A DNA stretch of 64,000 nt from Streptomyces sp. ICBB 8177 (GTDB lineage Bacteria; Actinomycetota; Actinomycetes; Streptomycetales; Streptomycetaceae). Positions 1-64,000 of the stretch are shown piece by piece (within the stretch, counting starts at the first letter, position 1; each line of letters begins with the position of its first letter). The position numbers and the translations under genes are program-made. Location: assembly GCF_003144095.1 (NCBI RefSeq), contig NZ_NSKH01000018.1, positions 441,965 through 505,964 of the forward strand, in the 5' to 3' direction. Below the pieces are notes generated by a model. It had not been told where the DNA came from. It ran no database searches and saw only the letters and a list, made by a program, of their open reading frames with translations.

Positions 1-2
1 TG

Positions 3-1766
3 GCGGATTGGGACGCGCTGAGGGCCGCGCTGCGCCGCAGGCTCGATGACGCCCAGGAGGCGGCGACCCGTGCCGAGCAGTTGGCCGGCCGCCTGGAGCC
101 TGCCCGCCGCCGTCTGCGGGCCGCCGCCGCCCGCGACGAACTGGCGGCCGCCGAACGCGCCGCGCGAGGACCGCTGCTCACCGCCCGGGAGACCGCGGCC
201 GCCGCCCGCGAACGCTGGCTGGACCTGCGGGAGGCGCGGCTGCGAGGCATCGCGGCCGAACTCGCCACCGCCCTCGTCGACGGCGAGCCCTGCCCGGTCT
301 GCGGCGGCGCCGACCATCCCCGTCCCGCCGTCCCCGGCGCCCACCGCGTGGATCCTGCCGTGGAGGAACGGGCGCAGGCCGCCCACGACCACGCCGAGGC
401 CGAACGGGCTCGGCTGGAGGCCGAATTGGCGGCGCTACGCGAGCGCCGGGCCGCCGCGGAGAGCGAGGCGGGCGACGCCCCTGCCGACGAACTGGCCTCC
501 CGCCTGGCCGCTTTGGAACGCGAGCACGCCGAGGCCCGCCGGGTGGCGGCAGGCGCGCACTCCGCCCGCGAGGAAATGGACCGCGCCGAGCGCGAGCATG
601 CCCGGCGGCTGGACGAGCAGCGCGAGACGCAGGCCAGGGCAGCGGCGCGGCTCTCGCGGCGCGAGGCGCTGGACGGCGAACTCGCCGCGCTCGACGCCCA
701 GGTGGCCGCGGCCCGGGGCGAGCACGGCAGCGTCGCCGAGCGCACGACCCGGCTGGAGTCGCTGGCGTCCGCGCTCTGCGAGGCGGCGGAGGCCGCGCGT
801 GAACAGGCGTCGGCGGCCGACAGGCTCGCCGACGCGCAGCTGCGGCTGGCGGAAACCGCGCGCGAGGCGGGCTTCGCCGACCCGGGTCAGGCGGCCGAGG
901 CGAGGCTGGACGAGACGCGCCGCCGCGAGCTGACCGCGCGCGTCCAGGAGTACGACAGGAGACGGGCGGCTGCGCAGGAGGTCGTCGCCGATCCGGCCGT
1001 GCGAGCCGCCGCTCAGCTGCCGCCCGCCGACCCGGCGGCCCGCCGGGGCGAACTGGACGCCGCCATCGAGCGGTTGCGCCGGGCGTCCGCCGCCGAGGCC
1101 GCCGCGGCCCAGCGCCGGGCCGAGCTGGACCGGCTCTCCGCGCAGGCGGCGCACCGGGCGGCCGGGACGGCGCCGCTGCGGGAGGAGCACGCCAGGCTGC
1201 GGCGGCTGGCGCAGCTCGCGGCGGGGACCTCCCAGGAGAACGAGCTGAAGATGCGCCTGGAGTCGTACGTGCTCGCCGCCCGGCTGGAGCAGGTCGCGGC
1301 AGCCGCGAGCGTGCGGCTGCGGCGCATGTCGTCCGGCCGCTACACGCTGGTGCACACCGACGCCAGGGGGCCGCGCCGGGTCAGGTCGGGGCTGGGCCTG
1401 CGAGTGGTCGACGCCTGGACCGGCACCGAGCGCGACACCGCGACGCTCTCCGGCGGCGAGACGTTCTTCGCCTCCCTGGCCCTCGCCCTCGGCCTCGCGG
1501 ACGTGGTGACCGACGAGGCGGGAGCGGTGCGGCTCGACACGCTCTTCATCGACGAGGGCTTCGGCAGCCTCGACGACCAGACGCTGGACGAGGTGCTCGA
1601 CGTGCTGGACTCGCTACGCGAACGCGACCGGGCGGTTGGCATCGTCAGCCATGTCTCCGACCTGCGCCACCGCATCCCCGTCCAGCTGGAGGTGATCAAG
1701 CACCGCCACGGCTCCTCGGTGCGCCACCGCACGGGCGCGGGTCACGCCGTCACCGGCAGCTGCTGA
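3..1766 (+). CDS. sbcC: SbcC/Rad50-type exonuclease subunit, C-terminal part
   Basis: This is the 3' part of a long SMC-like ATPase whose start lies before the window; the frame is open from base 3. What is visible is a long Ala/Arg/Glu-rich coiled coil, a zinc-hook motif CPVCGG at about bases 291-308, a second coiled coil, and a C-terminal ATPase lobe. The lobe carries the ABC signature LSGGET (about 1447) and a Walker B stretch LFIDEGFGSLD, then the H-loop IVSHV. SbcC pairs with the nuclease SbcD to process DNA hairpins and ends. The nuclease gene would be expected just upstream, outside the window. Family assignment is firm; only the partner is inferred. Confidence 0.93.
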   Translation, partial: ADWDALRAALRRRLDDAQEAATRAEQLAGRLEPARRRLRAAAARDELAAAERAARGPLLTARETAAAARERWLDLREARLRGIAAELATALVDGEPCPVCGGADHPRPAVPGAHRVDPAVEERAQAAHDHAEAERARLEAELAALRERRAAAESEAGDAPADELASRLAALEREHAEARRVAAGAHSAREEMDRAEREHARRLDEQRETQARAAARLSRREALDGELAALDAQVAAARGEHGSVAERTTRLESLASALCEAAEAAREQASAADRLADAQLRLAETAREAGFADPGQAAEARLDETRRRELTARVQEYDRRRAAAQEVVADPAVRAAAQLPPADPAARRGELDAAIERLRRASAAEAAAAQRRAELDRLSAQAAHRAAGTAPLREEHARLRRLAQLAAGTSQENELKMRLESYVLAARLEQVAAAASVRLRRMSSGRYTLVHTDARGPRRVRSGLGLRVVDAWTGTERDTATLSGGETFFASLALALGLADVVTDEAGAVRLDTLFIDEGFGSLDDQTLDEVLDVLDSLRERDRAVGIVSHVSDLRHRIPVQLEVIKHRHGSSVRHRTGAGHAVTGSC

Positions 1767-1818
1767 ACCGCCCGGGCGGGCGCACGGCTCACCCCGAAGG
1801 CCCGCCTCGGTGGGCTCG

Positions 1819-2358
1819 TCACTGCGGCATGGCGGTCAGTTCGTACGCCCACAGCCCGTCGCGGTCGGCGACACGGGTGTATCCGGCGCGGGAGAGGACC
1901 GCCTGGGAGGGCGTGTTGGACGGCTCGGTGGTCGCCACGGCACGCCGCACCCCGGGCCTGCCCAGCGCCCAGCCGGACAGCAGCCGCAGGGCGTCGGTCG
2001 CCCACCCCGCGCCACGGGCCGACACCGACAGGTCGTAGCCGATCTCCACCTCACCGTCCAGCGGCGGGCCGTGGAAGCCGATGCCGCCCACCGCCACCTC
2101 GTCCTCGGCCCGCAGCACGCAGTAGACGCCCCACCCCGGAACGTAGGTGCCCGCGAGCACCGACTTCAGCACGATCCCGGCGGCGCCCACCGTCCCGTCA
2201 CCAGGCAGGCCGTCGATCCAGCGCAGGCCCGCGGTCTCGCCGTCCGCGATCCGGGCCGCGTCCCGCGGCAGCACCTCCCACAGGACGACCCGCCCCTCGC
2301 GCAGCACCGTCCGCTCCGCCTCGTACGCATCCACCACGAAACACCCCCGTTTCCCCAC
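1819..2358 (-). CDS. GNAT-family N-acetyltransferase
   Basis: A 179-residue protein that fits a single GNAT domain. The acetyl-CoA binding segment (ARGAGWATDALRLLSGWAL) is followed by a typical N-T-P-S-x-x-V-x-x-x-x-G-Y ending, as in the RimJ/RimL branch that acetylates N-terminal amines or small amines. The substrate cannot be read from the sequence. It lies convergent to the SbcC gene and upstream of a DUF885 gene on the same strand, with an 85-bp gap that holds no clear terminator. Specific function unknown. Confidence 0.85.
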   Translation of the reverse strand: MGKRGCFVVDAYEAERTVLREGRVVLWEVLPRDAARIADGETAGLRWIDGLPGDGTVGAAGIVLKSVLAGTYVPGWGVYCVLRAEDEVAVGGIGFHGPPLDGEVEIGYDLSVSARGAGWATDALRLLSGWALGRPGVRRAVATTEPSNTPSQAVLSRAGYTRVADRDGLWAYELTAMPQ

Positions 2359-2443
2359 CGCTGTTCAGACCCGCACCCGCCGCCCTGTCCGGCCGGGCAC
2401 GGCGGCGGTCCACCGGATCGCGCCGCCGGGCCCGGCCGCGCGG

Positions 2444-4168
2444 TCACAGCCGCGACAACTCGTCGACCAGGTCGTCGAGACCCAGCGAGCCCTGCGAGAG
2501 GGCGGCCATGTGCCAGGCCTTCAGGTCGAAGTCCGCGCCGTGTGCCGCGCGGGCCGCCTCCCGGCCGGTGAGCCAGGCGCGTTCGCCCAGTTTGTAGCCG
2601 ATCGCCTGACCCGGCATGCCCAAATAGCGGACCAGCTCGCTGTCCAGGAAGTCCGCCGGACGGCCGCTGTGCAGGCCGAAGAACTCGCGGGCCAGCTCCG
2701 GCGTCCACCGCTCACCGCCGGAACGGAACCCCGAGTCCTCGGGGATCGGCAGCTCCAGGTGCATGCCGATGTCGATGATGACCCGTACCGCGCGCATCAT
2801 CTGCGCGTCCAGGTAACCCAGTCGCTGCCCGGGATCGGTCAGGAAGCCCAGCTCGTCCATGAGCCGCTCCGCGTACAGGGCCCAGCCCTCGAGGTTCGCG
2901 CTGACCGCGCCCAGCGACGCCTGGTAGCGCGAGAGCCGGTCGGCGACGAACACCCACTGCGCGAGTTGCAGATGGTGGCCCGGCACGCCCTCGTGGTACC
3001 AGGTGCTGACCAGGTCGTAGGTGGGGAAGCGGTCGCGGCCCAGCGTCGGCAGCCAGGTGCGGCCCGGGCGGGAGAAGTCCAGCGACGGCGCGGTGTAGTA
3101 CGGCGCCGCGGCGCTGCCCGCGGGCGCGATCCGCGACTCCACTCGGCGCACCTGCTCGGCCAGGTCGAAGTGGGTGCCGTCCAGCTTGGTGATCGCCTCG
3201 TCCATCAGCCCCTGGAGCCAGTCGCGCACGGCGTCCACGCCGTCGACGGCCGGGCCCGCCTCCTCCAGGTAGGCCATCGCCTCCAGCGGCGTGGACCCGG
3301 GCAGCACCTTCTCCGCCTCGGCGCGCATCTCCGCGTCGATGCGGTGGAACTCCTGCCAGCCCCACGCGTACGCCTCGTCCAGGTCGAGGTCGGCGCCGGT
3401 CCACTCGCGCACCCAGCGCGCGTACCGCTCGCGGCCCACCGCGTCCGGGGCACCCGCGACCGCGGGGGCGTAGCTGTCGCGCAGCCAGTCCCGCAGGTCG
3501 CGGATGGCCCCGTTGGCCTCGGCGGCGGCCCCGTCCAGCTCCGTGCGCAGCGCCTCGGGGCCGTCCGCCACCAGGTCGGCGTACCAGCCGCGTCCCTCCA
3601 GCCACTGGCCGAACTGCTCGACGACGGTGGCGACCTGGCGCGGCCCCGCGAGCAGGCCGCGTTCGACACCCGCCTCCAGCGAGGCGCGGTAACCGGCCAT
3701 CGCTCCGGGGACGTTGCGCAGCCGCCCGGCGATCACCGCCCAGTCGGCGTCGGTGGCGGTCGGCATCAAGGTGAACGACTCGCGCACCGCGTGGGCGGGG
3801 GAGTGCAGGTTGCTGACCGCGCGCAGTCCCTCCCCCGCCTCGTGCACGGCGAGCGAGGCGGTCAGGCGCTCACGCAGCAGCCTGCCGCAGCGTCGCTCGG
3901 CGTCGTCGCTCACGGCCGGTGCGCCGGGGCCCGCGGCCTCGGCGGCGTCCAGCTCGGCCAGGGTGCGCCGGGCGAGGTCGGCGACGGCTTCCAGGCCTTC
4001 GGGGGAGTAGTCGGGCAGGCGGTGGTCGTCGGTGCCCAGGCCCAGGTAGAGACCGGTGACCGGGTCCAGCTCGGCCAGGGCGTCGACGTAGCGGTCGGCG
4101 ATGGCCCTCGGAAGCGCCGCGCCAGGAGCGCTCTCGGCGCTGTCAGGAGCATCAGGTGTGTCGGACAT
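2444..4168 (-). CDS. DUF885 family protein (putative zinc peptidase)
   Basis: A 574-residue cytosolic protein of the DUF885 family, recognised by the helical fold and the motif HEGVPGHH at residues 392-399, a gluzincin-like H-E-x-x-x-x-H arrangement. The C-terminal half also has the family stretch ending in LGYxxGE-like residues (GQAIGYKLGE). Members are thought to be metal-dependent carboxypeptidase-like enzymes, but substrates are mostly unknown. I start at ATG 4168 because AGGA lies eight bases upstream; an in-frame ATG at 4177 and a longer reading to 4273 are possible but the extra residues are low-complexity. Confidence 0.85.
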   Translation of the reverse strand: MSDTPDAPDSAESAPGAALPRAIADRYVDALAELDPVTGLYLGLGTDDHRLPDYSPEGLEAVADLARRTLAELDAAEAAGPGAPAVSDDAERRCGRLLRERLTASLAVHEAGEGLRAVSNLHSPAHAVRESFTLMPTATDADWAVIAGRLRNVPGAMAGYRASLEAGVERGLLAGPRQVATVVEQFGQWLEGRGWYADLVADGPEALRTELDGAAAEANGAIRDLRDWLRDSYAPAVAGAPDAVGRERYARWVREWTGADLDLDEAYAWGWQEFHRIDAEMRAEAEKVLPGSTPLEAMAYLEEAGPAVDGVDAVRDWLQGLMDEAITKLDGTHFDLAEQVRRVESRIAPAGSAAAPYYTAPSLDFSRPGRTWLPTLGRDRFPTYDLVSTWYHEGVPGHHLQLAQWVFVADRLSRYQASLGAVSANLEGWALYAERLMDELGFLTDPGQRLGYLDAQMMRAVRVIIDIGMHLELPIPEDSGFRSGGERWTPELAREFFGLHSGRPADFLDSELVRYLGMPGQAIGYKLGERAWLTGREAARAAHGADFDLKAWHMAALSQGSLGLDDLVDELSRL

Positions 4169-4333
4169 GAAAGCCATCCTGGTACGCCGGTGGGCCTCCC
4201 GTCGATCACTTTGGCGTTGATCAGGCGGCATCGATGACCCGGTCGGCGGGCGGGAAGAGGCCCGCTGCCCCAAGCGGAGTTCCGCAGTCCGGTGTTGAGG
4301 GCCGTCGCGGCCCGTGCGGCGCGGGCCCGGCGG

Positions 4334-5773
4334 TCAGCGTTCGCGGGTCGCGCGGTCGCCCGGACGCGCCGGTGCGGACGCGTCCCGGTCGCGCAGTGCC
4401 GCTGTGATCACCAGCGTGCCGTCCTCGACCTGGAAGTCCAGCGCCAGTCCGAGCCCGCGCATCGCGGCGACCATCGGGGTGTTGGCGGCCTTGGTCACCG
4501 CGTACACGGCACCGGCCCCGCCCTCGCGGGCCAGGGCGACCAGCCGCCGCAGCAGTTCGGCCCCGATGCCGCGGCCCTGCCACTCGTCCTCGACCAGTAG
4601 CGCCACCTCCGTCTCGTCGCCGTCCCACAGCAGGTGGCCGAGGGCGACCAGCCGCCCGGAGGCGGTCTCCACGGCGAGGGTGCGGCCGTGACGGGGACTG
4701 AGCAGATGCGCGAGGTAGCGTTCCGCGTCGCCCACGGGGCCGTGGTAGCGGCGGGTCAACGTGGTGGAGGAGCAGCGGTCGTGCATGGCGCGGGCGGCGG
4801 CCAGATCGCCGGGACCCGCTCGGCGCACGGTGATCTCGTTGCCCTCCGGCAGCGTCAGCACCTCACGGCGGCGCGGCACCCTGGGGCCGAGCCGTGCGTC
4901 CAGCTCGACCAGCGCCCGGGCCCGCGCGAACTCGGTCGGCGTGAAGGGCAGGTAGGGCCGCTCGACCACGACGGTGCCGCCGGACGGGTCGCGCAGCCGC
5001 AGCGAGAACGGCGTCAGCTCGCCCTCCGCGGGCGGCACCTTCCCGGGCTCGGCGGGCAGCGACCGTATCGTGCAGCGGCCCAGCAACTGGCGCAGTGCGA
5101 GCGGGAGTTCCGCCGCGTCGAGGGCGGTGCGGGTGGCGAGGGTGAGGACCCGGGTGGGGGTGTCCACCAGATCGTGGGCGTCGGCCCGCTCCAGCCAGGT
5201 GTCCCGGCCGCCCGCGGCGCCGACCGCGCGGGTGATCTCCTGGGCCGGCACCGCGGCGGGCACACGGATCAGGAACTCGTCGACGGTGCCGTCCGAGAGC
5301 GGGTGGGTCTGGAGGGTGAGGATGTCCACGTGCCGTTGGGCCAGCGCGTCGCAGAGCCTGGCGAGGCTGCCGGGCGTGTCGCGCACGGTGGTGCGCAGCC
5401 GCCACAGGGTCGTTCCACCGAGCACTCTGCTTACGGCGTCCGGCTCCTCGTGAGCGGCGGCGACGGGCAGGTCGGTGCCGGTGTCACCGGGCAGGCCCGT
5501 GGCGGTCGTGCCCGGCGGATCGGCGGGCGGCGGCGAATGGCCGTGGCGGCGTGCCCACCATGTGTGGAAGCCGGCGACGGACAGCAGCAGGACCGCGGAG
5601 ACGGTGAGCAGCGCGGGGCCGCCCGGCCCGTGGGCCATGAGGTTCGCCGCGAGGTCGGCGGCGGCGACCGCGGTGAACACCGCCGCAAGTTCGACCGCTT
5701 CGCGCCGCCAGTGGTGCGCGGCGTGCCGGATGCGGCGGCGGCCGGTGGCCGTCGGGTGCGGGAATCGTGTCAT
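4334..5773 (-). CDS. Membrane-anchored ACT-GNAT fusion protein
   Basis: A 479-residue three-part protein. The first ~80 residues hold two hydrophobic stretches (AAVFTAVAAADLAANLMA and LLTVSAVLLLSVAGFHTWW) likely to span the membrane. Residues ~110-200 read as an ACT-like amino-acid-binding domain (LRTTVRDTPGSLARLCDALA, a D-x-P-G-x-L core). The C-terminal ~150 residues are a GNAT acetyltransferase with the acetyl-CoA motif EWQGRGIGAELLRRL. The ACT part could gate acetylation by an amino acid (inference). A GTG at 5809 is also in frame, but ATG 5773 has a GGGCAGGG-type site before it. Confidence 0.8.
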   Translation of the reverse strand: MTRFPHPTATGRRRIRHAAHHWRREAVELAAVFTAVAAADLAANLMAHGPGGPALLTVSAVLLLSVAGFHTWWARRHGHSPPPADPPGTTATGLPGDTGTDLPVAAAHEEPDAVSRVLGGTTLWRLRTTVRDTPGSLARLCDALAQRHVDILTLQTHPLSDGTVDEFLIRVPAAVPAQEITRAVGAAGGRDTWLERADAHDLVDTPTRVLTLATRTALDAAELPLALRQLLGRCTIRSLPAEPGKVPPAEGELTPFSLRLRDPSGGTVVVERPYLPFTPTEFARARALVELDARLGPRVPRRREVLTLPEGNEITVRRAGPGDLAAARAMHDRCSSTTLTRRYHGPVGDAERYLAHLLSPRHGRTLAVETASGRLVALGHLLWDGDETEVALLVEDEWQGRGIGAELLRRLVALAREGGAGAVYAVTKAANTPMVAAMRGLGLALDFQVEDGTLVITAALRDRDASAPARPGDRATRER

Positions 5774-5805
5774 GGGGCCCACCCTGCCCAAAACGTGTTG
5801 CGTGA

Positions 5806-5822
5806 TCACGAAGGTTTCGTGA
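5806..5822. promoter_or_regulatory. Perfect 7-bp inverted repeat (candidate operator)
   Basis: TCACGAA-GGT-TTCGTGA, perfect 7-bp arms and a 3-bp centre, 33 bp upstream of the ACT-GNAT gene start. It sits where a repressor site would be. No known regulator can be named from this motif alone. Confidence 0.4.
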
Positions 5823-6053
5823 CCGATGGGTTAAGCGGGGCACTTGTGGGATGGTTGCTCTTTTCCGTACCGTTCCCCCGGTTCTGCCGGGCGCCCGCCG
5901 AACCCGCCGGTGCGGGGCGGGAGTCGCGCACCGGAGCGGACGGCGACGAGGGGGACGTCGTCGCGTCGGCCGCCCGTGCGATGGTCGTCCCGTACCGCCG
6001 GACCTACGTCTTCCGCGGTGGCCGCCGCGGCGGGGAGAGCCCACGACCACCGG

Positions 6054-6917
6054 TCAGCGGGCGGCGTCCAGAATGACGCGGGCGACCAGCTGGGGGTCGT
6101 CGTTCATCGGCACGTGGCCACATCCCGGCAGCCGCACCAGCCGGGCGTGCGGGACCATCCGCTTCAGGCGCACGCCCTGCCGCCGCGGGAGCAGGCGGTC
6201 CCGGGTGCCCCAGGCCACCGTCACCGGCACCCGCGGCGGCACGGCTCCGGTGAAGGGCCGCTGCCCGCGGGCCGCGGCGAGCGTCGCCTCGAACCCGGTC
6301 GCCTCGCGCAGCGCCCGGGTCTCGGCCACCACCGCCTCCGGGGCCCTGCGGCCCGGGCGGGCGTAGACGCTGCCGACCAGGGCCGCCCGGCCCGCGCCGC
6401 TGCGGGCGAGCCGCTCCACGGCGGCGGGCGGCACCAACTGGGCGCCGCGCCGCATCGCCGACAGCACGGCGGACGCGTACCACCACTCGGCGTCGTTCCA
6501 GAAGCCGCCGGGGGAGAGCGCCGCGATGCCCCTGGCCCGTCCGGCGCGGGCGAGGTGCAGCGCGATCAGCCCGCCGAGCGAGTTGCCCGCAACGAAGGGC
6601 TGTTCGACGCCCAGCGCGTCGAACAGCGCACCGAGGACCGTGACCGCGCCGTCCATGGTGTACGGCACCGCATCGGGCTGCGCGGGGGAGGCGCCGAAGC
6701 CGGGCAGGTCGACCGCGAACACCTCGTGCCGCGCGGCCAGTTCGGCCATCACCGGGTGCCAGGCCTGGCGGTGATGCCCGATGCCGTGCAGCAGGACGAG
6801 CGGACTGCCGGCGCCGTGCCGTTCGTACGCCACCGTGAGCGCGGGAAGTCCCGCCGGGGTGACCTCGGCGTAGGAGGTGGGGGTGTCGCCGAGAAAGGCT
6901 GCGGCCGTACTCGTCAT
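6054..6917 (-). CDS. Alpha/beta hydrolase
   Basis: A 287-residue alpha/beta hydrolase. The oxyanion-hole motif LLHGIGHHRQAW comes first, then the nucleophile elbow G-N-S-L-G-G (Ser in VAGNSLGGLIAL, near residue 98), a late Asp in GTRDRLLP and the catalytic His in GCGHVPMND. The lack of a signal peptide suggests it is cytosolic. The substrate is unknown. ATG 6917 is preceded by a weak GAGCAGCG site; the reading frame extends much further upstream, into the regulator's control region, and that extension has no hydrolase similarity. Confidence 0.88.
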   Translation of the reverse strand: MTSTAAAFLGDTPTSYAEVTPAGLPALTVAYERHGAGSPLVLLHGIGHHRQAWHPVMAELAARHEVFAVDLPGFGASPAQPDAVPYTMDGAVTVLGALFDALGVEQPFVAGNSLGGLIALHLARAGRARGIAALSPGGFWNDAEWWYASAVLSAMRRGAQLVPPAAVERLARSGAGRAALVGSVYARPGRRAPEAVVAETRALREATGFEATLAAARGQRPFTGAVPPRVPVTVAWGTRDRLLPRRQGVRLKRMVPHARLVRLPGCGHVPMNDDPQLVARVILDAAR

Positions 6918-7145
6918 GCGCTGCTCCAGACAGGGTGCGTCGAGCACTGCGGGCTCGGTGGCGCGTGCGTGCGGACAGTGTCCGGCAGATCGTCCGCGGC
7001 GGGAACAGTGCGTCGTCCGCGTCCGCAGCGGCGTGCGGCAGGCCGGGTCCGGTTCGACACCCACATGGACGGTACCTCCCCTTTCGCGAACATCACATGA
7101 ACGCTGTACGTGGTCGCTCGCCTGCGCGGCGTAAGGAATCGATGA

Positions 7146-7159
7146 TTGGTCTTGACCAA
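7146..7159. promoter_or_regulatory. DasR-type (dre-like) operator
   Basis: TTGGTCTTGACCAA has perfect 6-bp arms around a TT centre. It matches 11 of 12 bases of the DasR/HutC operator core TGGTCTAGACCA. It overlaps the -35 hexamer of the promoter that reads into the GntR gene, which suggests autoregulation, and may also act on the divergent hydrolase gene. Confidence 0.7.
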
Positions 7160-7180
7160 GGAGAGGGGCCGTCCTATGGT
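7152..7180 (+). promoter_or_regulatory. Housekeeping-type promoter of the GntR gene
   Basis: TTGACC, a 17-base spacer, then TATGGT. The hexamers and spacing fit the main sigma factor. The start of transcription would be near 7187, giving a leader of about 68 bases before GTG 7255. The dre-like palindrome covers the -35 box. Confidence 0.6.
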
Positions 7181-7197
7181 CCCCTAGTAGTGAAACA

Positions 7198-7216
7198 ACC
7201 CTTAATAAATAAGGGT
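7198..7216. repeat. AT-rich inverted repeat in the gntR leader
   Basis: ACCCTTA-N5-TAAGGGT, perfect 7-bp arms, lies between the predicted transcription start and the GntR start codon. It could be a second operator or a leader hairpin. Its AT content stands out from the surroundings. Confidence 0.5.
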
Positions 7217-7254
7217 GGATAAAGGCCCGGTACACGCCGACCGTGGAGGACAGG

Positions 7255-8034
7255 GTGGGGACCACGCAGCTTGAGGCGGCGCAGGAACCGAAGTACTGGC
7301 ACCTGAGGACAGTCCTGGCGGACGCGCTGGACTCGGAGTTCACGGTGGGCGAAGTACTGCCCAACGAGCGGGACCTGGCGGCCCGCTTCGGCGTCGCCCG
7401 CGCCACGCTCCGCCAGGCGCTGGAGCAACTGGAGTTGGAAGGCCGCCTGCAGCGCCGTCGTGGCGTCGGCACCACGGTCGCGCCGCCGCGCATCGGCGTG
7501 GCGGTCGGCCCCACGCACGGCAGCTGGCCCGGTGCGGCCAACGACGCCTGGCGCACGATCGGGTGCGTCGAGGCCCCCGCCCCCGCCGCGGTGGCGAGCC
7601 TGCTGAAGGAGGGGCGCCCCGCCCACTCCCCGGCGGACATGGTGCACACCGTCCGCCGGGTGCGGATGTCACACGGCCAGCCGGTCGCCACCGAACTGCT
7701 CTACGTCCCGCGCGACAGCGTGCCCGGCCTGCCCGAGTTGCTGCCGCCGGCGGCGCACCCCCGGGCCGTGCTGCGGGAGTTGCACCGGCTGGAGCTGCAG
7801 GGCGAGGACCGCACCGTCGAGCTGGGCTCGGCGCGCGCCGAGGACGCCAAGCAGCTGGAACGGCTGCCCGGCGCCCCGGTACTCGTCGTCACCACGCGGT
7901 ACGTCACCGGTGGCCGGGTCGGCGCGGTCGCCGTCGCCACCTACCGTGCCGACACCTGCCGCCTCACCTTCGGCGACACGGGTGCGGTGGAGATCACGCA
8001 CCACGACAACGACGAGCGGCAGCAGGCCTCCTGA
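7255..8034 (+). CDS. GntR-family regulator, HutC/DasR subfamily
   Basis: A 259-residue DNA-binding regulator. The N-terminal winged helix includes the GntR signature LPNERDLAARFGVARATLRQALEQL (split here: LPNERDLAARFG then VARATLRQALEQL), followed by a UTRA-type effector domain from about residue 85 to 250. DasR-subfamily proteins bind phosphorylated sugars and release TGGTCTAGACCA-like sites; a matching palindrome is in this gene's own promoter. GTG 7255 is chosen because GGAGG (7245-7249) sits five bases before it; an in-frame GTG at 7243 overlaps that site. Ligand is inferred to be a sugar phosphate, not shown. Confidence 0.88.
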   Translation: MGTTQLEAAQEPKYWHLRTVLADALDSEFTVGEVLPNERDLAARFGVARATLRQALEQLELEGRLQRRRGVGTTVAPPRIGVAVGPTHGSWPGAANDAWRTIGCVEAPAPAAVASLLKEGRPAHSPADMVHTVRRVRMSHGQPVATELLYVPRDSVPGLPELLPPAAHPRAVLRELHRLELQGEDRTVELGSARAEDAKQLERLPGAPVLVVTTRYVTGGRVGAVAVATYRADTCRLTFGDTGAVEITHHDNDERQQAS

Positions 8035-8095
8035 CGAAGCACCGGATGGCGCAGGTGAGTTGACGAGGCGTCAGGAAAACGTCGGGGGCGAGACG

Positions 8096-9250
8096 TCAGG
8101 ACCGGGCCGCGGCGGCCGGGTCGACCGCGAAGAGCTGTTCCTCCACGTGGTCGAGGGCGAGCCGCAGCGCCCCGGTCGCCACGACCTCCTCGCCCAGCGC
8201 GGACAGCACGACCCGCGGCGGCCGCAGGCAGTAACGTGCCAACTCCTCCCGCAGCGGCTCCACCACGCCGTCCATCCCGGTCGCCCAGCCGCCCAGCACG
8301 ACGAGTTCGGGGTCGAGGGCGAGGGCGAGCGCGGCCACGTCGTGCACCAGCCGCCGCATGAAGCGCCGCACGGCCTCCCGCGCCCGCTCGTCGCCGTCCT
8401 CGGCCAGCGCGAACACCCGGGTCACCGCGGGCTCGTCCAGCGGGTCGAGCGGCGTGTCCGTGGTGGACAGCAGCCGCTCCGGCGTCGCCTCACGACCCAG
8501 CAGGTGCAGCGCGCCGATCTCACCCGCCGCGCCCCCGAACCCCCGGTGCAGCCGGCCGCCGATCAGCGAACCGGCGCCGGGGCTCAGCCCCGCCATCACG
8601 AACACCACGTCGTCGCTGCCCCGCGCGGCCCCCGACCAGTGCTCGGCGACCGCCGCGGCGTTGGCGTCGTTCTCCACCAGCACCGGGCAGCGGAACGACC
8701 GCCGCAGCCGCTCGCCGAGCCGCAGCCCCGTCCACCCGGGCATCGCCGTGCCCAGCGCCACGGTCCCGTCCGCCTCCACGATGCCGGGGCTGCCCACCCC
8801 GACCGCCCACAGCGTGCTACGGGCCACCCCGGCCTTGCGCAGCAGCTCGGCGACGGCGGAACGCGCCCGCTCCAGGCGCTCGTCGGCGTCCAGGGCCTCG
8901 TCCACCGGGTGGCCGTGCGAACCCAGCACCCGGCCGCCGAGGTCGGCGAGGATCACCCGCACCCGGTGCACACCGATCTCGACGCCCAGCAGGTGCCCCG
9001 CCTCCGCGTGGAAGCGGAAGCGGCGCGCGGGGCGGCCCTGGCGGCGCGTGTCGGCCGGTGAGCCGGGCGCCTCCACCACGAGCCCGGATTCCGCCAGCCC
9101 CTCGATGACGCCTTCGACGGTGGGCCGCGACAGGCCGGTGTCGTGCACCAGTTCGGTCAGGGTCCGCGGTTGCGCGTCGCGCAACACGTGCAGGACGACC
9201 GCCGAGTTGATCCTGCGGAGCAACGAGGGTTCCCCGCCGGTGAGCCGCAC
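8096..9250 (-). CDS. ROK-family transcriptional regulator
   Basis: About 384 residues. An N-terminal winged HTH (LTELVHDTGLSRPTVEGVIEGL) precedes a ROK sugar-kinase-like domain with ATP-loop-like DLGGRVLG, the ENDANAAAVAEHW stretch and the glycine-rich GGAAGEIGALH segment. The classic ROK zinc-binding Cys cluster is not seen, as in many Streptomyces ROK regulators. Role is probably control of sugar uptake or metabolism. AGGAGG at 9261-9266 places the start at GTG 9250 (10-base gap) or TTG 9253 (7-base gap); GTG 9259 is too close. Confidence 0.87.
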   Translation of the reverse strand: MRLTGGEPSLLRRINSAVVLHVLRDAQPRTLTELVHDTGLSRPTVEGVIEGLAESGLVVEAPGSPADTRRQGRPARRFRFHAEAGHLLGVEIGVHRVRVILADLGGRVLGSHGHPVDEALDADERLERARSAVAELLRKAGVARSTLWAVGVGSPGIVEADGTVALGTAMPGWTGLRLGERLRRSFRCPVLVENDANAAAVAEHWSGAARGSDDVVFVMAGLSPGAGSLIGGRLHRGFGGAAGEIGALHLLGREATPERLLSTTDTPLDPLDEPAVTRVFALAEDGDERAREAVRRFMRRLVHDVAALALALDPELVVLGGWATGMDGVVEPLREELARYCLRPPRVVLSALGEEVVATGALRLALDHVEEQLFAVDPAAAARS

Positions 9251-9439
9251 CAACGTCACGCCTCCTGACTGAGCGCGTACTTTCCGGACGCGTACGATCC
9301 GGTCCGACCGGTGCGCGTGTGGCCGGATCGTACCCGCACGCCCGCACCGCTGCGAGGGCGGCCGGTCCGCTCCCGACCCGCGTCGCCGCACCTCGCGCCA
9401 CGAGCCATCCGTGTCGGGGGACGCGGGCCGGGGCCGGTG

Positions 9440-9979
9440 TCAGCCGTCCTCGGCCGCCAGACGCAGCCTGCGGAACTCCTCCGCGAGCGTGGCGGGCGTC
9501 CAGTGCGCGTTGAGGCCGCTGGGGTTGGGCAGCACCCAGATCCGGGTGTCGCCCAGCCGCCGTTCCTGAGGACCGACGCGCGCGCCGCGCTCGCCGAACG
9601 CCGTGCGGTACGCGGTGATGCCCGCGATCGCCAGCCAGCGCGGCCGGTGCAGCAGCACCCGGGCGGTTAGCAGCCTCCCGCCCTCCCGCAACTCCTCGTC
9701 GGACAGCTCGTCGGCCCGCGCGGTGGCCCGGGCGGCGACGTTGGTGATGCCCAGCCCGTACTCCAGCAGCCGCTCCTGCTCCGCGGGCGCCAGCCGCGTG
9801 GGCGTGAACCCGGAGGCGTGCAGCGCGGGCCAGAACCGGTTGCCCGGACGCGCGAAGTGGTGCCCGGTCGCCGCTGACAACAACCCCGGGTTGATTCCGC
9901 AGAACAGCACACGCAGCCCGCCCGCGATCACATCCGGAACGGTGCGGTCGCGGGCGGCCAGAAGCTCCTCGGGCGTCAG
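9440..9979 (-). CDS. mug: Mug-type G/U mismatch-specific DNA glycosylase
   Basis: A 179-residue mismatch uracil-DNA glycosylase of the Mug/TDG family. The motif GINPGL (active-site loop with the key Asn) and the downstream NPSGLNAHW mark the family; it excises U or T opposite G. The obvious start GTG 9931 would drop a family-like N-terminus (TPEELLAARDRTVPD). I therefore place the start at CTG 9979, whose CTGA overlaps the purB stop by four bases, as in ATGA-type coupling. CTG use is inference; GTG 9931 is the fallback. Confidence 0.8.
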   Translation of the reverse strand: MTPEELLAARDRTVPDVIAGGLRVLFCGINPGLLSAATGHHFARPGNRFWPALHASGFTPTRLAPAEQERLLEYGLGITNVAARATARADELSDEELREGGRLLTARVLLHRPRWLAIAGITAYRTAFGERGARVGPQERRLGDTRIWVLPNPSGLNAHWTPATLAEEFRRLRLAAEDG

Positions 9980-11409
9980 AGGATCGCCCCCGGCGCGTAG
10001 GCGGCCGCCCGCGGGTACCGCTCGGTGACCTCCTCGACCCGGCGCACGACGGCCGCCACCTGCTCGGATGCGGCCCCGGTGAACGACAGCCGGTCGGCCA
10101 TCAGCCCGTCCAGCGCGGCCCGGTCCAGCGGGATCCGCTCGTCCTCGGCCAGCCGGTCCAGCAGCTCGTTGCGCTCTACGCCCTTCTCCCGCATCGCCAG
10201 CGCCGACGCGACCGCGTGCTCCTTGATCGCCTCGTGCGCCACCTCACGGCCCACTCCGGCCCGCACCGCGCCCATCAGCACCTTCGTCGTCGCCAGGAAC
10301 GGCAGGTAGCGGTCCAGCTCCCGGGCGATCACCGCGGGGAACGCGCCGAACTCGTCGAGCACCGTCAGGAACGTCTCCAGCAGCCCGTCGAACGCGAAGA
10401 ACGCGTCCGGCAACGCGACCCGGCGCACCACCGAGCAGGACACGTCGCCCTCGTTCCACTGGTCACCGGCCAGCTCCCCGGTCATCGACGCGTAACCGCG
10501 CAGGATGACGGCGAGGCCGTTGACCCGCTCGCAGGAGCGGGTGTTCATCTTGTGCGGCATCGCGGACGAGCCGACCTGGCCCGGCTTGAAGCCCTCGGTG
10601 ACCAGTTCGTGGCCCGCCATCAGCCGGACCGTCTTGGCCAGCGACGACGGCGCCGCGGCCAGCTGCACCAGCGTGCTCACCACGTCGTAGTCGAGCGAGC
10701 GGGGATAGACCTGACCGACCGAGGTGAACGCCCTCGCGAAGCCGAGGTGCTCCGCGATCCGGTGCTCCAGCTCACCCAGTTTCGCCGCGTCCCCGCCGAG
10801 CAGGTCCAGCATGTCCTGCGCCGTGCCGACCGGGCCCTTGATGCCGCGCAGCGGGTAGCGGGACAGCAGGTTCTCGACCCGCTCGAACGCCACCAGCAGC
10901 TCGTCCGCGGCGGTCGCGAAGCGCTTGCCGAGCGTGGTGGCCTGCGCCGCCACGTTGTGCGAACGGCCCGCCATCACCAGCTCGGCGTGCTCGGCCGCCA
11001 GCTTCGCCAGCCGCGCCAGCACCGCCACCGTGCGGTCCCTGGCAAGCTCGAGGGAGAGCCGGATCTGCAGCTGCTCGACGTTCTCGGTCAGGTCGCGCGA
11101 GGTCATGCCCTTGTGGACCTGCTCGTGGCCCGCCAGGGCGTTGAACTCCTCGATGCGGGCCTTCACATCGTGGCGGGTGACCTTCTCGCGCTCGGCGATC
11201 GACGCCAGGTCGACCTGCTCCACCACGCGCTCGTAGTCCGCCAGCGCCTGCTCCGGCACCTCGATGCCCAGGTCCTTCTGGGCCCGCAGCACGGCGAGCC
11301 ACAGACGGCGTTCCAGGATCACCTTCTGCTCGGGGGACCAGATGGTGGCGAGTTCGGCCGAGGCGTAGCGGCCGGCCAGGACGTTCGGGATGCGCGGCTT
11401 GGAGGTCAC
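9976..11409 (-). CDS. purB: Adenylosuccinate lyase
   Basis: A 477-residue member of the fumarase/aspartase superfamily with the lyase signature GSSAMPHKMN and the histidine segment TSRDLTENVEQLQ. It acts twice in purine synthesis: SAICAR to AICAR plus fumarate, and adenylosuccinate to AMP plus fumarate. It is cytosolic and full length. The mug gene follows it directly with a probable 4-bp overlap, so purine synthesis and base repair may be co-transcribed. Confidence 0.97.
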   Translation of the reverse strand: MTSKPRIPNVLAGRYASAELATIWSPEQKVILERRLWLAVLRAQKDLGIEVPEQALADYERVVEQVDLASIAEREKVTRHDVKARIEEFNALAGHEQVHKGMTSRDLTENVEQLQIRLSLELARDRTVAVLARLAKLAAEHAELVMAGRSHNVAAQATTLGKRFATAADELLVAFERVENLLSRYPLRGIKGPVGTAQDMLDLLGGDAAKLGELEHRIAEHLGFARAFTSVGQVYPRSLDYDVVSTLVQLAAAPSSLAKTVRLMAGHELVTEGFKPGQVGSSAMPHKMNTRSCERVNGLAVILRGYASMTGELAGDQWNEGDVSCSVVRRVALPDAFFAFDGLLETFLTVLDEFGAFPAVIARELDRYLPFLATTKVLMGAVRAGVGREVAHEAIKEHAVASALAMREKGVERNELLDRLAEDERIPLDRAALDGLMADRLSFTGAASEQVAAVVRRVEEVTERYPRAAAYAPGAIL

Positions 11410-11481
11410 GTCTGCGAAGTCTACTGGGCCCGCGCCGGGCGTCCGCCCAGGCCAGCGCCCCGCCCCCGGCGGCCGGAGCGG

Positions 11482-12261
11482 CTACGGCTCGAGCGGCAGC
11501 AGCTCGGGCCGCTTGGCCGGCCTGCCGTCCCCGGAGGAACGGCCGGTCAGCCGCCTGCCGATCCACGGCAGCAGATGCTCCCGCGTGAAGCGCAGGTCGG
11601 CGCCGCGCCGTGCCACCCAGCCCGGCGGTACGAACGGCGGCAACGGCGCCCGCCAGTCCGCCTGCTCCGGCAGCCCGATCGCCTGCCCGACCGCCTCGGC
11701 GACCCGCAGGTGGCCTTCGGCGTTGAGGTGCAGCCGGTCCGCTGCCCACATGCGGGGGTCGCCCAGCACGGGGGCGCCGAACAGGTCGACCACCACCGCG
11801 CCGTGCCGCTCGGCCAGCGCGTCGATGTGCTCGTACAGCCGCGTCATCCTGGGCAGGAATCGCGTGGCCACCGGGCCCCGCCGGGCCGGGCTGCGCATCA
11901 GCACCAGCTGCCGGCAACTGGGCGCCAGCCGCACCACCGCCTCCTCCAGCCGTGCGCACACCTCCTCGACGTCGCACTTCGGCCGCAGGACGTCGTTCAG
12001 CCCGCCGACCAGCGTGACGAGGTCCGCCCCCATCGCCGCCGCGGTCTCGGTCTGCTCGTCGACGATCTGCCGGATGAGCTTGCCCCGGACCGCCAGGTTC
12101 GCGTACCGGAAACCGGGCGTGGCGGTGGCCAGGCGGGCGGCGAGCAGGTCCGCCCACCCGCGGTACGCGCCGTCCGGCAGCTCGTCGGACATGCCCTCGG
12201 TGAACGAGTCGCCCACCGCGGCGAAGCTGGTGAAGGCGGGGAGTGAGGTGTCTATCGGCAT
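11482..12261 (-). CDS. SGNH/GDSL-family hydrolase
   Basis: A 259-residue esterase-like protein. Block I is GDSFTEG (catalytic Ser), the oxyanion Gly is in NLAVRGK, block III is GGLNDV, and block V is DRLHLNAEGH with the catalytic Asp and His. No signal peptide is seen, so it should act in the cytosol. Substrate is unknown; the family covers lipases, carbohydrate esterases and thioesterases. It precedes purB on the same strand with a gap of about 70 bases. Confidence 0.88.
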   Translation of the reverse strand: MPIDTSLPAFTSFAAVGDSFTEGMSDELPDGAYRGWADLLAARLATATPGFRYANLAVRGKLIRQIVDEQTETAAAMGADLVTLVGGLNDVLRPKCDVEEVCARLEEAVVRLAPSCRQLVLMRSPARRGPVATRFLPRMTRLYEHIDALAERHGAVVVDLFGAPVLGDPRMWAADRLHLNAEGHLRVAEAVGQAIGLPEQADWRAPLPPFVPPGWVARRGADLRFTREHLLPWIGRRLTGRSSGDGRPAKRPELLPLEP

Positions 12262-12412
12262 GGCAGACCGATCCTAACCGCAGCGCGTTCACGGCTTCGG
12301 GGGGCGTTCGAGGGCGGGGGCGAGCGGGGCCCGGGTGACCGTGGCCGCTCCTCGCGGGGCCCGCATGGCGTGCGGCTCGCGGGGTCGCACGGTGTACGCC
12401 GGTGGCGGCCGA

Positions 12413-12991
12413 TCACCACACCCGGGGTATCAGGCGCGCCGTGGTCGCCGCGTACGACGTGTAGGCCTCGCCCAGCGACTCGGTGAGCATGCGTTCCTCC
12501 ACTCGTATCCGGTAGCCCAGCGCCACCAGCGCGCAAGCGACCAGCAGCAACCAGGCGGCGACATTGCCGGACATCAGGGCAAGAGTGAGACCACCCAGCA
12601 GCATGCCGCTGTACGCGGGGTGGCGCACCCAGCGGTAGGGGCCGGAGCGGACCACCTGGTGGTCGTCCTGGATGTGCACCGTGCCCCGGAAGAAGCGGCC
12701 GAGGGCGACGATGGCCCACAACCGCAGGACTATGCCCGCCCAGGCCACCAGCAGGACGACCAGCCGGACCCCGGCCGACCCGGTCGGGTACGACAGACCG
12801 GGCACCGCGTGGGCGACCGGGCCTGCCAGCCGGCTGCCGCCACCTATCATCACCACGAAGAGCAGCAGACTCGGCCATTCCATTCGCTCTGTCCGTCGGC
12901 TGCGGGCCAACTGGCGGGCCTGTAAACCGATTTCGGCCGCGGCCCAGACCCAGAGCGTCCACGTGATCATCACACCCAGCGCGTGTGCCAT
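12413..12991 (-). CDS. Isoprenylcysteine carboxyl methyltransferase (ICMT)-like membrane protein
   Basis: A 192-residue membrane protein with about four or five hydrophobic helices and the ICMT/PEMT signature GPYRWVRHPAYSGMLL, which binds S-adenosylmethionine in this fold, then EERMLTESLGEAYTSY. It probably methylates a lipid or membrane-bound substrate. GGAGG lies seven bases before ATG 12991. The same frame stays open upstream for 189 further codons, but these are Pro/Arg/Glu repeats arising from a degenerate DNA repeat and are left out. Confidence 0.82.
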   Translation of the reverse strand: MAHALGVMITWTLWVWAAAEIGLQARQLARSRRTERMEWPSLLLFVVMIGGGSRLAGPVAHAVPGLSYPTGSAGVRLVVLLVAWAGIVLRLWAIVALGRFFRGTVHIQDDHQVVRSGPYRWVRHPAYSGMLLGGLTLALMSGNVAAWLLLVACALVALGYRIRVEERMLTESLGEAYTSYAATTARLIPRVW

Positions 12992-13159
12992 GACGTCGCC
13001 TCCCATCCATGGGCGCCGACCGCCGCTGGTCGGTGCCGTCCGATGCGTTCCCGTGGCACGACCATGGCATTGGACCGGGAGGAGCGGTTCCACCCACGGG
13101 TGGAGATGAGGGTGGAGACCGCCGGGGACGGGGCCGCTGGCTTCTCCACCCAGGGAGGG

Positions 13160-13515
13160 AGCGGGGTCCGCTCGGCCAGGAGGAAACGGGCTGCGCTCGG
13201 CCCGGGAGGGGGCGGGGCTCGCTTGGCCCGGGAAAGGCGGAGGGGGACCGCGTGGCGCGGCGGAGGCGGTCCGCTCGGCCCGGGGGGGGAGGACCGGGTC
13301 TGCTCTACCCGGAGAGGACGGCCCACCCGGCCCAGGCGGAGGAGGCTGGCTACACGGCTCGGAGAGAGAGCGGGCCTGATTGGCTTGGGAAGGGAGCGCG
13401 GTCTGCTCGGCTCGGGACCCCTCGGACCGAGAAGAGGAAGCGGTCCGCTCGGCCCGGGGAGACAACCGGGCCCGCTCGGCCCGCGTTGGGGCGGGTTCTG
13501 CTCCCGCCCGGGCAG
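13160..13515. repeat. Degenerate tandem repeat, period about 24-29 bp
   Basis: The element CCGCTCGGCCCGGGA recurs with changes at about 13168, 13194, 13219, 13271, 13300, 13403, 13445 and 13472, spaced mostly 25-29 bp or multiples of it and separated by purine-rich GGAGG/AAGAG runs. The whole 12992-13625 stretch between the ICMT-like gene and the LLM gene holds no convincing gene on either strand. Apparent open frames here (RAER peptide repeats) follow from the repeat. Confidence 0.7.
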
Positions 13516-13625
13516 GAGTGGGGCCCCGTCCCCTTTCCCTCCCAGGTGGCAGCGGCACGCGGGGTGGTCCGCGAGCCGGTCTGTGGAGTGGGCTGCGAGG
13601 TAGGGCGCGGAGCCTCCGGCCGGGC

Positions 13626-14531
13626 CTACCCCTCCTCCGCTTCCTCCTCGCGCAGCCGGGCGATCACCGGGGCCATCGCCTCCATCGAGGGCTCCAGCAC
13701 CGTGTAGTAGGAGAAGCCGAAACGCTCGCGGTGGGACCGCAGTTGGTCGACGATCGCTTCCACGCTTCCGTGCAGGAGCGTGGGGACCCGCAGCAGCTGG
13801 TCCTCCGTCAGATGCGGTGCGTACGGGCGCAGGCCCTCGATCGCTTCCGCGCGGTCGTCCGTCACCACGACCCGTTGGACGAGGATGTTGAGTTCGGGCA
13901 TTTGCGTGCGGTCGCCGGCGAAGTCGAGGCAGGCACCGACACGTTCCTCTAGGCGGTCCGCGTCCAGCAGGCGCAGGCCACCGTCCGGTGCGCCCTCGAC
14001 GTGCTCCGCGCCCGCGAACGCGGCGATGTCCGCGTGCCGTGCGGCCATCCGCAGCACCCGGTCCCCGTTGCCGCCGAGCAGCAGCGGAGGGTGCGGCTTC
14101 TGTTCCGGACGGGGGGTGTGCGCCGGGTCGCCGAGCAGCCGGTGCACCTCCTTCACCGTGCGCTCCAGGTGGTCCACCCGGCTGCCTCGGGTGCCGAACG
14201 GCAGCCCCGCGTCGTCGAATTCGGAGCGCACGTAGCCCGTACCGAGCCCCAGCTCCAGCCGGCCCGCGGTGAGCCGGTCCGTGGTCGCCACCTCGCGGGC
14301 CAGCAGCGCCGGGTTCCAGAAGCCGACGTTGAGGACGAACGTGCCGACCCTCGGGCGCGTGGTGGCCTGTGCGGCGGCCACGAGCGAGGGGAACGGCGCG
14401 GGCCAGCCCAGATGGTCCGGGACCAGCAGCACGTCATATCCCAGGGACTCGGCGTACTGGCACTTCGTCGCCCACTCCTGCCCGGATGCCGCTTCGAGGA
14501 AGTTGACCCCGAACCTGAACCGCCGCGCCAT
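13626..14531 (-). CDS. LLM-class F420-dependent oxidoreductase
   Basis: A 301-residue luciferase-like TIM-barrel protein. Family marks include FGVNFLE at the start, LLVPDHLG, VGTFVLNVGFWNPALLAREV, and the helix-turn segment LTAGRLELGLGTGY. These enzymes use reduced F420 (or FMN) to act on small organic substrates, unknown here. GGGAGGG stands six bases before ATG 14531. The frame runs on upstream but into intergenic DNA. It is divergent from the phosphotransferase-like gene. Confidence 0.88.
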   Translation of the reverse strand: MARRFRFGVNFLEAASGQEWATKCQYAESLGYDVLLVPDHLGWPAPFPSLVAAAQATTRPRVGTFVLNVGFWNPALLAREVATTDRLTAGRLELGLGTGYVRSEFDDAGLPFGTRGSRVDHLERTVKEVHRLLGDPAHTPRPEQKPHPPLLLGGNGDRVLRMAARHADIAAFAGAEHVEGAPDGGLRLLDADRLEERVGACLDFAGDRTQMPELNILVQRVVVTDDRAEAIEGLRPYAPHLTEDQLLRVPTLLHGSVEAIVDQLRSHRERFGFSYYTVLEPSMEAMAPVIARLREEEAEEG

Positions 14532-14631
14532 GTGTGTCCCTCCCGGTGCCATTCGTTGTTCGCCCGACTTCCGGTCCGTCCACCGGTCGTCCCCGTGGCG
14601 TCCGGCGGAGGAGATCGCACGCCAGGGGCAA

Positions 14632-14654
14632 TTGTCAGTGGCGTGCGATAGACA
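14632..14654 (+). promoter_or_regulatory. PafBC-type (RecA-independent) DNA-damage promoter motif
   Basis: TTGTCAGTG, then eight bases, then TAGACA. This matches the actinobacterial RecA-NDp/PafBC consensus TTGTCRGTG-N8-TAnnnT except for the last base of the -10. It points rightward toward the phosphotransferase-like gene, 139 bp downstream. Confidence 0.6.
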
Positions 14655-14792
14655 GGTACCCAGTTGGGGCGTGCACGACCACGCGAGAACGGTCGAAGTG
14701 GCGCGCGCTCGCGTGACCGCGCCCTGGCCGTGGGGCACCTGCCGAGCGAACGCGGGTGTGCGAACAACGAGGTATGCCGGGGGTGAAGGACG

Positions 14793-15839
14793 ATGGACAT
14801 GACGGTGCCTCAGGACGCCCGTGTCTGGTTGGCGGCGAGGTTCGGTCCCTCGGCGCGGGAGTGGTGCGACGCGTTGCCGGAGCGCGTCGCCCTGCTGGCC
14901 GGGCGCTGGTCGCTGGCCCTGGGCGAGCAGTCGGGCGGTGGTACGTCCCGGGTCGTGCGCTGCCGCCTCGGGGACGGTACGAGCGCGTATCTCAAGCTGA
15001 CCCCCGATCCTGACGTCGCCCGGCAGGAGGCGGAGGCGCTGCGCCTGTGGGATGGCGGTGGCCGCACGCCACGCCTGCTCGACGCCGCCCCGGCCGAGGG
15101 CGCCCTGCTGATGGCGGCGGTCGACAGCGCGGACGGCCGCGCCGCACGCACGCTGGCGGGGATCCTGGGCGAGGAGGCGGACGGTGACGGCGGGCCCGGA
15201 GACCGGACGGACGAGTGGATGAAGGACGTGGCCGCGCTGCTGGCGTCGTTGCGTGGGCGGACCCCGGGGGCGGGGACAGGGCTGCCGTCGCTCACCGAGC
15301 GGATCGGCTTCCTCTTCGAGCTGACCGCACGCCGGATCGACACGGCGCGGGCGACCGCGGCAGCGACAGCGGCGGCAGCAACCGCTGACGCGCAGGGGAT
15401 GGCGCCGACGGAGGCGGCTCATGACACCGACCGGGGCGGCCAGGCGGTGACGCCGGAACTGGTCGAGGGCTGCCGACGCGCCGCGCTCGCGCTGGCCCGG
15501 TCGGGGCCCGCGTTCCTCGTTCACGGCGACCTGCATCCCGGCAACGTGCTCGACCCGGGCGGTGGTGCCGGGCTGGTCGCCATCGACCCGCGACCGTGCG
15601 TCGGCGATCCCGACTTCGACGTCGTGGACTGGGCGCTGGCCGGGGCGACCAGTGAGACCGCCGTGGACGACCGAATACGGCGGCTCGCAGACCTGGTGCC
15701 AGGGCTCGACGAGGCGCGAGTACGCGGCTGGTGCCGGGCTACCGCGGTGATCATCGCCGGTCCCCGGGCAGCTCGTGGTGCCCGCGATCCGCACACCCGG
15801 CTGCTGTTGGACCTCGCCGCCCTTGCCGATGCTAGCTGA
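14793..15839 (+). CDS. Aminoglycoside-phosphotransferase (APH)-like kinase
   Basis: A 348-residue protein kinase-like fold. The catalytic loop HGDLHPGN and the metal-binding segment AIDPRPCVGDPDFD are clear; a lysine in AYLKLTPDP is the likely ATP-contact residue. The domain is split by an Ala-rich insert (about residues 187-205). Similar proteins include aminoglycoside and hydroxyurea phosphotransferases, but resistance cannot be claimed from sequence. A PafBC-like damage promoter lies upstream, and the stop codon overlaps an ATG of the following antitoxin gene (TGATG), so the two may be co-expressed. Confidence 0.82.
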   Translation: MDMTVPQDARVWLAARFGPSAREWCDALPERVALLAGRWSLALGEQSGGGTSRVVRCRLGDGTSAYLKLTPDPDVARQEAEALRLWDGGGRTPRLLDAAPAEGALLMAAVDSADGRAARTLAGILGEEADGDGGPGDRTDEWMKDVAALLASLRGRTPGAGTGLPSLTERIGFLFELTARRIDTARATAAATAAAATADAQGMAPTEAAHDTDRGGQAVTPELVEGCRRAALALARSGPAFLVHGDLHPGNVLDPGGGAGLVAIDPRPCVGDPDFDVVDWALAGATSETAVDDRIRRLADLVPGLDEARVRGWCRATAVIIAGPRAARGARDPHTRLLLDLAALADAS

Positions 15840-15859
15840 TGAGCGCTAGCTTGATGAGC
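15831..15859 (+). promoter_or_regulatory. Tandem direct repeats before the RHH antitoxin (candidate operator)
   Basis: GCTAGCTGATGAGC (15831-15844) is followed at once by GCTAGCTTGATGAGC (15845-15859). The copies end at the ATG of the ribbon-helix-helix gene. Ribbon-helix-helix antitoxins bind short repeated sites in their own control regions, so this is a good candidate. Each copy contains the palindrome GCTAGC. Confidence 0.55.
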
Positions 15860-16201
15860 ATGGCCAAGACACAGTTGAACGTGCGGGTCGACGAGACGAC
15901 TGCGCAGGCGGCCCGGGCCCGTGCCGGCGAGCGCGGGATCAGCGTCAACCGCTACATCGAGGAACTGGTCCGTGAGGACCAGGCGGAGAGCGGCCGGACG
16001 TTCGTCGAGGCTGCCGCCGACTTCATGAAGCAGTACGAGTCGGTGTTCGCCGAGGAGTTCGGCACCGAGCGTACGGAGCGCGCCGAGCGCCGCCCGAACG
16101 CGTTCCCCGACGCGGCGGACCCGGACGCCCCGGGTGGCCAGGACGGGGCGAAGCGGTCGCGCGGCGCCGGTGGGACGGCCTCGGGCGGTACCTCCGCGTG
16201 A
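15860..16201 (+). CDS. Ribbon-helix-helix antitoxin-like protein
   Basis: About 113 residues. The N-terminal 45 residues read as an Arc/HicB-type ribbon-helix-helix: beta strand TQLNVRVDE, then two helices with GISVNRYIEELVRE. The C-terminal half is charged and disordered, as expected for a toxin-neutralising tail. The start is ATG 15860; no strong ribosome site precedes it, but an in-frame ATG at 15839 overlaps the upstream stop and could allow coupled translation. The next gene, a Fic-like toxin candidate, overlaps by four bases (GTGA). Confidence 0.78.
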   Translation: MAKTQLNVRVDETTAQAARARAGERGISVNRYIEELVREDQAESGRTFVEAAADFMKQYESVFAEEFGTERTERAERRPNAFPDAADPDAPGGQDGAKRSRGAGGTASGGTSA

Positions 16202-16590
16202 CGTTGCGCATCGACCTCGCCTGGTTGCTGATGATCGCGGAGCACAACATCCCGGGAGATCCCCAGGTCACCGACTGGGGTGCGCTGGTCGCCGCGGTGG
16301 CACGGCACGACGCCGAGATCTTCGACACGCCCATCTACCCCGACCCGCGCCTGCGGGCCGCGTCGCTGCTCCAACTTCTGGTGCATGTGCCGGCGTTGGA
16401 GCGGTCCAACGCGATGTTCGCCTGCGCGGTCGCTTATGGCTACCTGGTCGCCAGCGGAATGAAGGTGGTCACCTCGCCGGAGCAGGTGCGCGACCTGGCG
16501 CGGCTGGTCAAGGGCGGCACGGCGAACCTCGACCGCATCGCGGACGAACTGCGCGGCTGGACGGGCGGCAGCCAGAGCCAGGAGGCTTAG
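16198..16590 (+). CDS. Fic/Doc-like toxin component with degenerate active site
   Basis: A 130-residue helical protein whose order resembles Doc toxins (LRIDLAWLLMIAE at the start, then LLVHVPALERSNAMFACAVAYGYL). From memory, close relatives in Streptomyces are annotated as Fic-family toxin components. The canonical HxFx(D/N)xN(G/K)R loop is not present: where the catalytic His belongs there is Pro (VPALERSN). It may be an inactive Fic fold or a family using other residues. It overlaps the antitoxin stop by four bases. Confidence 0.62.
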   Translation: MTLRIDLAWLLMIAEHNIPGDPQVTDWGALVAAVARHDAEIFDTPIYPDPRLRAASLLQLLVHVPALERSNAMFACAVAYGYLVASGMKVVTSPEQVRDLARLVKGGTANLDRIADELRGWTGGSQSQEA

Positions 16591-16752
16591 GAGCCTCCCA
16601 TTCCCGCGCCCATCCCACCGTCCCGGGGTGCCAATCCCGTTCCCGTAGCCGCACATCGCGGGCGGGAGCGGGAGCCAGCGCCGCGCCCGCCGAGGTCGCC
16701 GCCCGCCGCTCGCGTGCCGCCGCCCCGCCCCTGCCTGCCCCCTCCGGCCGCT

Positions 16753-16817
16753 GAGAACCGCGCCCGACGCGTCTTCGCCCGCCGCCGAGAACCGCCCCCG
16801 ACGGGCCTTCGCCCGCC
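16753..16817. repeat. Imperfect 34-bp tandem duplication downstream of bioD
   Basis: Two neighbouring copies begin with GAGAACCGC and end with CTTCGCCCGCC (16753-16786 and 16787-16817). They lie between the toxin gene and the convergent bioD stop. No gene is seen in 16591-16839. Confidence 0.6.
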
Positions 16818-16839
16818 CCGCCCCTCCACCGGTCCCGCG

Positions 16840-17568
16840 CTACCCCTCCGCCGAGACCTCCGCCTCCAGGGCGAACGCCTTCGCGTCCCAGCGCCCCTCC
16901 AGCGAGGGAGCCAGCCAGTTGCCCGCCGCGCGGCGGAAGGCGTCCGGGGGCAGCGCGCCCGCCCCCTGCGGCACCGCGCCCAGCAATGGCAGGCCGGTGA
17001 CCGCGGGCAGGTCCGCCACGTTGCAGCGCTCGGCCAGGCCAGGGCGGTCGGGCCAGCTGCCGATCAGCATGCCGAGGCAGTCGAGCCCCCGGCGCCGCAG
17101 CTCTCGCGCGGTCAGTTCGCTGACGTTGAGCGTGCCGAGACCTGCCGTCGTCACGACGAGCAGCGGCGCGCCCATCAGCGCCGCGGCGTCGGCGAGCGTG
17201 GCGCCCTCGTCGTCGAGCCGGACCAGCAGCCCGCCCGCGCCCTCGACGAGCACGAGGTCGTGTTCCGCGGCGAGCTTGCCCGCGGCTTCCGCGATCCGCT
17301 CCGGCCGGACCGGGGCGAGCCCGGCGCGCCGCGCGGCCGTGCCGGGCGCCAACGGCTCGGGGAAGCGGGCGAGTTCCGCCGGTGTCACCGCACCGGCGAG
17401 CCGGGCCACCTCGGCGACGTCACCGGGCTCATCGAGGGCGACCCCGGTCTGCGCGGGCTTGAGCACGGCGACGTTTCGGCCGGCGCCCAGGGCCGTCGCC
17501 GCGAGCGCGGCGGTGACCACGGTCTTGCCGATCTCGGTCCCGGTCCCCGTGACGACGATCACCGGCAT
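16840..17568 (-). CDS. bioD: Dethiobiotin synthetase
   Basis: A 242-residue ATP-dependent ligase that closes the ureido ring of biotin: DAPA plus CO2 gives dethiobiotin. The P-loop GTGTEIGKT is at the N-terminus, KPAQTG and VEGAGGLLV follow, all typical of BioD. It is the last gene of bioB-bioA-bioD, about 120 bases after bioA; the gap contains CT-rich bases but no strong terminator. Length is normal for the family. Confidence 0.96.
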   Translation of the reverse strand: MPVIVVTGTGTEIGKTVVTAALAATALGAGRNVAVLKPAQTGVALDEPGDVAEVARLAGAVTPAELARFPEPLAPGTAARRAGLAPVRPERIAEAAGKLAAEHDLVLVEGAGGLLVRLDDEGATLADAAALMGAPLLVVTTAGLGTLNVSELTARELRRRGLDCLGMLIGSWPDRPGLAERCNVADLPAVTGLPLLGAVPQGAGALPPDAFRRAAGNWLAPSLEGRWDAKAFALEAEVSAEG

Positions 17569-17690
17569 GTGGCGGCCTCCCGCTCCTCGTTCTCCGTGTT
17601 CTCAGAGTGCTCAGGGTTCCCGATGCCCTGGCGCGCGAGCCAGGCCCCCTGCCTCCGTGCCGCCCAGGCGGCGAGTGTCCCGTCCATCGC

Positions 17691-18995
17691 TCACGCCACC
17701 CGCGCCGCGGCCAGCACGCCCGCGCAGACTCGCGCCACGTCGTCGTCACCGGTGACGTAGGGCGGCATCGTGTAGATCAGGTCGCGAAACGGGCGCAGCC
17801 ACACGCCCGCCTGGACCGCCGCCCGGGTCGCCGCCGCCATGTCCACCTCGTGATCGAGCTGGACGACACCGATCGCGCCCAGCACGCGCACGTCCCGAAC
17901 CCCCGCGATCCCCGTCGCAGGGGCCAGACCCGCGCGCAGTCCGGCCTCGATCCGCCGTACCTCGGCCGCCCAGTCCTGGCCCAGCAGCAGGTCGAGCGAG
18001 GCGGCGGCCACCGAGGCGGCCAGCGGGTTCGCCATGAACGTCGGGCCGTGGGCGAGCACCGGCACCTCGCCCTCGCTGATCCCCTCGGCGACCCGTGAGG
18101 TGCACAACGTCGCCGCCATCGTCAGGTAGCCGCCGGTCAGCGCCTTGCCGACGCACATCACGTCCGGCGCGACCCCGGCGTGTTCGGCCGCGAACAACTC
18201 GCCGGTGCGCCCGAAGCCGGTCGCGATCTCGTCGAACACCAGCAGGACGCCGTGCTCGTCGCACGCCTGGCGCAGCACCCGCAGGTAGCCGGGGGAGTGG
18301 AAGCGCATCCCGCCCGCGCCCTGCACCACCGGCTCCACGATCACGGCGGCCAACTCGTCGGCGTGCCGCGCGATCAGATCCCGCAGGTGTGCCTCGTACG
18401 ACGGGTCGGGCGCGCCCTCGTACCCGCCGGGAGGGGCGTCGGCGAAGACCTGCTCGGGCAGGACCCCGGACCACAGGTGGTGCATGCCGCCGTCCGGGTC
18501 GCACACCGACATCGGCTGCCAGGTGTCACCGTGGTAGCCGCCGCGCCAGGTCAGCAGACGCCGCTTGGCGGGGCTGCCGGTGGAACGCCAGTACTGCAGG
18601 CACATCTTGACCGCGACCTCGACCGAGACCGATCCGGAGTCGCAGAGGAAGACGTGGCGCAGCGGCTCAGGGGAGATCTCGACCAGGCGGGTGGCGAGCC
18701 GGACGGCGGGCTCGTGGGTGAGCCCGCCGAACATCACGTGGCTCATCCGCTCCAACTGGCCGTGGGCCGCCTCGTTGAGCACCGGGTGGTTGTAGCCGTG
18801 GATCGCCGACCACCACGACGACATGCCGTCGACCAGCTCGGCCCGGCTCCCGTCCGGGTCCACGACGCGCAGCCGCACGCCGCTGGCCGACTCCACCAGC
18901 AGCGGTTCGGACCGGCCGGGCATGGGCCCGTACGGGTGCCACACGTGCTCCCGGTCGAGCTTGAGCAGATCGGCCGGGTCGTACGACTCAGGCAT
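17691..18995 (-). CDS. bioA: Adenosylmethionine-8-amino-7-oxononanoate aminotransferase
   Basis: A 434-residue PLP aminotransferase. It turns KAPA into DAPA using S-adenosylmethionine. Family marks are HPYGPM near the start, [16 protein letters not shown], the [11 protein letters not shown] segment, [12 protein letters not shown] and the PLP lysine in [17 protein letters not shown] 18995 lies inside the last codons of bioB (8-base overlap ATGCCTGA), so translation is probably coupled. It acts in the cytosol between BioF and BioD. Confidence 0.97.
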
Positions 18996-20289
18996 TGGGC
19001 GCGAGATCCGTCCCCGCGCCCCGGCGGCGCACCGCCACGAGGTCGGGCCGCCCCGCGGAAGCCTTCTCGGCGGCGTCAGCTCCGGACGCGGTGCCCTCAC
19101 CGGCGGAAGCCGCGACCCGCTCCTGGTCGCCGCACGTCCCGCGACCGCCGCCGTGCGAGCCGCAGACGCCACCGTGCGAACCACCGTCCTCGGCGTGCGA
19201 TCCGCAGACGCCACCGTCCTCGGCGTGCGCACCGCAACCGCCGCCCGCGTGCGCCCCGCAGCCGGAGGCCGCGTCCGTGCCGTTCACCCGGTGCTCGGGC
19301 AGGGTCGTGGTTCCCGTGCCCTCCACCTCGAAGCCGGCGTCCGCGATCATGTCCAGGTCCGCCTTGCCCGCCTGGCCCTCACTGGTCAGGTAGTCGCCCA
19401 GGAAGATCGAGTTGACCAGGTGCAGCGCCAGCGGCTGGAGGGTCCGCAGGTGGATCTCCCGCCCGCCCGCGAGCCGCACCTCCACGTCCGGGCAGACGAA
19501 CCGGACCATCGCCAGGATCCGCAGGCAGCGCTGGGGGGTGAGGGACCACTTCTCGGCCAGCGGCGTTCCCTCGAACGGGATCAGGAAGTTGACCGGTACC
19601 GAGTCCGGGTCCATCTCGCGCAGCGCGAACACCACGTCGACCAGGTCGGCGTCCGACTCGCCCATGCCCGCGATCAGCCCCGAACACGCCGAAAGCCCGG
19701 CCGCCTGCGCCTGCTTGACGGTCTCGACGCGGTCGGAGAAGTCGTGCGTGGAACAGATGTCGCCGTAGGTCGCCTCGGAGGTGTTGAGGTTGTGGTTGTA
19801 CGCGTCGGCGCCCGCCGCCCGCAGCCGGTCGGCCTGGCCGTCGGAGAGCAGACCGAGGCAGGCGCACACCTCGACGCCTTCGTTCTGCTCCTTGATCGCC
19901 TCGATGGTCTTCGAGACCCGGTCCACGTCCCGGTCCGTCGGGCCGCGGCCGCTCGCCACCAGGCAGACCCGCTTGGCGCCGCCCGCGACGCCCGCGCCCG
20001 CCGCGGCAGCCGCCTCGTCCGGCTTCAGCCAGGTGTACTTGAGGATGTCGGCCTTGGAGCCGAGCCGCTGCGAGCAGTACGAGCAGTCCTCGGGGCACAG
20101 CCCGGACTTCAGGTTGACCAGGTAGTTGAGCTTCACCCGCCGCCCGAACCACTGGCGGCGCACCCGGCCGGCGGCGGCCACCACGTCGAGCAGTTCGTCG
20201 TCGGAGGTGGCCAGCACGGCCAGCGCCTCGTCGCGGGTCGGCAGTTCGCGCCGCAGCCCCTTGTCCACCAGCGTCTTCAGCAGGTCCAT
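18988..20289 (-). CDS. bioB: Biotin synthase with Cys/His-rich C-terminal tail
   Basis: A 433-residue radical SAM enzyme that inserts sulfur into dethiobiotin. The 4Fe-4S cysteines are C65, C69 and C72 (CPEDCSYC); likely 2Fe-2S ligands are the Cys in RVCLV, one in EVCACL, the one in SACSG, and the Arg in VRLAGGRE. Core homology ends near residue 335. After that comes a tail with four C-G-(A/S)-H units at 344, 352, 362 and 376, more Gly/His, and a low-complexity end. Such a tail might hold metal (inference). First gene of the bioB-A-D operon, divergent from bioF. Confidence 0.96.
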
Positions 20290-20396
20290 GGCGCCGATCT
20301 TCGCGCAGTGCACCGGTCCCGGCCAATGGCGGACCGCACAACACCCGGCCGCGAAGGTGTGTGTATCACCACATGCCGTTGCCGGGGCGCGGGCGG

Positions 20397-20403
20397 TTAG
20401 GTT
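20397..20403 (+). promoter_or_regulatory. Candidate -10 box of a leaderless bioF transcript
   Basis: TTAGGTT (TAGGTT as the -10) ends seven bases before ATG 20411 and no ribosome site is seen, so transcription may begin at the start codon. The -35 is weak. The bioB/bioF divergent gap is 121 bases and probably also holds the biotin repressor site, which I cannot identify. Confidence 0.35.
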
Positions 20404-20410
20404 GCCGGAC

Positions 20411-21631
20411 ATGACCCTCGACCCGCGCCCCGACGACCGACCGACGCCCCGGGCGCCACGGTCACCCTCCTGCGCCCCGGCCGCCCGGGACCCGTTCGGC
20501 TGGATCGACGAACGCGCGCGGGCCCGCCGCCGCAACGGCCTGGTGCGCACCCTGCGCCCGCGCGCGGCCGACGCCGCGCCGCTGGACCTGGCGGGCAACG
20601 ACTACCTCGGCCTGACCCGGCACCCCGAGGTCGTCCGGGCCGCCGCCGACGCCGCCCTGCGCTGGGGCGCGGGCTCGACCGGGTCGCGCCTGGTGACCGG
20701 CACCACCGCCCTGCACGCGGAACTGGAGGCGGAGCTCGCCGCGTTCTGCGGCTTCGAGTCCGCCCTGGTCTTCGCCAGCGGCTACGCGGCCAACCTCGCC
20801 GCGGTCACCGCGCTGAGCGCGCCCGGCGGCCTCATCGTCTCCGACGCGGGCAACCACGCGTCGCTGATCGACGGCTGCCGCCTGTCCCGGGCGACCACCG
20901 AGGTCGTCGCGCACCGCGACCCCGACACCGTACGCAAGGCCCTGGGCGGTCACGAGGGCCCCGCGATCGTCGTCACCGACTCGGTCTTCTCGGTGGACGG
21001 CGACGCCGCGCCGCTCGCCCGCCTCGCCCCGGTCTGCCGCGCGGCGGGCGCCGCCCTGCTGATCGACGACGCGCACGGGTTCGGGGTGCTCGGCGAGGGC
21101 GGCCGGGGGGCGGCCTACGCGGCGGGGCTGGCGGGCGCGCCGGACGTGGTCTGCACGGTCACCCTGTCGAAGGCGCTCGGCAGCCAGGGCGGCGCGGTGC
21201 TCGGACCGGCGAGGGTCGTCGAGCACCTGGTCAACGCCGCCCGCACGTTCATCTTCGACACCGGCCTCGCGCCCGCCGCCGCGGCCGGGGCGCTCGCCGC
21301 GCTGCGGGTGCTGCGGCGTGAGCCCGGGCGAGCGGGCCGGGCGCACGGTGTGGCGCGGGACTTGTACGACAGGCTGACCGGCGCGGGCCTGGACGCGGTC
21401 GCGCCGGACGCCTGCGTCCTGTCCGTGCCGGCGCCCGCGCCCGATGCGGCGCTGCGGTGGGCGGCGGACTGCCGCGACGAGGGGCTGGCCGTGGGCTGCT
21501 TCCGGCCGCCGTCCGTGCCGGACGGCATCTCCCGGCTGCGCCTGACCGCGCGCGCCGACCTCACGGACGAACAGATCGACCGGGCGGTGGAGGTGATCGT
21601 CCGCACGGCGCCGGAGGGGGCCCGCCGCTGA
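20411..21631 (+). CDS. bioF: 8-amino-7-oxononanoate synthase
   Basis: A 406-residue PLP enzyme of the alpha-oxoamine synthase family that joins pimeloyl thioester and alanine to give KAPA. Marks are [17 protein letters not shown], the Asp in [11 protein letters not shown], and the PLP lysine in [12 protein letters not shown]. Divergent from bioB, so all four late biotin genes are here; pimeloyl synthesis genes are not. The first ~35 residues are disordered and the exact start could be slightly downstream. Confidence 0.96.
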
Positions 21632-21958
21632 ACTCGGACGTCCGGCGCCCCGGAGCGAGCCCGCCCCTGAGCGCCGGCACACTGCCAGAGGGCCGCGCCG
21701 CCCCGCCGCCCGCGGGGGCGCGCGCCGGTCGGGCACTGTGCCCTGTAATGCGCTCTTTCGTCGCAGAGTTCACTGCTTCGAGGGACAGATATGACCATGG
21801 CTTGGCGGACCTCACCGTTCGGCGGCAGCATGGATGCCACTCCGGCGGGAGCAGCCGACGACGGTTGTGCCGCTGACATATCCGCCGCGACCCCGGGCCG
21901 CGCGAGGAGATGCCGACCGCCGGAGGACCGGAGCCGGCGGAAAAGGAACAGCCTCGCC

Positions 21959-22486
21959 ATGGCAGACCATCAGGTAGCAGCCGTCACCTTGCCGAGCGAT
22001 CCCGCCTCGGTGCGCGTCGCCCGCGACTACGTGGCGGGAGTCCTCGGCCAGTGGGGCCTTCCCGAGCGGGCCCCCGCCGCGGACAGCGTGCGGCTGATCG
22101 TCTCCGAGCTCGTCACCAACGCCGTGCAGCACACCTTCGGCCGCTCGCCGACGTTCACCGTCGACCTGAGGCTCGAGCGCGGCGAGCGGCTGCGCATCGG
22201 CGTGACGGACAGTCATCCACGCTGGCCGCAGCGGCTCCCGGCGGCCGTGCAGCAGGACAACGGCCGCGGCATGGTCATCGTCAGGTCGCTGACCGCGGAG
22301 TGCGGCGGCCGGATGTCGGTGACGCCCACGGCGGACGGCGGCAAGACGGTGTGGGTCACGCTGCCGTGGACCGTGGAGAGCGCGGCGCCGGACCGCCCTT
22401 GCCGGGAGGCGGCCGGTCGCGCGGCCTCGTCGGTGCCGGCACCGGCCACCGCACGGGGCGTCGGGCTGCTCGGCAGATCACGCTGA
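21959..22486 (+). CDS. ATP-binding anti-sigma-factor-like protein (HATPase)
   Basis: About 175 residues of the SpoIIAB/RsbW-like GHKL ATPase group, very common in Streptomyces. The N box ELVTNAVQH, G1 box VTDSHPR and G2 box DNGRGMVIV are all present. Such proteins bind sigma factors or anti-anti-sigma partners; none is next door. ATG 21959 has AAAGGAA upstream. An in-frame ATG at 21791 with a GAGGGAC site is possible and would add a Cys/Ala-rich 56-residue leader. No other gene is seen in 21632-21958. Confidence 0.82.
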   Translation: MADHQVAAVTLPSDPASVRVARDYVAGVLGQWGLPERAPAADSVRLIVSELVTNAVQHTFGRSPTFTVDLRLERGERLRIGVTDSHPRWPQRLPAAVQQDNGRGMVIVRSLTAECGGRMSVTPTADGGKTVWVTLPWTVESAAPDRPCREAAGRAASSVPAPATARGVGLLGRSR

Positions 22487-22524
22487 CACCGGCCGCTTCG
22501 AGCGTGCACCGGAACGTTTCTTCC

Positions 22525-22562
22525 GAGCGGGTCCGAGGTCCGCGAGCGGGTCCGAGGTCCGC
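22525..22562. repeat. Perfect 19-bp tandem duplication
   Basis: GAGCGGGTCCGAGGTCCGC occurs twice back to back (22525-22543, 22544-22562) between the convergent HATPase and NlpC/P60 genes. It is followed by CCGAAC-N6-GTTCGG (22564-22581), a short hairpin that may end transcription. Confidence 0.65.
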
Positions 22563-22669
22563 GCCGAACCCCGGTGTTCGGACTCGGGGCGCCGGGGCCG
22601 GGGCCGCGGTCCGAGCACCCGGCCCCGGTCCCAGCCCGAGCACCCGGCCGCAGACCCGGACCCGCCCCG

Positions 22670-23155
22670 TCAGCTGACCCGCCCGTACCAGACGCTGCGG
22701 GTCCAGATGCGTTCCAGCCGGACCCGTGCCCCGGTGTGCGGCGCGTGCCAGATCTTGTCGTCACCCGCGTAGACGCCTACGTGGTAGACGTCGTCGCCGT
22801 AGTGGAAGAAGACCAGGTCGCCGGGGGCCCGTGACGAGGCGGGAATGTGCCGGGTGCCGTCGTACTGCTCGGCGGCGGTCCGCGGCAGCCTGCGTCCGGC
22901 CTGGCGGAACGCGTAGAGCGTCAGCCCCGAGCAGTCGAAGCGGTACGGCCCGGTCGCGCCGTACTGGTACGGGGACCCCCGCTTGGCCGCCGCGACGTGC
23001 AGGGCTTCCATGGCCACGGCCGCCGCGTTCGCGGGTGGCGCCATCCCGGGCGCCAGCAGGCTTCCGGCCAGGGCGGCCGCGGTCAGCACCGCTGTCGTCC
23101 CGGTAAGGGAAAGTGCCCTGGCCAGGCATGCGGTGGGAGATATCGGCGCACTCAT
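22670..23155 (-). CDS. Secreted NlpC/P60 peptidoglycan hydrolase
   Basis: A 161-residue exported protein. A signal-peptide-like stretch (ALSLTGTTAVLTAAALAGSLL, then PPANAAAV) precedes a single NlpC/P60 domain with the catalytic Cys in RFDCSGLTLYAF, the His in VYHVGVYAG and a third polar His in KIWHAPH. These enzymes cut the stem peptide between D-iGlu and the diamino acid. Upstream on the same strand lie a c-di-AMP riboswitch and a stem that hides the ribosome site, linking wall lysis to the second messenger. There is no separate binding domain. Confidence 0.93.
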   Translation of the reverse strand: MSAPISPTACLARALSLTGTTAVLTAAALAGSLLAPGMAPPANAAAVAMEALHVAAAKRGSPYQYGATGPYRFDCSGLTLYAFRQAGRRLPRTAAEQYDGTRHIPASSRAPGDLVFFHYGDDVYHVGVYAGDDKIWHAPHTGARVRLERIWTRSVWYGRVS

Positions 23156-23158
23156 CGC

Positions 23159-23191
23159 GCACTCCTTCGTCGACCGCCTGCGAAGGAGTGC
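23159..23191 (-). promoter_or_regulatory. Hairpin sequestering the ribosome site of the NlpC/P60 gene
   Basis: On the transcript, GCACTCCTTCG (23191-23181) pairs perfectly with CGAAGGAGTGC (23169-23159), with an 11-base loop. The 3' arm contains AAGGAG, the ribosome site, three bases beyond which the start codon ATG 23155 follows. No U-run follows, so translational rather than transcriptional control is more likely. Confidence 0.65.
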
Positions 23192-23214
23192 CTGTCGGGT
23201 TCGGGCAGGCGAAG

Positions 23215-23360
23215 AATGCCCGGCCGCCGTGGCGGCTTCACCCCAAGGGGTCCTCACGTCCTTCGGACGGACCCCGTACTGCTCGGGTCCTCCGCTCCTG
23301 CCGGCTGTGGCGTCGACCTGGCCTCCGGGCGCCGGCAGGACTCGGCGTTCGCCCGGAGCG
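23215..23360 (-). ncRNA. c-di-AMP riboswitch (ydaO/yuaA type)
   Basis: The leader of the NlpC/P60 gene, read on the minus strand, contains the family's conserved blocks in order: GCCGAGTCC (23346-23338), GGCAGGAGCGGAGGACCC, and CTTGGGGTGAAGCC (about 23248-23235). Streptomyces cell-wall hydrolase genes are known to carry this element, which turns expression off when c-di-AMP is high. Ends are approximate. The rest of 23361-23903 holds an upstream GC hairpin, an AT-rich promoter-like patch near 23400-23470, and no gene. Confidence 0.85.
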
Positions 23361-23903
23361 CCCCGCCCCTTCGGCGGGGGCTTGTCGTCCCAGGGATGAT
23401 TACGCACAAACCGGAAAAATCTCTAACGCAAAACGCCGTGTTCGTGTCTCTTTGTGATCGAATACGCGCCATTGGTAGTGGTGAGCGCCTGATCGCGGCT
23501 TCGGACAACCGCTGCGCCGACCGGGTGACGAGGGCGTGCCCCGCCGGGCCCACGCGGTCCGATCGAGAGGGCCACGCGCCCGCGGGGGGCGCGGGAGTTC
23601 CGGCGAGGCGGGCGCGGGACGGGACGATCACGAACGCGATCACGGCGCAACGCATCGGCAGTGCGTGACGGTACCCTGCTCGCGGGCCCGGACCGACGGC
23701 GGGCGCCGCGACCTCACGGAGGGTGGGCGTCCCTCCGGTACGGCCGGTGCGCCGACCCGCTCGCGGAGCCGGTCGCTCCGCAGGCCCGTGGTCCACCCGC
23801 CAACGGGCCCGGTCTCCGCCGCCCAACCCCGTACGGCCCCGGAGCCCGGAGCCTGGCTCCCGCGTTCGCACCGCCGCCCCTCAGCCGCCGTCCCCCTCGC
23901 GTT

Positions 23904-24227
23904 TCAGCCGCCGTCCCCCTCGCGCTCGGGTGTCTCCCGGGGGATCGAGGGGAGCGACGTCCGGCGTTCGCCGTCCAGGACGCGCAGCGCCCGCACCAGC
24001 GTCTCCCGGTGCACCTCGGTCTCGCCGCGTTCGTGCATCAGAGTGAGCGCGTCCCTGAGTGAGGCGGCCTGGCCCACCAGCGCCTGGGCGGCGCGCAGTG
24101 CGGCGTACGTGTTCGTGGCGCGGGCCGGGTTGGCGCGGCCCAGCAGATCGGCGAGGGCGAGGTAACTGTCGATGAACTGGCCCTCGGCGCGGGTCAGCGC
24201 GGGCATGGGTGGCAGGTCGGGGAGCAT
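23904..24227 (-). CDS. Small helical protein of unknown function, operon partner of ClpP-like gene
   Basis: A 107-residue acidic, mostly helical protein (TRAEGQFIDSYLALADLLG; AALRAAQALVGQAASLRDALTL) with a disordered C-terminal tail. I do not recognise a family. It begins seven bases after the stop of the ClpP-like gene, so the two are almost surely co-transcribed. No signal peptide or membrane segment is seen. It could bind the ClpP-like protein (inference only). Confidence 0.7.
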   Translation of the reverse strand: MLPDLPPMPALTRAEGQFIDSYLALADLLGRANPARATNTYAALRAAQALVGQAASLRDALTLMHERGETEVHRETLVRALRVLDGERRTSLPSIPRETPEREGDGG

Positions 24228-24234
24228 GCCGCGA

Positions 24235-24888
24235 TCACCGGTCCTCGGAGGCCGTGAAGGCCTCGCCGTTCCCGGCGACCCGGTCCACCAGCCCGTAGGC
24301 GATGGCCTGTTGGGCGTCGAACACGGTCGTGTGCTCCAGGTCCGCGTGAACGCGGGCGCGCGGATGTCCGGTGTAGCGGGCGAGCAGGGTCTCGAACCGG
24401 TCGCGCCTGCGGAGCAGTTCGGCGGCGTGCGCTTCCAGGTCGGACGCCCGCCCGTGCAACGGCTCGTCGTACGAGGGCTGTTGAAGGGTGATGCGGGCGC
24501 CGGGCAGGACGAGGCGCCTTCCCGGCGTGCCGGCGGCGAGGAGCAGTGCCGCCGCGGGGCCCGCCTGCCCCAGACAGACCGTGCGGATGCCGCAGGACAG
24601 ATGGCGCATCGTGTCGTGGACCGCGGTCATGGCGCTGAACGAGCCGCCGGGCGAGTTGACGCACAACTGGATCTCGCGGTCCGGCGCGTCGTGGTCGAGC
24701 CGGAGCAACTGGGCGATCAGGACGTTCGCCGAGGTGTCGTCGACGGGTGCTCCGAGCATGACCACCCGCCGCGCCAGCAGATGGTCGTAGGGACCGTCAC
24801 CCTGCGGCGGCAGCGTGCCGACACCGGCCCGTGGCCCCGGTGCTTCGTCGCGCTCCGGTCGTGCGGGGTCTCCGGGACGTCCTGGCAT
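24235..24888 (-). CDS. ClpP-like pseudoprotease (catalytic triad lost)
   Basis: A 217-residue member of the ClpP/crotonase fold, with VNSPGGSFSAMTAVHDTMRHL, GQAGPAAALLLAAG and IAYGLVD aligning without gaps to E. coli ClpP. All three catalytic residues are replaced: Ser of GQAAS is Pro, His of MIHQP is Gln (TLQQP), and the Asp of ERDRF is Thr (EHTTVF). It should therefore be inactive as a protease and may be a ClpR-like ring subunit or a scaffold. GGAGGT precedes ATG 24888 by seven bases. Followed by a 107-residue partner gene; divergent from a Phd-type antitoxin gene. Confidence 0.85.
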   Translation of the reverse strand: MPGRPGDPARPERDEAPGPRAGVGTLPPQGDGPYDHLLARRVVMLGAPVDDTSANVLIAQLLRLDHDAPDREIQLCVNSPGGSFSAMTAVHDTMRHLSCGIRTVCLGQAGPAAALLLAAGTPGRRLVLPGARITLQQPSYDEPLHGRASDLEAHAAELLRRRDRFETLLARYTGHPRARVHADLEHTTVFDAQQAIAYGLVDRVAGNGEAFTASEDR

Positions 24889-25031
24889 GGGCGGCACCTC
24901 CGTGGTCTCGGTCGGGACGCGGTCCCGCGTGGGCGAGCGCGCGGCCCCCGCGAATGAAGTCCCTTGCGAAAGCAGCCCTCGCGAAAGCGGCTTCCGTGCG
25001 GCGGCCTTCGCGGAAAGCGACTCTGTGAAAA

Positions 25032-25048
25032 ATGTACAGGATGTACGG
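25032..25048 (+). promoter_or_regulatory. Direct repeat upstream of Phd-type antitoxin (candidate operator)
   Basis: ATGTACAGG (25032-25040) followed by ATGTACGG (25041-25048), close to the start of the antitoxin gene. TGTACA-type half-sites are known in YefM/Phd autoregulation. Confidence 0.5.
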
Positions 25049-25066
25049 TCCGTTATGATGGTGAGC

Positions 25067-25348
25067 ATGGCCCACGAAGTCCCCGTGACACAAGCCCGCG
25101 CCGAGCTGGCCGAGCTGATCAACCGCGTCGTCTACGGCGGTGAGCGGGTCGTCGTCACCCGGCACGGCAAGCCGCTTGTCGCCCTGGTCTCCGCCGCCGA
25201 CCTGCGGCGACTCGAAGACGACGAACAGGCCGACGGCGGCCGGGTGATCAGTTCCGTCTCCACCGTGGGATCGGCCGCGTCCGCTCCCGGCGAACGTCCG
25301 CGTTTCGGCATCGCCGCCCACCACGCGCCGCCGTCCCCGGAGGCCTGA
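25067..25348 (+). CDS. Phd/YefM-family antitoxin, without adjacent toxin
   Basis: About 93 residues. The Phd/YefM fold is evident: VPVTQARAELAELINRVVYGGERVVVTRHGKPLVALVSAADLRRLE is split here as the strand/helix VPVTQARAELAELINRV and the strand VVVTRHGKPLVALVS. The C-terminal tail is disordered and could be the toxin-binding part. No RelE/YoeB/Doc gene follows; the next gene is ureA nearly 300 bases away. In-frame starts at 25055, 25058 and 25061 are also possible. It may act only as a regulator, for example on the divergent ClpP-like operon. Confidence 0.82.
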   Translation: MAHEVPVTQARAELAELINRVVYGGERVVVTRHGKPLVALVSAADLRRLEDDEQADGGRVISSVSTVGSAASAPGERPRFGIAAHHAPPSPEA

Positions 25349-25399
25349 CTCCCGCCGTCCCGCCCCGGGGGGACTCCGCGCGCCACGCCGGCCGGAGGC

Positions 25400-25448
25400 T
25401 TAACGCTCGTGAAACCAGGCGGACGCGGATGCGTAATCACCCTGCAAA
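25400..25448 (+). promoter_or_regulatory. GlnR-type binding boxes of the urease operon
   Basis: Five-base units repeat with 11-bp phase: TTAAC (25400), GAAAC (25411), GACGC (25422), GTAAT (25433), GCAAA (25444). The first pair fits the GlnR a-b site gTnAC-N6-GaAAC closely and the last pair fits loosely. ureA is a known GlnR target in Streptomyces, so the operon is probably repressed or adjusted by nitrogen supply. Otherwise 25349-25643 has no gene. Confidence 0.65.
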
Positions 25449-25643
25449 AACCTGGGAACCAGCAGGTCAAGCGGGGCTGGGCCAGGCGTACCGTGCATGG
25501 TGCAGTCATCCGGACACCCGGTGTGCGCACCCCTCACGCGCCGGCTCCCGACCCCCGTTCGCTGCGGGCGGGCCGTGCCCGATGACCCATGGCCCGTGAG
25601 CGGGACCGGGCAGGACCGAGCAGAACGACGTGAGGTGGTACGC

Positions 25644-25946
25644 GTGCGACTGACCCCGCATGAACAGGAGCGTCTACTGATCCACGTGGCGGCGGACGTC
25701 GCCCGCAGACGCCAGGAACGCGGTGTGCGGCTCAACCACCCCGAGGCGGTCGCCCTCATCACCTCGCACGTCCTCGAAGGCGCCCGGGACGGCCGCACCG
25801 TCGCGGAGTTGATGTCCTCCGGCCGCAAGGTGCTCACCCGTGACGAGGTCATGGAGGGCATCCCGGAGATGCTGTCCGACGTCCAGGTGGAGGCGACCTT
25901 CCCGGACGGCACCAAGCTGGTCACCGTCCACGACCCGATCGGGTGA
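25644..25946 (+). CDS. ureA: Urease gamma subunit
   Basis: A 100-residue structural subunit of urease, which splits urea into ammonia and carbamate. It starts [19 protein letters not shown] and contains the family stretch NHPEAVALI and [25 protein letters not shown] lies six bases before GTG 25644. First gene of ureABCFGD, under GlnR-type boxes. Standard length. Confidence 0.97.
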
Positions 25947-25953
25947 ACCGGCG

Positions 25954-26265
25954 GTGATTCCCGGAGAGATCCTCCACGCCGACGAGCCGGTGGTCCTCAA
26001 CGAGGGCCGCCCCGTGGTCAGGCTCACCGTGCTCAACGCCGCGGACCGGCCGGTGCAGGTCGGCTCGCACTACCACTTCGCCGAGGCCAACCCGGGCCTG
26101 GAGTTCGACCGCGAGGCCGCCCACGGTCTGCGGCTGTCGGTCGCCGCCGGCACCGCCGTGCGGTTCGAACCGGGCCTGCCGGTGGAGATCGAACTCGTGC
26201 CGATCGCGGGCGAGCGCGTGGTGGCCGGACTGCGCGGCGAGACCGGCGGCCCCCTCGACGGCTGA
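25954..26265 (+). CDS. ureB: Urease beta subunit
   Basis: A 103-residue urease beta subunit. It starts [17 protein letters not shown] and carries the conserved [18 protein letters not shown]. The start codon is GTG 25954, eight bases after the ureA stop, and translation is probably coupled since only a weak ribosome site is seen. The subunit packs against UreC and helps cover the active site. Normal length. Confidence 0.97.
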
Positions 26266-26329
26266 GCCCGGGCGCCACCGGGCTCGGCCCCGTTCGCCCG
26301 CCCGGGCCGCTGCGGCTTACGGCCGACGA

Positions 26330-26349
26330 GGCGAACGATCGCGTTCGCC
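26330..26349. repeat. Inverted repeat between ureB and ureC
   Basis: GGCGAACG-ATCG-CGTTCGCC, perfect 8-bp arms and a 4-base loop, in the 119-base gap before ureC. Could tune relative expression of the subunits by mRNA processing or partial termination. Confidence 0.45.
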
Positions 26350-26384
26350 ATGCCGAACACCCCATCGGGACAAGGGAACTGACG

Positions 26385-28106
26385 ATGGCTCAACTAACCC
26401 GTGCCGCCTACACGGACCTCTTCGGGCCGACCACCGGCGACCGCGTCCGGCTGGCCGACACCGACCTGCTGATCGAGATCGAACGCGACCTGTGCGGCGG
26501 GCCCGGACGGGCGGGCGACGAGGCGGTGTTCGGCGGCGGCAAGGTGATCCGCGAGTCGATGGGCCAGTCCCGGGTGACCCGTGCCCAGGGCGCCCCCGAC
26601 ACCGTGATCACCGGCGCGGTGGTCCTTGACCACTGGGGCGTGGTCAAGGCGGACGTCGGCATCCGCGACGGGCGGATCGCCGGCATCGGCAAGGCGGGCA
26701 ACCCCGAGACGATGGACGGCGTGCACCCCCGGCTGGTGATCGGGCCTGAGACCGAGATCATCGCGGGCGGCGGTCTCATCCTCACCGCGGGCGCGGTCGA
26801 CGCCCATGTGCACTTCATCTGCCCGCAGTTGGTGGACGAGGCCCTGGCGGCCGGGGTCACCACGCTGGTCGGCGGCGGGACCGGACCTGCCGAGGGCAGC
26901 AAGGCGACCACGATCACCCCGGGCGCCTGGCACCTGGCCCGCACCTTCGAGGCCCTGGAGTCCTCGCCGGTCAACGTCGGGCTGCTCGGCAAGGGAAACA
27001 CCGTCAGCGTCGACTCGATGTACGACCAACTCCTCGCCGGAGTCGTCGGATTCAAGATCCATGAGGACTGGGGTGCCACCCCCGCCGCCATCGACGCGTG
27101 CCTCACGGTGTGCGCGGCGACCGGCGCGCAGGTGGCGATCCACACCGACACACTGAACGAGGCTGGCTTCGTCGAGGACACCCTCGCGGCCATCGCCGGA
27201 CGCGGCATCCACGCCTACCACACCGAGGGCGCGGGCGGCGGGCACGCGCCCGACATCATCACCGTGGTGTCCCGGCCCAACGTGCTGCCCTCGTCGACCA
27301 ACCCGACCCGACCGCACACCGCCAACACCGTCGACGAACACCTCGACATGCTGATGGTCTGCCATCACCTCAACCCCGCCGTGCCGGAGGACCTCGCCTT
27401 CGCCGAGTCCAGGATCCGGCCCTCGACCATCGCGGCCGAGGACGTGCTGCACGACCTCGGCGCCATCTCGATCATCTCCTCCGACTCCCAGGCGATGGGC
27501 CGGATCGGGGAGGTGGTGCTGCGCACCTGGCAGACCGCGCACGTGATGAAACGCCGCCGCGGCGCGCTGCCCGGCGACGGCCGGGCCGACAACCGGCGGG
27601 CCAGGCGCTACGTCGCGAAGTACACCATCAACCCGGCGATCGCCCAGGGCATGGACGCCGAGGTGGGATCGGTGGAGGCCGGCAAGCTCGCCGACCTCGT
27701 GCTGTGGGAACCGGCGTTCTTCGGCGTCAAACCGCACCTCGTGATCAAGGGCGGCCAGGTGGCGTACGCGCAGGTCGGCGATGCCAACGCCTCCATTCCC
27801 ACGCCTCAGCCCGTCCTCCCACGGCCGATGTTCGGCGCCACGGGACGCGCGCCCGCGGCCAACTCGCTCAACTTCGTCACCCCGACCGCGCTGGACGACG
27901 GGCTCACTGAGCGGCTGGGCCTGGGCAAGCGGTTCGCGGCCATCCGCGACACCCGCCCGGTCACCAAGGCCGACATGCGGGAGAACGACGCCATGCCCAG
28001 GGTGGAGGTCGACCCCGACACCTTCACCGTGCGGATCGACGGCGACGCGGTGGAACCCGATCCGGCCACCGAACTGCCCATGGCACAGCGCTACTTCCTC
28101 TTCTGA
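26385..28106 (+). CDS. ureC: Urease alpha (catalytic) subunit
   Basis: A 573-residue nickel enzyme subunit. Metal and catalytic residues are visible: H141 and H143 in DAHVHFICP, the carbamylated lysine K224 in [11 protein letters not shown]253, H279, the mobile-flap C326-H327 in MVCHHLNP and D367 in SSDSQAMGR. All conserved residues are intact, so activity is likely given nickel loading by UreD/F/G. The stop overlaps the ureF start by one base (TGATG). Length and order are standard. Confidence 0.98.
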
Positions 28107-28795
28107 TGGCGACCGCCCCGGGCGCGTCCGCCGCGCTCCTCGTGCTCGCCGACGGCCGCTTCCCGGCCGGGGGCCACGCCCACTCCGGTGGCGTGGAGGC
28201 CGCGGTGCGTGCCGGACGGCTCCATGACGCCGCCGCGCTGGAACGGTTCTGCCGCGGCCGCCTGCACACCTGCGGACTGGTCGCCGCGGGACTGGCCGGC
28301 GCCGCGGCCTGCGGATACGACCCGCTCGCGCTCGACGACGCGGCCGACGCTCGTACGCCGTCACCGGCCCTGCGCGCCGCCGCCCGCAGGCTGGGACGGC
28401 AGATGATGCGCGCGGCACGGGCCGCGTGGCCCTCGGCGGCCCTGGACGACCTGGCCGCGGCCCGCCCGCGCGGCGCCCACCAGCCCGTCGTTCTCGGCGT
28501 GGCCGCGGCCTCGGCGGGACTCGGCCCACCGGACGCCGCCCGCGCCGCCGCCCACGAGTCGGTGAGCGGACCGGCCACGGCCGCCGTGCGGCTGCTCGGC
28601 CTGGACCCGTTCGAGGCGACGGCGGTACTGGCGCGGCTGGCCCCCGAGGTCGACGCCGTGACCGCGCACGCCGTCCGCCTCGCGGAACGCGTCACGACGG
28701 AGGGGACCGACGCGCTCCCCGCGGCCTCGGCACCCCTGCTCGACGTCCTCGCCGAACACCACGCCGCCTGGCCCGTACGGCTCTTCGCGTCATGA
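28106..28795 (+). CDS. ureF: Urease accessory protein UreF
   Basis: A 229-residue all-helical chaperone. Family marks are [21 protein letters not shown] near the start (in two parts: [21 protein letters not shown]) and the late segment [19 protein letters not shown]. It acts with UreD and UreG to deliver nickel to apo-urease. Start overlaps the ureC stop and the end overlaps an ATG (ATGA) of the ureG frame, so translation is coupled through the operon. Confidence 0.92.
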
Positions 28796-28857
28796 GCCCC
28801 AGGCGGCAGGCGCCACCCCCGAGCGCCCCCATCCGTAAACCACCGATCGGAGCCACC

Positions 28858-29549
<692 letters not shown>

Positions 29550-29553
<4 letters not shown>

Positions 29554-30437
29554 CCCCTCCCGTGCTCACCACCACCCCGGGCGCCGCCCCCGCAACGTAC
29601 GCGGTGCCGCGTCCCACCCTCCCGCCCGGCGGCGTCCACGCCGGAGCCCGCGTCGTCGCCGCCCCAGACGGCCGGGGCGGCACCGCGCTGCCCGTGCTGG
29701 ACGGCGGCGGCCCGTTCGCCCTGCGCCGTACGCGATCCGGCGCACCCTGGGCGCACGTCACCGTGGTCGGGGCGATGACCGCACCGCTCGGCGGGGACCG
29801 GCTGACGCTTTCCGCCGAAGTCCTCGCGGGCGCGAGGCTGCGGGTCGGATCGGCCGCCGCCACCGTCTCCCTGCCCGGTCGCGGCGGCGCCCCCGCGACG
29901 TACGACGTCGACCTGAGCGTGGGCGAGGGCGCCGAACTGCACTGGCTGCCCGAGCCGTTGATCGCCGCGGCCGGAAGCGACCTGACCGTGACCACCCGCG
30001 TCACCCTCGCCGCCGGGGCGCGACTGGTGTTCCGGGAGGAGCAGGTGCTCGGCCGGGCGGGGGAGCGGACCGGGCGGCTGGTGAGCAGGCTGACGGTGCG
30101 CAGGGCCGGGCGCCCGCTGCTCGACCAGGAACTCTCCTTCGGTCCGGGGGAGCCGGGGTGGTCGGGCCCCGCGGTCCTCGGCGGCTATCGGTCGGCCGGT
30201 CAACTGCTCACTGTGGCACCGGAGTTCGCCGAACGCGCGCCGGACGTACGGCTCCTGACGGAGGATCCGGGCGGGGGCGAGGGGGTGCTGACCCCACTGG
30301 CGGGTCCCGCCGCGCTGGTGACGGCCCTGGCGCACGACGGCCTGACGCTGCGTCGGCTGCTGGACCGGGGCCGGGCGGCCGCCGTGCCCGGCTCGGCGCA
30401 ACCGGTCAGCCGGTCGGACGCCCCCGGCTCGTCATAG
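29550..30437 (+). CDS. ureD: Urease accessory protein UreD
   Basis: A 295-residue beta-rich scaffold protein (also called UreH) needed for nickel insertion into urease. Recognised by its position at the end of ureABCFG and by short family marks such as [20 protein letters not shown] (a repeating beta helix) and [12 protein letters not shown] 29550 overlaps the ureG stop (GTGA). Sequence in this family is weakly conserved, so position supports the call strongly. Confidence 0.9.
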
Positions 30438-30580
30438 GGCGGACGCCTGGCCAAGCTTACGAAATGATGAAGAAACCTCTGTGTGGGCTGTGCGAATCCT
30501 GTGCGATGGAGAAAGGATCGCCCCGACACCGCGTGACCGCCCATGACCACGGCGGCACGCCGGCAAGGAGGGGAAAGTCC

Positions 30581-32200
30581 TTGAAACGCATCACCGTGCT
30601 GGGCGCCGTCGCCACCCTGCTCGCGGGAGCCGTCGCCACCGCCCCGGCCGGGTACGCGGCCGACCGCGGCGCGCCCGGCGTGGCCGAGGCCCGCGGGGCG
30701 GCCGTCGCCGCGGCCCGCGCCGCCGAAGCCGGAATCCACTGGACCGCCTGCCCGGCGGACTGGCAGCTCGCCGCGCCCATCCAGTGCGGCTGGGTGACCG
30801 TGCCGGTCGACTACGCGAAGCCGAACGGGCCCACCATCAAGCTCGCCGTCGACCGCGCGCGCAGCACCGGCACCAAGGCGCAGCGCCAGGGCTCGCTGAT
30901 CTACAACCCGGGCGGCCCGGGCGGCTCCGGTCTGTCCTTCCCGCGCCGGACGACCACCCGGAACGCGATCTGGGCCGCCACCGCCAAGGCCTATGACTTC
31001 GTGGGATTCGACCCCCGCGGCGTCGGGCACTCCGCGCCGGTCTCGTGCGAGGACCCGGGGGCCTTCGCCAAGGCGCCCAAGCCCGACCCGGTCCCGCGCG
31101 ACGCCGCCGACAAGCTGGCGATGCGCGGGACGGCCGCGCGGTACGCCGACGGCTGCCACGCGCGCGGCGGCAGGCTGCTGCCGTACCTGACCACGCCCGA
31201 CACCGCCCGCGACATGGACGTCATCCGTGCCGCACTCGGTGACAAGAAGATCAACTATCTGGGGGTCTCCTACGGGACCTACCTCGGCGCCGTCTACGCC
31301 ACGCTCTTCCCGACCCACGTACGCCGCCTGCTGGTGGACAGCGTGGTGGAACCCAGCCCCGACCACATCTGGTACCGGGACAACCTCGACCAGGACGTGG
31401 CGTTCCAGGGGCGATGGAACGACTGGGAGGACTGGGTCGCCCGGCACGACGCGAGCTACCACCTCGGCACCACCCGCGCCACCGTCGAGCGGCAGTGGCT
31501 CAAGCTGCGCGCCACCGCCGCGGCGCACCCGCTGGGCGGTGTCGTGGGCCCGGCCGAGCTGATCGCGTTCTTCCAGAACGCGCCGTACTACGACCAGTAC
31601 TGGACGATCGTGGCCGGCGCGTGGAGCCAGTACGTGGCGGGCGACGCCAAACCGCTGGTCTCGGCCGCCACCCCCGCCGCGGCCGGGTCCCCGGGCGCGG
31701 TCGCCGCGGAGAACGAGAACGCCGTCTACACCGCGGTGGAGTGCAACGACGCCGCGTGGCCGAGGAGTTGGGCCGTCTGGGACCGTGACAACACCCGGCT
31801 GAACGCCCGCTATCCGCTCATGACCTGGCCCAACGCGGCGATGAACCTGCCGTGCGCCACCTGGCGCGAGCCGCAGCTCACCCCGCTCGACGTCCGGTCG
31901 CACGCGGGCCTGCCCGGTGTGCTGATCGTGCAGAGCACCCGTGACGCGGCCACCCCGTACCCGGGCGCGGTCGAACTGCACCGCAGGCTCGGGGGCTCGG
32001 AGATGATCATCGAGCGCGGCGCCGGGTCGCACGGCGTCACCGGCCTAATCAACCCCTGCGTCAACGACCGGGTCACCGCCTACTTCGTCGACGGCAGGCT
32101 GGACGGCCACGACGTGACCTGCGCCCCGCACGCCACGCCGCGACCCCCCGCCCGCACCGCCCCGAAGGCCAAGGCCGCCGACCTCCCGACGGCCGGCTGA
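30581..32200 (+). CDS. tap: Secreted tripeptidyl aminopeptidase (alpha/beta hydrolase, S33)
   Basis: A 539-residue exported enzyme that removes tripeptides from N-termini of extracellular peptides. A signal peptide (VLGAVATLLAGAVATAPAGYA) is followed by the oxyanion motif YNPGGPGGSG, the nucleophile Ser230 in GVSYGTYLG, and the late catalytic Asp and His in QSTRDAATPY and AGSHGVTGL. The C-terminus has a Pro/Lys tail. TTG 30581 lies seven bases after GGAGGGG. A longer in-frame reading from ATG 30464 is unlikely. Ends at a 19-bp terminator stem. Confidence 0.93.
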   Translation: MKRITVLGAVATLLAGAVATAPAGYAADRGAPGVAEARGAAVAAARAAEAGIHWTACPADWQLAAPIQCGWVTVPVDYAKPNGPTIKLAVDRARSTGTKAQRQGSLIYNPGGPGGSGLSFPRRTTTRNAIWAATAKAYDFVGFDPRGVGHSAPVSCEDPGAFAKAPKPDPVPRDAADKLAMRGTAARYADGCHARGGRLLPYLTTPDTARDMDVIRAALGDKKINYLGVSYGTYLGAVYATLFPTHVRRLLVDSVVEPSPDHIWYRDNLDQDVAFQGRWNDWEDWVARHDASYHLGTTRATVERQWLKLRATAAAHPLGGVVGPAELIAFFQNAPYYDQYWTIVAGAWSQYVAGDAKPLVSAATPAAAGSPGAVAAENENAVYTAVECNDAAWPRSWAVWDRDNTRLNARYPLMTWPNAAMNLPCATWREPQLTPLDVRSHAGLPGVLIVQSTRDAATPYPGAVELHRRLGGSEMIIERGAGSHGVTGLINPCVNDRVTAYFVDGRLDGHDVTCAPHATPRPPARTAPKAKAADLPTAG

Positions 32201-32207
32201 CCCCGGC

Positions 32208-32254
32208 CCCGCTCCGGCGCACGCCCCTTTTCCGAGGGCGTGCGCCGGAGCGGG
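32208..32254 (+). terminator. Strong transcription terminator after tap
   Basis: A perfect 19-bp stem (32208-32226 with 32236-32254; CCCGCTCCGG... in the first arm) with a nine-base loop containing TTTT. No U-run follows, which is common for actinobacterial terminators. Confidence 0.85.
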
Positions 32255-32315
32255 CGTGAGGAACAAGGCCGCCGGAGCCGGTGGAACCGCCCAATATCCG
32301 CGGGTGCGGGCGACC

Positions 32316-32344
32316 TTGTTGCGGGAGAGTGGTATCGCGATATA
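32316..32344 (+). promoter_or_regulatory. Promoter with a TATCGCGATA palindrome at the -10
   Basis: TTGTTG, a 17-base spacer, then GATATA; the perfect palindrome TATCGCGATA (32333-32342) overlaps the -10, and an imperfect dyad ATAGCTTAACTAT lies just beyond (32343-32355). This is a likely regulated promoter for the DUF1707 gene. Confidence 0.5.
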
Positions 32345-32409
32345 GCTTAACTATGCGCCGGGTCAAGCGAGTCGGCGTCCATCGCTCACCCTGACCGAGG
32401 AGGCGCCGC

Positions 32410-33078
32410 ATGTCCTCGACCGCCGTTCCGGCACCGGGTTCCGACTCCGGCTCCCCGGCCGACGTCGGTGCGCGGCGTCCGCGCCTGGCCAAGCTGCCCG
32501 GCGCCGCGCCCGACCTGCGCGCCTCCGACGAGGAGCGCGACCAGGTCGCGGGAATCCTCGCCGACGCGCTCGCCACCGGGCGGCTCGCGCCCGACGAGCA
32601 CGCCGAGCGGCTCGAAGCGGTCTACGCGGCCCGCACCCGCGGCGAACTCGCGCCCCTCACCCAGGACCTGCCGGAGCCCGCCGAAGGCCGGACGGCGCTC
32701 GCCCGGCACCTCGACGCGGCGCCCGTGCACGCGGTGTTCAGCAAGATCCGGCGCGGCGGTCAGTGGCCGGTGCCGCCGGAGACCGTGGTGCGCTCGACCT
32801 TCGGCGCCGCCGTGATCGACCTGCGGCACGCCGTCTTCACGCGCCACGAAGTCGTCATCCACGCCCACTCGTTCTGCGGAAAGATCGAGATCCTGGTGCC
32901 CGACAACGCCCGGGTCCACGACACCGGCACCGCGCTGTTCGGCAAGCGCTCGTTGCCCGGTGGCAGGGAGGCCGAGGGCGACGACGGCCCGGTCGTACGG
33001 ATCACCGGCCGCTCCCTCTTCGGTCACGTGCGCGTGATGCGCGGCGGCTTCAAGTGGCCGTGGCGGGAGTGGCGTTGA
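32410..33078 (+). CDS. DUF1707 / LiaF-like envelope-stress protein
   Basis: A 222-residue protein. The N-terminal ~60 residues are a DUF1707 (SHOCT-like) domain: LRASDEERDQVAGILADALATGRL then HAERLEAVYAARTRGEL. The C-terminal half resembles the LiaF/YvqF C-terminal beta domain (STFGAAVIDLRHAVF, FCGKIEILVP, SLFGHVRV). Proteins with this build often respond to cell-envelope stress. GAGGAGG precedes ATG by six bases. No membrane helix is seen. Precise role unknown. Confidence 0.82.
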   Translation: MSSTAVPAPGSDSGSPADVGARRPRLAKLPGAAPDLRASDEERDQVAGILADALATGRLAPDEHAERLEAVYAARTRGELAPLTQDLPEPAEGRTALARHLDAAPVHAVFSKIRRGGQWPVPPETVVRSTFGAAVIDLRHAVFTRHEVVIHAHSFCGKIEILVPDNARVHDTGTALFGKRSLPGGREAEGDDGPVVRITGRSLFGHVRVMRGGFKWPWREWR

Positions 33079-33136
33079 GCGCGTGCGGGGGCGGCATGCC
33101 CGCTTCCGCCGCCCGCGCCGCGCGCCCGGCGTGCCG

Positions 33137-34222
33137 TCAACCGCGCCGCTCGGCCAGCCACTCGTCCTCCGCCGCGTAGTCGAAGAGCGCGTCGCCGTAC
33201 GAGGCCGCCATGTCCGGGAACGCCTCGCGCCAGTCGCGGTCGGCCAGCTCGCGGGTCATCCACTCCACCGTCGCGGGCATCGACTCCGCGTAGCCGGTGA
33301 CCGCGCGGTAGCCCAGCTCGCGTTCCGCCGCGGTCATGTCGAGGACCATGGGGTACGGCAGCGCCCACGGGGTGTCGCCCACGTTCTCCCTCGGCGGCTT
33401 GCCGTCCACCAGCACCGTCTCGCAGGACCACCCCAGCGCCGCGTCCACCGCCGCGCCGATCTCCGCCACGGTGGGCGCCTGGGGATCGACCGCGTTGAGC
33501 ACCCGCGCGCCGGGCCTGAGCGCGGCCAGCCGGATCAACTCCGCCAGGTTGGCGGTGTTCACGGTGTGGAAGCGGCTCTCACCGCGGTGGGCCAGCACCC
33601 GCACCCGGCGCTTGTCCAGCGCGCGCTGGACGAAATACAGCTCGCGCGGGGTGCGGCTGTGCGGACCGTGCACCGCGCCCGCCCGCAGCAGCGTCACCGG
33701 CAGCCGGTCGGCGGCCAGCAGGTCCCGCTCCAGCGCCACCTTGCGCGTCGCGTAGGTCGCCTCGCCCGGTTCCACCGTCGGCTGCGCCTCGGACATGGGC
33801 ACCGGGTAGCGGGGCAGGCCGTCCGGCTCGTCCTGTGTGTCGAACCCACGGCCCCGCTCGTCCACGTAGACCGCCGCGCTGGAGACCACCACAGCCGAGC
33901 CGACCGCACCGGACAGCGCCGCCAACTGCCGTGCGTGCGCCGTCCCGTACGCCACGCAGTCCACCAGCACGTCGCAGCCGTCGCCCAGTGCCGACTCCAG
34001 CGCGCCCGGTTCGTCCCGGTCGAGCGCGACGGCCTCCACGCCGTCCGGCCAGGCATCGTCCCGCCGACCGCGCCGCGACGCCGCGCGCACCCGCCAGCCG
34101 TCGCGGGCCAGCGCGGCCACCGCCGGCCGTCCGATCTGCCCTGTCGCCCCGAGCACGAAGGCCGTGCCCGGCGTCCTTGTCGTCATCGCTGTGCCGGTCG
34201 TCCCCGGCGTCCCCGTCGTCAT
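33137..34222 (-). CDS. Extended SDR / NAD(P)-dependent epimerase-like protein
   Basis: A 361-residue Rossmann-fold enzyme. The NAD(P) motif GATGQIGRP (G-x-x-G-x-x-G) is at the start, an acidic/basic loop AASRRGRR after beta-2 suggests NADP preference, and the late segment is epimerase-like. A full YxxxK is uncertain: ATYATRKVALE matches YxxxK with Tyr and Lys. Substrate unknown. An alternative start at ATG 34186 (MTTRTPG) is possible, as the first 12 residues are a Thr/Gly repeat. Confidence 0.82.
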   Translation of the reverse strand: MTTGTPGTTGTAMTTRTPGTAFVLGATGQIGRPAVAALARDGWRVRAASRRGRRDDAWPDGVEAVALDRDEPGALESALGDGCDVLVDCVAYGTAHARQLAALSGAVGSAVVVSSAAVYVDERGRGFDTQDEPDGLPRYPVPMSEAQPTVEPGEATYATRKVALERDLLAADRLPVTLLRAGAVHGPHSRTPRELYFVQRALDKRRVRVLAHRGESRFHTVNTANLAELIRLAALRPGARVLNAVDPQAPTVAEIGAAVDAALGWSCETVLVDGKPPRENVGDTPWALPYPMVLDMTAAERELGYRAVTGYAESMPATVEWMTRELADRDWREAFPDMAASYGDALFDYAAEDEWLAERRG

Positions 34223-34300
34223 GGGGCCGACGCTACGCGTGGGGCGGGGGAGTGGGCCAGAGATGTTCGCCGTACGCTGATCCGTCGTCAGGGTGCGCCG

Positions 34301-35017
34301 TCAGGCAGAGCGGCGGAGCTTCGGGTGGGCGGCGCGTGCGGCGGCCAGTTCGGCCTTGACCTCGGTCGCGTACCGGTCGACGTACTCCTGCCCCGACAAC
34401 TCCATGATGGCGTAGACGATCTCGTCCACCACCGACCGCAGCACGAAGCGCTCGTTCTCCATCCCGGCGAAGCGGGAGAAGTCCATCGGCTCGCTGAACC
34501 GGATCGTCACCCGGCGGATCCTCGGCAGCACCCGGCCGGGCGGCTGGATCTCGAACGTGCCGACCATCGCGCAGGGCACCACCGGCGCGCCGGACTTCAG
34601 TGCCATCACCGCCACCCCGGTGCGGCCCTTGTACAGCCGTCCGTCGTGCGAGCGGGTCCCCTCCGGGTAGACGCCCATCAGCTCCCCGCGCCGCAGCACC
34701 TTCAGCGCCTCCTCCACGGCCGACTGCGACGCCCTGCCACCGGTGCGGTCGACCGGGATCTGTCCCGCGCTGCGGAAGAACGCCGCGATCAGCGCGCCCT
34801 TGAGGCCCGGGCCCGTGAAGTACTCCTGCTTGGCCAGAAAAGTGATGCGGCGCGGGAGGATCGCGGGCATCAGGAAGTGGTCGGAGAACGACAGGTGGTT
34901 GCCCGCGACGATCGCCGCGCCCTCCTCGGGGACGTGCTCCAGCCCCTCGATCCGGGGCCGGAACAGCAGCCTCAGCAGCGGACCGAGGATCACGTATTTG
35001 AGGACGTAATAGAACAC
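34301..35017 (-). CDS. 1-acyl-sn-glycerol-3-phosphate acyltransferase (PlsC-type)
   Basis: A 238-residue membrane-linked acyltransferase of lipid synthesis; it transfers an acyl group to lysophosphatidic acid to make phosphatidic acid. The HxxxxD site is NHLSFSDH and the phosphate-binding block is YPEGTRS; a hydrophobic N-terminus (FYYVLKYVILGPLLRLLF) anchors it to the membrane. A small transmembrane protein and CtaG genes lie upstream on the same strand. Paralogues exist in streptomycetes, so I give no gene symbol. Confidence 0.9.
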   Translation of the reverse strand: MFYYVLKYVILGPLLRLLFRPRIEGLEHVPEEGAAIVAGNHLSFSDHFLMPAILPRRITFLAKQEYFTGPGLKGALIAAFFRSAGQIPVDRTGGRASQSAVEEALKVLRRGELMGVYPEGTRSHDGRLYKGRTGVAVMALKSGAPVVPCAMVGTFEIQPPGRVLPRIRRVTIRFSEPMDFSRFAGMENERFVLRSVVDEIVYAIMELSGQEYVDRYATEVKAELAAARAAHPKLRRSA

Positions 35018-35152
35018 GGTCGGGCCTTCCCCTGTACGGCGGCGAACGGACGGGCGGCGGCGGGCCGGAAGCGGGCCGCCGCGCGGCGGCCACGCACAGT
35101 ATTCCCCTCATCACCCCGGTGTAAGGCCCGGCGCGGACCCACGCGAACGCGG

Positions 35153-35311
35153 TCAGCGGCTGCCGACCAGTGCCGTGCCCCCGGCGAGCACCGCCAGCGT
35201 CGCCCAGCCCAGCCAGAGCCAGCCGCTGTCGCCCACCACGACCGTGTACGCGGTCACCAGCACCAGCATCGCCAGGGCCGCGGCCGTCATCACCCGCGTC
35301 GCACCCGTCAT
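35153..35311 (-). CDS. Small two-helix membrane protein, unknown function
   Basis: 52 residues, too short for clear family assignment. Two hydrophobic segments (VMTAAALAMLVLVTAYTVVV and WLWLGWATLAVLAGGTALVG) are separated by GDSG. AAGGGGGA lies a few bases before ATG 35311. Between plsC and ctaG on the same strand, which fits a membrane operon. Coding bias agrees with a real gene but expression is unproven. Confidence 0.6.
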   Translation of the reverse strand: MTGATRVMTAAALAMLVLVTAYTVVVGDSGWLWLGWATLAVLAGGTALVGSR

Positions 35312-35465
35312 CCGCCGTCCCCCTTCCGCGCAGCACGAGGAAGACCCGCCCGGGCCCCGTACCGGAGCCGCGGAAACCATCGTCGCCCCGCAGCGGTCCC
35401 ATCCGCTACGGGGCGACGATCGGCGAGGCGGGCCGGGAAGACCCGGCGGGGCACGGAGTCCGCGG

Positions 35466-36440
35466 TCAGCGCCCCCGGGCCTGGAGCGAGGCCAGATAGG
35501 CGTTGTACGCGACCAGCTCCTGGTCGCCGTCCCGGTCGGCCGCCCGGTCCTCGCGCTTGGCCTTGCGCTGCTCGGAGACGTACCACTGGAAGACCAGCGC
35601 GATCAGCACCAGCACCGACGGGATCTCGCTGAACGCCCAGGCGATGCCGCCCGCCAGGTGCTGGTCGGACAGCGCGTCGATGCCCAGCGACGCCGGCGGG
35701 TGCTCGTAGGTCTTCACCATCGGCTGCGAGGCCATCATCAGCGCGATGCCGAAGAACGCGTGGAACGGCATCCCCATGAACAGCTCCAGGATGCGCATCA
35801 CGTGGCCCGGCCGGTGCGGGCCCGGGTCCACGCCCATGATCGGCCAGAAGAAGATCAGACCCACGGCGAGGAAGTGCACCATCATCGCGATGTGCCCGGC
35901 CCGGCTGCGCATCAGGACGTCGAACAGCGGGGTGAAGTACAGCCCGTACAGACTCGCGATGAACAGCGGGATGGTGAACGCCGGATGGGTGATCACCCGC
36001 AGGTAGCGGCTGTGCAGCAGCATCACCAGCAGCTCGCGCGGCCCCTTGCGCCCACGCCCGGCGGTCGGCAGCGCCCGCAGCGTCAGGGTGACCGGGGCGC
36101 CCATCAGCAGCAGGATCGGGGAGAGCATGCTGATGATCATGTGCTGCACCATGTGGACGCTGAACATCACCATGCCGTAGTCGTTCAGCTTGGTGCACAT
36201 GGTGAGCGCGACGGTGAGCACGCCGACCGTCCAGACGATCGTGCGGCCCACCGGCCAGGAGTCGCCGCGCCGGACCAGCCGGGCCACCGCCCAGCCGTAC
36301 AGCGCGAGCGCCAGCAGGCAGCCGACCAGGAAGAACGGATCGTCGCTGTACTCCAGCCCGCGGCCGAAGCTGAACGGCGGCAGGTTCATGGGCATGTGCA
36401 TGCCCCCCATGCCGGACATTCCGTGCCCGCCGTGATCCAT
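35466..36440 (-). CDS. ctaG: CtaG-type cytochrome c oxidase assembly protein
   Basis: A 324-residue membrane protein with about seven hydrophobic helices (caa3_CtaG family). The N-terminus is rich in Met and His (DHGGHGMSGMGGMHMPM), as in copper-handling proteins, and the helices contain further conserved His/Met pairs such as HMVQHMI and MVHFLAVG. It is thought to insert copper into cytochrome oxidase. ATG 36440 follows GGGAG by seven bases; a GTG two codons upstream is less likely. Symbol follows family usage. Confidence 0.88.
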   Translation of the reverse strand: MDHGGHGMSGMGGMHMPMNLPPFSFGRGLEYSDDPFFLVGCLLALALYGWAVARLVRRGDSWPVGRTIVWTVGVLTVALTMCTKLNDYGMVMFSVHMVQHMIISMLSPILLLMGAPVTLTLRALPTAGRGRKGPRELLVMLLHSRYLRVITHPAFTIPLFIASLYGLYFTPLFDVLMRSRAGHIAMMVHFLAVGLIFFWPIMGVDPGPHRPGHVMRILELFMGMPFHAFFGIALMMASQPMVKTYEHPPASLGIDALSDQHLAGGIAWAFSEIPSVLVLIALVFQWYVSEQRKAKREDRAADRDGDQELVAYNAYLASLQARGR

Positions 36441-36519
36441 CCGCACTCTCCCGTCGCGCCAGCAGCCGGCGCACCCTGGATTGTGCCGATTCCGACCGGT
36501 GCGCCCGCACCAGAGTAGA

Positions 36520-36553
36520 ACCGCCCCCGCCCGGGACTTCGGGCGGGGGCGGT
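36520..36553 (-). terminator. Terminator hairpin after pfkA
   Basis: ACCGCCCCCGCCCG pairs with CGGGCGGGGGCGGT (14-bp stem, six-base loop). It lies 20 bases after the pfkA stop on the minus strand and before ctaG, separating the two genes. Confidence 0.8.
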
Positions 36554-36573
36554 CCTTCAGCCTCGGCGCGGCG

Positions 36574-37599
36574 TCACAGCACGCACTCGGCCTCGACGTA
36601 CCGCTCGGCGGGCACCGTCTTGAGGTGGTCGACCGCCTCGGCCAGCGGCACCAGCACGATGTCGGTGCCGCGCAGCGCCGTCATCATGCCGAAGTCGCCG
36701 TTGTGCGCGGCCTCCACCGCGTGCCAGCCGAAGCGGGTGGCCAGCACCCGGTCGTAGGCGGTCGGGGTGCCGCCGCGCTGGACGTGGCCCAGGATGACCG
36801 GCCGGGCCTCCTTCTGCAGGCGGTGCTCCAGCTCCACCGACAGCTGCCGGGCCACTCCGGCGAACCGCTCGTGGCCGTAGATGTCGGTGCCGCCGCTGTC
36901 GAACTCCATCGAGCCCTCACGCGGCTTGGCGCCCTCGGAGACCACGACGATGGCGAACTTCTTGCCCGCCTCGAACCGCTTGCCGACCAGTTCGGTCAGC
37001 TCGTCGATGTCGAACGGCCGCTCCGGCACCACGATGGCGTGCGCGCCGGCCGCCATGCCCGCGTGCAGCGCGATCCAGCCGGTGTGACGGCCCATCACCT
37101 CGACGATCAGCACCCGCTGGTGGGACTCGGCGGTGGTCTTGAGCCGGTCGAGCGCCTCGGTGGCCACCATCACGGCGGTGTCGAAGCCGAAGGTGACGTC
37201 GGTCGAGGAGATGTCGTTGTCGATGGTCTTCGGCACCCCCACGATGGGCAGCCCGGCGTCCGACAGCAGCCGAGCCGCCTTCAAGGTGCCCTCGCCGCCG
37301 ATCGGGATGATGGCGTCGAGCCCGAGGTCCGCCACGTGGCCGCGGGCGCGCTCCACGCCGCCGCGCAGGTGCTCCGGACGGACCCGGGAGGAACCCAGGA
37401 TGGTGCCGCCGCGGGCAAGGATGCCGCCCACCGCGTCGAGGTCGAGCTTCCGGTAGTCGCACTCCAGCAGACCCTTCCACCCGTCGTGGAAGCCGATCAC
37501 CTCGTCGCCGTGGTCGGCCACGGCGCGGTGCACCACGGACCGGATGACGGCGTTGAGTCCGGGGCAGTCCCCGCCGCTGGTCAGCACACCAATACGCAT
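36574..37599 (-). CDS. pfkA: 6-phosphofructokinase
   Basis: A 341-residue group III phosphofructokinase: fructose 6-phosphate to fructose 1,6-bisphosphate in glycolysis. The phosphoryl-donor loop is GGEGT (E103, G104) and the catalytic loop is PKTIDND (K124, D127). Gly104 favours ATP as donor, while Lys124 is the residue seen in pyrophosphate-type enzymes; Streptomyces ATP-PFKs show this mix. Length and conserved MGRHTGW are normal. A terminator follows. Confidence 0.96.
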   Translation of the reverse strand: MRIGVLTSGGDCPGLNAVIRSVVHRAVADHGDEVIGFHDGWKGLLECDYRKLDLDAVGGILARGGTILGSSRVRPEHLRGGVERARGHVADLGLDAIIPIGGEGTLKAARLLSDAGLPIVGVPKTIDNDISSTDVTFGFDTAVMVATEALDRLKTTAESHQRVLIVEVMGRHTGWIALHAGMAAGAHAIVVPERPFDIDELTELVGKRFEAGKKFAIVVVSEGAKPREGSMEFDSGGTDIYGHERFAGVARQLSVELEHRLQKEARPVILGHVQRGGTPTAYDRVLATRFGWHAVEAAHNGDFGMMTALRGTDIVLVPLAEAVDHLKTVPAERYVEAECVL

Positions 37600-37708
37600 T
37601 GCTCTCGATACTCCCGCACTGCAACGTAACCAGCCGACCGGACGCCGTCGTCCGGATGGACCCCGCCAGCCTAACGGCAGGCGGACACCGCCGTCCCCAA
37701 CCGCGGGC

Positions 37709-38440
37709 TCAGGCGGGCTGCTGCGTGGCCGCCGCGATCCGCTCGGCGCGCAGCGCCTCGTACCACTGCTCGTCGACCGGCGGAAGGGCGTGCACGTCCA
37801 GCGCCAGCTTCAGCAGCATGTCCGCGAACAGCGGGTTGCGGGCCATCACCGGGCCGTGCGCGTACGTGCCGAACACCGTGTCGCACCACGCGCCCTCGGT
37901 GCCGTCGCCCGTGCCGTTGCCGTTGCCGTACCGCAGCCGGGCCAGCGGGCGGGCGCTCGGGCCGATGACCGTGTTGCCCTGGTGGTTCTCGAACCCGGTC
38001 AGCGGCGGCAGGCCCAGCCGCTCGTCGACGTCGGCCAGGATGTCGCCGACGTGCCGCGGTCCGTCGTTGCGGATGCTGCGCACGTCCAGGATGCCCAGGC
38101 CCGGTTCCGGGCGGCCCAGGTCGTTGATGAACTCGGTGCCCAGGATCTGGTAGCCCGCGCAGACCGAGAAGACGATGGCGCCGTTGGCCACCGCGCGGTT
38201 CAGCCCGCCGTCGCGGCGCAGCCGTTCGGCGGCCAGCCGCTGCGGGCGGTCCTCACCGCCGCCGATCAGGTAGATGTCGCCGGAGGTGGGCACCGCCTGG
38301 TCGGACCGCACGTCGATCCGGGAGACGGGGATGTGCCGCTGCTGCGCGCGGCGCTCCACCACGAGGGCGTTGCCCTGGTCGCCGTAGGTGCTCAGCAGGT
38401 CCGGGTAGACCCACACCAGGCGCAGGCTGGTCTCGCTCAT
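37709..38440 (-). CDS. gatD: Lipid II isoglutaminyl synthase, glutaminase subunit GatD
   Basis: A 243-residue class I glutamine amidotransferase (CobB/CobQ-like). Nucleophile Cys94 lies in FSVCAGYQIL and the catalytic His195 in GTYAHGPV. With MurT it amidates D-glutamate of lipid II to D-isoglutamine, using ammonia from glutamine. It lies 40 bases downstream of murT on the same strand, the standard murT-gatD order. A few Gly/Asn repeats (GNGNGTG) form a loop. Confidence 0.93.
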   Translation of the reverse strand: MSETSLRLVWVYPDLLSTYGDQGNALVVERRAQQRHIPVSRIDVRSDQAVPTSGDIYLIGGGEDRPQRLAAERLRRDGGLNRAVANGAIVFSVCAGYQILGTEFINDLGRPEPGLGILDVRSIRNDGPRHVGDILADVDERLGLPPLTGFENHQGNTVIGPSARPLARLRYGNGNGTGDGTEGAWCDTVFGTYAHGPVMARNPLFADMLLKLALDVHALPPVDEQWYEALRAERIAAATQQPA

Positions 38441-38480
38441 GCTCGCAATCCTTGCTGTCGGTGCGCTCGGGGTGCCGGGA

Positions 38481-39719
38481 TCAGTTGCCCACGACGCGGC
38501 GCAGGTCCTGGAAGGCGGTGTAGTTGGCGATCACTTCGATCCGGCCGGGCGGCGCCGAGCGCACCGCCTCGTCCACGTCCGCGCAGACCCGGAAGTCGAG
38601 ACCGGCGACCTCCAGGCGCACCGCGAGGTCCAGCTTGCGGTCGCCGATGACGAAGATCGGGTGCCCGGCCAGCCGGGTGTAGTCGACGTCCCACAGCCAG
38701 GAGGTGTCGGTGCCGTCCGCGCCGCGGGCGTTGACCGACAGCAGCACCGGTGCGGGCGGTCCGTCGATCAGGGAGAACGTCTCCAGCCAGCCCGCCGGGT
38801 TCTTCGCCAGCAGCAGCCGCAGGTCGCGGCCCTGGTACGGGACGACGTCGTAGCGTCCGGCGACCGCCTGGACCGCGTACATCCGCTCCAGCGCGACCTT
38901 GGGGGCGACGCCGAAGACCGCGGCGACCGCCGCCGAGGTGGCCGCGTTCGCCTTGTTGGCGCGGCCGGGCAGCTGCAACTGGATCGGCCAGGCGACCCCG
39001 TCCGGGGCGACGACGTAGTCACCGGACAGCGCCCAGGTCGGCGGCGGGCGGCGGAAGCCGCAGTCGCCGCAGTACCAGTCGTCGCCCGGCCGCTGGAGCA
39101 CACCGCCGCAGGACGGGCAGGACCACGCGTCGTCCTTCCACTCCTGGCCCGCGGCGACCCACACCACGGTCGGGCAGGAGGAGGCGGCCCAGGCGACCAG
39201 CGGGTCGTCGGCGTTGGCCACCACCACCGCGTCGGTGCCGGACAGGCCCTCGCGCCAGCGCTCGGCGAGCATCCGGGTCTCCGCGGCGCGGTCGAGCTGG
39301 TCGCGCGAGAGGTTGAGCAGCGCGATGGCCTTCGGCGTGACGTCCCGGGCGACGCCGGCCAGGTACTTCTCGTCGACCTCGATCACGCCGTAGCGCGCGT
39401 CGGAACCGCCGGCCAGCGCGGAGGTGATGCCCGCGGGCATGTTGGCGCCCAGCGCGTTGGAGACCACCGGGCCCGAGGCCCGCAGCGCCTCGGCGATCAG
39501 CCTGGTGGTGGTGGTCTTGCCGTTGGTCGCCGACACCAGCACCACGTCCAGGTGGGTGGCGAGCCGGGCCAGCAGGTCGGGGTCGAGCTTGAGGGCCACC
39601 TTGCCGCCGATCACCGATCCGCTGCCGCGGCCCGCCGCACGTGACACCGCCGCCGCCGCCTTGCCCGCCGTCACGGCCAGCTTCGCCCGCGGCGACAGCG
39701 GCCCCGAGTTGCCTGCCAT
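38481..39719 (-). CDS. murT: Lipid II isoglutaminyl synthase, Mur-ligase subunit MurT
   Basis: A 412-residue Mur ligase. The ATP loop SATNGKTTTT is at residues 63-72; a four-Cys zinc ribbon (C201, C204, C217, C220; CPSC and CGDC) interrupts the central domain, as in known MurT; the DUF1727 C-terminal domain binds GatD. It activates the D-Glu carboxylate of lipid II for amidation. ATG 39719 follows a weak site. First gene of the murT-gatD pair, divergent from def. Confidence 0.95.
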   Translation of the reverse strand: MAGNSGPLSPRAKLAVTAGKAAAAVSRAAGRGSGSVIGGKVALKLDPDLLARLATHLDVVLVSATNGKTTTTRLIAEALRASGPVVSNALGANMPAGITSALAGGSDARYGVIEVDEKYLAGVARDVTPKAIALLNLSRDQLDRAAETRMLAERWREGLSGTDAVVVANADDPLVAWAASSCPTVVWVAAGQEWKDDAWSCPSCGGVLQRPGDDWYCGDCGFRRPPPTWALSGDYVVAPDGVAWPIQLQLPGRANKANAATSAAVAAVFGVAPKVALERMYAVQAVAGRYDVVPYQGRDLRLLLAKNPAGWLETFSLIDGPPAPVLLSVNARGADGTDTSWLWDVDYTRLAGHPIFVIGDRKLDLAVRLEVAGLDFRVCADVDEAVRSAPPGRIEVIANYTAFQDLRRVVGN

Positions 39720-39971
39720 CGTCTTTCGATCCTCCTCGCGTCCGGCACCGCGCCTCCGTGCGTGCGGGCGCCACCGCCTGGCAGGGGTGGCGCCCACATG
39801 TCCGCCGTGACACCGCGCCGCGGTGCGGGGATGGTCCCCGCGCGTCGTGCCCGGCAGCGCCGGCGGGAGGCTTCGGTCACGGATCAGCCTATCGACTCCG
39901 CGGACCGGCCCCGCACCCGCGCCACGGCCGACCGCCGCCGCGGCGCCCCCGGAAGGCCCGCGCGGGCCCTC

Positions 39972-39977
39972 TACGCT
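39972..39977 (+). promoter_or_regulatory. -10 box of a probable leaderless def transcript
   Basis: TACGCT lies seven bases before ATG 39985, and no ribosome site precedes the gene, so transcription probably begins at or near the start codon. Confidence 0.45.
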
Positions 39978-39984
39978 TGCCGTC

Positions 39985-40518
39985 ATGCGACTCGGCAGCA
40001 TCCCCGGCAGTTCCGGCAGCGTACGGACGATGAGCCACTTCGGCGCACCGGTCCTGCACCGTGCGGCCGGACAGGTGGCGGTCTTCGACGACGCGCTGGC
40101 CGCGCTGGTCGAGGACATGTTCGCGACCATGTACGCGGCGGACGGGGTGGGGCTCGCCGCGCCCCAAGTCGGCGTCGCGCAGAGGGTGTTCGTCTACGAC
40201 TGCCCCGACGACGAGGACCGCAGGCACCTGGGCCACGTGGTCAACCCCCGGCTGGTCGCGGCCGACGGCGAGCCGGTCACCGGGCCTGAGGGCTGCCTGT
40301 CGCTGCCCGGCGTCGAGGCGCCCACCCCGCGCTTCGACCGCGCCGTGGTCGAGGGCGTGGACCTGCGCGGCGCCCCGGTACGCGTCGAGGGCACCGGCTT
40401 CTTCGCGCGCTGCCTCCAGCACGAGTGCGACCACCTGGAGGGCACCGTCTTCACCGACCGGCTGCGGGGCCTGCGCAGGCGGCGGGCGCTGTGGGCGGGC
40501 CGCCGGGCCCTGCGGTAG
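39985..40518 (+). CDS. def: Peptide deformylase
   Basis: A 177-residue metalloenzyme that removes the formyl group from nascent proteins. The three motifs are complete: GVGLAAPQ (54-61), EGCLS with the metal ligand C104, and HECDH with H146, E147 and H150. The C-terminus is Arg-rich (LRGLRRRRALWAGRRAL). An internal ATG at 40030 is possible, but the N-terminus fits the family better with ATG 39985. Streptomycetes have several paralogues. Confidence 0.94.
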   Translation: MRLGSIPGSSGSVRTMSHFGAPVLHRAAGQVAVFDDALAALVEDMFATMYAADGVGLAAPQVGVAQRVFVYDCPDDEDRRHLGHVVNPRLVAADGEPVTGPEGCLSLPGVEAPTPRFDRAVVEGVDLRGAPVRVEGTGFFARCLQHECDHLEGTVFTDRLRGLRRRRALWAGRRALR

Positions 40519-40540
40519 GGGCGCGGCCAGGGCCGGGTCC

Positions 40541-40575
40541 CCGCGTGACCCGCGTAGAGCCGTGCGGTCACGCGG
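40541..40575. terminator. Bidirectional hairpin between def and TetR gene
   Basis: CCGCGTGACC pairs with GGTCACGCGG (10-bp stem, 15-base loop) between two convergent genes. A position typical of shared terminators. Confidence 0.55.
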
Positions 40576-40587
40576 GCAGCAGGACGG

Positions 40588-41235
40588 TCAGAGGCCGGGG
40601 CCGCCGGGCATGTCGGCCGCCGCGGCCAGCCTGCCCCACAGCAGGTCGGCGAGGTGACGGACCAACTGCTCGCGGGAGCAGGGGCGTTCGCCCAGCCACC
40701 AGTCGCCCGCGGCGTGCATCATGCCGACGATCCCGTGCCCCCACACCCGGGCCAGCTCGTCGCCGCCAGGGCCGAGGTCGAGGCGTTCGGCGATGATCCG
40801 CGCGAGTTCCTCGCCGAGCCGGCGCAGCAGCGGTGCCGACTGGCGCCCGGCGTCGAAGCCCTTCTCGGTGTCCCCCGACTCCTGCTCGGTGGGGTGCATC
40901 AGGAAGCGGTAGACCTGCGGGCGGGCCTCGATCGCCGTCAGGTAGGCGTCCAGGGTCGCCTCCACCCGGTCGCGGCGGGCGTCGGCCGAGTCCAGCGCCG
41001 TGCGCAGGGAGACCAGCAGGGCGTCGGTGTGCCGCTTGGCGAGGGCGCGGTAGAGCCCGTTCTTGTCGCCGAAGTGCCGGTAGAGGATCGGCTTGGTGAT
41101 GCCCGCCTCGGCCGCGATGGCGTTCATCGACGCCTCCGGGCCGTCGCGCAGCACGACGCGGTCCGCGGCCTCCAGCAGCTCCTTGCGGCGGCGCTCCGCC
41201 GCCCGCTGCTGGTCCGTGCGCTGGCTGGTCTGCAC
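40588..41235 (-). CDS. TetR-family transcriptional regulator
   Basis: A 215-residue TetR regulator. The HTH is clear near the N-terminus: AIAAEAGITKPILYRHFGDKNGLY in two halves (AIAAEAGITKP, ILYRHFGDKNGLY). The C-terminal domain would bind a ligand, probably a fatty acyl compound because the divergent gene is an acyl-CoA dehydrogenase. GGAGGGG lies eight bases before GTG 41235. A dyad CGTTAC-N5-GTAACG in the intergenic region is its likely target. Confidence 0.9.
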   Translation of the reverse strand: MQTSQRTDQQRAAERRRKELLEAADRVVLRDGPEASMNAIAAEAGITKPILYRHFGDKNGLYRALAKRHTDALLVSLRTALDSADARRDRVEATLDAYLTAIEARPQVYRFLMHPTEQESGDTEKGFDAGRQSAPLLRRLGEELARIIAERLDLGPGGDELARVWGHGIVGMMHAAGDWWLGERPCSREQLVRHLADLLWGRLAAAADMPGGPGL

Positions 41236-41384
41236 CCGAGCATCCCCTCCCACCGATTGGTTCCTTCGTCCGAGCCGATTTCGGCGGCTGAGCGAAACGT
41301 AACACTCCGCCGTACGGGTGCCGGTCGCCCGTGCGCCGAGTTGACAGGGCGTACTGGCCGGTAACACACTCGGGTCACGATAGG

Positions 41385-41401
41385 CGTTACCGTTAGTAAC
41401 G
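41385..41401. promoter_or_regulatory. TetR-type operator in the tetR/acdH intergenic region
   Basis: CGTTAC-CGTTA-GTAACG, perfect 6-bp arms, 48 bases before the acyl-CoA dehydrogenase start. Related half-sites (GTAAC) occur at 41361 and near 41299 beside the regulator gene. TTGACA at 41341 may be a -35. Confidence 0.6.
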
Positions 41402-41448
41402 TTGGAACGAGGCACCGCATCACCGCGCGTGGGCGGGTGGAGGGGACC

Positions 41449-42678
41449 ATGGGCGACTTCGCGCTGGAACTCAATGACGACCAGAAGGCCGTACGCGACT
41501 GGATCCACGGGTTCGCCTCCGACGTGATCCGGCCGGCCGCCGCCGAGTGGGACGAGCGCGAGGAGACCCCCTGGCCGGTGATCCAGGAGGCCGCCAAGAT
41601 CGGCCTGTACTCGCTCGACTTCTACGCGCAGCAGTACTTCGACCCGACGGGCCTCGGCATCCCGCTCACGATGGAGGAGCTGTTCTGGGGCGACGCGGGT
41701 ATCGCGCTGTCCATCGTCGGCACCGGACTCGCCGCCGTCGGCGTCCTCGCCAACGGCACCGAGGAGCAGATCGGCACCTGGATACCGCAGATGTACGGCG
41801 ACGCGAACGACGTCAAGGTCGCCGCCTTCTGCTCCTCAGAACCCGACGCGGGCTCCGACGTCGCCTCCATGCGCACCCGCGCGGTCTACGACGAGGCCAA
41901 GGACGAATGGGTGCTGAACGGCACCAAGACCTGGGCCACCAACGGCGGCATCGCGAACGTGCACGTGGTGGTCGCGGTCGTCGACCCGCACCTGGGCTCC
42001 AAGGGCCACGCCTCCTTCATCGTGCCGCCGGACACCCCCGGGCTGTCCCAGGGCCAGAAGTTCAAGAAGCACGGCATCCGCGCCTCGCACACCGCGGAGG
42101 TCGTACTGGAGGACGTGCGGGTGCCCGGCAGCTGCCTGCTCGGGGGCAAGGAGAAGCTCGACGAGCGGCTGGCCAGGGCCCGTGAGCGGGCCAGGGCGGG
42201 CAACGGCGAGCGGGTGAAGAACGCCGCCATGGCCACCTTCGAGGCCTCCCGCCCGGCGGTCGGCGCCATGGCGGTGGGCACCGCGCGGGCCGCGTACGAG
42301 GTGGCGCTGGACTACGCGAAGACCCGCGAACAGTTCGGCCGCCCGATCATCGACAACCAGGCGGTCGCCTTCCAGCTGGCCGACATGCGCACCCAGATCG
42401 ACGCCGCGCGGCTGCTGGTGTGGCGGGCGAGCTGGATGGCCACCGCCGGGCGGCCGTTCACCGCCGCTGAGGGCTCGATGTCCAAGCTGTACGCGAGCGA
42501 GGTGGCCAAGAAGGTCACCGGCCAGGCCATCCAGATCCTCGGCGGCAACGGCTACACCCGCGAGTACCCGGTCGAGCGGATGCACCGGGACAGCGCCATC
42601 TACACCATCTTCGAAGGCACCAGCGAGATCCAGCGCCTGGTGATCTCCCGCACCCTGTCCGGCCTGCCGATCCGCTGA
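41449..42678 (+). CDS. Acyl-CoA dehydrogenase
   Basis: A 409-residue FAD enzyme that makes the 2,3-double bond of acyl-CoA in beta-oxidation. It carries the FAD/substrate stretch FCSSEPDAGSDVASM, the ALNGTKTWATNGG-like WVLNGTKTWATNG, and the C-terminal IFEGTSEIQRL with the catalytic base E389. Divergent from a TetR gene and probably under its control. ATG 41449 is preceded by GGAGG five bases away; GTG 41437 overlaps that site. A perfect 26-bp palindrome follows as terminator. Confidence 0.94.
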   Translation: MGDFALELNDDQKAVRDWIHGFASDVIRPAAAEWDEREETPWPVIQEAAKIGLYSLDFYAQQYFDPTGLGIPLTMEELFWGDAGIALSIVGTGLAAVGVLANGTEEQIGTWIPQMYGDANDVKVAAFCSSEPDAGSDVASMRTRAVYDEAKDEWVLNGTKTWATNGGIANVHVVVAVVDPHLGSKGHASFIVPPDTPGLSQGQKFKKHGIRASHTAEVVLEDVRVPGSCLLGGKEKLDERLARARERARAGNGERVKNAAMATFEASRPAVGAMAVGTARAAYEVALDYAKTREQFGRPIIDNQAVAFQLADMRTQIDAARLLVWRASWMATAGRPFTAAEGSMSKLYASEVAKKVTGQAIQILGGNGYTREYPVERMHRDSAIYTIFEGTSEIQRLVISRTLSGLPIR

Positions 42679-42693
42679 CCCGGCAAAAGCCCG

Positions 42694-42719
42694 CCGTCGC
42701 CCCTCCGGAGGGGCGACGG
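42694..42719 (+). terminator. Terminator palindrome after the acyl-CoA dehydrogenase gene
   Basis: CCGTCGCCCCTCC directly followed by its complement GGAGGGGCGACGG: 26 bp of perfect dyad, starting 15 bases after the stop codon. Confidence 0.8.
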
Positions 42720-42906
42720 AATCCCGCCAGTGGGCGGCCCGGAAAGGCAGAAATCCTCGCAACGGGCCGCTCGGTACGATTAGTTGTATCGCGCAGCCGT
42801 CCGTTATGCTCAAGGTGTCGGGCGCCGCTTCCCCCGTGCGGCGCCCGGCTTCTCTTTTCGGCCCGCGGCTTGGCCGCGACCGCCCCTCGTCTGGTTGAAT
42901 GGGGAC

Positions 42907-43035
42907 ATGGCCAGCTTGATCGAGAACGCGACGGGTCGCACCGACCTCGAACCGTTCTGGCCGTCCCGGCAGGCCCACCACTTCGACCGGGAGTGTTGCC
43001 GCGCGTTCCCCGCGCGGCCCCGCGCCCAGCGCTGA
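42907..43035 (+). CDS. Short upstream ORF (possible leader peptide) of the winged-helix gene
   Basis: 42 codons from ATG 42907, with strong GC third-position bias and a Cys-Cys pair (RECCRAF) near the end. No family is recognised. The ORF ends 86 bases before the winged-helix regulator, in the same direction, so it may be a leader peptide that tunes downstream expression. It could also be chance; the ribosome site (GGGGA) is close to the ATG. Confidence 0.4.
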   Translation: MASLIENATGRTDLEPFWPSRQAHHFDRECCRAFPARPRAQR

Positions 43036-43121
43036 CCGGTACCGCACCGGCCGGCCCCATCGGCGCACCGGCACCGCGCGGACGTCCACCCGACGCCCCT
43101 TCGCGCGAAAGAGCCGAGACC

Positions 43122-43688
43122 ATGTCGAACCTGTCGAACCTGTCCAACACCCAGTCCCTGCGCACCCCGGTCGCCTCCCGCCAGCGGCTGCGGGCCGTGC
43201 GGCCCGACGACGTCGTGCCGGTGCCCGACTTCCTGCCGCCCGGCGCCACCTGGATGCCCGCCCCCGGGCACGCGCTGCCCGCGCGGGCCGGCCAGCCGCC
43301 GATGGTCGGCTATCTCGTCCTGGTCCCCGCGGACCAGGCGCCGCCCGCCGCCACCGCCGCGGAGCGGATCGTCGAGGCGGTCGACGCGGTCCGCGACGAC
43401 CCGATCCGGATCGACCCCGAGCGGCGCACCGCCGGCGTCGAGGGCCGTCCGCTGGACCTGACGTACCTGGAGTTCGAACTGCTGGCCCACCTGGTGGCGC
43501 ATCCGCACCGGGTGCACACCCGCGACCAGTTGGTGACCACGGTGTGGGGGTACGGGCACGTCGGCGACGGCCGCACGGTCGACGTCCACATCGCCCGGCT
43601 GCGCCGCAAGCTCGGACCCGTCCACCGTTCCGGCATCGTGACGGTGCGGCGCGTCGGTTACAAGTACGCTCCCGTCAGCACCAGTTGA
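43122..43688 (+). CDS. Winged-helix (OmpR-type) DNA-binding regulator
   Basis: A 188-residue protein whose C-terminal ~100 residues are a response-regulator-type winged helix: GRPLDLTYLEFELLAHLVAHP then VWGYGHVGDGRTVDVHIARLRRKLG and VRRVGYKYAP. The N-terminal half has no receiver domain; instead it is a Pro/Ala-rich stretch with GYLVLVP, a strand. It is a stand-alone regulator well known in Streptomyces genomes, target unknown. ATG 43122 is weakly supported by GAGCCGAGA. Confidence 0.88.
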   Translation: MSNLSNLSNTQSLRTPVASRQRLRAVRPDDVVPVPDFLPPGATWMPAPGHALPARAGQPPMVGYLVLVPADQAPPAATAAERIVEAVDAVRDDPIRIDPERRTAGVEGRPLDLTYLEFELLAHLVAHPHRVHTRDQLVTTVWGYGHVGDGRTVDVHIARLRRKLGPVHRSGIVTVRRVGYKYAPVSTS

Positions 43689-43914
43689 CGCTCCGCGTCC
43701 CGCCCGCCCCGGGCGGAACGCGACCACGAGACGACCGGAAAGCGACGCGGAGGCGATCGCGACGCGACCGGAATGGGCGACAACGCGGTGGGAAGGCGCA
43801 CATCACGTCCTCCCCGGGGAGAACCCGTGACCCCGGCGGTCTTCGGGCCGTTGGCGGTCGCGGGGCACCCCGGCCCTGCGTACCGCCCGTACCGACCGCG
43901 AAGGACACCCGGCC

Positions 43915-44082
43915 ATGAACGCCACCAGCGACCCCGACCAGCGACTCGACACCGCCGCCCTCTCCGCCGAGGACGAGGACGACGCGGCACAGGAGCGGGA
44001 CGAGCGGCCCGCCGCGTTCGTGCCCCGCCAGCCCCAGCGCACCGACGTTCGGCGACGGCTGATGGCGCTCAGGCGCTGGTGA
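43915..44082 (+). CDS. Small acidic hypothetical protein
   Basis: A 55-residue reading with GC-rich third positions, beginning at ATG 43915 with AAGGA nine bases before. The composition is acidic in the middle (EDEDD) and basic at the end (RRRLMALRRW). It sits between the winged-helix regulator and fumarylacetoacetase. I recognise no family. Confidence 0.5.
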   Translation: MNATSDPDQRLDTAALSAEDEDDAAQERDERPAAFVPRQPQRTDVRRRLMALRRW

Positions 44083-44168
44083 CCCGCTCACCCGGGCGGC
44101 GCGGCACAGGAGCGAGCCCGTAGCCTTGCACCGCGTTCACCCACGACGTGGAAGGCGAGGCGCCACCG

Positions 44169-45419
<1,251 letters not shown>

Positions 45420-45447
45420 CCGCGCCGCCGCGTGATACGCAGGGTCC

Positions 45448-46272
45448 ATGCGTGACAGCGACGGAACGAACGAGCCGTCCGCCGGCCAGGGCCCGGCGGC
45501 GTCCCTCGGGCAGCTCAGCGGCCAGCTCCACGCCGGTCTCGACCGGATGGAGCGGCTGCTGACGACCGCGGAGGGCGCCGCCGGGGCGGCCGAGGCGCCT
45601 ACCGCGCGCACCGGTCCGCCTGCCTGGCGACGCGCCACGGTGCGCGAGCCGCGCTGGGCGGTCAGTTGCGCGCTGCTGGTCGCGGTGGCGGTGCAGTGGG
45701 CGCTGCCCGAACGGCTGACCTTCCACCCGCACTGGCTGCTGCCGCTGCTGGAACTGGTGTTGATGGCCGGACTGGTCGCGGTGGACCCGGCCCGCGAGCG
45801 GATGGGCGCGGCGTCGCTGCGCACCGCGAGCCTGGTGCTGACCGCGCTGGTCAGCCTGGCGAACGGGTGGTCGGCGATCTCACTGGTGCGCGGCCTGCTG
45901 CTGGGGACGGAGGGCGCTGACGCCGGACCGCTGCTGATGACCGGCGGCGGGATCTGGATCACCAATGTGATCGCGTTCGGCCTGTGGTACTGGGAGTGGG
46001 ACCGCGGCGGACCGGCGAGCCGGGCGGCCGGGACGAGGCCGTACCCGGACTTCCTCTTCCCGCAGATGCAGGAACGCGAGCTGTCGCCCCCGCACTGGGA
46101 GCCGAACTTCGTGGACTACCTCTACCTGGCGTTCACCAACGGCACCGCGTTCAGCCCGACGGACGTGATGCCGATGTCGCGCTGGGCCAAGCTGCTGATG
46201 CTGGTGCAGTCGGTGATCTCGCTGGTCACCGTGGTGCTGGTGATCGCGCGGGCGGTCAACATCCTCAAGTGA
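45448..46272 (+). CDS. DUF1345-like integral membrane protein
   Basis: A 274-residue protein with about five hydrophobic segments (for example WAVSCALLVAVAVQWALP, LLPLLELVLMAGLVAV, ITNVIAFGLWYW, LLMLVQSVISLVTVVLVIA). The segment DYLYLAFTNGTAFSPTDV followed by a late helix resembles DUF1345 proteins. Function unknown. The end of the gene carries the left arm of a 19-bp inverted repeat that likely forms a shared terminator with the convergent G1-peptidase gene. Confidence 0.75.
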   Translation: MRDSDGTNEPSAGQGPAASLGQLSGQLHAGLDRMERLLTTAEGAAGAAEAPTARTGPPAWRRATVREPRWAVSCALLVAVAVQWALPERLTFHPHWLLPLLELVLMAGLVAVDPARERMGAASLRTASLVLTALVSLANGWSAISLVRGLLLGTEGADAGPLLMTGGGIWITNVIAFGLWYWEWDRGGPASRAAGTRPYPDFLFPQMQERELSPPHWEPNFVDYLYLAFTNGTAFSPTDVMPMSRWAKLLMLVQSVISLVTVVLVIARAVNILK

Positions 46273-46291
46273 GACCGCCCGCGCGATCACC
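46239..46291. terminator. 19-bp inverted repeat spanning the stop codon of the membrane-protein gene
   Basis: Bases 46239-46257 pair perfectly with 46273-46291 (GACCGCCCGCGCGATCACC in the right arm); the 15-base loop contains the TGA stop. The left arm is within coding sequence. It probably ends transcription of both converging genes. Confidence 0.75.
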
Positions 46292-46300
46292 GGGCCCGCG

Positions 46301-47056
46301 TCAGTAGCGGATGCTGCCGGGACGCAGATGGTGCGATTGCTGCGTTCGGGCGACGTCGCCGCCCGGCGTCATCGAGAACGAGCCGTTCTGCAGGGGCCCG
46401 GGGGTGTAGCCCCCGCTGTCGAGGGGCTGCGGGTTGGCGTTGTCGAACGGTTGTCCGTCCACGGTGACGCCGCTGAAGTCCAGCTCGTCGAAGGACGGGT
46501 AGCTCTGCGAGGGCGATTCGATGACCGCCTCGGCGCTGGCGTTCTGCGCCCCGAGGTTCTGGTCGGTGTGCTCGGTCCAGCCCTGGGTGTTGTCGGTCAG
46601 GGTCAGCGTGTAGTCGCCGCCTCCGTCGGACACCACGCTGGCGGTCATGCTGTCGCCCTCGGAGACCGGGTCGTTCCAGTAGACCGGGGCGGCCGGGTAC
46701 ATCTCGTACCACGCGGACAGCACGGGCTGCCCGCTGGAGCAGTCGGTCTGCACGCCGGTCTGCTCCACCGTCTGGGAGCCGTAGCCGTCCAGGCCGACCC
46801 ACGGGGCGAACAGGTCGTCGGAGGAGTTGCAGGTCACCTGCGGTTCCGTCCAGCTGCCGCTGATGCTGCTGAACGAACCCTGCGCGACGTACCCGCCCCA
46901 GTTGCTGTCCTGGAAGCTCTTCGCGAACGGGGCGAAAGTGTGCGTCGCGGCGACGGAGGTGCCGGTGCCCACCGGTATCAGGGCGGCGGCGAGCAGCATC
47001 GCCGCTGCGGCCGTGCGGGTCCTGGACAGGTTCCGTCTGGCTGAATGCGTGGCCAT
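46301..47056 (-). CDS. Secreted G1-family (eqolisin) glutamic peptidase
   Basis: A 251-residue exported protein. A signal peptide (AAAAMLLAAALIPVG) ends near residue 37. The eqolisin features follow: NWGGYVAQGSFSSISGSW, PWVGLDGYGSQTVEQTGV with the likely catalytic Gln99, WYEMYP, and the acidic segment AEAVIESP where E176 or E180 would be the catalytic Glu. These peptidases work at acid pH. AGGAGA stands eight bases before ATG 47056. Divergent from a TrmB/LuxR-type regulator. Confidence 0.83.
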   Translation of the reverse strand: MATHSARRNLSRTRTAAAAMLLAAALIPVGTGTSVAATHTFAPFAKSFQDSNWGGYVAQGSFSSISGSWTEPQVTCNSSDDLFAPWVGLDGYGSQTVEQTGVQTDCSSGQPVLSAWYEMYPAAPVYWNDPVSEGDSMTASVVSDGGGDYTLTLTDNTQGWTEHTDQNLGAQNASAEAVIESPSQSYPSFDELDFSGVTVDGQPFDNANPQPLDSGGYTPGPLQNGSFSMTPGGDVARTQQSHHLRPGSIRY

Positions 47057-47224
47057 GGGCCGAATCTCCTGTGGGGGAAGGAGGGATGGGTGGGGGCCGA
47101 TCGGACCGGGGTTCATCGTGGGCGGGGCCAGGAGCGGCCTCAAGGGGATCCGCGGATCCGGAACCCGCCATGGCGAGAACATGACATGATGCGAACGGGT
47201 GACACGCACGGCCGGAAGGCAGTC

Positions 47225-48208
47225 ATGGTGGTACCAAGCGGAAGCCGCGGGGCCCAGGGTGGCTGGCTCGAGGGCCTCGGCATCCCCGAACACGAACAGA
47301 CCGCGTACTTAAGGGTCCTGGCCGCACCGCACCGCACCGCGGCCGAGCTCGCCGCCGAGCTGGGAACCACGGCCGAACGCGCCGAGCGGCTGCTCGCCGC
47401 GCTCACCGAACACGGACTAGTAAACCGGCACGACGGCGAGGGCGCACGTTGGTCGGCCGCCGCCCCCGACGTCGCGGTCGAGGCACTGCTGCTGCGCCGG
47501 GAGGAGGAACTGCTGCGCACCCGGGGCCGGGTCGCGGAGCTGATGCGGGCCTACCGGCGCGCCCACCGCCCGCACGCGGACGACCTGGTGGAGGTGGTCA
47601 CCGGGCAGGCGGCGATCGCCGAGCGGTGGCGGCAGTTGCAGGACGGCGCCCGGCGCAGCCTCGCGATGTTCGACAAGCCGCCGCACATCGTCCGTTCCGA
47701 TCCGGCCGTGGAGCACGCGCTGCTGGACCGCGGGGTGCGGGTGCGCGCGGTCTACGAGGCGGGATCGGTGAGCGCGCCGGGCCGCCTCGCCGAGATCAGG
47801 GAGGTCGTCGAGGCGGGCGAGGAGGCCAGGATGCTCCCCGAACTGCCCTGCAAACTGGCCGTCGTCGACGACCGCTGGGCGATGCTGCCGGTGGCCTCGG
47901 GCGCGGAACTGCACGGGGCGGTCCTGGTGCGCGCCTCCTCGTTGCTGGACGCCCTTTCGGGCATGTTCGAGGCGTACTGGCAGCGCGCGGTCAGGGTGCC
48001 GCAGGCGCGCGCCGACCGCGCGGAGCCGGACCGCAGGACCGAGCTGCTGACGCTCCTGTCGGCCGGGTTCACCGACGACAGCATCGCCAGGCAACTGGGC
48101 GTCTCCCCGCGCACGGTGCAGCGCTGGGTGCGCGAGGTCATGGACGCGCTCGGTGCCCGTACCCGGTTCCAGGCGGGCATCCAGGCCGCCCGCGCGGGGC
48201 TGTTGTGA
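47225..48208 (+). CDS. TrmB/LuxR-type transcriptional regulator
   Basis: A 327-residue regulator with two DNA-binding parts. Near the N-terminus is a TrmB-like winged HTH (LGIPEHEQTAYLRVL, TAAELAAELGTTAERAERLL); the C-terminus is a LuxR-type HTH (LLSAGFTDDSIARQLGVSP then RTVQRWVREVMDAL). Between lies a PLD-like helical/beta sensing domain. Streptomyces proteins of this build often sit next to secreted protease genes, and here the gene is divergent from the G1 peptidase. GGAAGG precedes ATG 47225 by five bases; ATG 47186 is an alternative. Confidence 0.85.
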   Translation: MVVPSGSRGAQGGWLEGLGIPEHEQTAYLRVLAAPHRTAAELAAELGTTAERAERLLAALTEHGLVNRHDGEGARWSAAAPDVAVEALLLRREEELLRTRGRVAELMRAYRRAHRPHADDLVEVVTGQAAIAERWRQLQDGARRSLAMFDKPPHIVRSDPAVEHALLDRGVRVRAVYEAGSVSAPGRLAEIREVVEAGEEARMLPELPCKLAVVDDRWAMLPVASGAELHGAVLVRASSLLDALSGMFEAYWQRAVRVPQARADRAEPDRRTELLTLLSAGFTDDSIARQLGVSPRTVQRWVREVMDALGARTRFQAGIQAARAGLL

Positions 48209-48238
48209 ACCGCCGTCACCGGGCCTCGCGTCCCGTTC

Positions 48239-50134
48239 TCACGGGGCCGTGCTTCCCGCCGCGGATTCCAGCGCCGAACGGATCGCGTCCGCGTAGACAC
48301 CGGTGCCGGAGGGGCGCGGGTGGGTGTTGTCCGTCCACAACCGCTGCGGCTGCTTGGCGATGGCGTCGTGCCAGTCCACCAGCACCGTGCCCGGATGGGT
48401 GCGTACCGCCCGCCGCAGCGCCGAGTTGACCGTGGACTCCCATGACCGGGGCACGTAGGTGTTGATGAACGCGACCGTGCGGCTCGGGCCGGTGATGCGC
48501 AGGACGTCGGCGATGGTCGCGTCGGAGAAGTCGCCGTTCGTGCCGAGGCCGATCACCACCACGCGCCGCAGCTTGCCCTGGGCCGCCAACTGTCGCAGTA
48601 CGTCCGGCGCCGCGTCCATCTGGCGGCCGACCTTGGCCACCACATCGATGCCCGGCATGGCCTGCTCCAGGGCGTCGGTGGACGCCAGCATGACGGAGTC
48701 CCCGATGGCGGTGATCTCGTCGCCCGGGACACCGGGGGCGTCGTGGGCGCCCGGGGCCGTCTTCGCCACGGCCGCGCGCCTGCCGCCCGTCATGTCCGCG
48801 GCCGCGGGGGCCGCGGACGTGTGCGGGGCCGCCGCGGCGGCGGCCCGCTCGCCCGCCGCGATCTGTGCTTCAAGGCCGGTGCTGGTGGGCGCGTGGCTGA
48901 CGCCGATGCAGGCCACCGTGACCACGCCCGCCCCGGCGACCGCCATCGCCAGCGCCTGCCGGGGCCGCGCCTCGGCCCGGGCGACGAACCACCGCCGCGC
49001 CTGTGTCAGATAGCCGCGCACCCCCAGCCGGATCAGCGGCTCCTCCAGCACGCGGTAGGAGGTGACGGCGAAGACGGCGGTCAGCCCCAGCATCGTCACG
49101 CGCCCGGCGGCGGAGGCGGCGAACCCGGGGGCCACCCCGGTGAGGCAGGCGATGATCGGCCAGTGCCACAGGTAGATGCCGTACGACCTGCGGCCCACCC
49201 ACACCAGCGGCCGTGCGGACAGCACCCGGGCGAACCGGCCGGGCCCCGCCGCGGCCACCGTGACCGCCACCGCCGCCACGCAGGACAGCGCGAGGCCGCC
49301 CTGGTAGACCGCGGCGCCCGTCCCGTCCAGCAGCCAGGCGGCGACCACGAGCGCCAGCAGCCCGCCCCCGCCGAGCGCGTCGAGGGCTCGCAGGTGCGTG
49401 CGCCCGCGCAGCGCGGTGGCCCGCGCGAGCGGCAGCACGAGGGCCGCCGCCGCGCCCAGCAGCAGACCGCCGCCGTGGGTGTCGGTGCCGTAGTAGACAC
49501 GGGAGGTGTCGGTGTCCGGGGTGTACATCAGCGCCATCGCCGTGAACGACGCCGCCGCCAGCGCGAGGGTGACCGCAGCCTGGTCGCGCCGCCTGCGCAG
49601 GACGGCCATCAGGCACCACAGCAGCAGCGGCCACAGTACGTAGAACTGCTCCTCGACGGCGAGCGACCACAGGTGCTGGAGCACCGGCTTGCCGCCCACC
49701 CCGGTGAAGTACGCGTCGTGCTGGGCGATCTGCCACCAGTTGCTGCTGTACGTCAGCGCCGCCACCACGTTGCCGCGCAGCCCCGCGTAGGTGTCGCCGC
49801 CGGCCAGGGTCGCCGTGCAGGCGGCCAGCGTGAGCACCGCCCACATCGCCGGCAGCAGCCTGCGGGCCCGGCGGATCCAGAACGCGCCCAGCCGGAAGCG
49901 TCCGGTACGGGCGCGTTCCGCCGTGAGCAGGCTGGTGATGAGGTAGCCGCTGATGACGAAGAACAGGTCGACGCCGAGGAAGCCGCCGGGCAGCCAGGAG
50001 GCGTGCACGTGGTAGGTGACCACGGACACCACGGCCACCGCGCGCAGGCCGTCGAGACCGCGCACCCGGGTGGGGGCCTCGTGCGCCTGCCGGGCGGGCG
50101 GGGCTTCGGCGATCGACGTCGTTTCGGTGCTCAT
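48239..50134 (-). CDS. OafA/YrhL-type acyltransferase with SGNH domain
   Basis: A 631-residue membrane enzyme. Residues ~25-370 form an acyltransferase-3 domain of about ten helices with the motif YHVHASWLPGGFLGVDLFFV (split: YHVHASWLPGGFLGVD) and ISGYLI. A linker rich in Ala follows, then an extracytoplasmic SGNH domain with GDSVMLA, GTNGDFSD and the late THPRPSG holding Asp/His. This build acetylates peptidoglycan or surface glycans (OatA-like). Substrate unproven. A long 548-base gap separates it from the first sedolisin gene. Confidence 0.92.
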   Translation of the reverse strand: MSTETTSIAEAPPARQAHEAPTRVRGLDGLRAVAVVSVVTYHVHASWLPGGFLGVDLFFVISGYLITSLLTAERARTGRFRLGAFWIRRARRLLPAMWAVLTLAACTATLAGGDTYAGLRGNVVAALTYSSNWWQIAQHDAYFTGVGGKPVLQHLWSLAVEEQFYVLWPLLLWCLMAVLRRRRDQAAVTLALAAASFTAMALMYTPDTDTSRVYYGTDTHGGGLLLGAAAALVLPLARATALRGRTHLRALDALGGGGLLALVVAAWLLDGTGAAVYQGGLALSCVAAVAVTVAAAGPGRFARVLSARPLVWVGRRSYGIYLWHWPIIACLTGVAPGFAASAAGRVTMLGLTAVFAVTSYRVLEEPLIRLGVRGYLTQARRWFVARAEARPRQALAMAVAGAGVVTVACIGVSHAPTSTGLEAQIAAGERAAAAAAPHTSAAPAAADMTGGRRAAVAKTAPGAHDAPGVPGDEITAIGDSVMLASTDALEQAMPGIDVVAKVGRQMDAAPDVLRQLAAQGKLRRVVVIGLGTNGDFSDATIADVLRITGPSRTVAFINTYVPRSWESTVNSALRRAVRTHPGTVLVDWHDAIAKQPQRLWTDNTHPRPSGTGVYADAIRSALESAAGSTAP

Positions 50135-50500
50135 GGCCCCAATGTCGGTCCTGCGGGTACGGGTTCGCCGCAGGGCTGCCGCTGATTGCCGAGGGCCATG
50201 CGGGCCGCGGGCGGGCGCGTGGTGTGACGAGACGCACGTCAGGGCGGTGAGCGCGGAGGTGACGGCTCGTCACGCGGACTACCCGATCGTGTGATCGTCG
50301 GCGTGTCATGCTGGGTTTCGTGGGAAATCCGGCGGCCGTTGAACCGATCGGCTCGGCCGTCCGTATGACTGCCACGACGGGCCGCGTGTGCGGATCCCGT
50401 TGCCACCAGACCGGATTGGGCTTGTGGGGGAGTGTTCGATTCCGCTAGCTTCCTAACGCCACACCGCTCGGCAGGGTGGCGGACGTTTCCGCATGTCATG

Positions 50501-50514
50501 GGCATGTTTATGCC
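50501..50514. promoter_or_regulatory. GGCAT-type inverted repeat upstream of the first S53 gene
   Basis: GGCATgtttATGCC, 5-bp arms, within CATG-rich bases (50491-50514). A related GGCATGT occurs at 52298 before the second S53 gene. Candidate site for a shared protease regulator. No gene is visible in 50135-50682. Confidence 0.35.
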
Positions 50515-50682
50515 TCGCGTGCGCCGGAACTCCCGCCGCCCCGTGCCACCCCCACCCCGGGAGCGCCCCATACGCGACCGGGACCGCACGGTCCGAGTGG
50601 ACGCATCCCGGGACAGCGCGTGGACCCGGCGCCGTGAGGGCGCGGGGGTGCTGTCCCCATCCCCCCCAGGGAGGGCCGTTCG

Positions 50683-52038
50683 TTGCACATATCGAACCCC
50701 GAGGCGCCGTCGCACCGCCGCAAGCGTGGCATGCGCAAGACCCTCGTCGCCGCCGTCTCGGCGGCCGCCGTGATCGGCGGGACCTACGCCATCGTCGCCC
50801 CCGCGGGCGCCAGCCCCGTGGCGCAGGGCGCGGTCGGGCCGCACGTCAGGAGACTGTGCTCGCAGCCCAGGCCGGGCATGATGGCCTGCAACGCGCTCCA
50901 GCGCACCGACATCGTGGCCAAGGCCGCCACCGCGATGGGCTCGAACGGAACCCCGTCCGGCTTCGGGCCCTCGGACCTCGAGAGCGCGTACAACCTGCCG
51001 ACGGGCGGCGGCGCCGGCCAGACGGTCGCCATCGTGGACGCGCAGGACGACCCCAACGCCGAGCAGGACCTGGCCACCTACCGCAAGCAGTTCGGCCTGC
51101 CGGACTGCACCACCGCCAACGGGTGCTTCAAGAAGGCCGACGAGAACGGCGGCAGCAGCTACCCGACCGCCGACGCGGGCTGGGCCGGTGAGATCTCGCT
51201 CGACCTCGACATGGTCTCGGCCGTCGCGCCCGACGCGCACATCGTGCTGGTCGAGGCGAACTCCGCCAGCATGGACGACCTGGGCACCGCGGTGAACACC
51301 GCCGTCAAGCTGGGCGCGAAGTTCGTCTCCAACAGCTACGGCGGCCCCGAGGACGCCTCGGACACCCAGGCCGACAGCCAGTACTTCAACCACCCCGGCG
51401 TCGCCATCACGGCCTCCGCGGGCGACTCCGGCTACGGCGTCGAGTACCCGGCCGCCTCTCCGGGCGTCACCGCGGTCGGCGGCACGTCGCTGAAGAAGGA
51501 CTCCAGCCAGCGCGGCTGGTCGGAGTCGGTGTGGAACACCAGCAGCAGCGAGGGCACCGGCTCCGGCTGCTCGACGGTCGAGACCAAGCCGTCCTGGCAG
51601 AAGGACACCGGCTGCGCCAAGCGCACCGTCGCCGACGTCTCGGCTGTCGCCGACCCCGCCACCGGTGTCGCGGTCTACGACAGCTACCAGTCCGGCGGCT
51701 GGCAGGTCTTCGGCGGCACCAGCGCGGCATCGCCCATCATCGCGGCGGTCTACGCCGACGCGGGAGCCCCGGCCTCCGGTGCCAACCCGGCGTCGTACCC
51801 GTACGCGAACACCTCGGCGCTCAACGACGTCACCTCGGGCTCCAACGGTGACTGCAACGGCACGTACCTGTGCACCGCGGGCAGCGGCTACGACGGCCCG
51901 ACCGGCCTGGGTACCCCGAACGGCCTGAAGGCGTTCACCGCGCCCTCGGGCTCGACGGGCGGCGGCTCCACCGGGGGCGGTGGCTCCACCACCGGCTCGA
52001 ACCGCACCCCGGGGCACCACCACAAGCCGCGCTGGTGA
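50683..52038 (+). CDS. Secreted S53 (sedolisin-type) peptidase, first copy
   Basis: About 451 residues from TTG 50683 (GGGAGGG seven bases upstream). A signal peptide region is KTLVAAVSAAAVIGG, then GASPVA. The sedolisin catalytic set is present: E170 and D174 in GEISLDLDM, and S347 in FGGTSAASP. The usual large pro-domain is missing; the core begins near residue 95 (DLESAYNLP). The C-terminus has a Gly/Ser/Thr linker and a His-rich end. Sedolisins act in acid. A terminator follows and a second S53 gene comes next. Confidence 0.9.
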   Translation: MHISNPEAPSHRRKRGMRKTLVAAVSAAAVIGGTYAIVAPAGASPVAQGAVGPHVRRLCSQPRPGMMACNALQRTDIVAKAATAMGSNGTPSGFGPSDLESAYNLPTGGGAGQTVAIVDAQDDPNAEQDLATYRKQFGLPDCTTANGCFKKADENGGSSYPTADAGWAGEISLDLDMVSAVAPDAHIVLVEANSASMDDLGTAVNTAVKLGAKFVSNSYGGPEDASDTQADSQYFNHPGVAITASAGDSGYGVEYPAASPGVTAVGGTSLKKDSSQRGWSESVWNTSSSEGTGSGCSTVETKPSWQKDTGCAKRTVADVSAVADPATGVAVYDSYQSGGWQVFGGTSAASPIIAAVYADAGAPASGANPASYPYANTSALNDVTSGSNGDCNGTYLCTAGSGYDGPTGLGTPNGLKAFTAPSGSTGGGSTGGGGSTTGSNRTPGHHHKPRW

Positions 52039-52062
52039 TCCCGTAGCACCGCGAGCGACACG

Positions 52063-52093
52063 GGCCCCGACCACCTTCCCGGTGGTCGGGGCC
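52063..52093 (+). terminator. Terminator after the first S53 gene
   Basis: GGCCCCGACCACC pairs with GGTGGTCGGGGCC (13-bp stem, five-base loop), 25 bases after the stop. The remaining gap to 52411 is unusually AT-rich near 52285-52340 and is likely the promoter of the second S53 gene. Confidence 0.8.
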
Positions 52094-52411
52094 TTCGGCG
52101 ACCGGCGAACGAGCCGACACTTCGTCAGGCCCGGCGCGCGGGGAGGTGTGTGGCCGCGTGGGGAGGCGTGCGTGGCCGGTCCTGGTCGGTGGTGAATACA
52201 CGCTTGGACGGTCTCGCGGCATCGGCGAACGGGTACGTATGTCCGGCTTCATCGGCTCATCGCACCCATGATGTGGTCACCCGTCAGTAAAGAAATCGGC
52301 ATGTAGGTAAAGCATTTGATAGTAAGAATCAAACACACTTGTTCTGCTCATGACTTGACCGGTGGGATCCAGACGTCGCCTCGGCGACCCCACTCCACAC
52401 AAGGAGAGTCC

Positions 52412-53797
52412 ATGCGAAGAGCTCGTCCCCGGCAGCGTGCCGTGGTCGCCGCGGCCGGGGCCACCGCCCTTGCCGCCGCCGCCGTGATGTCCGCCACGGC
52501 AGGTGGGTCCGCGGTGGCCGCACCGGCCGCGAAGGTGCCGCAGACCAAGGCGGTTCCGGCCATCACGGGTCACAGCCTGGCCCGCAACGTCGGCAGCCCG
52601 CTCAGCATCGAGCAGTGCCAGGCCAAGTGGAAGATCAACTGCTACACGCCGCTGCAGTACCGTCAGGCGTACGACCTGAACCCGCTGTACCGGGAGGGCG
52701 TCACCGGCAAGGGCCGCACGATCGTCATCGTCGACTCCTTCGGTTCGCCGACCGTCCAGCACGACCTGGACGTCTACAGCAAGCAGTTCGGCATCAAGAG
52801 CACGAAGGTCGACGTCGTCAAGTGGGGCAAGGTCCCGCCGTTCGACCCGAAGAACTCGGACATGACCGGCTGGGCGGGAGAGACCACCCTCGACGTCGAG
52901 ATGGCGCACGCCATCGCGCCGGACGCGAAGATCGTGCTGGTCGAGACCGCGGTCGCGGAGACCGAGGGCGTCACCGGCCTGCCGGAGATGATGTCCGCCG
53001 AGAAGTCGATGATCGACCACGGTGTGGGTGACGTCATCACGCAGAGCTTCGGAGCCACCGAGAACACCTTCCCGGGCTTCGCCGAGGGCGACTTCTCCAG
53101 CATCGACAACCTGCGCTACGCCTTCAAGGACGCGGCCAGGCACAACGTCACCGTGCTCGCCTCCTCCGGCGACGGCGGCGCGACCGACTCGACCGCCGAC
53201 GGCAACGGGTACTACCCGTACCAGGTCAACTCCTGGCCGTCCTCGGACCCGCTGGTCACCTCGGTCGGCGGCACCCAGCTGCACCTGAACGACAAGGGGC
53301 AGCGCACCGCGCCGGACAGCGTCTACAACGACAACGGCGCCGGCGGTGGCGGTCAGTCCCACGTCTTCAGCCGTCCGTCGTTCCAGAACGGCGTCAAGAA
53401 CGTGGTGGGCACCCGCCGCGGCACCCCGGACATCTCGATGTCGGCGGCCGTCAACGGCGGCGCCTGGGTGTACTCCAGCTTCGACCCGACCGCGGTCGGC
53501 TGGGACGTCTACGGCGGCACCAGCGAGGCCAGCCCACTGTTCTCCGGCATCGTGGCCCTCGCCGACCAGGTGGCCGGCCACCGGGTGGGCGACATCCACA
53601 CCGCGCTGTACTCGCTGGAGAAGAAGTCCCCGTACTACAGCGGCATCGTGGACGTGAAGGACGGCACCAACAACAGCTACCAGGGTGTCACCGGCTACAC
53701 CGCGGTGAAGGGCTACGACATGGCCACCGGCGTCGGCACCGTGGACGCCGCCCGCTTCGTGCCCGCCCTGGCGTGGGAGAGCTGGAAGCGCCACTGA
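52412..53797 (+). CDS. Secreted S53 (sedolisin-type) peptidase, second copy
   Basis: A 461-residue exported protease with signal peptide AAAGATALAAAAVMSATAGG. Catalytic residues are E157 and D161 in GETTLDVEM and S371 in YGGTSEASP; the oxyanion Asp may be in SSGDGG. As in the neighbour, a full pro-domain is absent. AAGGAG lies about seven bases before ATG 52412. The two genes look like divergent paralogues (shared GWAGE, LD, AIAPDAKIVLVE-type stretches). Ends 21 bases before the convergent AsnC gene. Confidence 0.92.
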   Translation: MRRARPRQRAVVAAAGATALAAAAVMSATAGGSAVAAPAAKVPQTKAVPAITGHSLARNVGSPLSIEQCQAKWKINCYTPLQYRQAYDLNPLYREGVTGKGRTIVIVDSFGSPTVQHDLDVYSKQFGIKSTKVDVVKWGKVPPFDPKNSDMTGWAGETTLDVEMAHAIAPDAKIVLVETAVAETEGVTGLPEMMSAEKSMIDHGVGDVITQSFGATENTFPGFAEGDFSSIDNLRYAFKDAARHNVTVLASSGDGGATDSTADGNGYYPYQVNSWPSSDPLVTSVGGTQLHLNDKGQRTAPDSVYNDNGAGGGGQSHVFSRPSFQNGVKNVVGTRRGTPDISMSAAVNGGAWVYSSFDPTAVGWDVYGGTSEASPLFSGIVALADQVAGHRVGDIHTALYSLEKKSPYYSGIVDVKDGTNNSYQGVTGYTAVKGYDMATGVGTVDAARFVPALAWESWKRH

Positions 53798-53818
53798 CAC
53801 GCGACCACGAATCGCACG

Positions 53819-54829
53819 TCACCAGGGCCCGGCCCCCGACGGGGGCCGGGCCTTCCGGTTGCCCGCCCCGGTGGCACCGGGACGCTTGACGGCCGCGCCG
53901 ACCAGCACGGTGTCGACCGACTGGATGCCCAGGCCGGAGATCTCCGCGCTGACGAAGCGGTAGAGCTCCTCCAGGTTCCGCGCCCAGACGGCCGCGTGCA
54001 GATTGGCGGGGCCGGTGGTGGCCAGCGCGCCGTGGACCGCGGGGTGCGCGGCCAACGCCCGGCCCGCGCGGTCCAGTTCGTCGGGCGGCACCCGCATCCA
54101 CAGGTTCGCGTCCACCATGAGGCCCAGCCTGCGCGCGTCGACCACGACATGGGTGCGCAGCCGACCGCGCCCGGCCAGTGCCGCCACCCGGCGCCGTACC
54201 GTCGAGTCGGGCAGCCCGGTCGCGGCGGCCAGGGCGGCGGCGGGGGCGCGGGCGTCGTCGGCGAGCGCGTCCAGCAGGAGGCGGTCGGTCGCGTCGACTT
54301 CGCCCTCCGGCGCCGAGGGCCGCTCGGGGGTCAGCGCGGCGCGCTCGGCGGGCGTGAGGACGTCGTGCCGCCAGTCGAAGGCGTCCCGGAAGACGTGCAG
54401 CACGGCCGCCGCCGTCACGTCGGTCACCGCGGTGGCCCTGGGCAACTGCTCGAAGACCAGCCGGTTGCGCGGCCCCGGCCCGGCCAGCGCGACCGCGCTG
54501 ATCTCGTCACCGGCCGCCGAGACGTCCACGAACGCGATGTCCTCGCGCGCCGCGAGCGCCGCGGTCACCGCGTCCAGCCGCCCGCGCAGCACCTTGACGC
54601 GCAGCAGCGTCACGCCGGAAGGATCCCGGTGCGCCGGCAGCGTGACCACTTTGACGATCCCGTCGGCCCGCAGCGCGGACCAGCGGCGGCGCACGGTGCG
54701 TGCTCCCATCCCCAGCACGTCGGCGGCGCGTTCGACGGCCAGCCGCCCGTCGCACTGGAGAGCCGCGACCAGCCGCTGATCGCGCTCATCGAGTATCCCG
54801 ATCGCCGCTTCCCTGTCCATGAAGGCCAT
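53819..54829 (-). CDS. Lrp/AsnC-family regulator with two HTH domains
   Basis: A 336-residue protein in which two Lrp/AsnC-type units are joined. The first HTH (DERDQRLVAALQCDGRLAVE, then VLGMGARTVRRRWSAL) and its effector-like half are followed by a second HTH (DATDRLLLDALADDARAPAA, LPDSTVRRRVAAL) and a second domain. Streptomyces have several such double regulators. Divergent from the monophosphatase-like gene, probably its target. Confidence 0.87.
   Translation of the reverse strand: MAFMDREAAIGILDERDQRLVAALQCDGRLAVERAADVLGMGARTVRRRWSALRADGIVKVVTLPAHRDPSGVTLLRVKVLRGRLDAVTAALAAREDIAFVDVSAAGDEISAVALAGPGPRNRLVFEQLPRATAVTDVTAAAVLHVFRDAFDWRHDVLTPAERAALTPERPSAPEGEVDATDRLLLDALADDARAPAAALAAATGLPDSTVRRRVAALAGRGRLRTHVVVDARRLGLMVDANLWMRVPPDELDRAGRALAAHPAVHGALATTGPANLHAAVWARNLEELYRFVSAEISGLGIQSVDTVLVGAAVKRPGATGAGNRKARPPSGAGPW
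53826..53852. terminator. Bidirectional terminator inside the 3' end of the AsnC gene
   Basis: GGCCCGGCCCCC and GGGGGCCGGGCC form a 12-bp stem with a three-base loop. It starts 29 bases after the second S53 stop and overlaps the last codons of the convergent AsnC gene. Confidence 0.7.
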
Positions 54830-54957
54830 TTTCGCTCACTCAGAGGTCCGGCAAGACCGGGCGGTTCGCCTCACAAGGGAGGCTTGTCGCACCGGGAGGG
54901 GCCCGCACCGGGCCCGGTCCCGAGGCATCCGTACCGCTACCGATCCGGAGGTTTCCC

Positions 54958-55794
54958 ATGACCGATGACGAACTGCTCGCGCCGATGACCGCGCTCGCCC
55001 GGCGAGTGGGCCGGGGACTGGTCGGCCGTCCGCTGCCGGAGCCGCGTCGCACGCCGGCCGAACTGGTGGCCGCGTTCGCCGCGGTGGACGCGCCCGTGTC
55101 GGCCCAACTGCGCGAGGAACTGAGCGAGTTGAGGCCGGTGGCGGCCTGGGCCGAGGAGTTGAGGACCGAACTGCCGGTCACCGGTGAGGCATGGGTGGTC
55201 GACGCGCTGGACGGCGCGGTGCAGTACCTGCACGGGATGCCGCACTGGTGCGTCAGCCTCGCGCTGGTCCGCGACCGAGTCCCGGTCGCCGCCGTGCTGT
55301 ACGCGCCGTACCTGGACGAGACCTACGCCGCCGCGCTGGGCCACGGCACCACCCGGGACGGCGTACCCGTGACCCCCTCGGCCAAGACCGATCCGGCCGG
55401 CGCCCTGCTGGCCTTCGCGCACCCGCCGTTCGTCGCCGGGCAGCCCGCCGCCATCACGAGGGCGGGCCGGGCGCTGAGCGCGGTGCTGCCGGTGGTCGGC
55501 GCGGTACGCAACCTCGGGGCGACCAGCTGGCAGATCGCGGACGTCGCCGCAGGACGCCTGGACGGCTTCGTGTCGTTCGGGGTCGATGACGGCAACCTGC
55601 TCGGCGCCGCCCTGCTCGCCCGCGAAGCCGGGGTGCGGGTCACCGACACCACGGGGAGGCCCTGGCGAGCCGGCGCCGACGGCTTCCTGGCCGCGGCGCC
55701 CTGGTTGCACGGCCGTCTCCTGGAAGCCATCGGGGAACCGGACGCGGGCGGCGACCGCGGGGCGGCCGGCGCCTGCCTTCTCGCGGCAGGGTGA
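54958..55794 (+). CDS. Inositol-monophosphatase-like phosphatase
   Basis: A 278-residue metal-dependent phosphatase fold. The central site is DALDGAVQYLHG (family D-x-x-D-G-x-x-N/Q-F/Y), keeping the two metal Asps, and the C-terminal site ADVAAGRLDGFVSF plus DDGNLLGAALLAREAG stands for the usual W-D-x-A-A-G. The acidic residue cluster near EE at residues 60-70 (ELRTEL) is changed, so activity on inositol phosphates is uncertain. Divergent from the AsnC regulator. Confidence 0.75.
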   Translation: MTDDELLAPMTALARRVGRGLVGRPLPEPRRTPAELVAAFAAVDAPVSAQLREELSELRPVAAWAEELRTELPVTGEAWVVDALDGAVQYLHGMPHWCVSLALVRDRVPVAAVLYAPYLDETYAAALGHGTTRDGVPVTPSAKTDPAGALLAFAHPPFVAGQPAAITRAGRALSAVLPVVGAVRNLGATSWQIADVAAGRLDGFVSFGVDDGNLLGAALLAREAGVRVTDTTGRPWRAGADGFLAAAPWLHGRLLEAIGEPDAGGDRGAAGACLLAAG

Positions 55795-55807
55795 AGTCGG
55801 TACGTCG

Positions 55808-56323
55808 CTAAGTCGACTGACCCAGTGGCTGCCGGGGAAGGGCCGCGTACGGGTCGCGGCCTCGGACGGCCAGGGCGTAGCGCTCGACCAGGCGGCCCAG
55901 GACCCGGACGGTGGCGTCGATGTCCGCGGCCTCGACGTCGTGCAGGGCGTGGCGCAGCTTCTCCTGATGTGCCTCGCGCAGGCGGAGCAGGGCCGAGGTG
56001 CCCTCGGGCGTGATGCTGATGTTGCGCGCTCTGCGGTCCACCGGGTCGGGGGACCGCTCCACCAGGCCCTGTTCGTGGAGCTGGGCGACCTGGCGGGTGA
56101 CGTGGGACGGCTCGACCAGCAGGCGTTCCGCCAGGTCTCCCACCCGGCAGATCCCGCCGTTCGCGGCCAGCGCCAGCAGCAGGTGGACGTCGGCGCGGCC
56201 GATCCTCACCCCGGCCTTGGCCTGGAGCCAGTCGTGCGCGGAGGGGCGGGTGAGCAGGTAGGACATCGCCGTCAGCACCTGCTGGAGTGCGGCCGTCGCG
56301 GCGTCGTCGGCGGGATCGGACAT
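55808..56323 (-). CDS. MarR-family transcriptional regulator
   Basis: A 171-residue MarR regulator. The winged helix reads DLAERLLVEPSHVTRQVAQLHEQGLVERS, here in two parts (DLAERLLVEPSHVTRQV and LHEQGLVERSPDPVDRRA), followed by the wing and dimer helices. Divergent from a P450 gene, with a TTAC...GTAA dyad between them. The effector is unknown; phenolic compounds are common in this family. Confidence 0.88.
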   Translation of the reverse strand: MSDPADDAATAALQQVLTAMSYLLTRPSAHDWLQAKAGVRIGRADVHLLLALAANGGICRVGDLAERLLVEPSHVTRQVAQLHEQGLVERSPDPVDRRARNISITPEGTSALLRLREAHQEKLRHALHDVEAADIDATVRVLGRLVERYALAVRGRDPYAALPRQPLGQST

Positions 56324-56469
56324 GCGAGGACTGTAGCGAGCGCGGGCCCGGCCGTCGTGACGCGTCCCCGGGTGAGCGGCGCGGCCGGGATGCGGAACCG
56401 GCCAACCTCGGTCCGGTGCTCACGGGGTCTATCCCCGTGCGGTGAACGGGAGTTAGCGTGACCGCGCAA

Positions 56470-56490
56470 TTACTTGCCTTTGTTAGGTAA
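56470..56490. promoter_or_regulatory. Dyad in the MarR/P450 intergenic region (candidate operator)
   Basis: TTACTT and AGGTAA are near-complementary arms around a nine-base centre (one mismatch), set between the MarR gene and the P450. AT-rich compared with neighbours. MarR sites often have TTGC/GCAA-like arms of this size. The 303-base gap otherwise holds no gene. Confidence 0.45.
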
Positions 56491-56626
56491 CCGGTTGGCC
56501 GGTCGGAAGCGGGTCGTCCGCGGTGCGGGAGGCGAGGACTGACCACGCGACGCCCGCACCGGGCCGACGTCTGTGCCCCGTCAGCCGCACCCGCGTACCG
56601 CACCGTTCGTGAAGGAGCCGCAAGCC

Positions 56627-57826
56627 ATGACGACCGCGCGACCCGTCACCCCGCTCAACTTCCCAGCCGAACGCGGCGGTTGCCCGTTCGCCCCGCCCCC
56701 CGCCTACGAGCGGGCCCGCGAGGAGGAACCGGTCAGCCAGGTCACGCTCTTCGACGGCACCCGCTGCTGGATGATCACCCGGCACGCGGACGTCAAGGCC
56801 GTCTTACGCGACCAGCGTTTCAGCGCCGACATCCGGCACCCGGGATTCCCGTTCATCAACGCCTCACGGCGAGCGTTGGTCTCCGGACAGCAGACCTTCA
56901 TCCGGCTCGACGACCCCGAGCACGCCCGGCTGCGGCGGATGCTCACCGCCGACTTCATGATCAAGAAGACCGAGGCGCTCCGCCCGCGCATCCAGGGCAT
57001 CGTGGACGAGTTCCTCGACCGCATGATCGCGCACGGTTCGCCCGCCGACCTGGTGACCGACTTCGCCCTGCCGATCCCGTCGCTGGTCATCTGCCTGCTG
57101 CTCGGCGTCGACTACGCCGACCACACGTTCTTCCAGGAACGCAGCCGGACCCTGCTGAACAACGAGGCCGCCGTCGATGACGTGGCGCGGGCCAGGGACG
57201 AACTGGTCGACTACCTGGCCGAGTTGGCGGAGCGCAAGCGCCGCTCCCCCGACGACTCGATCATCAGCCGACTGGTGGCGCGCGGCGAACTGACCGAGCG
57301 GGAGGTTGCCTCCACCGGCATGCTGCTGCTGGTCGCGGGGCACGAGACCACCGCCAACATGACCGCCCTGTCCACCCTGGTGCTGCTGCGCGAGCCCGAG
57401 CAGCTGACCAGGCTGCGGGCCCAGCCCGCACTGCTCAAGGGCGCCGTCGAGGAACTGCTGCGCTACCTCAGCATCATCCAGACCGGCCTGCCCCGGGTCG
57501 CCACCGAGGACATCACCATCGGCGGGCGGACCATCAGGGCCGGCGAGGGGGTGCTGTGCATGCTCGCCACCGCCAACCGCGACGAGGCCGCCTTCGCGGA
57601 CGCCGGCCGGCTCGACGTCGCCCGCGAGGCGCGCCGTCACGTGGCGTTCGGCTTCGGGGTCCACCAGTGCCTCGGACAGCCGCTCGCCCGCGTCGAGTTG
57701 CAGATCGCGCTGGAGACCCTCTTGCGGAGGCTGCCGACGCTGCGGCTGGCCGTTCCGTTCGAGGAGATCCGCTACCGCGACGACATGGTGGTGTACGGCG
57801 TCCGCGAACTTCCGGTCGCCTGGTAG
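56627..57826 (+). CDS. Cytochrome P450
   Basis: A 399-residue class I bacterial P450, close to the CYP105/CYP107 group in build. Landmarks: the oxygen-binding AGHETT (237-242), the K-helix ELLR (E276-R279) and the haem loop FGFGVHQCLG with C348. Substrate unknown; no ferredoxin or biosynthetic gene is nearby, so it depends on electron partners elsewhere. GAAGGAG precedes ATG by nine bases. Divergent from a MarR gene. Confidence 0.94.
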   Translation: MTTARPVTPLNFPAERGGCPFAPPPAYERAREEEPVSQVTLFDGTRCWMITRHADVKAVLRDQRFSADIRHPGFPFINASRRALVSGQQTFIRLDDPEHARLRRMLTADFMIKKTEALRPRIQGIVDEFLDRMIAHGSPADLVTDFALPIPSLVICLLLGVDYADHTFFQERSRTLLNNEAAVDDVARARDELVDYLAELAERKRRSPDDSIISRLVARGELTEREVASTGMLLLVAGHETTANMTALSTLVLLREPEQLTRLRAQPALLKGAVEELLRYLSIIQTGLPRVATEDITIGGRTIRAGEGVLCMLATANRDEAAFADAGRLDVAREARRHVAFGFGVHQCLGQPLARVELQIALETLLRRLPTLRLAVPFEEIRYRDDMVVYGVRELPVAW

Positions 57827-57842
57827 GGGTTGGCACGATGGC

Positions 57843-57871
57843 GGTGGCCCGGGGCGGCGCCCCGGGCCACC
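57843..57871. terminator. Terminator between P450 and the trypsin-like gene
   Basis: GGTGGCCCGGGGC pairs with GCCCCGGGCCACC (13-bp stem, three-base loop) between two convergent genes, serving both. Confidence 0.78.
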
Positions 57872-57881
57872 GGGAAGCCGG

Positions 57882-58829
57882 TCAGGAGGCCGGCCCGGCA
57901 GGCGGGTCGCCGTGGACCGCGTGCGCGTACAGCCGCGACAGGTCGGCGGTGAAGTAGGCGCTGTAGGAGATGTCCGGGGTGTCACCGCCGGTGTGGTAGC
58001 CGCCGATCACCCCGATCACCGCGAAGCCGTGGGACGCGCGCACCAGGAAGGGTCCGCCCGACGTGCCGTTCACGTAGCCCGCGCACCCGATCTCCAGGAA
58101 GTCGCCGGGCGCGTTCGGGTCGGTGCTGGTGTAACGGCGGGTGGACGACCAGCAGTCCAGCGGCTCGGGCCCGGTCGTGTCGCTGTAGCCGGGGTAGCCG
58201 ACCAGCCGGACGGCGCGGTGGGCGTAGCCCGGATACGTCATCAGGTCGAAGCCGCCTACGACGTCCTGCACCTGGCGGCCGTCCGCGCGGGGCTCCAGCC
58301 GGGAGAGCGAGTAGTCCCAGCGGGCACCCTCGCCGGAACCCAGGGTGTAGTACCGCTGGTCGATGTAGACCGCCTCCACGGGGAAGACGCCGTAGGGCTT
58401 GAGACCGTCGTGGTACATCGGCACGAACGCCAGGTCCTTCTTCGCCCCTGCGTGGGTGAGGCAGTGCCCCGCGCTGATCACCAGGTCGCGCACCGGGCTG
58501 CGGACCACGGTGGCCCCGCAGGAGCGGTCCTGGTTCTGGCCGTCGGTCCAGAAGAACGTGCCGACCTGCGGCAGCCCGGGGAACGGGTGGCTCGGCGGCA
58601 CCGGGACGGTACCCGCCCGGGACACCGGGCCGGGGACGGCGTCGTCCTGGGGCCGGGCCGAGCGCATGCGTCCCGCGGTCCAGTAGGCGTCGTCGGCGAC
58701 GGCGGCGGAGCCACGGCCGTGCGGGCGTCCGGCGGCGTCGGCGGCGGGAGCCTGGGCAAGACAGGCCGTCAGGCCCAGCAGCAGGGCGGACAGGGCGGGC
58801 AACGCACGAGAGGAGCGTGAGCGGCGCAT
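57882..58829 (-). CDS. Secreted trypsin-like serine peptidase
   Basis: A 315-residue exported protease of the V8/trypsin type. A signal peptide LPALSALLLGLTACLAQAPAA is followed by a long disordered segment, then the catalytic His in VISAGHCL, the Asp in WDYSLSRLEP and the Ser in GYVNGTSGGPFLV. The cysteines in DRSCGAT and GHC, and in DCWSS and GCAGY, suggest disulfides. GGAAGGAAG precedes ATG 58829. The 58830-59194 gap to the methyltransferase gene holds no gene that I can see. Confidence 0.9.
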   Translation of the reverse strand: MRRSRSSRALPALSALLLGLTACLAQAPAADAAGRPHGRGSAAVADDAYWTAGRMRSARPQDDAVPGPVSRAGTVPVPPSHPFPGLPQVGTFFWTDGQNQDRSCGATVVRSPVRDLVISAGHCLTHAGAKKDLAFVPMYHDGLKPYGVFPVEAVYIDQRYYTLGSGEGARWDYSLSRLEPRADGRQVQDVVGGFDLMTYPGYAHRAVRLVGYPGYSDTTGPEPLDCWSSTRRYTSTDPNAPGDFLEIGCAGYVNGTSGGPFLVRASHGFAVIGVIGGYHTGGDTPDISYSAYFTADLSRLYAHAVHGDPPAGPAS

Positions 58830-59194
58830 GGACTTCCTTCCGGCAGGCACGGACGGACGACGGCGTCGGGCGCGGCGCGAGACCCGGAGCGCACGGCCGG
58901 GGGAGCGGGGGACACGGAGTACGAGCACTCCGAGGCGTTCCGGGAATCGCGTTGTCAACTCACCATGTACACAGCGCCCTCGACAACACCGCCAACGCCG
59001 CGTGAACGCCCCCGGGCGCCCCACAGACGGCCTAGCGGCGACGGCCGGCCGGGGTCCCGCGACCGGACGACCGGCGTCGCGTCACGGCGGCCCGCCGCCT
59101 GCTGAGCGGCTGAATCACCCGTTCGATGGGCATGGAATGCTTGACATGCCGTCACCATTACCGCCACCCCGAGGGACAGGAAGCCCGGACAGAC

Positions 59195-59986
59195 ATGGTC
59201 AGAGCAGATCTGGAGAAGAACCCCGCCGAGGTCGCCGCGATGTTCGACGAGGTCGCGCTCGGCTACGACCGCACCCGCGCCCGGCTGTGGCTGGGCCGGA
59301 TGAACAGCTGGGGACGCCGCATGGCGCGGGCGGCCGGTGCGCGGCCCGGCCGCCGGATCCTCGACGTCGCCGCGGGCACCGGGACGTCCGGTATGGCACT
59401 GACCGCCGAAGGTGCTTCCGTGGTGGCCTGCGACTTCTCCGAGGGCATGCTCGCGATCGGCCGGCGGCGCCACCCGGCCATGGACTTCGTCGTCGGCGAC
59501 GGGCACCGACTGCCCTTCGCGGACGGCTCCTTCGACGCGGTCACCATCTCCTTCGGACTGCGCAACGTCACCGACCCCGAGTCGGTGCTCGGCGAGATGC
59601 TGCGGGTGACCCGGCCCGGCGGGGTGCTGACCGTCTGCGAGTTCAGCCTGCCGGTCACGCCGGTGCGCCGGGCCCTGTTCACCGCGTACCTGCGGTGGAT
59701 CGTGCCGATGACCGGGCGCCGGGTGAGCAGCAACCCGGAGGCGTACGTCTATCTGGCCGAATCCATACGTGACTGGCCCTCCCCGGACCGTCTCGCGGGA
59801 CGTATCGCCGCCGCCGGCTGGCAGCGGGTGCGCTGGCGTGCGCTGGACGGCGGCGTGGTCCACCTGCACACGGCGGTCGCCGGTCCTCGCGGTGGACGGC
59901 AGGAGGTTCCGGGCACGGGCGCGGGCACCGCGGTGGGCGCCGGGGTCAGCGGCGGGGCGGAACGTTCCGCCGGAGCGGCCGGGTAG
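59195..59986 (+). CDS. UbiE/MenG-type quinone methyltransferase
   Basis: A 263-residue SAM methyltransferase with the SAM-binding motif ILDVAAGTGTSG, the next block VVACDFSEGML and the UbiE family stretch SFGLRNVTDP, then LPVTPVRRALFTAYLRWIVP. This build matches demethylmenaquinone methyltransferase. Streptomycetes already carry a menG elsewhere, so this may be a paralogue. The C-terminus is a low-complexity Gly/Ala tail. Ribosome site is weak before ATG 59195; ATG 59126 is an in-frame alternative. Confidence 0.82.
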   Translation: MVRADLEKNPAEVAAMFDEVALGYDRTRARLWLGRMNSWGRRMARAAGARPGRRILDVAAGTGTSGMALTAEGASVVACDFSEGMLAIGRRRHPAMDFVVGDGHRLPFADGSFDAVTISFGLRNVTDPESVLGEMLRVTRPGGVLTVCEFSLPVTPVRRALFTAYLRWIVPMTGRRVSSNPEAYVYLAESIRDWPSPDRLAGRIAAAGWQRVRWRALDGGVVHLHTAVAGPRGGRQEVPGTGAGTAVGAGVSGGAERSAGAAG

Positions 59987-60175
59987 CGGCGGCGCGGCTC
60001 GGTGGGCGGACCGCGGAGACGGGGGACGAGGACCGCGCGTTGCGCCGTGCGCGCTTCGCATTCACCTGTTCGAGCGGTCTGGCGCGACGCCGGACGAGGT
60101 CACGCGTTGGACAGGGTCCCCGCCGGTCACGGTTGGGGACAGCCACTGTTTTCGCGTGTGAAAGGACTTGAGAGC

Positions 60176-60415
60176 ATGTCGCGTATCGCCAAGGCCCTCG
60201 TGGTGACCGCAGCTGCCGGAGCCGCCGTTTCCGGTTCCGCCGGGTTCGCCATGGCCGACGCCGGGGCCCAGGGCGCCGCGGTGCAGTCCCCGGGCGTCGT
60301 CTCGGGCAACGTCATCCAGGTGCCGGTGCACGTGCCGGTCAACGTCTGCGGTAACACCATCGACGTGATCGGTGTCCTGAACCCGGCGTTCGGCAACACC
60401 TGCGCCAACGGCTGA
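60176..60415 (+). CDS. Short chaplin (hydrophobic aerial-hypha surface protein)
   Basis: A 79-residue secreted protein with a signal peptide (ALVVTAAAGAAVSGSAGFAMA) and a single chaplin domain: GNVIQVPVHVPVNVCGNTID then VIGVLNPAFGNTCANG, with the two conserved Cys. Chaplins assemble into amyloid films that let aerial hyphae leave the medium. Seen only in morphologically complex actinomycetes, so it supports the organism call. AAAGGA precedes ATG by nine bases. Followed by a hairpin terminator. Confidence 0.94.
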   Translation: MSRIAKALVVTAAAGAAVSGSAGFAMADAGAQGAAVQSPGVVSGNVIQVPVHVPVNVCGNTIDVIGVLNPAFGNTCANG

Positions 60416-60445
60416 AGCCGCGCGGGGCGCTGACCCCGCGGCACA

Positions 60446-60472
60446 GGGCGGGCCGCCGCTGGCGGCCCGCCC
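60446..60472 (+). terminator. Terminator after the chaplin gene
   Basis: GGGCGGGCCGCC pairs with GGCGGCCCGCCC (12-bp stem, three-base loop), followed by TTCGTGT. The 60473-60652 stretch holds no gene. Confidence 0.8.
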
Positions 60473-60652
60473 TTCGTGTGTCCGCCCCCGGCGGCCCGCA
60501 TCGACCGATCGGTCGATGCGCCGTCTCCACCGACCGCCGCCCACCCGTGGCCGTACGGCCGACCGCGGTGGCCGCCCGCCGGCCGGAGAGTGCGGCGCAG
60601 GCGGCGCCGCGCGACGCGGGCGGGGGGCGAACAGCCGTAATTGTAAGGAGTC

Positions 60653-60681
60653 TTGACAGTCCGTTGGTCTAGTCCAATCAT
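60653..60681 (+). promoter_or_regulatory. Chitinase promoter
   Basis: TTGACA (60653-60658), a 17-base spacer, AATCAT (60676-60681). A dre-like palindrome sits in the spacer, so repressor binding would block polymerase. Confidence 0.6.
60664..60677. promoter_or_regulatory. dre-like operator in the chitinase promoter
   Basis: TTGGTCTAGTCCAA, 11 of 12 core bases match the DasR operator TGGTCTAGACCA. A further TGGTCC follows at 60681. Streptomyces chitinase genes are controlled by DasR and by direct repeats of TGGTCC-like elements. Compare with the site at 7146-7159. Confidence 0.7.
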
Positions 60682-60731
60682 GGTCCGCATTGCGCCGCTC
60701 CACGCGCTCTTCCACCCTGCTGGGAGCAGAC

Positions 60732-62495
60732 ATGATTCGACTCAGATCGATCCGGGCCGCCGCGACCGCGCTGGTCACCACAGCGGCCTCCGCCGGACTG
60801 CTCATGACCTCCGGGGGCGCCGCGCACGCGGCGGCGCCCACCCCGTTGCCCGCCCACGTCTTCGCCCCGTACTTCGAGGCCTACAACGGCGACAGCCCCG
60901 CCCAGCTGGCCTCCGCCTCCGGCAACAAGTACCTGACGATGGCGTTCATCCAGACCAACGCCAAGGGGTCGTGCACCCCGTACTGGGACGGCGACACCAG
61001 CACCCCCATCGCCTCGTCCACCTACGGCAGCGACATCTCCACCATCCAGGCGGGCGGCGGCGACGTCATCCCGTCCTTCGGCGGCTACGCGGCCGACGAC
61101 GGCGGCACCGACATCGCCGACAGCTGCACCGACGTCTCCCAGATAGCCGCCGCGTACGAGAAGGTCATCACCACCTACAACGTCAGCCGCATCGACCTCG
61201 ACACCGAGGACAACTCGCTGACCGACACCGCGGGCATCGACCGCCGCAACAAGGCCATCAAGGAGGTGGAGGACTGGGCGACGGCCAACAACCGCACCGT
61301 GCAGTTCTCCTACACCCTGCCCACCACCACCAGCGGTCTGGCGAGCAGCGGACTGGCCGTGCTGAAGAACGCGGTCTCCAACGGGGCGCGCGTCGACGTC
61401 GTCAACATCATGACGTTCGACTACTACGACGGCGCCACCCACGAGATGGCGAACGACACCGAGTCCGCAGCCGCCGGACTGGTCGGCCAGCTCGCGAGCC
61501 TGTACCCGGCGAAGACCCAGGCGCAGCTGTGGGCCATGGTCGGCGTCACCGAGATGCCCGGCATCGACGACTACGGCGCCGCCGAGACGTTCACCACCGC
61601 GGACGCGGCGACCGTGGAGAACTGGGCGGTCTCCAAGGGCATCAGCACCCTGTCGTTCTGGGCCCTCCAGCGAGACAACGGCGGCTGCCCGGGCACCGGC
61701 GGCTCCGACACCTGCTCGGGCATCAGCCAGGACCAGTGGTACTTCAGCCACACCTTCGAGCCGTTCACCAGTGGCGGCGGCGTCACCCCGCCGCCGGTCG
61801 GCAACGACTTCTCGGTCTCGGCGTCGCCCTCCTCCGGCTCCGTCGCCCCGGGCGGCACGGCGACCGCCACCATCGGCACCTCCGTCACCTCCGGCTCCGC
61901 GCAGTCGGTCGCTCTCACCGCGTCCGGCGCGCCGGCGGGCGTGACCGTCTCCCTCAGCCCCACCTCGGTCACCGCGGGCGGCTCCTCCACGCTGACCGCG
62001 ACCGTCGGCTCCTCGGTGGCCGCGGGCAGCTACCCCATCACCGTGACCGGCACCGCCGCCTCCGGCAGCCACTCCGCCACCTACACCCTGACGGTCACCG
62101 GCTCCGGCACCGGATCGGGCTCGCTGACCAACGGCGGGTTCGAGAGCGGCAGCAGCCCGTGGACCTGCGCGAGCGGCAGCACGGTGGTCTCCACCCCCGT
62201 GCATTCCGGCAGCCACGCCCTCCAGGTCACGCCCACCTCCAGCACCACCGGTGAGTGCGACCAGTCCGTCACCCTCAAGCCGAACACCAGCTACACGCTA
62301 ACCGGCTGGGTGCAGGGCTCCTACGCGTACATCGGCGTCAGCGGCGGGGCGACCGCCAGCACCTGGACGAACTCCAGCGGCTGGACCAAGCTCACCGTGC
62401 CCTTCACCACCGGCTCCTCCGGCACCGTCACGGTCTACGTGCACGGCTGGTACGGCCAGGGCGACGTCTACGCGGACGACTTCTCGCTCAGCTGA
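60732..62495 (+). CDS. Secreted GH18 chitinase with Ig-like and carbohydrate-binding domains
   Basis: A 587-residue exported enzyme. The signal peptide ([19 protein letters not shown]) is followed by a GH18 barrel with the catalytic stretch IDLDTE (D155, D157, E159), PSFGGYA and [26 protein letters not shown] linker leads to an Ig-like repeat module, then a C-terminal jelly-roll ([13 protein letters not shown], then [14 protein letters not shown]) that likely binds polysaccharide. The Asp before the classic D-x-D-x-E is Ser. Hydrolyses chitin outside the cell. Confidence 0.93.
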
Positions 62496-62516
62496 CGACC
62501 GCGACCGGCACCGCCA

Positions 62517-62555
62517 CCGAGGGCCCGCGGGGGAACGCTCTCCGCGGGCCCTCGG
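62517..62555 (+). terminator. Terminator after the chitinase gene
   Basis: CCGAGGGCCCGCGG pairs with CCGCGGGCCCTCGG (14-bp stem, 11-base loop), 21 bases after the stop. The 62556-62792 gap to the LCP gene has no gene. Confidence 0.8.
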
Positions 62556-62792
62556 CACGTGCCCCCGCGCGCCCGGACGGGCTCCGTCCGGGCCCCCGTC
62601 ACCCGGATGACGCAGCCTGCCGCAAGGCGTCGCGGCGCGCTCGGCGCACGCCCCCTGCCTCCCGCGAACGGCCCTGGCCCCGCGCGCCGAGCGCCCGGCT
62701 GGCGGACAATCTTCGCATCGACCACCGACGCGCCGTGACAGGAGGAGCCGAGGACCGGCCGGGGGCGACGACCAGCGGACGAGGGCAGGTGG

Positions 62793-64000
62793 ATGACCGA
62801 ACCGGTGGACAGCGCGACAGACGGTGCCGAACGCGGCGCCGCGCACGGCAGCGCCCCGCTGCTGGGTGGACGCCGGGTCCGCATCCACCACGCCGTACGC
62901 GCCGCCGCCGTGGCGGTCGCGGCCCTGCTGCTGCTCACCACCGGCGCGGGCGTGTGGCTGTACGTCCACCTCGACGGCAACCTGCACGGACTGCCGCTGT
63001 TCGGCGGCGCCACCGGAGACGCAGGACGCGAGAAGCCCGACGCGTTCGGCCGCACACCGGTCAACGTGCTGGTGATCGGCTCCGACGGCCGCGCCGACCC
63101 GGCCGACTGCGCCCTCGGCGGTGACTGCGGCCCGGGACAGAACGCCGACGTGGAGATGGTCGTCCACCTGTCCGCCGACCGGTCCAACGCCACCGTCATG
63201 AGCGTGCCCCGCGACACCATGGCCGACCTGCCCGCCTGCAAGGCCCCGGCCGGCGGCGGAGTGGTGGCGGCCCGCCGCGACCAGATCAACTCCACGCTGC
63301 GCTACGGCCCCGGCTGCACGGTCGCCGCCGTGCACGAACTCACCGGCATCCCCATCGACCACTTCATGATGATCGGCTTCGACGGGGTGGTCCGGATGTC
63401 CGACGCGGTCGGCGGAGTGGACGTGTGCGTGGACCAGGACGTCTACGACCCCTACTCCCACCTGAAGCTGGCCAAGGGCAGGCACACCCTCAAGGGGCTG
63501 GCCGCCCTGGAGTTCCTGCGCTCGCGGCACGCCTTCGGCGACGGCAGCGACCTCGGCCGCACCTACGCCCAGCACCTCTACCTCGGCTCGCTGGTGCGGC
63601 GCATGAAGGCCACCGGCACCCTGACCGACCCGACCACGCTCTACGGGCTCGCCGACGCGGCCACCAAGGCGCTCACCGTGGACACCGGCCTGGACAGCGT
63701 CCCCAAGCTGCTGGGACTGGCCGCCGACCTCAACAAGGTGCAGCCCTCCCGCGTCACGTTCACCACCATGCAGAGCGAGCCCGACCCGGCCGACCCCGGC
63801 CGCGTCGTGGTCGCGCCCGCCGCACAGGCGCTCTTCTCCGCCATCGCCGCCGACCGGGCGCTCACCACGTCGAACGGCGCCAAGTCCGCCGTGGCGAACG
63901 CGCTGCAGCGGGAGGCCGCCACGCCCGAGGCGATGGCCGACCTGGAAGGCCGGATCGCCCTGCGGGACCGCTCCGCGCGGGCCTCCACCGCGCCGCCCGG
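62793..64000 (+). CDS. LytR-CpsA-Psr (LCP) family glycopolymer ligase, 5' part
   Basis: At least 402 residues; the gene runs past the right edge. A short cytosolic leader, one transmembrane helix (AVAVAALLLLTTGAGVWLYV) and the LCP domain are visible: VNVLVIGSDGRAD, NADVEMVVHLSADRSNATVM, SVPRDT, then INSTLRYG and VGGVDVCVDQ, and LEFLRSRHAFG. LCP proteins attach glycopolymers such as teichoic acids or arabinogalactan-like polymers to peptidoglycan outside the membrane. The start is ATG 62793; AGGTGG overlaps closely, so GTG 62790 is possible. Confidence 0.9.
   Translation, partial: MTEPVDSATDGAERGAAHGSAPLLGGRRVRIHHAVRAAAVAVAALLLLTTGAGVWLYVHLDGNLHGLPLFGGATGDAGREKPDAFGRTPVNVLVIGSDGRADPADCALGGDCGPGQNADVEMVVHLSADRSNATVMSVPRDTMADLPACKAPAGGGVVAARRDQINSTLRYGPGCTVAAVHELTGIPIDHFMMIGFDGVVRMSDAVGGVDVCVDQDVYDPYSHLKLAKGRHTLKGLAALEFLRSRHAFGDGSDLGRTYAQHLYLGSLVRRMKATGTLTDPTTLYGLADAATKALTVDTGLDSVPKLLGLAADLNKVQPSRVTFTTMQSEPDPADPGRVVVAPAAQALFSAIAADRALTTSNGAKSAVANALQREAATPEAMADLEGRIALRDRSARASTAPP

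Follow-up and report, generated by a model that had tools for sequence, protein, structure and literature searches.

ClpP paralogues without catalytic function have been described chiefly in the lineage of cyanobacteria and plastids. The ClpR proteins of cyanobacteria, plastids and apicoplasts are ClpP homologues that lack the catalytic triad, have the ClpP fold and are retained by selection (PMC7966870). Streptomyces species carry three or five ClpP homologs (PMC9765437). In S. hawaiiensis, the ClpP1P2 heteromer with ClpP2-S131A is fully active; ClpP1-S113A abolishes activity, and the ATPases dock on ClpP2 (PMC9765437). In the five-clpP set of S. lividans, ClpP5 is the extra ClpP besides P1P2 and P3P4, and its gene has been described only as monocistronic. 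Another accessory ClpP, the ClpP-ADEP of S. hawaiiensis, remodels the Clp core and gives its producer self-resistance (PMC12607617), and clpP genes mark the gene clusters of ClpP inhibitors (PMC13386464). Among antitoxins, operators of the YefM type contain a TGTACA core in the antitoxin promoter (PMC7730913).

The clpP5 locus and its inheritance

The window, i.e. the whole stretch of 64,000 nucleotides of Streptomyces sp. ICBB 8177 that was analysed, contains a clpP-like gene, a small gene for a partner protein and a divergent gene of the Phd type, all three at the coordinates given in an earlier, sequence-only reading of this DNA. The gap of 7 bases between the clpP-like gene and the gene for the 107-residue partner, also noted in that reading, was confirmed (23904-24227 versus 24235-24888). 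The features of the locus are as follows.

22670-23407, minus strand: NlpC/P60 hydrolase gene, downstream of the partner gene and on the same strand
23904-24227, minus strand: partner gene, 107 aa, helical, three predicted helices, 7 bases downstream of clpP5
24235-24888, minus strand: gene of a predicted ClpP5-type pseudoprotease, 217 aa, with S97P, H122Q and D171T, with Y62C and F82H, axial N-terminal motif absent
24896-24901, minus strand: Shine-Dalgarno sequence GGAGGT of clpP5, 7 nt before the ATG at 24888
25031-25046, plus strand: predicted Phd operator AATGTACAGGATGTAC, within the phd/clpP5 intergenic region, the only copy in the genome
25055-25348, plus strand: solitary Phd/YefM-type antitoxin-like repressor gene, divergent from clpP5; an alternative start at ATG 25067 is possible

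The position of GGAGGT, 7 nt upstream, fixes the clpP5 start at ATG 24888. The host genome (6.3 Mb) contains three ClpP genes, the other two of which encode ClpP1 and ClpP2 with intact triads; the window gene is therefore a third ClpP besides P1P2, and in the tree it is distinct from P3P4. It is probably the poorly studied Streptomyces 'ClpP5', a link that rests on gene counts and not on sequence, and differs from the S. lividans description in being paired with a 107-aa gene. The pair had been called unexplored in the sequence-only reading; the name ClpP5 does exist in the literature, although the open-access subset yielded nothing on triad loss in ClpP5 or ClpP4 or on a ClpP5 partner, so that novelty is not proven. 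Likewise, no named locus tag of the S. coelicolor gene was found in open-access papers.

Co-occurrence of the genes, proposed in that reading as a check, was surveyed in 298 genomes of the family Streptomycetaceae. The partner is present in 168 of them, and the complete trio of clpP, partner and phd was found in 139 of the 157 cassettes examined, in which clpP and the partner gene are mostly separated by 5 to 8 bases. Such recurrence of the linked trio excludes a chance arrangement, and clpP5-partner-phd is an inherited three-gene cassette, of which clpP5 is the least conserved member. In the window, the Pfam-annotated neighbours are the NlpC/P60 hydrolase, an HATPase and the urease operon. 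Of 112 longer cassettes from relatives, 98 have the NlpC/P60 gene next to the partner gene and in the same orientation, and 72 have urease gamma on the phd side; these shared neighbours indicate an inherited chromosomal locus rather than a mobile insertion.

A ClpP2-type protein lacking the catalytic triad

The window protein has the ClpP fold and CLP_protease domain characteristic of S14 peptidases. The Pfam match reaches 172.9 bits (cut-off 20.2, E 8e-51), and the AlphaFold2 model, with a pLDDT of 88 overall and about 97 in the core, lies at approximately 1 A rmsd from M. tuberculosis ClpP2 and S. hawaiiensis ClpP1P2 in Foldseek comparison. On alignment, the columns of E. coli S97, H122 and D171 are occupied by Pro, Gln and Thr, so that the replacements reported in the sequence-only reading are borne out together with the fold. 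The Ser-His-Asp triad is absent from both the window protein and its nearest relative, which share the P-Q-T combination, and the window copy is predicted from its residues to be catalytically inactive. The alignment, described earlier as gap-free, is nearly so: the handle loop after QQP is one residue longer than in ClpP2 and two residues longer than in E. coli ClpP.

The losses extend beyond the active site. The docking-pocket positions 62 and 82 are occupied by Cys and His, and the axial N-terminal segment VLPEFTERT is missing in the window lineage; a simple upstream frameshift was rejected as the cause, as no trace of VLPEFTERT was detected upstream in any frame. Comparison of the window copy with its nearest relative gave an omega of 0.32 (CI 0.22-0.49).

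In the phylogeny of actinobacterial ClpP-like proteins, another check suggested beforehand, the family is the neighbour of ClpP2 and is separate from ClpP1 and the P3/P4 types. The best PDB sequence matches are Streptomyces and M. tuberculosis ClpP2, and ClpP2 of these organisms is the closest paralogue, with 46-48 % identity. Most ClpP5 orthologues share the docking-pocket type of ClpP2, whereas the window copy has lost the pocket and the axial segment, as well as the triad that the housekeeping ClpP2 retains. The window protein resembles ClpR in being a ClpP homologue without a catalytic triad. Its grouping with actinobacterial ClpP2 argues, in a tree that contained no ClpR, for an origin within the actinobacterial ClpP2 side that is probably separate from the cyanobacterial and plastid ClpR.

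Triad changes were also observed in another ClpP2-side paralogue. The second gene of the clpP3P4-type operon carries H122G (VLLGQP) in five of five genomes sampled (G015, G036, G187, G010 and G189; loci L224, L226, L227, L228, L231, L239 and L240), and in a sixth genome, G002 (L230), it carries S97A instead. The independent H122G would be convergent evidence that ClpP2-side paralogues need no triad.

Recurrent loss of the triad under purifying selection

Among 147 intact full-length orthologues, Ser-His-Asp is kept in 66, and at least one of the three residues is lost in 81. Inactivity is thus a recurrent state rather than a family-wide property. The sequence-only reading had named orthologues with the triad restored as grounds for its refutation, and such intact copies do exist, yet the copy in the window is still predicted to be inactive. 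The triad-less copies have lost one residue in 41 cases, two in 29 and three in 11, in 35 combinations. On a tree built without the triad columns, the intact or lost label requires 14 changes, at least five of which are forced by well-supported branches; when regain is excluded, approximately 18 triad losses are inferred (by residue, Ser 23, His 12 and Asp 13), these counts being estimates from a quick tree with many weak branches.

Selection was assessed in close pairs only (dS 0.08-0.3), and all-pairs dN/dS values, saturated in GC-rich DNA, were discarded. Omega was 0.28 for triad-less and 0.24 for intact copies, and in all ten triad-less pairs tested singly its upper limit was below 1. Purifying selection on clpP5 is almost as strong in triad-less copies as in intact ones. 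The columns of S97, H122 and D171, which are invariant in intact copies, rank 32, 15 and 33 of 171 for variability in triad-less copies, in which position 98 is likewise among the most variable. On the other hand, of the 74 columns that intact copies conserve, 48, including R170, R118, D78 and E141, are still at 95 % or above in triad-less copies, and nearly all triad-less copies, the window lineage excepted, retain the axial segment. The docking aromatics at positions 62 and 82 are present in all 66 intact copies and in 63 of 78 triad-less ones. A dependence of triad loss on whether the genome carries clpP3P4 was rejected, as the two showed no association (Fisher p 1.0).

These observations suggest that the extra ring has a task other than cutting. 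Since the ring core is retained and selected without the triad, the structural or modifying role that the sequence-only reading had envisaged (a ring scaffold or a modifier of Clp proteases) is plausible. We favour, at a probability of about one half, the reading that ClpP5 acts as an accessory subunit of the ClpP2 type, non-catalytic like ClpR and controlled by Phd. Its product would still build ClpP-type rings and may join or regulate a Clp core in which ClpP1 cuts, as ClpR does in cyanobacteria and plastids. The catalysis of ClpP5 may be free to erode because ClpP2-type subunits of the Streptomyces heteromer provide ATPase docking, not cutting. Having lost the docking pocket and the axial segment, the window copy more probably serves as a ring subunit that is inert or inhibitory than as a docking ring.

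Unlike ClpR, ClpP5 varies in triad state among its orthologues. In this bacterial ClpP family, close relatives under similar selection differ in whether their triad is intact or lost, a naturally occurring set of active and inactive versions with which the non-cutting roles of the ClpP ring could be probed. The locus also adds a small ClpP-linked protein that is new to study and a regulator of its own whose operator is clear.

The Phd-type regulator and its predicted operator

The divergent gene beside clpP5 had been taken for a Phd-type antitoxin gene, and its product indeed contains a Phd/YefM domain (PF02604, 51.2 bits, cut-off 29.8; TIGR01552, 56.8 bits; Pfam and NCBIfam) and a conserved C-terminal motif, RFGIAA. 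In most cassettes, the phd promoter carries AATGTACAGGAYGTAC at a nearly constant place, and 118 of 143 cassettes show the pattern TGTAC-n5-GTAC, as against a rate of 0.0003 in shuffled sequences; its frequency is about the same whether the cassette has an intact or a triad-less ClpP. A predicted operator with a TGTACA core is present at the Phd promoter. The conserved synteny and the conserved operator support the assignment of the Phd gene to the clpP5-partner unit. The domain and the TGTACA-core operator are common to this locus and the YefM/Phd antitoxin operons; however, the half-sites lie nearer to each other here than in yefM-yoeB, where the distance is 12 bp, and a divergent ClpP operon takes the place of the toxin gene. 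No cognate toxin gene was found beside phd, which is flanked by clpP5 and urease gamma, or among the conserved neighbours. The exact site occurs once in the window genome, and the operator as the mark of a wider regulon was rejected.

The Phd-like protein would repress its own promoter at TGTAC-n5-GTAC and, judging by the position of the site and the divergent arrangement, probably also that of the clpP5-partner operon.

Polyketide-cluster copies

In two genomes, phd, a thioesterase gene, a gene of a ClpP2-clade ClpP with an intact triad and the partner gene lie beside large modular polyketide synthases and carry the same operator as the chromosomal cassette.

L236:9047-11409: polyketide-cluster set, candidate ClpP-active product
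L237:11803-14151: polyketide-cluster set, candidate ClpP-active product

The cassette is in this way connected with polyketide clusters whose products may act on ClpP. These sets, together with the use of clpP genes as flags of ClpP-inhibitor clusters (PMC13386464), speak for a role of the whole cassette in chemical defence, as a Phd-switched spare ClpP2-type subunit that is insensitive to inhibitors or acts as a decoy, with its partner, against natural products that target ClpP. Divergence does fall on the active site of ClpP5, and a subunit without the nucleophile would escape inhibitors of the active site. That an extra ClpP can give its producer self-resistance is proven for ClpP-ADEP (PMC12607617), and the two cluster copies may be resistance-linked in the same way, although ClpP-ADEP is ClpP1-like and catalytically competent with ClpP2, whereas ClpP5 is of the ClpP2 class. 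Since, moreover, just two such clusters were seen among the loci and the chromosomal cassette lies in housekeeping surroundings (urease, NlpC/P60) with no biosynthetic genes, a defensive role of the cassette as a whole is considered unlikely.

A more speculative proposal, to which we give little credence, is that of a transferable module reporting Clp status. Phd would be a Clp substrate whose level reports Clp activity, a block of Clp would release a catalysis-free ClpP subunit together with a new class of ClpP-ring regulator, and producers of ClpP-active polyketides would have captured the module for self-protection.

The partner protein

The partner is modelled as three helices with modest confidence (pLDDT 74). 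Searches of Pfam, NCBIfam, PADLOC, PHROGs, PDB sequences and Foldseek returned nothing above chance, and family, PDB and Foldseek searches gave no match to accessory proteins of the ClpT, ClpS or ClpF type. About ten cassettes have kept the partner gene, usually together with phd, where clpP5 is broken, has an internal deletion or is missing; across these genomes the omega of the partner is 0.04-0.27. Its retention under selection where clpP5 is lost argues for a function that does not require ClpP5. At two loci (L159 and L166), an in-frame internal deletion has left of clpP5 a short stub, made of its N- and C-terminal ends, which directly precedes the partner gene.

These cassettes bear on the preferred reading of a ClpR-like subunit, since roughly ten losses of clpP5, like the lost pocket and N-terminus of the window copy, would also fit a module that is being shed. 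Under such slow loss, clpP5 would be a backup ClpP2 abandoned lineage by lineage, its triad eroding through relaxed constraint before deletion, with phd and the partner as the functional core. The selected partner and the stubs agree with this, as do the low conservation of clpP5 relative to the other two genes and the loss of pocket aromatics in triad-less but never in intact copies. However, the triad-less clades are diverse, their frames are open and their omega is near that of intact copies, and we regard slow loss as a possible but doubtful account.

The persistence of partner and phd after clpP loss could also be read as an atypical toxin-antitoxin locus, with the partner as toxin, Phd as antitoxin and ClpP5 tuning the stability of Phd. 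The Phd family match, the YefM-like operator core and the RFGIAA motif are in keeping with it; but Phd and the partner are divergent rather than in one operon, the partner has no toxin family match (Pfam, NCBIfam, PADLOC/PHROGs) and it is found without Phd in other families, which makes this arrangement very improbable.

Outside the Streptomycetaceae, all three genes were found in one genome, and other genomes have the partner without ClpP. As several genomes have lost clpP5 but kept the partner, and other families have it with no clpP at all, the partner is not an obligate half of the ring; the ring formed by the pair that the sequence-only reading had suggested is not supported in this respect, and the retention of the partner weakens the idea of an obligate pair. 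Under the preferred, ClpR-like reading, it would be an accessory factor of ClpP2-type rings, able to act without ClpP5 as well. The partner homologues of other families at L189, L190, L191, L193 and L194 have no ClpP or Phd alongside, and those at L189 and L190 adjoin GNAT and LysR genes. In the out-of-family cassette (L241:13667-16520), a Doc/Fic-like ORF (HALVDGNRR) and a PIN-like ORF lie downstream of phd.
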